From Sedimentitalea xiamensis (lineage in GTDB: Bacteria; Pseudomonadota; Alphaproteobacteria; Rhodobacterales; Rhodobacteraceae): a DNA stretch of 34,599 nt. The translations under genes were made by a program, and so were the position numbers. This document shows, in pieces, positions 1 through 34,599 of the stretch (within the stretch, counting starts at the first letter, position 1; each line of letters opens with the position of its first letter). Below the pieces are notes generated by a model. The model was given only the letters and a program-made list of their open reading frames with translations. It was not told the origin of the DNA and did no database searches. The stretch covers positions 1-34,599 of the forward strand of contig NZ_JASNJE010000040.1 in NCBI RefSeq assembly GCF_030164465.1, written 5' to 3'.

Positions 1-180
1 TGCTGACGCCGGGCGAGGCATATGATAGTCGAGCCCCGAACCTGAAAGCCGCCGCCTGAAATGAAACCAATGCTATCGCTTAGCCCGGCGGAAAACTGGT
101 CGAAAATTCAGGACCACCTCTGATAAGTCCGTCCGGGGAAAGGGGAACCTCGGCCATCAACCGATTTGTGCAACAGAGCC
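1..180. mobile_element. Probable decayed right end of an insertion sequence
   Basis: No intact gene is visible in the first 180 bases; all six frames are broken by stops. The reverse complement of 158-180 begins GGCTCTGTTGCACAAAT, which resembles terminal inverted repeats of common proteobacterial IS elements. I read this stretch as the outer end of an IS whose body lies to the left of the window or has decayed. No transposase motif can be read here, so the family is uncertain. Confidence 0.35.
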
Positions 181-259
181 ATCCGTCAGCCAGAAAAGAT
201 CAGACATGCCCACCGCTCGGTTTTCGAACCGTGAATCACCCCGTCAGGCGGAAATCAAT

Positions 260-303
260 GGGTCCTGACCCTAGATTTCTATATGATTTTAGGGTCAGGA
301 CCC
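260..303. repeat. Perfect 14-bp inverted repeat (hairpin)
   Basis: GGGTCCTGACCCTA at 260-273 is repeated as its exact reverse complement at 290-303, separated by 16 AT-rich bases. It lies just past the stop codon of the MgtC-like gene (minus strand, ending at 312), so it could end that transcript. There is no clear T-run after the stem on either strand. A small repeat element or paired IS ends are alternatives. Confidence 0.6.
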
Positions 304-311
304 CAGCCGGT

Positions 312-788
312 CTACTCCTGCGGGTCCCTGCTGCCAGGTTCCAGTTCGGGTCTCAGGCCGGGGAAGCGGGCTTCGGCCCAGTCAGTCAGGAAGACCACCG
401 CCATGAGCAAGAGCGTCATGGCGACGGCGGAATAGCGGTAGCCCAGCCCGATGGACGTGCCGATGGCGGCCAGCGCCCAGATCAGCGTGGCGGTGGTCAT
501 GCCCTGCACGCGGCCGCCCTGGGCAAAGATCACCCCGCCGCCCAGAAAGCCGATGCCGGTGATGATCGCGCCCAGCACGCGCGAGGGGTCGCCGCTGCCC
601 TTGGTGATCTCGGAGCCGAGATCGGCCATGAAGGTGGTGGTCAGCACCAGCACGATGCAGATGCGGATGCCGGCGGGTTTGCCGCGCAATTGCCTGTCGA
701 CCCCGATCAGCCCGCCGCAGAACACCGCTAGAGCGAATTTGATCACGGCGCTCCAGAAGAATTCGGACGGTAGCAGGGCAGAGGTCAT
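312..788 (-). CDS. MgtC/SapB family membrane protein
   Basis: The 158-residue product is strongly hydrophobic, with about four to five membrane segments. It carries the family's N-terminal signature: a GGLIGVDRQLRGKPAGIR stretch near residues 20-40, followed by glycine-rich GAIITGIGFLGGGVIF. Members are inner-membrane proteins; some are linked to magnesium limitation and virulence, but for most the biochemical role is not settled. The ATG at 788 overlaps the ettA stop as ATGA, so the two are probably translationally coupled and cotranscribed. A longer in-frame reading upstream would only translate the ettA end in another frame. The protein is shorter than classical MgtC (about 230 residues) and lacks the C-terminal cytoplasmic domain, as in the SapB-like short forms. 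Confidence 0.85.
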   Translation of the reverse strand: MTSALLPSEFFWSAVIKFALAVFCGGLIGVDRQLRGKPAGIRICIVLVLTTTFMADLGSEITKGSGDPSRVLGAIITGIGFLGGGVIFAQGGRVQGMTTATLIWALAAIGTSIGLGYRYSAVAMTLLLMAVVFLTDWAEARFPGLRPELEPGSRDPQE

Positions 789-2443
789 CAGCGGGTGAAT
801 TTCTTGAATTTCAGGCGCTTGGGTTCCAGCGCGTCGGCCCCCAGGCGGCGTTTCTTGTCCTCTTCGTAGTCCTCGAAGTTGCCTTCGAACCATTCCACAT
901 GGGCATCGCCTTCAAACGCGAGGATATGGGTGCAGATGCGATCGAGGAAGAAGCGGTCGTGGGAGATGACCACGGCGCAGCCGGCGAAATCGACCAGCGC
1001 GTCCTCAAGGGCGCGCAGGGTTTCCACGTCGAGGTCGTTGGTCGGTTCGTCGAGCAAGAGCACGTTGCCGCCCTCTTTCAGCAGCCGCGCCATGTGGACG
1101 CGGTTGCGTTCACCGCCCGAGAGTAATCCTACTTTCTTCTGCTGATCGCCGCCCTTGAAGTTGAAGGAGGAGCAATAGGCGCGGGAATTGACCTGCGCGT
1201 CGCCCAGTTCGATCACTTCGGCCCCGCCGGTGATTGCCTCCCAGACGGTGTCGGTCGCGTTCAGGTCGTCCCGGCTTTGGTCGACATAGGAGAGCTGCAC
1301 CGTGTCGCCGTAGTCGATGGTGCCGGCATCAGGTTTTTCCTGCCCGGTCAGCATCCGGAACAGGGTGGATTTGCCGGCACCGTTGGGGCCGATGACGCCG
1401 ACGATGCCGCCGGGGGGGAGCGAGAAGGAGAGATCCTCGATCAGCTGCTTGTCGCCCATGTGCTTGGCCAGCCCCGCGACCTCGATCACCTTGGAGCCGA
1501 GGCGTTGCCCGTTGGGGATGACGATCTGGGCGCGGGTGATCTTTTCGCGTTCGGACTGGTTCGCCAGTTCGTTATAGGCCTGGATGCGGGCCTTGGATTT
1601 CGCCTGCCGGGCCTTGGCGCCCTGGCGCATCCATTCGAGTTCGCGTTCCAGCGTCTTCTGCTTGGACTTGTCCTCGCGCGCCTCCTGTGCCAGGCGCCTG
1701 GCCTTTTGTTCGAGCCAGGAGGAGTAGTTGCCTTCATACGGAATGCCGCGGCCACGGTCGAGTTCGAGGATCCAGCCGGTGATGTCATCGAGGAAATAGC
1801 GGTCGTGGGTGACGATCAGGATGGTGCCCTTGTAGTCGATCAGGTGCTGTTGCAGCCAGGCGATGGTTTCCGCGTCGAGGTGGTTGGTGGGTTCGTCCAG
1901 GAGCAGCATGTCGGGGGCTTCGAGCAGGAGCTTGCAGAGCGCGACGCGGCGCTTTTCCCCGCCCGAGAGGGTTTTCACGTCGGCCTCGTCTGGCGGGCAG
2001 CGCAGGGCCTCCATCGAGACGTCGATCTGGCTGTCGAGATCCCAGAGGTTCTCGGCGTCGATCCGGTCTTGCAGTTCGGCCATCTCGTCGGCGGTTTCGT
2101 CGCTGTAGTTCATCGCCAGTTCGTTGTAGCGGTCGAGGATGGCCTTTTTTCCGGCAACGCCCAGCATGACGTTTTCGCGCACGGAGAGGCTCTCGTCGAG
2201 CTGGGGTTCCTGCGGCAGGTAGCCGACCTTCGCCCCTTCGGCGGCCCAGGCCTCGCCGGTGAAGTCGGTGTCGAGCCCGGCCATGATCTTCATCAGGGTG
2301 GATTTGCCGGCGCCGTTGACGCCGACGACGCCGATCTTCACGCCGGGCAGGAAGCTGAGGTGGATGTTCTCGAAGCACTTCTTGCCGCCGGGGTAGGTCT
2401 TGGACACACCCTGCATGTGGTAGACGTATTGGTAAGCGGCCAT
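788..2443 (-). CDS. ettA: Energy-dependent translational throttle protein EttA (ABC-F ATPase)
   Basis: The 551-residue protein has two ABC ATPase domains and no membrane segment, typical of ABC-F factors that bind the ribosomal E site and gate entry into elongation according to the ATP/ADP ratio. The first domain has Walker A GVNGAGKST, signature LSGGEKRRVAL and Walker B LLLDEPTNHLDAE. The second has GPNGAGKST, LSGGERNRVHM and LLLDEPTNDLDVE. Between them lies the charged linker of ABC-F proteins, rich in Lys, Arg and Glu, and the first domain contains the arm insertion. The length matches the E. coli protein (555 residues). It lies upstream of the MgtC-like gene with a 4-base overlap. All catalytic motifs are intact. 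Confidence 0.95.
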   Translation of the reverse strand: MAAYQYVYHMQGVSKTYPGGKKCFENIHLSFLPGVKIGVVGVNGAGKSTLMKIMAGLDTDFTGEAWAAEGAKVGYLPQEPQLDESLSVRENVMLGVAGKKAILDRYNELAMNYSDETADEMAELQDRIDAENLWDLDSQIDVSMEALRCPPDEADVKTLSGGEKRRVALCKLLLEAPDMLLLDEPTNHLDAETIAWLQQHLIDYKGTILIVTHDRYFLDDITGWILELDRGRGIPYEGNYSSWLEQKARRLAQEAREDKSKQKTLERELEWMRQGAKARQAKSKARIQAYNELANQSEREKITRAQIVIPNGQRLGSKVIEVAGLAKHMGDKQLIEDLSFSLPPGGIVGVIGPNGAGKSTLFRMLTGQEKPDAGTIDYGDTVQLSYVDQSRDDLNATDTVWEAITGGAEVIELGDAQVNSRAYCSSFNFKGGDQQKKVGLLSGGERNRVHMARLLKEGGNVLLLDEPTNDLDVETLRALEDALVDFAGCAVVISHDRFFLDRICTHILAFEGDAHVEWFEGNFEDYEEDKKRRLGADALEPKRLKFKKFTR

Positions 2444-2542
2444 GATGATGCTCTCCTGCTGGCGGGCTGTGACTGGGGTGATCTAGTGAAATGCGGCTGA
2501 AACTGCAATGCGAGAGGTGGCAGTGAGCCGAGGATAAACGCG

Positions 2543-2569
2543 AAAAGGCCGCCCCGGTGGGGCGGCTTT
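2543..2569 (-). terminator. Intrinsic terminator after the VPLPA-CTERM gene
   Basis: Read on the minus strand, GCCGCCCC pairs with GGGGCGGC across a 3-base loop (plus-strand arms 48-55 and 59-66 of the 2500s) and is followed by CTTTT. It lies just downstream of the minus-strand gene ending at 2591 and upstream of ettA, separating the two transcripts. Confidence 0.7.
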
Positions 2570-2590
2570 CGGTCCGTTATGGGGCCGGGA

Positions 2591-3379
2591 TCAGGCGTGC
2601 CGGCGGCGGCGCAGCGCGACGAAGCCGCCTAGGCCGGCCAGCAGCAGCGGCAGGCTGGCCGGCAGCGGCACCGGAGACACATCGGCGCTGGTCGCGAGCA
2701 GGTTGTCGAAGTAGATCGTACGATCGACGCCCGCATCGGTGTTGATGTTCTGAAGGATCAGATTGTCGAAGGCGAGGCTGCCCGACGCGGAGCCGCAATA
2801 CAGTTCTTCACCGTCTACAGAGAATGAGAACAGGTCGTTTGCCGCGTCGATTTCGATCGCCAGGTTGGCGAAGGCGCCAAAGGCGAAGCCGGTCTGGGTG
2901 CCGACGGCGGTCCATGCGGCGGTGGCGGAGGTGAAGATCTGGAACTGGTTGTCGAAGAATTCGACGATCGGGTAGCTGGTGATCGCGTTGCCGGCATCGA
3001 CCGCCGTGCCCCAGAGACCACCGATGCGGCCCTGAGCATTTTCAAAGGCGCTGTCGATGTAGAAATCGATGGACAGGGCATTGGCGCCCGCGACGTCGAA
3101 CTTGCGGCCCTGGGTGTTGTAGAACGCTCCGGCCTGTCCGGCGGGACGGCCCGCGGTGCCATCCGCCTCGGAAACGGTCACGGCCAGCCGGGAATCGCCC
3201 ATGAAATCCTGGGTTTCAAAGCCGGCGGGTGCATAGCGGTCGGTATACCATGTGCCGGGGGCCTGCGTATCGGACAGCAGCGGATCGGAGCTGAAGTCCT
3301 GCGCGGTGATGACGGCGGCCTGGGCCGCGCCTGCGCCGAAAATCAGCGCAAGGGCGAGATGGGGGAGCTTGTTCTTCAT
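2591..3379 (-). CDS. VPLPA-CTERM sorting-domain secreted protein
   Basis: The 262-residue protein begins with a Sec signal peptide (MKNKLPHLALALIFGAGAAQA). It ends with the tripartite sorting tail: VPLPASLPLLLAG, a hydrophobic segment, then a basic RRRRHA cluster. VPLPA-CTERM tails are known substrates of dedicated exosortases in Rhodobacteraceae; no exosortase lies in this window. The middle (about residues 25-230) is a Gly/Ala/Asp-rich, beta-strand-like domain with one cysteine. It resembles jelly-roll exoproteins of this class but gives no enzymatic motif. It is monocistronic, with its own terminator. The function is probably surface or exopolysaccharide related, by inference from the sorting signal only. 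Confidence 0.8.
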   Translation of the reverse strand: MKNKLPHLALALIFGAGAAQAAVITAQDFSSDPLLSDTQAPGTWYTDRYAPAGFETQDFMGDSRLAVTVSEADGTAGRPAGQAGAFYNTQGRKFDVAGANALSIDFYIDSAFENAQGRIGGLWGTAVDAGNAITSYPIVEFFDNQFQIFTSATAAWTAVGTQTGFAFGAFANLAIEIDAANDLFSFSVDGEELYCGSASGSLAFDNLILQNINTDAGVDRTIYFDNLLATSADVSPVPLPASLPLLLAGLGGFVALRRRRHA

Positions 3380-3495
3380 TGGTAAACTTTCCGGAATTCC
3401 GAATTAACGTCCGGGTTTGATAGCAAACTGCGCAGCGTCGTGTATCTTGACCTTGCGTAAGGCGGCTTTGGACCCGAAAGAACCGGACGGAGATC

Positions 3496-4422
3496 CTATT
3501 CGCCGGGTGGATCAGTGGCTTCGGGTGCGAAATGGGCGATCCAGGCGCCGATGTCGGTCGCATCGGTCCCGGCGAGAAGGCCGCGAAAGGTCGGCGTGTA
3601 GGCGCCGTGACGCTGCGGTGGACGCAGCAGGGGCAGGCCGCAGATGGCGGGATCGGGCAGGCCGCTGCCAAAAAGGACTCCGGCGACCCGGTCGATGCCG
3701 TCGGCGTGCAGGATCAGGGGGCTGCCGCTGTCCCCCTTGACGATGCGGTCGCCGCCGGCGCGTTCCGGCGGCAGGGTGTAGAGCAGGCAGGCGTTTCGAT
3801 CCCAGTAGGATACGGTTCCAGTCTGCCGCCGGGGCAGTTGCGCGGCGGTATGGTCTCCAAGCCCCCAGCCGGCATAGCGCAACTGCGCCGCGTGCAGGAA
3901 GGCGTCAAGCGCGGGGCCGTCGGCGGGTGGGCGGGTCATCACGCGCATCGGGGTGACGAGCGCGGGCGGCACCCGGCGCACGAGTTGCAGCAGCGCGATA
4001 TCGGCGCAACGCGGGATGCTGTAGGCGCGGACCTTGATTGTCATCCGCAGATCATCGCGCCCGGCCCCCAGCCCGACCGCAAACGTGTCCCGCACCGGGA
4101 TCAGGTTCCAGGCCATGGGGTCTTCCCACGCGCGCCCCTGCAATCCGTGCTGGTCGGGAAGCGCGGCGCAGCGGGTGTCGTCGTCTTCCTCTGGACGGGG
4201 AAGGCGGAGATGGGAGGGCACGCAATGGGCGGCGGTCAGAATGATCAGGTCGGTGATCAAGGTGCCGGAGCAGTGGCCGAGAAACACGACGGCATTTCGG
4301 TCGACCGTCGCGCGATCGTCACGGGCCTGGCCATTGGAGCGTTCCGGACCGGCCGCTCGAACCGGTTGCGGCAGCAGGATGCAGAGGCAGAGACAGAGGA
4401 GGGTGATCGTCAGACGGTGCAT
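3496..4422 (-). CDS. Secreted trypsin-like serine protease (S1 family)
   Basis: The product (308 residues from the chosen ATG) has a signal peptide with an unusually cysteine-rich core (LLCLCLCILL) ending near VRA-A. The S1 triad is visible: His66 in LTAAHC, Asp in CADIALLQL and Ser in GDSGSPL. The GHCSGTLI segment before the histidine is the usual strand and disulfide context. It is predicted to act in the periplasm or outside the cell; the substrate is unknown. I chose the ATG at 4422 because the signal peptide begins there and an AGGG lies about 9 bases upstream. An in-frame start at 4512 would add about 30 residues before the signal peptide. The neighbour nadD is divergent. Confidence 0.85.
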   Translation of the reverse strand: MHRLTITLLCLCLCILLPQPVRAAGPERSNGQARDDRATVDRNAVVFLGHCSGTLITDLIILTAAHCVPSHLRLPRPEEDDDTRCAALPDQHGLQGRAWEDPMAWNLIPVRDTFAVGLGAGRDDLRMTIKVRAYSIPRCADIALLQLVRRVPPALVTPMRVMTRPPADGPALDAFLHAAQLRYAGWGLGDHTAAQLPRRQTGTVSYWDRNACLLYTLPPERAGGDRIVKGDSGSPLILHADGIDRVAGVLFGSGLPDPAICGLPLLRPPQRHGAYTPTFRGLLAGTDATDIGAWIAHFAPEATDPPGE

Positions 4423-4542
4423 GTGACGGAACCCTAGCGATGGATACGGGACGATGTCGAGAGGCGGTGCCACCGATGCTCGCACTGCGTTCATATTGTT
4501 TTTGCTGGACAAGGGATCGCGGGAAACGGTCTATGCACATCC

Positions 4543-5154
4543 ATGTTCCAGGGATTTCCATATGTGAGGCCGGGTCAGTCGGTGGGCCTCTTGGGCGGGT
4601 CGTTCGATCCGCCCCATGCGGGACATGCGCATATCACCCGTGAAGCGTTGAAACGGTTCGGTCTGGATCGGGTGTGGTGGATGGTGTCGCCGGGGAATCC
4701 GCTGAAGGCGCGGGGTCCGGCGCCGATGGCTCTGCGGATTGCGGCGGCCCGAAAGGTGATCGACGATCCGCGTGTGGCCGTGACGGATATCGAGACGCGG
4801 CTGGGCACGCGGGCGACGGCGGATACCGTTGCGCGGCTTGGCGCGATCTATCCCGGTGTTCGCTTCGTGTGGCTGATGGGGGCGGATAACCTGGCGCAGT
4901 TCCACCTCTGGCGCGATTGGCGCAGCATCATGAACCGTATCCCGATCGGTGTGCTGGCCCGTCCCGGCGACCGGATCTCGGCGCGCATGTCGCCCGCGGC
5001 GCGGATCTACCGGCAGTATCGCATCAGTGGGCGGGACAGCCAGAGCCTGGCGCATGCGGTTGCGCCCGCCTGGTGCTTCGTGAACGTGCCGCTGGTCGGC
5101 CTGAGTTCCAGCGCCATCCGGGCGCAGGGGCGCTGGTCGGTTTCCGCAAGCTGA
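4543..5154 (+). CDS. nadD: Nicotinate-nucleotide adenylyltransferase
   Basis: NadD transfers AMP from ATP to nicotinate mononucleotide, the step before amidation in NAD synthesis. The 203-residue protein shows the nucleotidyltransferase [11 protein letters not shown] motif at residues 19-29 and the [11 protein letters not shown] segment typical of NadD. GADN (in [17 protein letters not shown]) and a late SSSAIR, the ISSTxxR-like adenylate-binding motif, complete the set. It lies directly upstream of dacB (73 bases), so the two may be cotranscribed. Alternative GTG starts exist a few codons in. The ATG at 4543 gives an N-terminus of the usual length, although its ribosome site is weak. Confidence 0.93.
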
Positions 5155-5226
5155 AACGGATACTTGTTTACGGCCCGAAGCTGCGCTTTAGTATGCGGGC
5201 GGGCAGCGGTTTGGTGTGACTTTCGG

Positions 5227-6723
5227 ATGAGCCAACACAGGACGAGACGCTTTGTTTTGGGGGGTCTGGGTGCTTTGCTGGCGCCGGGTCTGGCCGTGGC
5301 CGGCCCGCCGCAGGTCTCGCTGCGCCCGCGAATGCGGGGAGACGAACTCGCACGGATCGCGGCGGGGGGCGTGGATGCGCTGATCGCCACATCCGGGCTG
5401 AGCGGCGAAGTCGTCTGTGCCGTCGCGGATGTCAAGACGGGGCTGGAACTGGAGGCGTCCGGAGGCGAGCGCGGCCTGCCGCCCGCCAGCGTGGCCAAGG
5501 CGCTGACGGCGCTCTATGCGCTGGAGGTTCTTGGGGCGGATTACCGGTTCCCGACAGGTCTTTTGGCGGCGGGGCCAGTGCAGAACGGGGTGCTGAACGG
5601 AGATCTAATCCTTGCGGGTGGCGGCGATCCGACCCTGACGCCGGATGATCTGGCGGTGATGGCGGCCGATCTGAAAAAGGCCGGCGTTCGCGAGGTGCGC
5701 GGCGATTTCCGCGTCTATGAAGGTGCGTTGCCCTTTGTCGCCAGCATCGATCCGCAACAGCCCGATCACGTGGGATACAGTCCGGCGGTGTCGGGAATCG
5801 CTCTGAATTTCAACCGGGTGCATTTCGAATGGCGCGTCGCGGGAAAGGGTTATGCGGTCAGCATGGATGCCCGGACCGGAAAATATCGTCCGGACGTTGC
5901 GATGGCGCAGATGAAGGTCGTGGCGCGCAGCCTGCCGATCTACACCTATGAGGATCTGGATGGCGTCGACCGGTGGACTGTGGCTAGCAGGGCTCTCGGC
6001 GAGGGCGGCGCGCGCTGGCTGCCGGTGCGCAAACCCGGCGCCTATGCTGGCGACGTGTTCAGGACGATGGCGCGGTCGCAGGGCATCGTGCTCAAGGCGG
6101 CGAAGCCGGGCGTCGGTCCGGCGGCGGGAGCGCAGGTCCTGGCGCAGCATGAAAGCCAGCCGTTGGAGCCCATTCTTGCCGACATGCTCAAGTATTCCAA
6201 CAATCTGACCGCCGAGATGGTCGGGATGACGGCATCGACCGCCTATGCCGGGCGTCCGGATTCGCTGGCGCAGTCGGGCCGGATGATGAGTGACTGGGCG
6301 GCGCAACGGTTCGGGATGCGCGGCACGGACATGGTGGATCATTCCGGGCTCGGGGACGCGTCACGGATGACGGCGCAGGATCTCGTCGGGGCGCTGGTGG
6401 CCGCGCGCAATGAAGCTGTCCTGCGCCCATTGCTGAAGCCTTTCGGGTTGCGCGACGCCAAGGGCCGGGTGAACGGCAGTCATCCGATCAAGGTGGACGC
6501 GAAGACGGGAACGTTGAATTTCGTGTCGGGGCTGGGCGGATACATGACCGGCGCGGACGGCACGGAATTGGCGTTCGCCATTTTTGCCGCGGATACGCGG
6601 CAAAGATCCCGGATCACGCGGGCAGAGCGCGAACGCCCTCACGGCGCGCAGGGCTGGAACCGGCGGGCCAAGCAGGTGCAGCAAAAACTGATCGAACGGT
6701 GGGGAGCGCTCTACGGCAGTTGA
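5227..6723 (+). CDS. dacB: D-alanyl-D-alanine carboxypeptidase/endopeptidase (PBP4 type)
   Basis: This 498-residue class C penicillin-binding protein cleaves D-Ala-D-Ala stems and cross-links of peptidoglycan in the periplasm. The catalytic motifs are in order: SxxK at Ser88-Lys91 (SVAK), SxN in YSNNLTAEM, and KTG in DAKTGTLNF. The N-terminus RTRRFVLGGLGALLAPGLA looks like a twin-arginine-type signal, ending AVA-G; Tat export is an inference. The ATG at 5227 was chosen because the signal sequence starts there; an in-frame start at 5164 would put about 21 unlikely residues before it. All active-site residues are present. It ends at a bidirectional terminator shared with the convergent barrel gene. 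Confidence 0.92.
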   Translation: MSQHRTRRFVLGGLGALLAPGLAVAGPPQVSLRPRMRGDELARIAAGGVDALIATSGLSGEVVCAVADVKTGLELEASGGERGLPPASVAKALTALYALEVLGADYRFPTGLLAAGPVQNGVLNGDLILAGGGDPTLTPDDLAVMAADLKKAGVREVRGDFRVYEGALPFVASIDPQQPDHVGYSPAVSGIALNFNRVHFEWRVAGKGYAVSMDARTGKYRPDVAMAQMKVVARSLPIYTYEDLDGVDRWTVASRALGEGGARWLPVRKPGAYAGDVFRTMARSQGIVLKAAKPGVGPAAGAQVLAQHESQPLEPILADMLKYSNNLTAEMVGMTASTAYAGRPDSLAQSGRMMSDWAAQRFGMRGTDMVDHSGLGDASRMTAQDLVGALVAARNEAVLRPLLKPFGLRDAKGRVNGSHPIKVDAKTGTLNFVSGLGGYMTGADGTELAFAIFAADTRQRSRITRAERERPHGAQGWNRRAKQVQQKLIERWGALYGS

Positions 6724-6756
6724 TCTGCCCGTGGCTGAAACCGCCCGCCGCGCATC

Positions 6757-6800
6757 AAAAAGGGCGCCGGAGCGATCGCGTCGCCTCGGCGCCCTTCTTT
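6757..6800. terminator. Bidirectional terminator between dacB and the outer-membrane protein gene
   Basis: AAGGGCGCCG at 6760-6769 pairs exactly with CGGCGCCCTT at 6787-6796. An A-run lies on the left and a T-rich stretch on the right, so the structure can end the converging transcripts from both sides. Confidence 0.75.
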
Positions 6801-6818
6801 CGGGTCATGCCCTGCCGA

Positions 6819-7463
6819 TCAGAAGCGGTAGGTGGCCTTGACTTCGAGAGCATTCAGATTGACGTCGCCGCCGCTCGCGGTAATGTCTTTGAAATCGTGA
6901 TAGAGATATTCCGCACCGATGGCCCAGTTTTCGTTCATGCGATAGTCGTAACCGATGCTGAGCACATAGCTTGAATCGCTGCTAACGTCGAGCACATCAC
7001 CAACCTGGTCGGTCAGACCGCCGCTCAGGTTAGCATAGGCGAAACCGACGCTGCCATAGAGCAAGCCATTGGTGCCGATCTCGGTGCCGACGATCAGCTT
7101 GAGGCGCGCGATCGCGTCAAAAGAAGCTTCATCACCAGTGTCTGGATCGGTGACCGACAGATCTGCCCAGTCATACTGGAATTCCGGGCCGATATACCAG
7201 CCGTTGCCGAGGCTCCAGAGATAGCCGGCATTCAGACCGCCGATAACACTGTTTTCACTGAAATCGCCGACGTCGATATTCCCAAGGTCAAATTTGCTGT
7301 AGGCGTAGCCGATCTGGGCACCGACATAGCCGCCTTCCCACGTAGCGACAGGCACTACCGGCGCAACGATGACAGGTTCAACCGGCGCAGTGGCCACGTT
7401 GCCTGCAAAGGCGCTGCCCGCAGTGGTCGTGAGCGCAATTGCGATGACTGAAAGCTTCTTCAT
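6819..7463 (-). CDS. Outer-membrane beta-barrel protein
   Basis: The 214-residue protein has a signal peptide (MKKLSVIAIALTTTAGSAFA). A short Pro/Val-rich linker follows, then an eight-strand OmpA-like/Omp25-type barrel. The barrel signature is WEGGYVGAQIGYAYSKF near residues 42-58, alternating hydrophobic strands, and a final strand ending in an aromatic residue (LEVKATYRF), which is the outer-membrane insertion signal. There is no OmpA peptidoglycan-binding domain. Codon use is slightly more AT-rich than in its neighbours. About 230 bases upstream hold no other gene and probably contain its promoter. Function: structural porin-like or surface protein; a specific substrate cannot be named. 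Confidence 0.85.
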   Translation of the reverse strand: MKKLSVIAIALTTTAGSAFAGNVATAPVEPVIVAPVVPVATWEGGYVGAQIGYAYSKFDLGNIDVGDFSENSVIGGLNAGYLWSLGNGWYIGPEFQYDWADLSVTDPDTGDEASFDAIARLKLIVGTEIGTNGLLYGSVGFAYANLSGGLTDQVGDVLDVSSDSSYVLSIGYDYRMNENWAIGAEYLYHDFKDITASGGDVNLNALEVKATYRF

Positions 7464-7702
7464 TTCGACTACTCCTTGAGAGTCTGTGGTTCATTATGTC
7501 TTTGCCGTGCCGAACGACTGTTTGGCGTATCACGGCTGGGCTGCGTGTAACATACGAACGCCTGGAAGTGGAACCAAGTTCCCGCGCGCCGAAAAGTTAT
7601 TGTTGCACCCACGCCACGGAGATCCCGTGGTTTGAGCCAATTTACGCCTACTGCACAATAACTGTACAGAAATGGCTCCGATGCCGCAATGATTGCACCG
7701 GT

Positions 7703-8125
7703 TCAGGTCAAATGGCGGGCGCGGGCTCCGCGTTCGATCGCTGCGGCATGAAGCCTGTCGATGTTGAGTTCGTATCGGATTTCCTCGAGCAGCCGCAATT
7801 CGGGCTCCAGAAGCGTTCCGTCGGCGGCGGCGACATCGCAGGCCAGCGCATAGGCGGTTTCAAAAAGCCGCTCGGGCAGGTTGTCACGGATCAGCCCGAA
7901 CAGGGCGTCGAGTCCTTCTTCCTGTTCGAAGAGATCGAATACCACCTGAGCCGTCTCTTTCATCCGGTCGATGTCATAGCTCGCAAATACGGGCAGCATG
8001 TTGACCGCGGATTGGATCTTGACCAGTTCCGCGGTGCGCATGTTCTCGTCAGAAGCGGATACGGCGATCATCAGGGCGACAAGGCAGTCCTGGGCGCTGA
8101 GCGGGTGTTCATTCGTATCGGGCAC
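7703..8125 (-). CDS. TerB-family (tellurite-resistance-like) cytoplasmic protein
   Basis: The 140-residue all-alpha protein has the TerB fold signature: an early acidic ALMIAVSASDENMRTAE helix pair and a matching ALACDVAAADGTLLEPELRLLE repeat near residues 88-110. The duplicated D-x-x-x-x-x-E pattern can bind metal. Such proteins are common in alphaproteobacteria; the role is poorly known and tellurite resistance is only a family name. The start is a GTG at 8125, supported by AAGGAAG four bases upstream. Reading further up would enter the region of the divergent lysK promoter. There are no other ter genes nearby. Confidence 0.8.
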   Translation of the reverse strand: MPDTNEHPLSAQDCLVALMIAVSASDENMRTAELVKIQSAVNMLPVFASYDIDRMKETAQVVFDLFEQEEGLDALFGLIRDNLPERLFETAYALACDVAAADGTLLEPELRLLEEIRYELNIDRLHAAAIERGARARHLT

Positions 8126-8292
8126 GGAGCTTCCTTTCAGGCCAGTCCTTGTTGCACCGCAGAATATGGTTGAGGCGGAGCCAGCACAATAGGGCGCGGC
8201 TTCGCGTCGCGTCATGTTGACGGGGCAGGGTCGGCGCAATAGGGAGAGCGGCAACGCCGCGCGTGGCGCGGTTCAAGTTGTCGGAGAGTCTC

Positions 8293-9867
8293 ATGTCTGA
8301 TCTGCGCGAAGCCGCCCTTGCGTCCAAAGCCTGGCCTTTCGAAGAGGCGCGCCGGGTGGCGAAACGCTACGAGAAGACGCCGCCGGAAAAGGGCTACGTG
8401 CTGTTCGAGACCGGCTATGGCCCGTCTGGTCTTCCCCATATCGGCACCTTCGGCGAGGTCGCGCGCACCACGATGATCCGGCGCGCGTTCGAGGTGATAA
8501 GCGACATTCCGACCAAGCTGATCTGTTTTTCGGACGATCTGGACGGGATGCGCAAGGTCCCGGGCAACGTGCCCAACCCCGGGACGTTGACGGACTACCT
8601 GCAATTGCCGCTGACCAGCGTGCCGGACCCGTTCGAGGAGTTCGAAAGCTTCGGGCATCACAACAACGCGATGCTGCGGCGGTTCCTGGATACGTTCGGT
8701 TTTGAATACGAATTCATCAGCGCGACGGATTTCTACGCATCCGGTCGGTTCGATGCGGTGCTGCTGCGTTGCGCCGAACGCTATGACGAGATCATGGCGA
8801 TCATGCTGAAGAGTCTCCGCGAGGAGCGTCGTCAGACCTATTCGATCTTTCTGCCGGTCCATCCGGAAACCGGGCGAGTGCTCTATGTGCCGATGAAAGA
8901 GGTGAATGCCGCCGAGGGCACCATCACCTTTGACGACGAAGACGGCCGGGAATGGACGCTTCCGGTGACGGGCGGCAAGGTGAAATTGCAGTGGAAACCG
9001 GATTTCGGAGCGCGTTGGGCTGCTCTGGGCGTGGATTTCGAGATGTATGGCAAGGATCATTCCACGAACACGCCGATCTATGACGGTATCTGCCGGGCGC
9101 TGGGAGAACGTCCGCCGGAGCATTTCACCTATGAATTGTTTCTGGACGAGAACGGGCAGAAGATCTCGAAGTCCAGCGGCAACGGTGTGTCGATCGACGA
9201 ATGGCTGACCTACGCCAGCACCGAGAGCCTGTCGTATTTCATGTATCAGAAACCCAAGACGGCCAAGCGGATGTATTTCGACGTGATTCCCAAGGCGGTC
9301 GACGAATATCACCAGCAGTTGCGCGCCTATGCGGATCAGGACCTGAAGGCGCGGCTGAACAACCCGGTGTGGCACATCCACGGTGGCGACGTGCCCGCGA
9401 GCACTCTGATCGTGCCGTTCGCCATGCTGTTGAACCTCGCGTCGGTGTCGGGCGCGCAGGACAAGGAGCAGTTGTGGGGCTTCATCCGCCGTTACGCACC
9501 CGAGGCCAGCCCCGCCAGCCATCCGGATCTGGACGCCGCGGCAGGTTTTGCCGTGCGGTATTTCAACGATTTCGTCAAACCCACGCGGGTCTTTCGTGCG
9601 CCGACCGACCAGGAACGCGAGGCATTGCAGGTTCTGCGGGCGGAGCTCGCCGCCTATGACGGGCGCGTGGAGGACGAGGCGTTGCAGTCCATCGTCTATA
9701 GCGTCGGACGCGACCGGTTCGACCCGATGCGCGGCTGGTTCACGGCGCTCTACGAGGTGCTTTTGGGCGCCAGCCAGGGACCGCGGTTCGGCGGGTTCAT
9801 CGCGCTTTACGGCGTCGATGAAACGGTGGCGCTGATTGACAAGGCGCTTGCGGGCGAACTGGCCTGA
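8293..9867 (+). CDS. lysK: Lysyl-tRNA synthetase, class I
   Basis: This is the class I (Rossmann-fold) LysRS found in archaea and many alphaproteobacteria, not the class II LysS of E. coli. The 524-residue enzyme charges tRNA-Lys. The HIGH motif appears as [12 protein letters not shown] near residue 44 and the KMSKS motif as KISKSSG near residue 295. The MYGKDH segment before it and the C-terminal helical anticodon-binding region are present. I chose the ATG at 8293 (MSDLREAA) because GGAGAG lies six bases upstream; an in-frame start at 8263 is less well supported. It is transcribed divergently from the TerB gene. Confidence 0.95.
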
Positions 9868-9933
9868 TCCCGGCGACCCTGTTGACGAAGTTCGGCGTTC
9901 TCCTAGATCCAATGGATCAGTTGGAGAACGGCG

Positions 9934-10335
9934 ATGCGGGGACTTTTCTTGATTTGCGCCGTAATCGCCGGCCTGTCCGGGCCGGCGCTGTCGCAGAGCG
10001 ATGACATCCGGGCCACGATCGGGTCGCAGATCGAAGCATTCCAGGCGGATGATTTCGCGCGCGCCTTTACCTATGCCAGCCCGGACATCCGCCGGGTGTT
10101 TCGCACGCCGGAAAATTTCGGCGCGATGGTGCGGGGTGGGTATCCGATGGTCTGGCGGCCTTCGGACGTGCGTTTCCTGGAACTGCGCGAGATTGCGGGC
10201 GCCCTTTGGCAGAAGGTAATGGTCACGGATGCCAAGGGCCGCGTGCATATCCTCGACTACCAGATGATCGAGATCGATGGCGGCTGGAAGATCAATGGCG
10301 TTCAGCTTGTCCAGGCAGGTGGCGCGAACGCCTGA
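9934..10335 (+). CDS. DUF4864 family exported protein
   Basis: The 133-residue protein has a signal peptide (MRGLFLICAVIAGLSGPALS). It is followed by a small alpha/beta domain of the DUF4864 type: IRATIGSQIEAFQADDFARAFTYASPDIR, then VFRTPENFGAMVRGGYPMVW and a final DGGWKINGVQL strand. The fold resembles NTF2-like domains. No active site can be assigned. The start is supported by TTGGAGAA eight bases upstream. It lies 66 bases after lysK on the same strand and may be cotranscribed. Function unknown. Confidence 0.8.
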   Translation: MRGLFLICAVIAGLSGPALSQSDDIRATIGSQIEAFQADDFARAFTYASPDIRRVFRTPENFGAMVRGGYPMVWRPSDVRFLELREIAGALWQKVMVTDAKGRVHILDYQMIEIDGGWKINGVQLVQAGGANA

Positions 10336-10379
10336 CGGGCGCGCGATACTCGGCATCGCCGTGACCTGTCGCCGGGAAG

Positions 10380-10394
10380 GCACCGTGACGGTGC
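10380..10394 (+). terminator. Short hairpin after the DUF4864 gene
   Basis: GCACCG pairs with CGGTGC across a TGA loop about 45 bases past the stop codon. A CCCTTTTT run follows only about 30 bases later, so termination here is uncertain. Confidence 0.3.
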
Positions 10395-10516
10395 TGTGAG
10401 GTGGCTTTAACCCTTTTTGCATACTTCCCTTTTCTGCGTTCCGGCGAGATCGGAACCCATCGGTTTTTGGCCGGTCGGGCAGTGATCCGGCGGGTGGTAT
10501 TCGGAAAGGGAATTGG

Positions 10517-12802
10517 ATGAACAAGGCGATCACCGACGGCGTACTGCTGATGCCCCCCGCGTTCGGCAACGGGCTGGACATGTGGTCCAGCGGCAATGGA
10601 ACGCCGGGCTCGGACACCTACGAAGGCGCCGTCAATGCGGTGCTGGTGCCTGCGGATCAGGATTTCGGCGGCTGTCTGGAACTTCAGAAGACCGCATCCG
10701 TCCAGAAGCTGCGCTACATGGGGGAAACGCCGCTGCTGCCGAATTGCTACCTGCGTGTGCGGGCGCGCATCAAGGCGGTTGGCGGCAACCTTCCTGCAGT
10801 GCGAATCGCCGCCTGGGCCGGTGGTGCCGGTGGCGTTCATGTCGATGGTGTCGTCGAAGTCGGACCGACCGTGGCGATCGCGACCTATGGCGATGTGGTC
10901 GAGATTGCCGCAATCGTCGGACCGGGACCGCGCGGCGGCGTCGACATGGTCTGGGGCCGGCAGGCGATCTACGGTCACTTCGGCCTTGACCTGACCGGCC
11001 CCAATGGCGGTGTTGTCCGTATCGACGACATCGAGATCAAGGACGTTACCAGCGTGTTCCTGCGGGACATGATCAATGTGGTGGACGTGCGCGATTTCGG
11101 CGCCGTCGGCGATGGCGTGACCGATGATTCCGCAGCCTTCGAAGCTGCGGACGATGCGGCGGGCGGGCGTCATGTTCTGGTGCCCGCAGGGGTCTACCGG
11201 CTGGACGAAAGCGTGACTCTGAACGCTCCGGCGATCTTTGACGGCACTGTGAAGATGCCGACCAACAAGATGCTGATCCTGAGCAAGAGTTTCGATCTGC
11301 CGAGCTACATCGCCGCATTCGGAGACGAGGAGCTGGCGTTCAGGAAGGCGTTTCAGGCGCTTCTGAACAATTCCGACCATGAATCGCTGGACATGTGCGG
11401 TCGGAAGGTGACAGTCACCGCGCCGATCGACATGCAGGCCGCGGTGCCCAACAAGACCAGCTACGCCACGCGCCGGGTGATCCGCAACGGGCAGTTGACG
11501 GCGGCGGACGGCGCCGTCTGGAACACGCCGACGATCACGGCGCAGGCCAGCTATTCCGCCAATGATCCGCGCAAGTTGACCAATGTGGCGAACATTGCCA
11601 ACATCCCGGTCGGCGCGCTGGTTGAGGGCAAGGGCGTGGGCCGCGAGATCTATGTCCGGTCCAAGAATGTCGGCGCGGGCGAGATCACCCTGAACGCGCC
11701 CCTGTTCGACGCCGAGGGCACCCAGAATTTCAAGTTCACCGAGTTCAAGTACATGCTGGATTTCAGCGGCTTCAGCCAGCTGAGCCAGTTCTCGATGAGC
11801 GATATCGAATTTCAGTGCAACAAGTATTGCAGCGGGATCCGGCTGGCCCCGTCGGGTCTGACCTTTCATCTGCGGGACTGTTTCATCAGCCGTCCCAAGG
11901 ATCGCGGAATCACCTCTATCGGAACCGGGTGCCAGGGCATTCTGATCGACCGCTGCCAGTTCCTGTCCTCCGAGGATTCGCTGGACGTGCCTGATCGCAC
12001 GTCCCTTGCGATCAACATCAACGCCAACGATGCGAAGCTGCGCAACAATCGCGCTACGCGGTTCAAGCATTTCGCTTTGCTCGGCGGCGCGAACAGTGTC
12101 GTTCTGGGCAATCATTTCTTCCAGGGAGACGACGTGTCAGCGGGTGTGCGCACTGCGGGCCTGATCGTCGCCAGCAACTACACGAACACGACGATCACCG
12201 GAAACTACATCGACAACTGCTCCATCGAATGGACCAACGAACGCGATCCGTCCCCGGATTTCAGCATCGGTTTTTCCTTTGGGGCTATGAGCATCACCGA
12301 TAACATCATGCTGTGCGGTGATGTGGCTCCGTGGTTCGCCTTCATCGTGGTCAAGCCCCATGGCACAGGGCATTACCTGAACGGCGTGACGATCAGCGGC
12401 AACAAGTTCCGCAGTGTCAATGGCATCATCGATCGCGTCGAACGGGTCGACACGAGCTTCTCCGATCTGGATTTCGCCCGCACCAAGCACCTGACCTTTG
12501 CGGCCAATACTTTCCACAATATCGGCAAGCAGGCGTTCAATCCGCTGCGCCTGCGGCACAGAGAAGCCAGTGCATCCTCGACTTGGGCCATCGGCGTGAA
12601 TCGCGAGCTTCCGTTCGAAGGGCATCTGAATGGGGTTGATTCCGTCGTCGCCATGGGGCGGATTTCAGCGTCCGGCGGTGCGGCCAATTTCGCGATGCCC
12701 TATGCGGAAACCCGGAAGGGGGCCGGCAAGGACGAGGCGCGTCTGATCTGGAACCAGCCGGTGAGCGGCGAAGTCGCAGTCACGGTGCGCATGGACTCCT
12801 GA
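10517..12802 (+). CDS. Right-handed beta-helix protein, pectate-lyase-3/GH28-related; possible GTA head-spike (GhsB-like)
   Basis: The 761-residue protein has an N-terminal beta-rich domain (about 1-185). It then shows the Pectate_lyase_3 signature VVDVRDFGAVGDGVTDDSAAF at about 192-212, and a long series of parallel beta-helix turns with asparagine-ladder phrases such as NTTITGNYIDNC and LNGVTISGNKFRSV. There is no signal peptide. This form recalls phage tailspikes and the GhsB head spike of Rhodobacter capsulatus gene transfer agents, which binds capsule and is encoded outside the main GTA cluster. That assignment is inference from architecture and recall. A polysaccharide-degrading or surface-binding enzyme is the alternative. 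It is preceded by AAGGGA seven bases before the ATG and abuts the convergent gene without a gap. Confidence 0.75.
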   Translation: MNKAITDGVLLMPPAFGNGLDMWSSGNGTPGSDTYEGAVNAVLVPADQDFGGCLELQKTASVQKLRYMGETPLLPNCYLRVRARIKAVGGNLPAVRIAAWAGGAGGVHVDGVVEVGPTVAIATYGDVVEIAAIVGPGPRGGVDMVWGRQAIYGHFGLDLTGPNGGVVRIDDIEIKDVTSVFLRDMINVVDVRDFGAVGDGVTDDSAAFEAADDAAGGRHVLVPAGVYRLDESVTLNAPAIFDGTVKMPTNKMLILSKSFDLPSYIAAFGDEELAFRKAFQALLNNSDHESLDMCGRKVTVTAPIDMQAAVPNKTSYATRRVIRNGQLTAADGAVWNTPTITAQASYSANDPRKLTNVANIANIPVGALVEGKGVGREIYVRSKNVGAGEITLNAPLFDAEGTQNFKFTEFKYMLDFSGFSQLSQFSMSDIEFQCNKYCSGIRLAPSGLTFHLRDCFISRPKDRGITSIGTGCQGILIDRCQFLSSEDSLDVPDRTSLAININANDAKLRNNRATRFKHFALLGGANSVVLGNHFFQGDDVSAGVRTAGLIVASNYTNTTITGNYIDNCSIEWTNERDPSPDFSIGFSFGAMSITDNIMLCGDVAPWFAFIVVKPHGTGHYLNGVTISGNKFRSVNGIIDRVERVDTSFSDLDFARTKHLTFAANTFHNIGKQAFNPLRLRHREASASSTWAIGVNRELPFEGHLNGVDSVVAMGRISASGGAANFAMPYAETRKGAGKDEARLIWNQPVSGEVAVTVRMDS

Positions 12803-13291
12803 TCAGGCGGAGCCTGGGTCCAGATCATGCGGGGACAGGACGAAAGCCTTGCCGAAGCCGCCATTCAGATGCGCCTGCTGGACATCGAACAGGACGAATG
12901 AAAAGTCGGCGAAACCGATGTAGAGCTTCGATTTCGGATGGTCGCGCAGGTAATGCGCGGCCATTTCCGCGTGGCTGTCCGAGTCGCGCGGCAGGAACCT
13001 CGCGCGGGCCTGCAATGTCAGCCGCGGCTGGTTCAGCGGGTCGCCCCGGCCGTTCGCCTCGCCCAGCAGGAGCGAGCAGGCAGGATTGCCGCGCAGGGCG
13101 GTCGTGTGCGCGGACAGATCCGAAACGAGGCTGACCGGCCGTCCGGCTGGGGACAGCCCGATGGCGATCCGGCTGACCATGGGCGAACCGTCGCGGGTGA
13201 TGACGCCCAGGGACGCGATCCTTGCGGCGCGCATCAGCGACAGCGCGAGGTCGCGGGCGCCATCATCGGTGGGGCGGATCGGATTGACCAT
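12803..13291 (-). CDS. Pyridoxamine 5'-phosphate oxidase-like (HugZ-type) FMN-binding split-barrel protein
   Basis: The 162-residue protein has the split-barrel signature LMRAARIASLGVITRDGSPMVSRIAIGLSPAGRPVSLVSDL, followed by HTTALRGNPACSLLLGE. The same order is seen in HugZ/HutZ-like heme-utilisation proteins and other PNPOx-fold members. It probably binds flavin or heme in the cytoplasm. The HugZ C-terminal DUF2470 domain is absent, so heme degradation is not established. I start at the ATG at 13291, where homology begins; a TTG at 13315 would add eight residues. Its stop codon lies back to back with that of the beta-helix gene. Confidence 0.8.
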   Translation of the reverse strand: MVNPIRPTDDGARDLALSLMRAARIASLGVITRDGSPMVSRIAIGLSPAGRPVSLVSDLSAHTTALRGNPACSLLLGEANGRGDPLNQPRLTLQARARFLPRDSDSHAEMAAHYLRDHPKSKLYIGFADFSFVLFDVQQAHLNGGFGKAFVLSPHDLDPGSA

Positions 13292-13340
13292 GCGGGCAGC
13301 GTAAAGCGCCGCCAATTGCGGTCAAGTCGGATCGACGGCC

Positions 13341-14006
13341 CTAGAAATTGCGCCAGAGTCCGAAACTCAGACCAAGGGTCTTTTGCGCCGCCGATCGTCC
13401 TTCGATGCCGATGACCCAGGTGCTTTTCCCCATGTCGAACATGACGCCGGGCGTGATCGCCCAGGCCAGCGGCTTGTCCGTGACATAGGCGGTTTCCAGC
13501 TTCACAAGCGGCCGGATTTTCCACCCCGATGACATGCCGATGACCGCGTCCAGCTTGAACGCCGGATCGTCGAGTCCCACGCGCATTTCATAGGCGGTTT
13601 CGACGCCCATCCACCCGTTGCCCCAACGGCTTTCGAAGCCGCGTCCGACAGCAAGGGCAAACTTGTACATCGGTGACCACTGATCCTGCCATCTGTGCTT
13701 GCCGATCCCCAGTTGGGCCGCATAGCGGGTGCGTCGATCCGTCGGGCCGAGGGGCAGGCGAGCGAAAACCAGCGCATGTCCTGCCTTGGCACGCACCTCG
13801 TTGACATCCAGTCCAAGCGTGACAAACGGAGCCAGCCCGTATTCCGCATAGAAAGAGGTCTCGTATTCCGGCAGCATCTCCATGTTGCCGCGCACGGTGG
13901 TTCCGACGGCAAAGAAGGCCGTCTTGTGATCGCGCAACCAGGCGCCGGCCAGGGCCGGAGGCGCAGCGAATGCGCTTAGCAACAGGGCAGCCAACGCAAG
14001 GCGCAT
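13341..14006 (-). CDS. Exported protein with predicted outer-membrane barrel, function unknown
   Basis: The 221-residue product has a signal peptide (MRLALAALLLSAFAAPPALAG). It is followed by alternating hydrophobic and aromatic strands (FYAEYGLAPFVTLGLDVN, YAAQLGIGKHRW, WMGVETAYEMRVG, WVIGIEGRS) and ends in GLSFGLWRNF, a terminal phenylalanine typical of outer-membrane barrels. I do not recognise a named family with confidence; it resembles conserved Rhodobacterales proteins of unknown function. The ATG at 14006 is preceded by GGAGG. It is divergent from the ParA-like gene. Confidence 0.7.
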   Translation of the reverse strand: MRLALAALLLSAFAAPPALAGAWLRDHKTAFFAVGTTVRGNMEMLPEYETSFYAEYGLAPFVTLGLDVNEVRAKAGHALVFARLPLGPTDRRTRYAAQLGIGKHRWQDQWSPMYKFALAVGRGFESRWGNGWMGVETAYEMRVGLDDPAFKLDAVIGMSSGWKIRPLVKLETAYVTDKPLAWAITPGVMFDMGKSTWVIGIEGRSAAQKTLGLSFGLWRNF

Positions 14007-14138
14007 TGAGCATCCTCCAACGGGAACAATCCGCAAACTTGGTTAACAGGGTGTTACCGGAGGACTGATCCCTGTCTGATTGGCCATTGCGGCCGTCCGC
14101 CAACCGGCTATGCTGCGGCGCGGCAGTCTGGAGCGTTT

Positions 14139-14771
14139 ATGGGACAGGTCATCACGATTGCACAGCAGAAGGGCGGCGCGGGCAAGACGACGCTGGCGGT
14201 GAATCTGGCTGTGGGATTTGCGCGCGCGGGCCGAACGGTTGCCCTGATGGACACTGATCCGCAAGGCAGCGCGGGGCGCTGGTTCATGACCCGCCTGGAA
14301 CAATCGGATGCGCCCGGCCTCGAATTTTCCACGGCATCGGCCTGGGGTGTGCCCTACGAATGCCGCAAGCTGGCCGAAAAGAACGACATCGTGATCATCG
14401 ACACTCCGCCGAAGGCCGACAGCGATCTGCGTCCGGCGCTGCGTGCCGCCGATCTCGTGCTGATACCGGTGGCGACGTCGCATCTCGATCTCTGGGCGGT
14501 GGAAGCGGTGCTGGATCTGGCGCGCCGCGAAGACAAGCCGGCGCTGATCGTCATGACGCGGGGACGCGCCGGCACCCGGCTGGCGGATGACGTGACCCGG
14601 AAGGCGGGCGAAATGGCGGCCGAGGTGGCCGCGACGACCATGGCCAATCGCGTGGTCTATGCCGAAACCCTGGGTCAGGGCCGCGCCGCCCCGGAGGCGC
14701 CGCGCGGGCCGGCCCATGAGGAAGTCGAAAATTTGGTGCGCGAAGTGGAGGCGCGGCTGAACCACCTGTGA
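14139..14771 (+). CDS. ParA/MinD-type P-loop ATPase
   Basis: The 210-residue protein has the deviant Walker A of the ParA group ([16 protein letters not shown], residues 8-23) and the A' motif [13 protein letters not shown]. The switch/Walker B phrase is [13 protein letters not shown], and [16 protein letters not shown] follows. Such ATPases dimerise on ATP and position DNA or protein complexes. No parB or parS partner lies beside it, so this is an orphan ParA-like protein, probably chromosomal rather than a replicon partition system. It is followed 29 bases later by the ABM-domain gene on the same strand. Confidence 0.85.
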
Positions 14772-14800
14772 TAGGCTGATCCGAGATCAAGGAGGTTCAG

Positions 14801-15121
14801 ATGCAAACCATTACCCAGGACGGCACCATCCAGACCGTCATCACCACATTCGAGATGTCTCCGGGAACCTGCCAGGACCTGCTGGACGCGCTGACGGACG
14901 CCTACGAGTCCTTCATCAGCAAGCAGCCCGGTTTCATCGCCGCAAGCCTGCATGTGAACGATGCGCAGACCCGGATCGCGAACTATTCGCAGTGGACGAA
15001 ACGCGAGGATTTCCAGGCGATGCTGCGCAGCGACGAAATGCGCGCGCGCAACCGCAAGATCAACGAACTGTGCCGGTCCTTCGAGCCGGTGATGTACGAG
15101 GTCGCCGCCACCTTCGGCTGA
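14801..15121 (+). CDS. Antibiotic biosynthesis monooxygenase (ABM) domain protein
   Basis: The 106-residue protein has the small ferredoxin-like ABM fold: TVITTFEMSPGTCQDLLDAL, QPGFIAASLHVNDAQTRIANYSQW, and a C-terminal FEPVMYEVAATFG strand. Members dimerise and act as cofactor-free monooxygenases, heme-degrading enzymes or simple binding proteins; the sequence does not say which. It has a strong ribosome site (AAGGAGG, six bases before the ATG). It is likely in an operon with the preceding ParA gene and the following zinc-ribbon gene. Confidence 0.82.
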   Translation: MQTITQDGTIQTVITTFEMSPGTCQDLLDALTDAYESFISKQPGFIAASLHVNDAQTRIANYSQWTKREDFQAMLRSDEMRARNRKINELCRSFEPVMYEVAATFG

Positions 15122-15185
15122 CCGCCCGGCGTTGAAAACGCCGACCTGTGTCGCCATATCCGACGGGCAACAAGAGGAGATGATG

Positions 15186-15440
15186 ATGCAGTGTCCAATT
15201 GACGGAACGACTCTGGTGATGACCGACCGGAGCGGGGTCGAGATCGACTATTGTCCGCAATGCCGGGGCGTCTGGCTGGACCGGGGCGAGCTGGACAAGA
15301 TCATCGAAAGCAGCGCTGGCCAGACTCCGCCACCACAGGCAGCTGCTCCGGCCTACCCGGACCCTCAGGCGGGCTATGCGCGAAAACCACAGGGCAGGAA
15401 GCGGCGTGGCGGGTTTCTCGAAGATATATTCGATTTCTGA
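15186..15440 (+). CDS. TFIIB-type zinc-ribbon protein (zf-TFIIB)
   Basis: The 84-residue protein opens with a CPIDGTTL...YCPQCRGVWLDRGELDKII zinc ribbon. Its cysteines (CPxD plus CPQC) and the trailing GVWLDRGEL are diagnostic of the bacterial zf-TFIIB family. A Pro/Gln/Ala-rich linker and a basic GRKRRGGFLEDIFDF tail follow. The role is unknown. Three ATG codons stand in tandem at 15180, 15183 and 15186. The GAGGAG at 15174-15179 fits the third with six-base spacing, so I start there. A perfect palindrome lies at the stop codon. Confidence 0.8.
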   Translation: MQCPIDGTTLVMTDRSGVEIDYCPQCRGVWLDRGELDKIIESSAGQTPPPQAAAPAYPDPQAGYARKPQGRKRRGGFLEDIFDF

Positions 15441-15459
15441 CGCCGCCGGCCGGCGGCGT
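15440..15459. terminator. 20-bp perfect palindrome at the end of the zinc-ribbon gene
   Basis: The ten bases ACGCCGCCGG are followed directly by their reverse complement, beginning at the last base of the stop codon. It could form a GC hairpin that slows or ends transcription, but no T-run follows. Its symmetry would also suit a protein-binding site. Confidence 0.4.
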
Positions 15460-15526
15460 GATCTGTGTCATTGTCACTGCGAAAATCGGCGTGCAGTATG
15501 TGCACAACAGATAAGGGAGACATCTG

Positions 15527-15934
15527 ATGTACCACAATATTCTCGTTCCGATTTCCTTTGACACAGAGCGCGACACCTCGGGCACGCTGAAACTCGCGAA
15601 GCTGCTGGCGACTCCGGATGCGAAGATCACGCTTCTGCATGTGGTCGAACATATTCCGGGCTACGCGATTTCCTACATGCCCGAAGACTACCTGCGCGAG
15701 GCGCGTCAGGCGATTCAGGGCCAGCTCGACGATATGGCGGCGGACCTGCCCAATGCCGACGGCGTGGTCATCGAAGGCCATTCCGGCCGGTCGATCCTGG
15801 ATTGGGCGGACGAAAACAAACCCGATCTGATCATCATCGCATCACACCGTCCCGGCATGCAGGACCTTCTTCTGGGGTCCACCGCCGCCAAGGTGGTGCG
15901 GCATGCGGGCTGTGCCGTGCACGTGGTGCGCTGA
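15527..15934 (+). CDS. Universal stress protein (UspA family)
   Basis: The 135-residue cytoplasmic protein has the Usp fold: MYHNILVPISFD at the N-terminus, ITLLHVVEHIPGY, then the ATP-binding loop near the end as IIIASHRPGMQDLLLGSTAAKVVRHAGCAVHVVR (G-x2-G-x9-G[ST] type). Such proteins bind nucleotide and are induced by stress. The start has AAGGGAG eight bases upstream. It is a single gene, not obviously tied to a transporter or oxidase partner. Confidence 0.9.
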   Translation: MYHNILVPISFDTERDTSGTLKLAKLLATPDAKITLLHVVEHIPGYAISYMPEDYLREARQAIQGQLDDMAADLPNADGVVIEGHSGRSILDWADENKPDLIIIASHRPGMQDLLLGSTAAKVVRHAGCAVHVVR

Positions 15935-16099
15935 CCTGGGCGAAGCCGCGGGTTGGCAGCCTGGCGGGCATGGCATCGTCAATGCGTCACCCTGTCAAAG
16001 CGAGAACAGGCGCAAGGCTTGCCGTTTCAAAAGCGACTTGGGCGAACCGCTCGCCCAAGGTATCGCTGCGGACCGGAACAGGCGGCAGGCCCGCCGGTC

Positions 16100-16756
16100 T
16101 TATGTGCGCACGATGAGACCGATCCCCATCCAGCGTTTTTCGTTGTGCGCGAATTCGTAAACGGCGTTCCGGGCGGCGCTGCTGGCTTTGACCTCGTTCC
16201 AGAATCGGACCGTGCCACCATTGTGCTTGTCGTATTCGTGGGCATGGATATCGTGAAAAGCGACCGCTTTGCGGGCGTGGCGGCCCAGATTCAGATAATC
16301 TTTCTTGGCGCCCATGTACGTGTGGTCGCCATCGATAAACACATAGTCGAATTCCTGGTGCGCGAAATCGTCAGACGTATTTGGCGCGCATTTCCGCAGA
16401 TTCAGCAACTGGGAAAATCTGTCGAACGCTACCAGCCGGTCCTGTATGTCAATCATGGAGTAGACCAGCTCGGGGTTGGCTCTCTGAAGAACGGCCGCGG
16501 CGACGTAGGAACTGCCGCCCCAGAAAACCCCGATCTCTGCGGCAGTTCGAATGCCAAGCTTCGCGACAGTCATCAGGTAGTCGACAAACTCCGTTGGAAT
16601 TTGCTGTATGCCGAAAGGGCTTGAGTTCATGTGATCCAGCCAGGGGGTCATTTGCCCCCAGGGTTGGCGGGACAGGCCGAATTCCAGAATTTTCGATAAC
16701 AGGAATGACCGGGACCGAAACTCTTCGTCCGAAGATGCGATGATATCGCCAATCAC
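16100..16756 (-). CDS. Class I SAM-dependent methyltransferase (Methyltransf_24-like)
   Basis: The C-terminal 160 residues carry a Rossmann methyltransferase core: AAEIGVFWGGSSYVAAAVL (SAM-binding motif I), VYSMIDIQD (acidic end of strand 2), FDYVFIDGDHTYMGAKKDY and KAVAFHDIHAHEYDKHNGGTVRFWNEV. It resembles methyltransferases of sugar or cephalosporin-hydroxylase-like enzymes, often in surface polysaccharide loci; the substrate is unknown. The frame stays open far upstream, through the next gene in another frame, so the start must be inside. No in-frame ATG precedes the conserved part. The GTG at 16756 has AAGGA six bases upstream, so I chose it. An N-terminally truncated gene is possible. 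Its AT content is higher than in the neighbours. Confidence 0.7.
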   Translation of the reverse strand: MIGDIIASSDEEFRSRSFLLSKILEFGLSRQPWGQMTPWLDHMNSSPFGIQQIPTEFVDYLMTVAKLGIRTAAEIGVFWGGSSYVAAAVLQRANPELVYSMIDIQDRLVAFDRFSQLLNLRKCAPNTSDDFAHQEFDYVFIDGDHTYMGAKKDYLNLGRHARKAVAFHDIHAHEYDKHNGGTVRFWNEVKASSAARNAVYEFAHNEKRWMGIGLIVRT

Positions 16757-16914
16757 CGTGAGTCCTTTTTCGATATCGGGCTGAAGCAGGGCTTTTCCCG
16801 TTTCAATTGTTCCTGATTCAAGGCACCATCTTATTCTGCACCCGTGGCAAGTCCGCAGATTGCGAGGGTCATGTGTCGGAAACACATCTGACTCGATACG
16901 GACAAAATTCGCCG

Positions 16915-17427
16915 TCAGGACCGCAGGAATACCTTGTCGGAATCCAGTGCGCTGGCGATCCGGGCGAGATGATTGCCGGATGCGTCCGGGGACCGCAGCA
17001 GCCGGGTTCGGGCCTGGTCCAGCGCGGCGGTAAAGGCGGCTTTCGACTGCGGCACGACGCTTTGCCGGATGGCGGCGAAGCTCTGGCCGCGGCGGCGCGC
17101 CGGGGCGGCGGCGGGATCGGCGTTGGTTCTCAGGACAGCCTGCAGACTGGCTTCGACATCGCGCAGCGCCTGTTGCGCGGGCGCGTAGCTTGGGTTCCCC
17201 TCCAGTTGCTGCGCGGCATCGCGATAGTTCTGCCGGTAGCAATCGTAGCGATAGACCGGTTCCAGCGCCTGGCACTGGCGCAACCCGCGTTCCAGCAGGC
17301 GCACGACCTTGTTGGTGGTCCGGTCGCTGAACCCCTGGGCGGAATTGCCATAGTTCCCGTAGCCCTGCGCGAAAACGGGCAGAGCGGCGATCAGCAGGAT
17401 CAGGACGGCGGTCAGAAGGCGCTGCAT
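16915..17427 (-). CDS. Exported alpha-helical protein of unknown function
   Basis: The 170-residue protein begins with a signal peptide (MQRLLTAVLILLIAALPVFAQ). A Gly/Asn/Tyr-rich patch follows (GYGNYGNSAQGF), then helices with a conserved-looking pair of cysteines in LRQCQALEPVYRYDCYRQNYRDAAQQL. It is probably periplasmic. I do not recognise a named domain. A methyltransferase gene follows downstream on the same strand, 158 bases away. Confidence 0.65.
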   Translation of the reverse strand: MQRLLTAVLILLIAALPVFAQGYGNYGNSAQGFSDRTTNKVVRLLERGLRQCQALEPVYRYDCYRQNYRDAAQQLEGNPSYAPAQQALRDVEASLQAVLRTNADPAAAPARRRGQSFAAIRQSVVPQSKAAFTAALDQARTRLLRSPDASGNHLARIASALDSDKVFLRS

Positions 17428-17695
17428 GGCGGAGTTCCCGGATTGTCGCGGCCAGACTAGCGTGGAATCCGGAGCAGAGGAACAGGCGGCGCGGAGGGGC
17501 GGGGGCGAACCGGCCGGAAAACGGTCTCGCGCGGAAGATGCCTGCCAAAAGGGCGCTCCGGCGATGACCCGGCCCCGCGCCGGGCGGGTTTTCGCGCAGG
17601 AGCGGACAGGATGGGGCGACCTGTGCTAAGCTGAAACTCCGGATCGCGGGACCTTGCGCCCGGATCCGTTTCAAAGATGCAGAAAGGACATGATC

Positions 17696-17872
17696 ATGAA
17701 GACCTCAGTCGCCGCGCTTTTCGCCGCCGCCCTGGTTCTGGGTGCCTGCGCCAAGGAGCCCGAACCGGTTTACCTGCAACCGACCTTCGACAAGGCCGGG
17801 AACGCGAGCTGCGCGGCGGGATACATGCTCGCGACGACCGAGAACGGCGCAACGGTCTGCGCCCCGATCTGA
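17696..17872 (+). CDS. Small lipoprotein, 58 residues
   Basis: The product has a lipoprotein signal with lipobox LVLGAC at residues 15-20, then a mature part of about 39 residues containing a second cysteine pair (ASCAAGYM...TVCAPI). It should be lipidated and anchored in a membrane. Two ATGs are possible (17690 and 17696); AGAAAGGA at 17681-17688 fits the second with seven-base spacing. Similar tiny lipoproteins are common in Rhodobacteraceae; the function is unknown. Confidence 0.75.
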   Translation: MKTSVAALFAAALVLGACAKEPEPVYLQPTFDKAGNASCAAGYMLATTENGATVCAPI

Positions 17873-18065
17873 TGCAAATCCGGGGGCGGCGTTAACGGTT
17901 TGAACCGGTTTCCGGGTCGCCCCCACCGGGTTCAAAGAGCGCGCTGCAAGCCCGGTCAAGGGCTTGCAGAGATTTGTTTCGAGCGCGAAACGATCGGGTT
18001 TCCTGATGTGTAAACCTTTGTTTGCAATGGGTTAACCGGGGGCGGCGGCTGCTGTTGCGCGCTGA

Positions 18066-18196
18066 GGGCCGCGCCCGACCTCGGGCCGGAGGCCGTCTTG
18101 CAATCGCTCCAGTGGAGCGATTGAGGCCGGAGGGGTGCGCCAGCACCGAGGGAGCACGCAGTGCGCCCTCCCCGTGGGGGAGGTCGGGCGCGGCCC
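18066..18196. repeat. GC-rich multi-hairpin element with 17-bp outer inverted repeats
   Basis: The outer arms at 18066-18082 and 18180-18196 are exact inverted repeats (GGGCCGCGCCCGACCTC and its complement). Inside are a perfect 10-bp hairpin at 18101-18123 (CAATCGCTCC, loop AGT) and a 7-bp hairpin CCTCCCC/GGGGAGG at 18167-18183. The whole could fold as a branched cloverleaf or extrude as a cruciform. No gene overlaps it. The 422 bases between 17872 and 18295 hold nothing else I can identify. It looks like a mobile-type or REP-like palindromic repeat. Confidence 0.7.
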
Positions 18197-18294
18197 GGGC
18201 CGGGGGCCCGGGCTCCGAGGCGAGGTGATGCGAGAAAAGGCAGGATTGCTCGAGAACGTTTGTAGAAAAGTTTCGTCCGCTAGCTTTTTCTCCA

Positions 18295-18933
18295 TTATTT
18301 GCTTTCTAGAGTGCTAAGCCAATCAACAATATCCGGGCCCTCTCGAAGTTCTAGGCGATAGGGAATGAATGATTCCCATTCGTTCCTAATTGTCGGAGAA
18401 AATACGGATGTTGTTGAAATCACGGCTTTGGATGCATTGGTGTTTAGCGCCATCGTACCCATCATCGCACGCACATCGTTTGGTCCGACTCTATGACCGC
18501 GGCTGAACGCTTTGCATTGATCTAGAATACGGATGGCACCAAAGCCAGATTTCTCGGCGATAACGTCTTTTCCACCATCTCCGCTGCGCGGGGTAAGCGT
18601 GACTTTGAAGCCGGCTTTGTCCCATGATGCGGCAACAAATTCTTCGAAGACGTGCGGAGATTTCGAGAACTGAAAAAGTAACTCAGGGTCCTTTTTCAGT
18701 TGAGCGAATATAGTCGCCCAAGGATAAGAAAGCGCCGTCACAATGGCACCTTCATTCGCCTCATCTACGATGTTTAGCAACTCGGCTGGAAGCAATAACT
18801 CGTGGCTGAGTTCGTCCAAATCGTTCTTTGGCCTTGCTGGTGCTCCATGCGACCCCAAACCTAAACCCAGCCCTAGACTCAATCCCATTTTTTCCGCCTT
18901 TCCATCCAGCCAAACCGCCCCCGCCAAGCTCAT
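18295..18933 (-). CDS. Orphan Mrr-like restriction endonuclease domain protein
   Basis: The C-terminal half carries the Mrr_cat PD-(D/E)xK nuclease pattern: FEEFVAASWDKAGFKVTLTPRSGDGGKDVIAEKS, then ILDQCKAF (the QxK), and VRAMMGTMALNTNASKAVISTTSVFSP. All catalytic positions (Glu, Asp, Gln-x-Lys) are present. Mrr-type enzymes cut foreign or modified DNA; no methyltransferase or specificity subunit adjoins it. The N-terminus holds a GLGLGLGLG run and is poorly defined. Candidate starts are GTG 18966, ATG 18933 and ATG 18888 (the last with GGCGGAAAAA just upstream). The gene is visibly AT-richer than uvrB next door, which suggests horizontal transfer. Confidence 0.75.
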   Translation of the reverse strand: MSLAGAVWLDGKAEKMGLSLGLGLGLGSHGAPARPKNDLDELSHELLLPAELLNIVDEANEGAIVTALSYPWATIFAQLKKDPELLFQFSKSPHVFEEFVAASWDKAGFKVTLTPRSGDGGKDVIAEKSGFGAIRILDQCKAFSRGHRVGPNDVRAMMGTMALNTNASKAVISTTSVFSPTIRNEWESFIPYRLELREGPDIVDWLSTLESK

Positions 18934-18999
18934 ATACCAAATATGGATGTCCGGCAAAATACCCACACCATATTCGGCGTCGCAATCAAGCTCGGAAAG

Positions 19000-21189
19000 T
19001 TACCGCCCCCGCCGCTTCACATTCCCACCCCGCTGCCCCGGTCGGCCCGCCGTCGACCGGCCCCGCGACTTCACCGCCGCCTCTGACGCCTTCTCCACCG
19101 CGTATTGCCTTGCCAGCGGATCGTCGGACACGGCGAGGTCCACCGCTTCCAGCCGCTTGATCTCGTCGCGCAGTCGGGCCGCCTCCTCGAATTCGAGATT
19201 CTCCGCCGCCTTGCGCATGTCGGTGCGCAGGCCCTCCAGCACCGCCTCGAGGTTGGCCCCGTGCAGCGGCTTGTCGATCTTCGCGGTGACGCGGCTCATG
19301 TCGGTGTCGCCCTTGTAGAGCCCCGCCAGCACGTCCTCGACGTTCTTCTTCACCGTCTCCGGCGTGATCCCGTGTTCCGCGTTATAGGCGATCTGCCTGG
19401 CCCGCCGCCGGTCGGTCTCGCCCAGTGCGCGCTCCATCGACCCGGTGATCCGGTCGCCATACATGATCACCCGCCCGTCCGCGTTGCGCGCCGCCCGCCC
19501 GATGGTCTGGATCAGCGAGGTTTCGGACCGCAGGAACCCCTCCTTGTCCGCATCCAGGATCGCCACCAGCCCGCATTCCGGGATGTCCAACCCCTCGCGC
19601 AAAAGGTTGATCCCCACCAGCACGTCGAACGCCCCCAGCCGCAGATCGCGCAGGATCTCGATCCGCTCCAGCGTGTCGATATCCGAATGCATGTAGCGCA
19701 CCTTGATGCCCTGCTCGTGCATGTATTCGGTCAGGTCCTCGGCCATCCGCTTGGTCAGCGTCGTGACCAGGGTGCGGAACCCGTTCGCCGCCACTTTCCG
19801 CACCTCGTCCAGCAGGTCATCCACCTGCATCTCCACCGGCCGGATCTCCACCACCGGGTCCAGCAAGCCGGTGGGCCTAATCACCTGCTCCACGAACACG
19901 CCCCCTGCCTGCTCGATCTCCCAGGCCGCCGGGGTGGCCGACACGAAGACCGATTGCGGCCGCATCGCGTCCCATTCCTCGAACTTCAGCGGCCGGTTGT
20001 CCATGCAGGAGGGCAGCCGGAACCCGTGCTCGGCCAGGGTGAACTTGCGCCTGTGGTCGCCCTTGTACATGCCGCCGATCTGCGGCACGCTCACATGGCT
20101 CTCATCGGCGAAGACGATCGCATTGTCGGGGATGAACTCGAACAGGGTCGGCGGCGGCTCCCCCGGCGCACGGCCCGTGAGGTAGCGCGAATAATTCTCG
20201 ATCCCGTTGCAGAACCCCTGCGCCTCCAGCATCTCCAGATCGAAATTCGTCCGCTGCTCCAGCCGCTGCGCCTCCAGGAGCTTGCCCTCGCTCACCAGGT
20301 GGTCCAGCCGCCCGCGCAGCTCCTTCTTGATGTTGAGGATCGCTTGGTTCAGCGTCGGTTTCGGCGTCACGTAATGGCTGTTCGCATAGACCCGGATCTG
20401 CTCGAACGTGTCGGTCTTCTCCCCGGTCAGCGGGTCGAACTCGGTGATGCTCTCCAGCTCCTCGCCAAAGAACGACAGCCGCCAGGCCCGGTCCTCGAGA
20501 TGCGCCGGGAAAATCTCCAGACTATCCCCCCGCACCCGGAAACTGCCGCGCTGGAACGCCTGGTCGTTGCGCCTATACTGCTGCTCGACCAGCCCGGCCA
20601 TCACCTGCCGCTGGTCGTATTCCTGCCCCACCTTCAGATCCTGCGTCATCGCCCCATAGGTCTCGACCGACCCGATGCCATAGATGCAGGACACCGAAGC
20701 CACGATGATCACGTCGTCCCGCTCCAGGAGCGCCCGCGTCGCCGCATGGCGCATCCGGTCGATCTGCTCGTTGATCTGGCTTTCCTTCTCGATATAGGTG
20801 TCGCTGCGCGGCACATAGGCCTCGGGCTGGTAGTAATCGTAGAAGCTGACGAAATACTCGACCGCGTTCTCCGGGAAGAACCCCTTGAACTCGCCGTAAA
20901 GCTGCGCCGCCAGCGTCTTGTTGGGCGCAAGGATGATCGCCGGGCGCTGCGTTTCCTCGATCACCTTGGCCATGGTGAATGTCTTGCCCGTCCCCGTCGC
21001 GCCCAGCAGCACCTGGTTGCGCTCGCCCTCGTTCACCGCTGCCACCAGTTCGGCGATCGCCGTCGGCTGGTCGCCGGCGGGAGAGAACTCCGTCTGCATC
21101 ACCAGCCGCTTGCCCCCCTCCAGCTTGTCCCGCGCCGGCTGGGGAGCGGTCATCATCGGCATCGACTTGTCGGTATGGACATGGGGCAT
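19000..21189 (-). CDS. uvrB: Excinuclease ABC subunit UvrB
   Basis: UvrB is the damage-verification helicase of nucleotide excision repair, loaded by UvrA and partner of the UvrC nuclease. The 729-residue protein has Walker [13 protein letters not shown] and the beta-hairpin region [19 protein letters not shown]. It continues with the DESH box ([11 protein letters not shown]), helicase motifs V-VI ([15 protein letters not shown] and [11 protein letters not shown]), and the C-terminal UVR domain ([28 protein letters not shown]) that contacts UvrC. A short basic tail rich in Gly and Arg follows. The start has CGGAG six bases before the ATG at 21189. The very long reading frame on the opposite strand is a composition effect of this GC-rich gene. 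Confidence 0.96.
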
Positions 21190-21330
21190 GGCAGTCTCCG
21201 GTCACAGACTCCCAAACTTGTTCCCTTTTTGATCCGGTTCAACCCCCAAATCGCCGGCAATCCGGGCGAGCGCGACTTCGGATGTTGCACTGGGCTGGGC
21301 TTCCGACCCCCTAGGCCGCACCAAGCTTCG

Positions 21331-21600
21331 ATGTCAAAGAAGCGCAGATTGCGCTATTTGCAAATTCTTGTCGGTTTCCCGACACCGGATCTTCAAGCCG
21401 AGTGCGGTGATTGCAAGTACGAACCTATTGTGTTCAATGCTGCGAAGAGGGCGAGAGTCTGTTTACAGTGTGTTGGTTTCAGAGAGCGCTTTCTGGTAGG
21501 TTTGCGCCGCCTCCACAAAGGCCAGCGCAACTTCACCATTCGACACCATGTATTCCTCGCTTACACCCGTCTGCGATTGAAACGCGATTTGGCCATATAG
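21331..21600 (+). CDS. Possible small zinc-ribbon protein (doubtful)
   Basis: An ATG at 21331 opens 89 codons beginning MSKKRRLRYLQILVGF, with two CxxC pairs (ECGDCKYE and VCLQCVGF) about 20 residues apart, a zinc-ribbon spacing. The first half lies between uvrB and the DUF4236 gene, where nothing else is coded. The second half is antisense to the end of the DUF4236 gene, which argues against it. No good ribosome site is seen. Confidence 0.22.
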   Translation: MSKKRRLRYLQILVGFPTPDLQAECGDCKYEPIVFNAAKRARVCLQCVGFRERFLVGLRRLHKGQRNFTIRHHVFLAYTRLRLKRDLAI

Positions 21601-22665
21601 GCAAATTGGGATTTGGTAGTTCTCCCTAAACCGTCGATCAGGTGAGCCGTCCTTGTTCGTCCTAGCCCACGTGTGCCCAATCACCTTGGCATCGCCGGGT
21701 ACTTCCTCGTCTTCGTGAAACCGCACCGCTCCAATGTCAATTTTCAGTTCGCGAATGTCGATTAGTGCAAATATCCCATCCGCTCTCGGGACAACTGCTA
21801 CGCCGGGGTAAATTAGTATGTCGTCGCCATTCACGTTCTCGAAGCGCATCGCGCGTCCCGAGAACTGAATCAGATCCGTAGAACTGAACTCAAAGGTGAC
21901 TGGATGCCTGTCGATAGAACGGTTGGCCAGTGTTCGTTCAACAAACTGGTTCGTGGACCTGTCGGCGGTCACGTCCCAAATCTTGCTGCTCTGCTTGAGC
22001 GTGTCGAACGCTCGAATCATGGACGAGTAAGCGCGCTGTGCCTCATCTCCTGCCTCGAACTCCACGGCGATACTGGTGTTGTCTTCCCAGTTCACCAGCC
22101 TCTTGACCTCGGCTTGCGTAACGGGCAGTGCTGCTTCCAACTCAGCAATTCGTTTCTTGTAGAACCAGCGGAACAAACTCAGTTTTCGACGGTTCAGTTC
22201 TCCGTGCTGCTTGGCCTCTTCCTCGCGCGCCTCTCTTAAATCGGTCTTGACCTGCGACTGTTGTTCGCGGGCTTTTGCGATCAGGTCCCGCAAAGGTATC
22301 AGCGATTTGCTGCTCAGCACTTCCACCGAAGCGCTGGCAATCTCATTCATCCCCGTCTGGGGCATGTAGACCTTTGCCGAGGCCGGGTTGTTGCCGGCCG
22401 CCGGGCTTACCGATGGCGGTGGGGTGAAGCCGTCTGGGTCAGGTACCGGTTGGGAAGGCTGTGTGCGAGATTGCTTGCCTGTAGGCAGAACCAGAGTGCT
22501 GTAGGACAGACCGGTACCGGGTGCTCCCACCGTGGCGCGGACGCCTTGCCGACCTATGTTAACGGACGCACCTGGAACGCCAATGCTCGAGCTGATTCCA
22601 CGCTTGCCGATGTTGATTCTAACGCCGGGGAAAAGTGTAAATGTCTGCCTGAAACGAAGTGTCAT
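21463..22665 (-). CDS. DUF4236 domain protein
   Basis: The 400-residue protein begins with the DUF4236 signature MTLRFRQTFTLFPGVRINIGKRGISSSIGVPGASVNIG, a small beta domain seen at the N-terminus of many uncharacterised bacterial proteins. A Pro/Ser-rich linker follows (about 60-110), then a charged helical stretch (about 130-190, possible coiled coil), then a C-terminal mixed domain with no motif I know. The start at the ATG 22665 is chosen because the domain begins exactly there; the frame stays open a further 79 codons upstream without plausible protein. Lower GC than the core genes around it suggests acquisition. Function unknown. Confidence 0.75.
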   Translation of the reverse strand: MTLRFRQTFTLFPGVRINIGKRGISSSIGVPGASVNIGRQGVRATVGAPGTGLSYSTLVLPTGKQSRTQPSQPVPDPDGFTPPPSVSPAAGNNPASAKVYMPQTGMNEIASASVEVLSSKSLIPLRDLIAKAREQQSQVKTDLREAREEEAKQHGELNRRKLSLFRWFYKKRIAELEAALPVTQAEVKRLVNWEDNTSIAVEFEAGDEAQRAYSSMIRAFDTLKQSSKIWDVTADRSTNQFVERTLANRSIDRHPVTFEFSSTDLIQFSGRAMRFENVNGDDILIYPGVAVVPRADGIFALIDIRELKIDIGAVRFHEDEEVPGDAKVIGHTWARTNKDGSPDRRFRENYQIPICLYGQIAFQSQTGVSEEYMVSNGEVALAFVEAAQTYQKALSETNTL

Positions 22666-23339
22666 TCTGCAATCCTGGAGATTCTCCGGCGAGCCTACCC
22701 TCGTTCGATAATTGGCGCGACAACCGATCCTGGGAACCCACGATAAGAAATCGGCAATGGAACGTACGTCCGACCAATCCGCAGTATATTCGCCCTTTGT
22801 TCTGCAGCTTGCCGGTTCTCTGCGTACAATGTGAAGGTCAGCTATCATAGATTCGCGCCCGCGATGTCGCCAGAACTTCGGACCGGCTTCAGCCATTTGC
22901 ACGTGATGATGTGAGCGTCCGAACCGGACCGAACCCCCGCACAGGCGAACCTAGTCACACGACAGCGATCAAATTTTGCAACAGTAACCCCGCCTTCACC
23001 TTTGCACCGCGCGTTGTGTTCACCTTCGCCGTTCCCCACAAGCGCTGTGCATCGCATGTGCACGGGATGTGTACGGCGTATGTACGCATGGCACACCCCC
23101 GATTCGCCTCTGGGACAAGGGCGTTAACCTCTCGAATCGGGGCGGGCACAAGATCTGGCCAGCGGCCGGCGGTAAGCGCGGGCCGGAAGCCGTGTGACCC
23201 CGGACGGCGGGACCGGCGCGCGACGCGGGTTCGGGAATTGCTTTTCCCGGCAATGATAATCATGCATTTAGGTTTTACCGGATAAACATCCGGTCCAGAA
23301 TGTGAACGTCCGAACCGAATTGCGAGGTATCCGTCGCCC
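22666..23339. other. 674-base gene-poor region with short repeats
   Basis: No convincing gene is seen. ATGTGAGCGTCCGAACCG at 22909-22926 recurs with one mismatch at 23300-23317, just before the Hint-protein start. Around 23045-23095 there is a run of imperfect 11- to 13-base units of the kind CGCATGTGCAC, GGGATGTGTAC, GGCGTATGTAC. A Fur-like palindrome lies at 23251-23269. The region is probably regulatory for the Hint gene, or a scar of past insertions. Confidence 0.5.
23251..23269. promoter_or_regulatory. Fur-like palindrome upstream of the Hint-protein gene
   Basis: The stretch contains ATGATAATCAT, an 11-base exact match to the centre of the 19-base Fur consensus, about 80 bases before the Hint-protein start codon. 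The outer bases match poorly. Alphaproteobacterial Fur/Mur and Irr sites differ from the E. coli consensus, so iron or manganese control is only a suggestion. Confidence 0.3.
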
Positions 23340-24386
23340 ATGGCCGAAATCGTTTCTTTCAATCCGGGACTTGGCATCGTCATCATCGCGGCGGCGCCTG
23401 GCGAGGACGTTTCCGGCTGGACCTTCGAAAGCTACACCCGGTCCGGCAATTTCGCGTCCTACGTGGCCAGCGGGCCGGTCGATTTTTCCGATCCCCAGGT
23501 TTCCGCCTCGGACCCGTCGCTCATCTACTACACCAGCGATTTCGGCCTTCCCCAGCTCAATCAGCGGGACGCGGTCGCCTTTGTCGACGGCAACGGTTCC
23601 CTGGTCGAAACCATCGGCTGGGGCAACGATTCGACCTTTTTCCTGACCGGGGGCACGGCGAATGGCGAGCTGATTTCGCCGGGCAGCGGCAACTATGCCG
23701 GGGACAACAATCAGGGCTGGTACTCGAAGCTTCCGGGCGACCCCTGGACCGGCAACAACGGGTCGCCCGATGACGGCCTGCCGGACGATCTCATACCCTT
23801 TGTGCCCCCCTGTTTCGCGGCCGGGACGTTGATCGACACCCCGGACGGGCCGCGGCGCGTCGAAACCCTGCGGCCGGGAGACCCGGTGCTGACCGCCGGG
23901 GGCGACACGCGGGTCATTCGCTGGGCCGGCCGCACCATCGTCCGGTTTTCCGAACGCGGCGGGCCGGAACACCTGCGTCCGATCCTTATCCGCGCGGACG
24001 CGTTCGGGCCGGGGAGCCCGGACAGCGACTTGCGGGTTTCGCCGCAGCACAGGATCGTGTCGAGCGGTTTGTGGAACGATGTCCTTTTCGGCTCCCGCGA
24101 TGTCCTGGTGGCGGCCAAGCATTTCGTGAATGGCACCACCGTTGTTCGGGACGACCTGTGCGGTTCGGTGGAGTATGTGCATGTTCTTCTGGATCGGCAC
24201 GAGATCCTGGTGTCCAACGGAGTGCCCAGCGAAAGCTATCATCCCGGCCCGATGACGGTGGGGGCGCTGGATCGCAGTCTCCGGGATGAACTTTTCGAAA
24301 TTTTCCCTGACCTGCAAGGCGGCGCGCCGGCGTTCGGCGACAGCTGCCTGCCGGTGCTGCGTGCCTGGGAGGCGCGGTTGCTCTGA
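23340..24386 (+). CDS. Hint-domain (Hint_2) protein with lamin-tail-like N-terminus
   Basis: The 348-residue protein has a beta-rich N-terminal domain (about 1-155) resembling a lamin-tail domain: IVIIAAAPGEDVSGWTFESY, then LNQRDAVAFVDGNGSLVETIGWG. A Hint_2 domain follows, starting CFAAGTLIDTPDGPRRVETLRPGDPVLT (Cys near residue 160) and continuing through LRVSPQHRIVSSG and VEYVHVLLDRHEILVSNG. Hint domains are related to inteins and hedgehog autoprocessing domains. The alphaproteobacterial Hint_2 class is widespread, usually on secreted or surface proteins, and its chemistry is not well established. No classical signal peptide is present, as in many type I secreted proteins. Confidence 0.82.
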   Translation: MAEIVSFNPGLGIVIIAAAPGEDVSGWTFESYTRSGNFASYVASGPVDFSDPQVSASDPSLIYYTSDFGLPQLNQRDAVAFVDGNGSLVETIGWGNDSTFFLTGGTANGELISPGSGNYAGDNNQGWYSKLPGDPWTGNNGSPDDGLPDDLIPFVPPCFAAGTLIDTPDGPRRVETLRPGDPVLTAGGDTRVIRWAGRTIVRFSERGGPEHLRPILIRADAFGPGSPDSDLRVSPQHRIVSSGLWNDVLFGSRDVLVAAKHFVNGTTVVRDDLCGSVEYVHVLLDRHEILVSNGVPSESYHPGPMTVGALDRSLRDELFEIFPDLQGGAPAFGDSCLPVLRAWEARLL

Positions 24387-24509
24387 CCGGTTCCGGATCG
24401 TTCGGCCGGGCCTCGTTCCGGCGGGACGGGCGCGCGGGCGCGGCAAAACGGACCTTGCCCAGGCTGGTCAAATCCCGGATAAACGACGCGTCGATCACAG
24501 GAGCCTTTC

Positions 24510-24821
24510 ATGCGTGCCCGTATCTATCAGCCTGCCCGCACCGCGATGTCGTCGGGCACTGCAAAAACCAGAACCTGGATTCTGGACTACGCGCCGAGCA
24601 GCGCGCGGGAAGTGGACCCGCTGATGGGCTGGACCTCCTCCGATGACATGCAGAGCCAGGTGCGCCTGCGGTTCGCCACCAAGGAGGCGGCGCTGGAATA
24701 CGCACAGGCCCACGGCATCGAGGCCGACGTTTTCGAACCGAAGAAGCGCAAGCCCAACGTGCGCCCCGGCGGCTACGGTGACAATTTCGCCACCAACCGA
24801 CGCGGAGTCTGGACCCATTGA
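24510..24821 (+). CDS. ETC complex I subunit, NDUFS4-like
   Basis: The 103-residue protein matches the conserved family of alphaproteobacterial and mitochondrial NDUFS4 (18-kDa/AQDQ) subunits. It has [42 protein letters not shown] and a C-terminal [20 protein letters not shown], with [15 protein letters not shown] between them. It is an accessory subunit that stabilises the NADH-dehydrogenase arm of respiratory complex I at the inner membrane. A strong AGGAG lies eight bases before the ATG. Its stop overlaps the start of the GNAT gene, so the two are coupled. Confidence 0.93.
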
Positions 24822-25279
24822 CAAGCTCCTGTATCGAGGCCGTGTCGCCTGACGCGCCCGACGTGCGCGCGTTGCTGGACCGGCACCTGGCGCTGATGCA
24901 GGCGCAGACGCCACCGGAAAGCTGTCACGCCCTGCCGTCGGAGGCGTTGAAATCGGACGATATCGTGCTGTTCGGACTGCGCGAAAACGGCACGTTGCAA
25001 GGTGTCGGTGCACTGAAACGGTATGTCGATTACGGTGAGATCAAATCGATGCACACCTTCGCCGAATTGCGCGGCCGGGGCGTTGCCCGCAAGGTGCTGG
25101 GCGCGTTGCTCGCAGAGGCCCGCGCGGCAGGTCTGCGGCGGGTGTTTCTGGAAACCGGCTCCGGCCCGGAACATGCCGCCGCCCGGGCGCTTTACGCCAG
25201 CGCGGGTTTCGTCACCTGCGGACCTTTCGGGGACTATTCCGACGACCCGCTGAGCCATTTCATGACTTTGACGCTCTGA
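24818..25279 (+). CDS. GNAT family N-acetyltransferase
   Basis: The 153-residue protein has the GNAT acetyl-CoA core: [31 protein letters not shown] (motif A with the RGRGVA pyrophosphate loop), [32 protein letters not shown] (motif B). It acetylates an amine of an unknown substrate; the best guess from this subtype is a small molecule or peptide N-terminus. The start is a TTG at 24818 that overlaps the TGA of the preceding gene (TTGA). A GTG a few codons later is an alternative. Confidence 0.85.
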
Positions 25280-25280
25280 A

Positions 25281-25312
25281 CCTTTGCCTCGGGCGGAAAG
25301 CAGCGGCAAAGG
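25281..25312 (+). terminator. Hairpin after the GNAT gene
   Basis: CCTTTGCC at 25281-25288 pairs exactly with GGCAAAGG at 25305-25312, starting directly after the stop codon. The loop is 16 bases and there is no T-run, so it may be a weak or Rho-assisted terminator. It is the last feature of the core genome on this side. Confidence 0.5.
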
Positions 25313-25322
25313 CGGCTTCAGC

Positions 25323-25364
25323 CGTCCAATATCTCAACTGGATAGAGCGCCTGACTTCTTATCA
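25323..25364 (+). pseudogene. Decayed 5' half of a tRNA-Arg(TCT) gene
   Basis: TCTCAACTGGATAGAGC reproduces the D-arm of the two other tRNA-Arg(TCT) sequences in the window with one change. It is followed by a TGA stem, the loop CTTCTTA (anticodon position TCT) and TCA. After that all resemblance to a tRNA ends: no variable or T arm follows. The acceptor strand is degraded. The break falls at the same place, just after the anticodon loop, as in the split tRNA at 27815. I infer an old integration scar. Confidence 0.5.
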
Positions 25365-25515
25365 CTGCTGCCCAACTGCCGACGTTATGCGACATTCGGT
25401 GTCCACCTTTTATTTCAACGATTTACCTCGCAATTCCGGTTGTGTCATCTGCCGACAAGGCCCGACAACGATCGCGACCTAGCGGTCAAAACGCCATCAA
25501 CATCGGAGCGCGTCG

Positions 25516-25917
25516 ATGCCGCACACCAAAATCACCCAGGCCGTCGTGGACGGCCTGCCATTTCACGATTCGATAGACTGGTACCACGATACAGACCTTG
25601 CAGGGTTCAATCTGTCGGTCGAACGTTGAACCAAGACCCACTACGCTGCGGCGGAAAGCGAGGAGCGCCTCATGCGCGTCGAGATCGGCCGCGCCGATCC
25701 AAGCCGCGATGGCGACATGCGGAACGGCGTTGCGATCGCGCCTTGGCTCATCTTCGTCTGCGGCGTTCTGGGCCTCATCGTCGGCGATGGCGTTGAGGTG
25801 TTTCAGGCACCGACAGAAGGGTTCGTCCGAGGCTTGGACATGCCGACCGTCCTGCGGATCCCGGTCCCCGCAATCGACAGCTTGGGGGCTGATAATGCAC
25901 CCCTAAACTTTGACTGA
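25516..25917 (+). pseudogene. Tyrosine-integrase N-terminal remnant with in-frame stop
   Basis: An ATG at 25516 opens MPHTKITQAVVDGLPFHDS, followed by DWYHDTDLAGFNLSVER and a TGA at 25627-25629. The same frame continues past the stop with TKTHYAAAESEERLMRVEIGRADP. The two parts together fit the arm-binding N-terminus of phage-type integrases (WYDTDLKGFGLRV...KTYY...VRVKIGRAD). After about residue 65 the match is lost; the frame goes on through a hydrophobic VAIAPWLIFVCGVLGLIVG stretch to 25917. There is no catalytic domain. It lies about 150 bases from the tRNA half at 25323, the usual place for an integrase gene. The assignment is from pattern only. Confidence 0.45.
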
Positions 25918-26133
25918 CTTTTCGACAGTGCCGACAACTTGCTGCGCGTCGCGCGAGATCGGTGCCGAATGCCATTCTACTCCCAGCCACCTCGACTATC
26001 GGTCCGGCGGCACTCCGGGCAATACACGGCGTTGGTCGGTCGATTTTCACGGCGGGTTTCAACGCGTGCGTCTTCGTCAAGCACCTCGGTTTCGAAACGG
26101 TGGCCGCAGTTGTTGTAACGGAAACGGACGCGC

Positions 26134-26580
26134 TCAGTCATAGGCGATGCCTGCGTTGCCGAACATGTTCATCGTCTGGGTCAGGAAATGCTCGTAGTCA
26201 TCTGCCGAGACATTGAAGCCACCGTTGGCCGAGTTGTCGCCGGCCTTGAGTTGGCGCAACATATCCATCACCTTCCAGTCACATTCCTTCACGACGATGG
26301 GCAGCACGCGGGCATTTCCGGCGGCATGGCGTTCAGGCACCCGCTTCATCTCGCGCTCGACACAGCAGTCGGATGCGATGAAATCAGGGCTTGCCGCGAG
26401 CAGGAATAGATCGGCTGCTTCCATTTTCCGTTCAATATCGGCGTCCAGTTCACTACCAGCCAGAATGTCGCGGTCGTAGAAAGTTTCTATATGCCCGTCC
26501 TGGATTAGGTTCTTGAGGTGGTCGTGCAGGCGCTCCAGTGCAGCGTTGTCGTGATGTGAATAGGAGATGAATGCTCGCAT
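26134..26580 (-). CDS. Stand-alone TIR domain protein
   Basis: The 148-residue protein is a single TIR domain. Box 1 is MRAFISYSHHD at the N-terminus; FYDRDILAGSELDADIERKMEAADLFLLAASPDFIASDCCVERE follows. Glu75 or Glu77 in CVERE is the candidate catalytic glutamate of NADase TIRs. The C-terminus reads LPIVVKECDWKVMDMLRQLKA and a short acidic tail. Bacterial TIR proteins in defence (Thoeris ThsB and others) make or consume NAD-derived signals and usually have a partner; none is visible nearby. It sits between integrase and IS remnants, so it may be cargo of a decayed island. The ATG at 26580 fits the fold boundary. Confidence 0.8.
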   Translation of the reverse strand: MRAFISYSHHDNAALERLHDHLKNLIQDGHIETFYDRDILAGSELDADIERKMEAADLFLLAASPDFIASDCCVEREMKRVPERHAAGNARVLPIVVKECDWKVMDMLRQLKAGDNSANGGFNVSADDYEHFLTQTMNMFGNAGIAYD

Positions 26581-27069
26581 GAGGAGCCCGCTCGACCCTG
26601 TATGTTGCCCGTTTGTTCTGGCGTCTGGAGTGGCATCGAAGCGCAGCGACCGGTTGGCCCGTGCAGGGCGTGTCAAAGACCGCGGCTCTGGACGATTGCC
26701 CCTACGTAGGTAGGGCTACAACCGAATTATCCGATGAGCGTCAAGCAAAGCCGCGTCGTCGTCCTCGCGAGTCCGTGTCCCGTGTTTTCGGCACTGTTCG
26801 CACGTAAAGGTAGATTCGTCTGCAAGCCACGCTTGGGCGCGCTCGGGATACCTCGAAGGGAATGACGGTACTGAGCGCCGCTCCATAGCAAGCCTGATTT
26901 TATCGCCAGCTACGCCAAATTCGGCACCAGCAATCACAGAGGCCCCCGAATGACTTTCCCCAGCCGCAGCTAAATGCAGACGCCGCCTAAAGCTTTCCGC
27001 CCGGAACCTGAATCGCAGGGATTCCCATGTGGCTGATTTTGTGGATCCTCGTTTTCGGGAGGATGGATC
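26581..27069. other. Gene-poor stretch between the TIR gene and the IS630 remnant
   Basis: The only candidate is a 73-codon minus-strand frame at 26716-26937 (GTG start). It ends with a lone CEQC pair and has no recognisable domain; I do not consider it supported. The remainder shows no gene, RNA or repeat I can identify, and looks like degraded accessory DNA. Confidence 0.4.
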
Positions 27070-27515
27070 ATGTCGGCACCTTTACCTGAGGCGCTTCGGG
27101 TGCAGCGACAGCGCGAAGATTGGCTCAGGTATTGTATCCCAGCCGTGGCTGAAGCCCCTGAACGTGTTGTCTTCATCCCCTCCCGGCGGATTGCCGCGCA
27201 ACGGACGAAACATCGGTGAAAACCAACTTGACCCGCCAGCGGGGATGGTCGCCGCGTGGGGACCGGCTGGCGATGGACGCACCATTCGGGTCCTGGGATA
27301 CGCAGACCTTCATTGCAGGCCTCACCACCGATGCCATGATCGCGCCCTGGGTCATCAAGGGGGCCATGGATGGTCCCGCCTTCGCGGCCTATGTCGAGAA
27401 GGTGCTGGTGCCGCAACTCGCACCCGAAACCGCGGTCATTCTCGACAATTTGGCCACGCACAAGAATGCGCAAGCCGCCAAAGCCATGCGTGATGCCGGG
27501 TATGCGCCAGGTTAA
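27070..27515 (+). pseudogene. IS630-family transposase, internally deleted and frameshifted
   Basis: An ATG at 27070 begins MSAPLPEALR, the usual start of IS630 transposases, and jumps directly to RQREDWLRYCIPAVAEAPERVVFI. About 100 or more residues of the DNA-binding region are therefore missing. After VVFI the expected DET catalytic motif is displaced by 26 extra bases (27178-27203), which shift the frame. From 27204 the new frame reads DETSVKTNLTRQRGW, then APWVIKGAMDGPAFAAYVEKVLVPQLAPETAVILDNLATHK, including the second catalytic Asp. It stops at 27515 before the final PYSPDLNPIE block with the catalytic Glu. The element cannot transpose. Confidence 0.8.
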
Positions 27516-27554
27516 TCCCGAAATGCTTTAAGATCGGGGAGATTACCGTCTAGC

Positions 27555-27758
27555 ATTGCCGTTTGGCACGCCTACCACCGCGGCGACCTTGGTGTGCCTT
27601 CTCCGAACCCACAGCGAGCGGAAGCACGGGCAAAGGGAGAGCGTTATTATCTGGCGGAAGATCGGCCTTGTCGTCGATGCGGGAGCAACAAGCGAATTCC
27701 GGGTGAAGGTGTCTGCTACGATTGCGAGCAAGCCAGACGCGAAGCCGCGAGAAAATGA
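27555..27758 (+). pseudogene. Small zinc-ribbon reading frame, probably a remnant
   Basis: The frame ending at the TGA 27756-27758 reads AVWHAYHRGDLGVPSPNPQR, then KGERYYLAEDRP, CRRCGSNKRIPGEGVCYDC and EQARREAARK. The two CxxC pairs about 15 residues apart form a plausible zinc ribbon, like short phage or element-encoded finger proteins. The frame has no ATG; a GTG at 27594 is the only normal start. It directly follows the truncated IS630 gene, so its 5' end may have been cut. It lies 57 bases before the split tRNA. Confidence 0.4.
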
Positions 27759-27814
27759 GCCGAAGGCGGATTGTGCCAACTTCGCCAATCGTTTAAACGT
27801 CGTGGCGCGCCGCA

Positions 27815-27856
27815 GGCCCCTTAGCTCAACTGGATAGAGCAGTCGACTTCTAATCG
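27815..27856 (+). pseudogene. 5' half of a tRNA-Arg(TCT) gene, split by the integrative element
   Basis: Acceptor strand GGCCCCT, TA, a complete D-arm (GCTC-AACTGGATA-GAGC), anticodon stem GTCGA and loop CTTCTAA are intact. After TCG the sequence leaves the tRNA. The missing part (TCGAC stem, variable loop, T-arm, acceptor AGGGGTC and discriminator G) is found at 34062-34102. Joining 27815-27856 to 34071-34102 gives 74 bases with every stem paired, the same length as the intact tRNA inside the element without its CCA. Confidence 0.85.
27848..27856. repeat. Left attachment core
   Basis: TTCTAATCG is identical to 34062-34070. The wider context CGA-yTTCTAA-TCG is conserved on both sides with a C/T difference before and a G/A difference after the core. 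The CGA/TCG arms are the anticodon stem and form the small inverted repeat expected of recombinase core sites. Confidence 0.8.
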
Positions 27857-27916
27857 GCGGGTCTGGGGCCGAAAAGAGGAGAAGAAACAGGCGGGTAGGT
27901 TTTTCGGCGCGCGTTG

Positions 27917-27937
27917 CGAACCGTTTTCCGAACCGTT
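27917..27937 (+). promoter_or_regulatory. Left arm-type repeats (two CGAACCGTT, 12-base spacing)
   Basis: CGAACCGTT occurs at 27917-27925 and 27929-27937, about 60 to 80 bases inside the left core. Near-identical copies stand inside the right end (33910-33952) in the same orientation. The arrangement suits integrase arm-binding sites. They also lie just upstream of the intact tRNA and may affect its promoter. Confidence 0.6.
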
Positions 27938-27950
27938 ATCACGGCGTCAC

Positions 27951-28027
27951 GGCCCCGTAGCTCAACTGGATAGAGCAAGCGCCTTCTAAGCGCTAGGTTC
28001 CGGGTTCAAGTCCTGGCGGGGTCGCCA
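27951..28027 (+). tRNA. tRNA-Arg (anticodon TCT), intact, carried by the element
   Basis: All arms fold: acceptor GGCCCCG/CGGGGTC with one G-T pair, D-stem GCTC/GAGC, anticodon stem AGCGC/GCGCT, loop CTTCTAA (TCT at 27985-27987), T-stem CCGGG/CCTGG, T-loop TTCAAGT, discriminator G and encoded CCA. It reads AGA codons. Compared with the split host tRNA the D-arm, loop, variable region and most of the acceptor are identical. The anticodon stem and lower T-stem differ by paired, compensating changes, so the core TTCTAATCG has become TTCTAAGCG. It lies 95 bases inside the element. Confidence 0.95.
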
Positions 28028-28096
28028 ACTCCTCCCTCGCATCTCCCTGAGAATCATGCACTATAGCTCCCGGCTGTGTTGTCGGAGGGCGTTGCG

Positions 28097-29152
28097 TTGG
28101 GCACGGGAACGGATGCAAGGGACAGGGTAATTGCCCTGCTGGACGGGTTCCTCACGGACCCTCAGTCCGGCGAGCAGGCGATTGCCGACGCCCGGGCCGC
28201 CCTCCCGGAACAGGCGGTGGCCGACCTTGATGCCGCCCTCGCCCACAGATACCTCAGCTACCGCGACGGGATAATGATCCAGCTCGCCTATGGCCTTGAG
28301 GTGCCCGAGGCGGACCTGACCCAGAGGCAGGAAGGCGCGCGCGGCTTCGCGGCGGACCTCGGCACGTTCCTCGCCCAGCGGCACATCTCCGGGGTCAAGG
28401 ACGCCTACCAGAACATAGGCAAGAACAACGTGTCGCTCATGCGTGGGAACGTTCCACGCTTTGACGCCTTCCTGCACTGGGCGACGGGTGCCACCCAAGC
28501 GGAGCGCGAGGCTGCTCTGCGGCTAGCCTGTGCGGCGGTCGCAGCCACGGCCCGGCCCGTCCTCCCGATGCCCGAGCTGAACCGGAGTGCGCTGACCTTC
28601 GCCCGGACTGTCGGGCTCCTGTCTGGGCTGCTCGACACCCCTTCCGGTGGGGCATTCGAGCAGTTTGCGGTTGCGGCGCTACTCCACACGCTGGTCGAAA
28701 ACCACGGCGAGGGGCGCGTCCGGGTTGAGACCAAGAATTTGAACGCCTCAGACCGCAGCGCCTTTGTCGCGGGTGACGTGCAGGTGGCCTCGGGCAGCCG
28801 CGTCCTTGAGGCATTTGAAGTCACCGCCAACGACTGGCGCACTAAGCTCGCGGGCGCGTCCAAGACCATCCGCGACAACGACCTGTCCCGGCTCCACATC
28901 GTCGCAGCCCGGCCCGAGGGGGAGCGCGCTGCCGTGGGCGTGGCGCTGCGGGAACTGGCGGAGGACGTGTCGGTGCTAGACGCCCGGCAGGTTGTGGAGG
29001 TCCTTGCGGCTGTCCTGACCCGCCCTCAGAGGGCCGATGCGCTGACGCGGCTGTATGAATACCTTGACCGCTACCAGCCCGACACCGGGCGGGTGAACCA
29101 CCTCGTTGAGCGCCTGCGCGAGGAGGACCTAGTGGAGCGCGCGGGCGACTGA
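28097..29152 (+). CDS. Type II restriction endonuclease, SacI-like
   Basis: The product (351 residues) has an alpha-helical N-terminal half with ISGVKDAYQNIGKNNVSLMRGN. Its central segment FEQFAVAALLHTLVE, then RVRVETKNLNASDRSAFVAGDVQV and VLEAFEVTANDWRTKL, has the Glu-x-Lys and acidic spacing of a PD-(D/E)xK nuclease. I associate these phrases with the SacI endonuclease family (target GAGCTC), from memory rather than a search. The adjoining cytosine-5 methyltransferase, with which it overlaps tail to tail by 24 bases, strongly supports a restriction role. I start at TTG 28097, which has GGAGG eight bases upstream; a GTG at 28076 is also in frame. Confidence 0.65.
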   Translation: MGTGTDARDRVIALLDGFLTDPQSGEQAIADARAALPEQAVADLDAALAHRYLSYRDGIMIQLAYGLEVPEADLTQRQEGARGFAADLGTFLAQRHISGVKDAYQNIGKNNVSLMRGNVPRFDAFLHWATGATQAEREAALRLACAAVAATARPVLPMPELNRSALTFARTVGLLSGLLDTPSGGAFEQFAVAALLHTLVENHGEGRVRVETKNLNASDRSAFVAGDVQVASGSRVLEAFEVTANDWRTKLAGASKTIRDNDLSRLHIVAARPEGERAAVGVALRELAEDVSVLDARQVVEVLAAVLTRPQRADALTRLYEYLDRYQPDTGRVNHLVERLREEDLVERAGD

Positions 29153-30109
29153 GGCCCCCACGACCTCGGCCAGCCGGGGCGGGACTGCGTTGCCGATCTG
29201 TGAATACTGCGAGCTGCGCGAGCCCTCGAACACCATCTCAGCAGGGAATGACTGGAGCAACGCGGACTCAAGGACCGTGAGCCGCCGTCCGCCCTCAAGT
29301 GTCCCCTGCCTCGGCCTGCCGCCGTCCCAGAGGTGCTTGTGGTAGGGCGGAACCGCGTCCAGCTCGTCAATGAAGTGTGTCTTGTTGCCCCCGGCGGAGG
29401 CAAGGATGGTGGGCGCTGGCTGGTCTAGGTTGATTGCCCGCCCGCCGCCATTGAAGAGCTGCCCGGCGTAGGGGCTCGGGCGCAGGTCCGGCTTCTTGGC
29501 GTAGACAACCTTGGATGGGTTCGGGGTGCCCCGGACCTCGCCCCGCCGGATCACGGAACCGGCTGTGGCGTAGCGCCCCGGGCGGTGAGTGGGTGCCGGG
29601 AAGTCCACGGCCCCCTTGAGGAAGCCAATCACCATCACCCGGAGCCGCTTCTGCGGCACCCCGTAGTCAGCGGCGTTCACGATCCGGGGAGGGAGGACAG
29701 TGTAGCGCTCGTCAATGGTCGCAAGGACGCTGTCGAAGTATTCCCGGTTGCGTGGCGCGAGGAGGCCCGCGACGTTCTCCATCAGGAACGCCCGGGGCAT
29801 CGCCTCGTTCACGGCGCGCACGAACTCCGGGAGCATGTCGCGCACATCGTCTGCCGCAAGGCGCTTGCCACCATTCGAGAACGGCTGGCAGGGGGGGCCG
29901 CCTGCGATCAGGTCAACGCCGCGCCACTGCCGGAAGTCCACCTCAGTCACTGACTGCTCCAAGACCTCAACGCCGGGAAAGTTGCGGCGGTAGGTTGCGC
30001 AGGCGTCACGGTTCAGGTCTAGGCCCAGCACAGGGCGGAACCCAGCGCGCTCAAGCCCAAGGCTCAGCCCACCGGCCCCCGAAAACAGGTCTATGCTGGT
30101 CAGCTCCAA
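29129..30109 (-). CDS. DNA (cytosine-5-)-methyltransferase of a type II R-M system
   Basis: The 326-residue protein has the C5-methyltransferase motifs in order: I (DLFSGAGGLSLGLERAGF), IV with catalytic Cys74 (GGPPCQPFSNGGKR), VI (MENVAGL, Glu111), VIII (QKRLRVMVIGF), IX (RAINLDQPAPTI) and X (YSQIGNAVPPRLAEVVG). It protects DNA from the convergent endonuclease. The target-recognition region between VIII and IX is about 85 residues. I start at TTG 30109, which has GGGAGG six bases upstream and gives the usual short lead before motif I; an ATG at 30139 without a ribosome site is the alternative. Confidence 0.92.
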   Translation of the reverse strand: MELTSIDLFSGAGGLSLGLERAGFRPVLGLDLNRDACATYRRNFPGVEVLEQSVTEVDFRQWRGVDLIAGGPPCQPFSNGGKRLAADDVRDMLPEFVRAVNEAMPRAFLMENVAGLLAPRNREYFDSVLATIDERYTVLPPRIVNAADYGVPQKRLRVMVIGFLKGAVDFPAPTHRPGRYATAGSVIRRGEVRGTPNPSKVVYAKKPDLRPSPYAGQLFNGGGRAINLDQPAPTILASAGGNKTHFIDELDAVPPYHKHLWDGGRPRQGTLEGGRRLTVLESALLQSFPAEMVFEGSRSSQYSQIGNAVPPRLAEVVGASVARALH

Positions 30110-30186
30110 GTGATCCTCCCGTGAACATTCCGCGAACATATAGCGCAGGGGTTAAACCCCCGTCAACGTGACCCTAGCGCCACAGG

Positions 30187-31026
30187 TCAGCCGATGCGAC
30201 CTGTTTCTTGCGGTGATTCTGCCCTGTCACACAAGGTGTTGCGCCCGCGCCTCGCCCTCCCGTGATCGGTCTTTCGCCAGTGGTGGGGTACCCGGGCAAG
30301 GTCCCAGAGGGCGAGGAGGAGCCCTGCCCAGAGGGCGAGCCAGTAGGCGGGCAGCAGGAGGACCAGCCACAGCGGGAGGCCAGCCCGGAGGGCGGCGGCG
30401 GTGTGGAGGGCGAGCGCGGTGGCGTATCCCGCCAGCAGGAGGGCCGCGAGGCTCCCGGACAGGTCCCCGCCCAGCAGGACAGCAAGGCCCAGCGGGTGCG
30501 CCGCGATGCACAGCAGGGACGCGGGGAGCTGCGCCAGCAGGGCGGCGGTAGCGGCTGGCCCGAGGTCGCGGGCGGCGCGGCGCGGCTCCCGGGCGTGGAC
30601 GATGGTGGTCACGGCGAAGCCCTTGAGCCACCGGGCGCGCTGGCGCAGCCAAGCGAGTGCAGTGACGGGGGCCTCCTCCCATGTCGTGCTGTCGATGGTG
30701 GAGGAGCGCCAGCCCAGCCGGGCGAGCCGCACCCCCAAGTCCGCGTCCTCGGTGACGTTGTGGGCATCCCAGCCCCCGGCGGCGCGCAGGGCGTCCGCCC
30801 GGAACCAGTTGCTTGTCCCGCCCAAGAGGAAGGGCAGCCCGAGGCGGGCGAGCGCGGGCAGCACCAGCCCGAACAGCGCCGCATACTCAAGTGCCCAGAG
30901 GCGGGCCACGAGGGGCGAGCCCGGCCCGGCGTGGTCGCACCCGAGGCGGGCCTGCACCACGGCAAGGCGGGGGGCGGAGGCGAGGGCAGCGGCGGCAAGC
31001 CGCGCCTGTTGCGGCTCGGGCCGGTC
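30187..31026 (-). pseudogene. 5'-truncated membrane glycosyltransferase (GT2) fragment
   Basis: The frame reads DRPEPQQARLAAAALASAPRL, ALEYAALFGLVLPALARLGL, PFLLGGTSNWFRADALRAAGGWD, TEDADLGVRLARLGW, and the processive-type QRARWLKGF. Three to four hydrophobic segments and a HHWRKTDHG end follow. This is the second half of a cellulose-synthase-like GT2 enzyme. The nucleotide-sugar-binding N-terminus and the first aspartate motif are missing; homology begins at the residue after the usual DAED. Upstream the frame runs into the primase gene out of phase, so there is no start of its own. It appears to be a host-type gene fragment captured in the element. Confidence 0.75.
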
Positions 31027-32179
31027 CGCCGTGCAGGACCGGCCCGGGCCTTGGCTGCGCCTCAAGAGCTCGGGCGATCTGGCGGTCAGCATACCTGTCC
31101 GCGCCCTTCTGTTCGCGGACGTGCGCGCTGATTGCAAGGTCCGGGTCAAGGATCACCGCCTTCATCACCGCCTCGGGCAGGTCCGCCCGGACCATCTCGC
31201 ACAGGACATGGAACACGAGGTCTGACCTGTCCGCCCACCGGCCCGGCTCGTCAGGGTCCTCACCGTTGACGATCAGCGCCTTCACCCGGTCGGGCAGGTC
31301 GAGCGCCTCCACGTCAACGTCCGCCGCAGCCGCGAAGCTGCGGTCAGGCGAGGCAGGAGCCGCGCCGCTGGCCGCCCCCTTGGGCGCGGGGAAGTCGTCA
31401 AGGTCATAGCGCCGGTCCCAGTGTGCCTCCACGACGCGGGCGAGCCGGGGCACCCGGCCATCCCTGCGCTTCTTCTCGCTGGGCCAGTTGACCGTCCCGA
31501 CAAGGCGCATCACTCGGTCCACGTTCTGGACGCTGTCCCCCTCCACGGCGGCCTTGATTCCGATGGCGCGGGCCTCCACATCCGCCACCACCTCAGCGCT
31601 GTCCAGCGGGACGCGCTCCCGGAACAGGAAGAAGCCCTGCATCCCGCCGCCGCTGTCCACCACGACGCTGGGGCGGGGAAACGGGAGTGGCTTGCCGTCC
31701 TTTGCCCAGTCAACAAAGAGCTTGGCGATGCGCGCCCGCTCAGGGTCCAGCGGCTCGCGCACCCGGGGGTCCACGTCACAGAACAGCGCCACGGCCTCCG
31801 CCATGTCCGCCTTCTTGGGCTTCTTGCGCACGGGGCCGCGCGTCACGTTGGGCGTGAAGTAGAGGTTCCAGCGCCCGCCGCTGTAGTCGTGGATCCAGCG
31901 CCGCACCGCGTCTGCGGTCGTCAATGTGTGGGTCGGGGTCGGGGCGTCCGGGGCACCGTCCACCTCAATCGCGGTCAGGACCCAAGGCCCGCCGGGACGC
32001 CACGCCTCAAGGAACGCAACCGCCGCCGCCGTGTCAGGCAACAAGTCTTTCTGGTCGGCTCCGGTGGCCGGGCCGGGTATACTCGTGCCATCAGGGTGAT
32101 GATGACGGCTCCTGTCCTCTCCTCCGCCCCCGGCTTCCGTCCCGGAGCTGGGGGCGTCTTTCTTCCTGTCCCCCCTCAT
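30887..32179 (-). CDS. RepB-like primase, C-terminally truncated
   Basis: The frame encodes 430 residues, of which about the first 373 look native: a disordered His/Gly-rich start, then WVLTAIEVDG, GGRWNLYFTPNVTRGPVRKKPKKADMAEAVALFCDVDPR, SVVVDSGGGMQGFFLF, NVDRVMRLVGTVNWPSEKKR and a helical segment ending ADRYADRQIARALE. This matches RepB-type primase domains of plasmids and satellites, with the FCDVD metal-binding acidic pair. The usual C-terminal helicase part is absent. After about 31061 the last 57 residues are an arginine/proline-rich readthrough of the glycosyltransferase fragment. The start overlaps the HTH gene stop (ATGA). Primase activity may survive; autonomous replication is doubtful. 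Confidence 0.75.
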   Translation of the reverse strand: MRGDRKKDAPSSGTEAGGGGEDRSRHHHPDGTSIPGPATGADQKDLLPDTAAAVAFLEAWRPGGPWVLTAIEVDGAPDAPTPTHTLTTADAVRRWIHDYSGGRWNLYFTPNVTRGPVRKKPKKADMAEAVALFCDVDPRVREPLDPERARIAKLFVDWAKDGKPLPFPRPSVVVDSGGGMQGFFLFRERVPLDSAEVVADVEARAIGIKAAVEGDSVQNVDRVMRLVGTVNWPSEKKRRDGRVPRLARVVEAHWDRRYDLDDFPAPKGAASGAAPASPDRSFAAAADVDVEALDLPDRVKALIVNGEDPDEPGRWADRSDLVFHVLCEMVRADLPEAVMKAVILDPDLAISAHVREQKGADRYADRQIARALEAQPRPGPVLHGGPARAATGAACRRCPRLRPPPCRGAGPPRVRPRRAGLAPRGPPLGT

Positions 32180-32427
32180 TCGCCTGCCTCCATCCACGCG
32201 CGCACGTCATCGGCGCGGTATCGGACGCTGTGGCCCACCTTCAGGAAGGGCGGTCCCTGGCGCTTGGCGCGGTATGCCTCAAGCGACTTGGTTGAGAAGC
32301 CCGTCATCTGGGCCACCTGGTCGGCGGTCAGGTATTCAGGGGTCATGGGGAGCCGCCCACGGGGCAGCTCGCGCAGGAGGCGCTCAGCGAGGGCCTCCGC
32401 AATGGCGTCAATGGTCTGTTGGTCCAC
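32176..32427 (-). CDS. AlpA-like/HTH_17 DNA-binding protein (regulator or excisionase)
   Basis: The 83-residue protein has a short helical N-terminus and then a MerR-type winged helix-turn-helix: EYLTADQVAQMTGFSTKSLEAYRAKRQGPPFLKVGHSVRYRADDVRAWMEAGE. This is the AlpA/excisionase pattern next to integrases in P4-like islands, where it controls int expression and bends DNA for excision. The start is a GTG at 32427 with GGTGA six bases upstream. It is coupled to the primase gene by a 4-base overlap. The 253 bases between it and int hold no gene; they contain two CCTTGG copies and may be the control region of the operon. Confidence 0.82.
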   Translation of the reverse strand: MDQQTIDAIAEALAERLLRELPRGRLPMTPEYLTADQVAQMTGFSTKSLEAYRAKRQGPPFLKVGHSVRYRADDVRAWMEAGE

Positions 32428-32680
32428 GTCTCGTCACCAGTCCAGACCGCCCTGCTGCGCAGGCGGTCGGTTAGGTGACAGGGCATCGGTGCCGAAGCAC
32501 CCACCGGGTTGCCCCGCGCCCCCCGCATGGGGCGCTCCCCGCGCGCGGCACGTCCCGGTGGGCCGACGCGGTTCCCAACGCCGGGGTTCACCGGCGTCCC
32601 CTGTTTCAGGGTAGTCTCGTGGTCCCTACCTTACCCTTGGCGGCCCGCCTTGGGAAACCCTAATTCCCCCTGCGCAGCCC

Positions 32681-33895
32681 TCAATCCGTTGTTGTGTCGG
32701 GCTCAAGCAGGGCGAGGATCGCAGCCGTCACCCGCTCCTGTTCGGCCAGAAGGGTGTCGAACAGGGCGCGCTCGTGGATGTAGACGCCATCTATCCCCGG
32801 CACGGTGTGGTCGAGAAGCAGGCGCGCGTTCACCCGGTCGATGCCCGTGCGCTGGGCAACGGTGCGGTAGGTGTGGCGGAGGATGTGGCCCGTCTCGGAT
32901 GGCAGCGCCTTCTCCTTCCAGACCTGCGTTGCGATCACCTCGCCCGTCCGGCTGGACCGGGTGGGGAACAGCCACGACGCGCCCGGGAACAGCAGGTCCC
33001 CCGCCGCCATCACGCGGCCCAGCAACTCCACCATGTGCCCAGACAGGGGCAGGTCGAAGGACCGGCCCGACTTCATCCGGGGGATGGAAACGGCGCGGTC
33101 GTCAAGCCGGACCCACTCGCGGCGCAGCGCAACGAGGGTCCCGGGGCGCAGGCCCGAGAGCAGCCCGAGCAGGTGCATGTCGCGCCGGAGCGGGTTGGGC
33201 AGCGCCTGCACCCGCGCCCACCAGTCCGCGAGGTCGTCGGGCATTATGACGCGGTTGCTGGCCCGCTCCTTGTTGAACGTGACCGCCGCGATGGGGTTGC
33301 CCGGCAGGGCGTCCGGGTCATCGACCACCTTGAGCGCAAAGTTGTAGGCGGCGCGGAAGTCGCGCATGGCCTTGTTCGCGGTCGTGGCCCCGTGCCGCTC
33401 GGTTATCCGGCGGTGCTCCTCACGGGCAGCGCTCCGCCGCACCTCGGTTATGGGCGTGTCGGCCCAGTCAGGCAGGTAGCGGGCCAGCCGGTCCATCATG
33501 TCGTCAACGGACCTGTCCACGCAGCCCCGGGCGCGCATGTCCGCGCCATACTCCTCGAACATCCGGCGCACCGTCCACGTGCCCGCGTCATCGGCGGCGT
33601 CGGGCGGCGGGGCGTTGGGGTCGATGCCGCGCTTGATCTGGTCCAGCACCGCGAGCGCCCGGCTGCGGGCCTCGTCAAGGGTCATCTCCTCGGTGCCCCC
33701 GAGGGTGTGGCGGACTGTCTTGACCAGCACCTTGCGCCCGCGCGGCCCCTGCCACAGGTCCCGCTGGACCTTGTAGGACTTGGAGCCCTTGTTCACGGCG
33801 ACGAGGAGCCCCGTCACCTTCGCGTCCCGCACCACGGCGGGCTTCCCCTCGTATGCGAGCGACCTCACCCGCGCCTCCGTCAGCCTCTCTGGCAT
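32681..33895 (-). CDS. int: Tyrosine recombinase (integrase) of the element
   Basis: The 404-residue protein has an arm-binding N-terminus (about 1-65, VRDAKVTGLLVAVNKGSKSYKVQ), a core-binding domain (about 105-200) and a catalytic domain with every active-site residue: Arg250 (LLSGLRPGT), Lys275 (MKSGRSF), His337 and Arg340 (HILRHTYR), His363 (LLLDHT) and the nucleophile Tyr372 (GVYIH). It cuts and joins the attachment cores to insert and excise the element. The ATG at 33895 has GGAGGT six bases upstream. It is transcribed inward from the right end, with three CGAACCG repeats lying between it and the right core. Confidence 0.93.
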   Translation of the reverse strand: MPERLTEARVRSLAYEGKPAVVRDAKVTGLLVAVNKGSKSYKVQRDLWQGPRGRKVLVKTVRHTLGGTEEMTLDEARSRALAVLDQIKRGIDPNAPPPDAADDAGTWTVRRMFEEYGADMRARGCVDRSVDDMMDRLARYLPDWADTPITEVRRSAAREEHRRITERHGATTANKAMRDFRAAYNFALKVVDDPDALPGNPIAAVTFNKERASNRVIMPDDLADWWARVQALPNPLRRDMHLLGLLSGLRPGTLVALRREWVRLDDRAVSIPRMKSGRSFDLPLSGHMVELLGRVMAAGDLLFPGASWLFPTRSSRTGEVIATQVWKEKALPSETGHILRHTYRTVAQRTGIDRVNARLLLDHTVPGIDGVYIHERALFDTLLAEQERVTAAILALLEPDTTTD

Positions 33896-33909
33896 CTCCG
33901 CACCTCCTG

Positions 33910-33952
33910 CGAACCGTCTCACTGCCGCTGTCCGAACCGTCTCCGAACCGGG
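33910..33952 (+). promoter_or_regulatory. Right arm-type repeats (three CGAACCG copies)
   Basis: CGAACCGTC stands at 33910-33918 and 33933-33941, and CGAACCGGG at 33944-33952. They share CGAACCG and orientation with the pair near the left end. They also cover the region just upstream of the integrase start codon, so integrase binding could repress its own gene. Confidence 0.6.
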
Positions 33953-34061
33953 AGGGGATCGGGCAGGAGCGGGCAGCTTAGGGGGACGTTACCTCCAAAT
34001 GACTGAAAAAGCTATTGTTTAGAGGTGGCAATAGTGCTAGGCAGGGAGGAGGCGAGCCGAT

Positions 34062-34102
34062 TTCTAATCGACAGGTTGAGGGTTCGAGTCCTTCAGGGGT
34101 CG
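34062..34102 (+). pseudogene. Right core and 3' half of the split tRNA-Arg(TCT)
   Basis: The core TTCTAATCG (34062-34070) continues as AC (stem end), variable AGGTT, T-stem and loop GAGGG-TTCGAGT-CCTTC, acceptor AGGGGTC and discriminator G (34102). These pair fully with the 5' half at 27815-27856. No CCA follows (CGTG instead), unlike the intact tRNA, so the end may have drifted since the split or been altered by a neighbouring insertion. Confidence 0.85.
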
Positions 34103-34200
34103 CGTGCGGTCGGCCGATTGGTGAATCCAGGCGCGTTTCCGAGCAGTTCTCCCGGAGCATTAACATGCCCAAGACGCGGTAAGAGGTGGCTCGGGAAAAC

Positions 34201-34487
34201 TGAACAGCCGGGATAGGTGGATTTTCCGCGCAACGGCGGCATGATGCTGCGAGCGAGGAGAAGACCAATGGCAAGACGACCACGCCGGAACCACAGCCCG
34301 GCATTCAAGGCAAAAGTGGCGGTGGCCGCGATCAAGGGCGAGAAGACGCTGATCGAGCGGTCGCAGGATTTTGACGTTCATCCGAACCAGATCAAGCAGT
34401 GGCGCGATCAGCTCATTGAGGGCGCAACCGGGGTGTTCGGGGAGGCGCCGAAGACCGATCCAGAACCGAAGATCGACGTGAACCGGA
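34201..34487 (+). pseudogene. IS3-type transposase OrfA, 3'-truncated
   Basis: From the ATG at 34268 (AGGAGA upstream) the frame reads MARRPRRNHSPAFKAKVAVA, AIKGEKTLIERSQDFDVHPNQIKQWRDQLIEGATGVFGE, the helix-turn-helix and leucine-rich start of IS3-family OrfA. The normal LHAKIGELTLENDFL coiled coil that follows is missing: after KIDV the frame runs into foreign sequence. The bases TGAACAGCCGGGATAGGTGG at 34201-34220 are a likely left end of the IS. OrfB would lie beyond the window if it survives. Confidence 0.75.
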
Positions 34488-34599
34488 CGCCGCCGGCGAA
34501 CGCTGAAACCGAACATCCCCTACGGCCCGCTGAACGTGCCAATCGGCAGCACCGGCATCAAGGCGGAGGGTGAGGCGGAACGGAAGGCGCGCAAGCATG
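34488..34599 (+). pseudogene. IS5-family transposase fragment with lost catalytic Asp
   Basis: In a second frame the last 110 bases read RTLKPNIPYGPLNVPIGSTG and then IKAEGEAERKARKH, matching the IS5-type phrase IPYR..GPLNLLVDSTGIKAEGEGEWNARKHG. The DDE aspartate of VDSTG is replaced by Gly (IGSTG), and a few residues before GPLN are deleted. It continues past the end of the window. The junction with the IS3 fragment lies near 34480. Confidence 0.7.

Follow-up and report, generated by a model that had tools for sequence, protein, structure and literature searches.

The window, i.e., the whole 34,599-nucleotide stretch analyzed (Sedimentitalea xiamensis, contig NZ_JASNJE010000040.1, positions 1 to 34,599), very probably contains an integrative element whose mode of insertion is tRNA-dependent integration: a tRNA carried by the element replaces the host tRNA destroyed on insertion. 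Judged by sequence comparison, the element belongs to a family of integrative elements found nearly entirely in Alphaproteobacteria. The mode of action is already known; the present elements add to it in that they have no clear phage structural genes, in their two arginine targets, and through nine further loci.

The 6.2-kb element was bounded on either side by half of one tRNA-Arg(TCT), and the halves rejoined across the 9-base core TTCTAATCG, as an earlier note on this DNA had described (Table 1). ARAGORN identified the rejoined halves as tRNA-Arg(TCT) with 21 of 21 stem pairs (G-U included). Only two copies of TTCTAATCG occurred in the window, one in each half, where the mean expectation was 0.10. 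The uninterrupted gene, which the note had proposed to look for in related genomes, was present in a genome of the same genus (G003) at 87.2% identity over 125 bases spanning the joined flanks, and this alignment reached 46 bases upstream of the tRNA. The uninterrupted tRNA of G003 also lacked an encoded CCA; the missing CCA in the window 3' half is therefore native and was rejected as a sign of decay. The homology of an upstream stretch of host DNA to G178 and G442 suggests that the window holds the orthologous tRNA locus, later insertions having spread it.

Table 1. Features of the split tRNA locus and of the element in the window.
Feature	Position	Strand	Evidence or remark
Host DNA; its homologue directly precedes the split tRNA in G178 and lies further upstream in G442	24509..24823	.	
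5' half of host tRNA-Arg(TCT), attL; ends in the 9-base core	27815..27856	+	Rejoins with 34062-34102; gene intact in G003
Core TTCTAATCG, left copy	27848..27856	+	
attL element side (attP right): rest of a tRNA-like sequence (end of the anticodon stem, variable loop) followed by GGGGCCG, T arm absent	27857..27880	+	Alignment of 25 loci
TTGCGAACCGTTTTCCGAACCGTTATCA: presumed P' arm and presumed promoter of the carried tRNA	27914..27941	+	CGAACCGT repeats at 27917 and 27929
Complete replacement tRNA-Arg(TCT), CCA encoded	27951..28027	+	
Type II restriction endonuclease-like gene	28076..29152	+	PDLC03410, E 5.7e-18; homologue in G178
C5 cytosine DNA methyltransferase	29129..30139	-	PF00145, E 8.4e-61
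Glycosyltransferase family 2 reading frame, interrupted by internal deletion	30187..31149	-	PF13632
Front part of primase/helicase gene, cut by the same deletion as the glycosyltransferase frame	30887..32197	-	
AlpA-type helix-turn-helix (excisionase-like)	32176..32427	-	PF12728, phrog_66
Tyrosine integrase, arm-type DNA-binding domain; start probably 33895	32681..33922	-	PF13356, PF00589, phrog_1
Presumed P arm	33910..33940	+	CGAACCGT repeats at 33910-33917 and 33933-33940
attR element side (attP left): short stretch ahead of the core, anticodon-stem-like CCGAT	34055..34061	+	
Core and 3' half of host tRNA-Arg(TCT), attR	34062..34102	+	Core copy at 34062-34070

The left junction (27815-27871) scored 30.4 bits with RF00005 and had no T arm; the tRNA is therefore not rebuilt there. 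This combination of a short shared core and no functional rebuilt tRNA is that of tRNA-dependent integration and not that of a classical tRNA island, which restores the tRNA at one junction. The core common to attP and attB measured 5-15 bases in all 16 elements of the family with a readable left end. A sigma-70 consensus scan found no promoter for the carried tRNA.

The complete tRNA-Arg(TCT) began 94 bases inside the left end of the element and differed from the split tRNA at 14 of 76 positions. The anticodon stem was AGCGC/GCGCT in the carried tRNA vs. GTCGA/TCGAC in the split gene, as had been noted earlier. The anticodon stem is not the sole change: differences also lie in the T stem and at the last acceptor pair. 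Among 25 carried or element-type tRNAs, 23 had 21 of 21 stem pairs and two had 20 of 21. The 15 distinct sequences showed paired evolution: 11 pairs had changed on both sides with 100% of cells paired, and the covariation score was 0.523 vs. 0.136 for shuffled sequences. The carried tRNAs look like tRNAs from other host lineages.

A close integrase (59-90% identity) was found in 18 genomes. The left end was readable in 16 and unreadable in two (G192 and Roseovarius L169); G192 had an intact TCT tRNA without a P' arm. In every readable case a tRNA-Arg was split at the anticodon loop (12 TCT, 4 CCT) and the element carried a complete tRNA not only of the broken isotype, as tRNA-dependent integration requires, but of the same isoacceptor (12 TCT, 4 CCT). 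The earlier note had read the window as an outright break with substitution of a decoding-equivalent copy and had suggested looking for the same integrase at tRNA-Arg(TCT) in relatives; the 12 TCT elements bear this out, and the four CCT elements extend it. The distance from the anticodon loop to the carried tRNA was 96-99 bases in 13 of the 16 and 86, 108, and 113 bases in the others. In 15 of 16 the halves, once rejoined, formed a tRNA-Arg whose anticodon was the expected one. In Limimaricola the halves lay on separate contigs, and a rare acceptor pair agreed between them. One of the 16 comes from a gammaproteobacterial bin recorded as Thioalkalivibrio and may itself be misbinned. The left end of a CCT element in Roseovarius (G465) was searched for and not found. 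On the integrase tree, target switching required three changes, of which one alone was forced by well-supported branches. Around distant integrases (≤36% identity), no tRNA was in range in any of five fetched neighborhoods (L119-L123).

A whole-genome census with RF00005 recovered 41 complete tRNAs and the split one, and the sole TCT tRNA was that of the element; this census is not exhaustive, since tRNA-Tyr was missing from it. In a sample of 24 long reading frames of this genome, 14 used AGA codons. The genome-wide count that the note had called for turned up no other AGA reader, and the cell should therefore depend on the element for reading AGA, as the note had predicted. The element-type tRNA was likewise the only TCT tRNA found in all 13 draft genomes with a TCT element (including G173), so that the broken tRNA was the only one of its kind, as in tRNA-dependent integration. 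All censuses rest on draft genomes and similarity searches, and weaker matches without a fetched locus were left untyped, e.g., a 41-base 5'-half-like match on contig C39 of G463. The sole-copy census went further for genomes with TCT elements than for those with CCT elements.

We infer that recombination by the tyrosine integrase takes place between a short core in attP and the anticodon loop of the tRNA-Arg(TCT) of the host. Integration would destroy the host tRNA, because attP shares only about nine bases with the gene and has no usable 3' half. The cell would survive on the same-isoacceptor tRNA that the element carries complete near its left end. This tRNA adjoins the presumed P' arm, and the repeat of that arm also resembles a promoter that may drive it. 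As long as the host halves have not decayed, the host gene would be regained by precise excision. After their decay, as in several relatives, losing the tRNA of the element would be lethal, and that tRNA would become the host's own.

It is improbable that the element is an ordinary tRNA island whose attP formerly rebuilt the tRNA, with the rebuilt copy decayed here and a second tRNA nearby by chance. Such islands are the rule (Islander, PMC4383910), and the element side of attL (27857-27880) is still tRNA-like, with an anticodon-stem end, variable loop, and acceptor strand but without a T arm, and attL has the RF00005 score of 30.4 bits. Against this, the same non-rebuilding attL recurs across different hosts, mostly with intact host halves, which places the loss of the 3' half in attP and not after integration; the matched complete tRNA in 16 of 16 also argues against chance. 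An ordinary rebuilding island is a possible remote ancestor. The match between carried and broken isoacceptor in 16 of 16, CCT elements included, and the position of the tRNA adjoining attP in each make it very improbable that the tRNA serves mainly codon supply or protection from tRNA-cutting defenses, with the match secondary, although such purposes have been put forward for phage tRNAs generally (PMC10865867). Duplications of tRNA genes do occur, yet a chance rearrangement or tandem duplication of the locus that had nothing to do with integration is practically refuted by one architecture with near-constant spacing at 16 loci, for one integrase family and two isoacceptors, and by the empty site in the same genus.

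The earlier note had further proposed that the anticodon stem of the carried tRNA is recoded, which would protect this tRNA from the integrase of the element itself; a like idea has been published for Rhizobium phage vTRX32-1 (PMC8631192). In the window, 4 of 10 positions agreed with attP in the carried stem, compared with 8 of 10 in the attacked stem, and the carried stem was unlike the attacked stem in 13 of the 16 elements. In the other three, however, the attacked host stem was unchanged in the carried tRNA, and the mean match to attP over the 16 elements was 4.4 of 10 for carried vs. 4.9 of 10 for attacked stems (Wilcoxon p = 0.39). Attacked stems were as variable as carried stems, and that attacked in Aestuariivirga (AGTGC/GCACT) is similar to the supposedly recoded ones. 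ATCCC/GGGAT, the carried stem of three of the four CCT elements, also occurred on a CCT tRNA of G173 without a P' arm. That the core is destroyed in the carried tRNA was overstated: the tRNA carried in the window has a single mismatch to the 9-base core, and the site attacked in G178, CCGCCTTCTAAGCGG, includes the core version of that tRNA, TTCTAAGCG. Recoding for immunity is thus unlikely.

The window copy was internally deleted: its alignment to G178 stopped at 31030/31035, and the back of the primase and the adjacent gene module were gone. All seven full-size relatives had a primase/helicase of 769-843 aa. Since these parts are gone, the window copy may be immobile. A restriction or DNA-methylation gene was present in nine of ten fully bounded elements of the family. 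Full-size relatives contained an integrase, an AlpA-like regulator, a primase/helicase, and a weak terminase-small-subunit match, a gene content that presumably recalls PICI or P4-like phage satellites. In G178 the integrase, AlpA, and primase occurred together, with the packaging gene by weak match only; two of three scanned homologues matched. Unlike such satellites, the window copy is missing part of these genes. We know of no helper phage for these elements. Phage structural genes had no match among five proteins of the window element (glycosyltransferase frame left out) or among 15 of the 16 predicted proteins of G178, save the terminase-small-subunit match, which was weak (E 1.3e-7); the scan was less full for elements from other genomes. 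With no clear structural genes in the window or G178, these elements do not look like temperate phages, as strict tRNA-dependent lysogeny would have them. Carriage by a phage or plasmid was rejected, since the integrase had no relative in viral contigs or in phage records (E 1e-20) and a plasmid search gave one distant match (31% identity, at E 1e-30).

The term "tRNA-dependent lysogeny" comes from mycobacteriophages, in which experiment showed that the carried tRNA is needed in the same arrangement (Guerrero-Bustamante and Hatfull, 2024, PMC10865867). As described there, Fionnbharth, LeBron, Gaia, and others have a tyrosine integrase with arm-type sites, an attB at a tRNA, an 8-17 bp core, no rebuilt tRNA, and a tRNA of the same isotype on the element. 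Temperate actinobacteriophages of that kind use Lys, Ile2, and Leu tRNAs (PMC10865867), whereas the elements here are short, lack clear structural genes, target Arg(TCT) or Arg(CCT), and occur nearly all in Alphaproteobacteria; the tRNA-only loci proposed here also set them apart. Within Alphaproteobacteria, Rhizobium leguminosarum phage vTRX32-1 and its relatives (PMC8631192) and Lo5R7ANS-like prophages of Sinorhizobium meliloti (PMC11476347) likewise interrupt a tRNA-Leu and bring along a complete tRNA in its place. They differ in being whole phages with tRNA-Leu as target, and the tRNA of vTRX32-1 is described as without the core (PMC8631192), which some carried tRNAs here retain. Classical islands of the anticodon-loop subsite share the tyrosine integrase, the anticodon-loop crossover, and a far-end tRNA fragment but are described as rebuilding the gene at the junction (Islander, PMC4383910), which the elements here do not. 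Tycheposons are tyrosine-recombinase elements with a tRNA at the border (PMC10872708). The family extends tRNA-dependent integration from phages to short defense-carrying elements of a different phylum, whose single integrase family has two arginine targets. Such elements may be misplaced by island mapping that relies on the tRNA being rebuilt at the junction.

Nine further loci were found beyond the 16 elements. Seven of these had a decayed native half and a complete element-type tRNA and are proposed as tRNA-only loci: TCT in G041, G381, G443, G446, and G465, and CCT in G017 and, with a caveat, G157. The P'-arm pattern matched in 195 of 394 genomes, many by chance, as a reversed control pattern matched many genomes too. 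Among 14 fetched stretches, hand-picked among the matches listed, seven had a tRNA-Arg adjoining the pattern, so that there are at least this many such loci. It seems somewhat probable that the elements bring about turnover of tRNA genes: the sole tRNA-Arg is broken and replaced, the native halves decay, the other element genes are lost, and the species keeps the tRNA of a former parasite, expressed from what was once an attachment-site arm, as its sole AGA reader or only tRNA-Arg(CCT). This would be a route by which an essential gene passes to a mobile element, and the series from fresh split to tRNA-only locus would allow dependence to be timed and tested. G157 was dropped as a simple tRNA-only locus and is still counted with its caveat: its downstream DNA matched DNA that in both G004 and G338 follows an intact CCT tRNA. 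In G338 this DNA belongs to a conventional rebuilding island at tRNA-Arg(CCT), with an intact gene and a 3' fragment, and a later island may therefore have remade the 3' half in G157.

The two copies of TTCTAATCG in the window bounded an element of 6,214 bases, core to core. When the flank preceding the first copy was joined to the one following the second, a tRNA-Arg(TCT) with 21 of 21 stem pairs was obtained, bearing out the earlier note's reading that the halves of one tRNA flank the element. The uninterrupted version of the split gene was present in a genome of the same genus (G003); the joined flanks and this genome shared 87.2% identity across 125 bases, including 46 that precede the tRNA. 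Because a segment left of the element matched DNA upstream of the split tRNA in two relatives carrying the element (G178 and G442), the window site is most likely the orthologous tRNA locus with later insertions.

Features of the element and its surroundings in the window
Feature	Position (strand)	Remark
Segment shared with relatives	24509-24823	aligns with G178 DNA immediately ahead of its split tRNA, and with G442 DNA about 2 kb upstream
TIR-domain protein	26134-26676 (-)	outside the element; resembles ThsB of Thoeris (PADLOC E 8.7e-33)
TTCTAATCG, first copy	27848	
TTGCGAACCGTTTTCCGAACCGTTATCA		conserved block between anticodon loop and cargo tRNA
Cargo tRNA-Arg(TCT)	27951-28027	single intact tRNA in the window (ARAGORN)
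Restriction-endonuclease-like gene and C5 methyltransferase		inside the element
Glycosyltransferase frame and front of primase/helicase		inside the element; both cut by internal deletion
Deletion junction relative to G178	31030/31035	
AlpA-type regulator and full-length tyrosine integrase with arm-type domain		inside the element
CGAACCGT repeats of the conserved block	33910, 33933	beside the integrase
TTCTAATCG, second copy	34062	

An integrase search of 394 genomes from the host's family returned six at 80-100% identity, that of the window included, with the next best at 36%. A GTDB contig scan gave 15 integrase loci at 59-90%, three of which overlapped the earlier set, for a total of 18 genomes. 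The left end was readable in 16 of these, the others being G192 (contig cut, right junction masked) and a Roseovarius genome (contig ends inside the integrase). All 16 had an identical layout, in which the 5' half of the host's tRNA-Arg was followed by element DNA that leaves the tRNA unrestored and then by an intact tRNA-Arg matching it in isoacceptor (TCT in 12, CCT in 4). Both ends lay on one contig in ten cases: the window, G178, G442, G338, G363, Loktanella, P. lutimaris, UBA6141, Aestuariivirga, and L.E.AP.14. In the remaining six, another contig from that genome supplied the right end; among them is a record labelled Thioalkalivibrio, a gammaproteobacterial bin that is possibly misbinned.

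In 15 of the 16 elements the rejoined halves gave a tRNA-Arg whose anticodon was the expected one, the exception being UBA6141. The Limimaricola halves were on separate contigs, yet a rare acceptor pair matched between them. DNA upstream of eight of the 12 TCT elements matched DNA beside intact tRNA-Arg(TCT) genes in other genomes, and upstream DNA of the CCT loci of Aquicoccus, Limimaricola, Marinovum, and G082 likewise matched DNA beside intact tRNAs elsewhere. The window, G338, G363, and Loktanella had no match in this comparison, and the locus of the window was placed instead through the empty site of G003 and the segment shared with G178 and G442. Separately, 41 bases at G463:C39:22730-22770 that match the 5' part of tRNA-Arg are perhaps a piece of another split tRNA.

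Among 25 cargo or element-type tRNAs, 23 had 21 of 21 stem pairs and two had 20. Across 15 distinct ones, 57 cells carried changes in both partners of a pair, compared with 18.3 in shuffles that ignore the relatedness of the tRNAs, and all cells were paired. Given this near-complete pairing and the excess of two-sided changes, selection acts on the cargo tRNAs in their role as tRNAs.

The earlier note further held that the cargo tRNA is recoded against the element's own integrase. This fits the window copy taken alone, where the attacked host stem agreed with the element's attachment site (attP) at 8/10 positions and the cargo stem at 4/10, but over 16 elements the mean matches were 4.9 and 4.4 of 10 positions (p = 0.39). 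As a rule for the family the idea was not supported: in three of the 16 elements the cargo stem was identical to the attacked stem, and one attacked stem, AGTGC/GCACT, resembled supposedly immune cargo stems. The stem of three CCT cargos, ATCCC/GGGAT, also occurred on a CCT tRNA lacking the conserved block in G173. Since the integrases of G178 and L.E.AP.14 are almost identical and their cargo tRNAs different, the most economical interpretation is that the cargos derive from other host lineages and are exchangeable. Loci L117 and L208 had near-identical integrases, yet their cargo tRNAs and neighbouring genes differed; here the left-end module seems to have been swapped as a unit.

Dependence of the cell on the element had been made conditional on no other tRNA reading AGA. 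The source genome is a 4.75-Mb draft of 90 contigs, the window being the whole of contig C34. Searching it with RF00005 gave 42 matches, namely 41 complete tRNAs and the left half of the split gene. Arginine tRNAs typed with ARAGORN were TCT, CCT, CCG, and ACG, and the sole TCT tRNA was that of the element, in a census with at least one gap, as tRNA-Tyr was absent from it. AGA was used in 14 of 24 long reading frames taken as a sample of the genome (21 codons in total).

Using an alignment of 25 left ends, attachment sites were compared. The CGAACCGT repeats are taken as presumed arm-type integrase sites. Block TTGCGAACCGTTTTCCGAACCGTTATCA had promoter-like spacing directly before the cargo tRNA, and a consensus promoter scan found no promoter.

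A search for the block in the 394 genomes (up to three mismatches) matched at least 195, many by chance. A tRNA-Arg lay beside it in seven of 14 stretches examined from among the matches listed, and two loci found separately (G041 and G465) brought the number to at least nine. The 5' half was intact in two of the nine (G173 and G082) and decayed in the other seven. No element genes were recognised in the fetched DNA of these seven, which was short for some loci; matches in which the tRNA itself was read as protein were set aside. In G017 a methyltransferase match of 24% identity lay about 6 kb downstream. For each of the seven, the element-type tRNA was the only one of its isoacceptor found with a TCT tRNA as query, and the anticodon-loop sequence of the 5' half was retained in none of them. 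The 45 bases before the tRNA were 82-94% like their best match in five of the seven (0.59 in G017, 0.44 in G041; the intact elements had a median of 0.89 and a minimum of 0.63), while the host 5' half stood at 47-75% (median 92% and minimum 69% in intact elements, the ranges overlapping), a pattern consistent with a candidate promoter role for the conserved bases.

On these sequence grounds, the seven loci are read as domesticated replacement tRNAs. The likeliest route would be slow decay of the host halves, leaving the element-type tRNA as the replacement; G443, judged from its upstream DNA, sits at the native locus. For loci whose flanks gave no match, the element-type tRNA may instead have been inserted elsewhere. 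At G157, a later island of conventional type may have remade the 3' part. Just downstream of the G465 locus, a translation read by eye suggested that another tyrosine integrase ends there. At tRNA-Arg(CCT) in G338 (L213, G338:C1:479000-494500) lay a second island type of the conventional sort, in which the tRNA is rebuilt and a 3' fragment remains. DNA like this island, with TGAAAAATATG shortly after CCT tRNAs or halves, occurred in several genomes (loci L210, L160, L250, L079).

A 2024 paper described tRNA-dependent lysogeny with supporting experiments (PMC10865867). Replacements for a broken tRNA-Leu are carried by Rhizobium phage vTRX32-1, for which absence of the core was already proposed to prevent super-integration (PMC8631192), and by two S. 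meliloti prophages, for which substitution of host tRNAs was proposed (PMC11476347); other prophages rebuild the tRNA (PMC12429752). The mechanism of tRNA-dependent integration is thus already known. The element family was not found in the accessible literature on elements or satellites with a replacement tRNA, tRNA-dependent lysogeny, and replacement of tRNAs by mobile elements, in which subscription journals were thinly covered, so the element class, its targets, the integrase family, and the tRNA-only loci appear new.

The G178 element was 14.3 kb, and relative to it the window copy lacked about 8 kb; this deletion cut the glycosyltransferase and primase and removed the back of the primase with an adjoining gene module. 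The primase/helicase was common to seven full-size relatives (12-14 kb). G178 additionally encoded a serine recombinase, a DUF3489-like protein, and a protein weakly matching the terminase small subunit; several other relatives had homologues. Restriction or DNA-methylation genes, differing between elements, occupied the same slot just inside the cargo tRNA in nine of the ten elements bounded within a single contig: a restriction enzyme and methyltransferase in the window, G178, G442, G363 (methyltransferase by homology to that of the window), Loktanella, and Aestuariivirga; a methyltransferase in G338 and L.E.AP.14; and a restriction enzyme in UBA6141. None was present in the three P. lutimaris element proteins scanned. 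This tRNA-proximal slot is a defence hotspot. The UBA6141 insertion may be locked in place, as its integrase was broken into two frames and the halves of its host tRNA had decayed.
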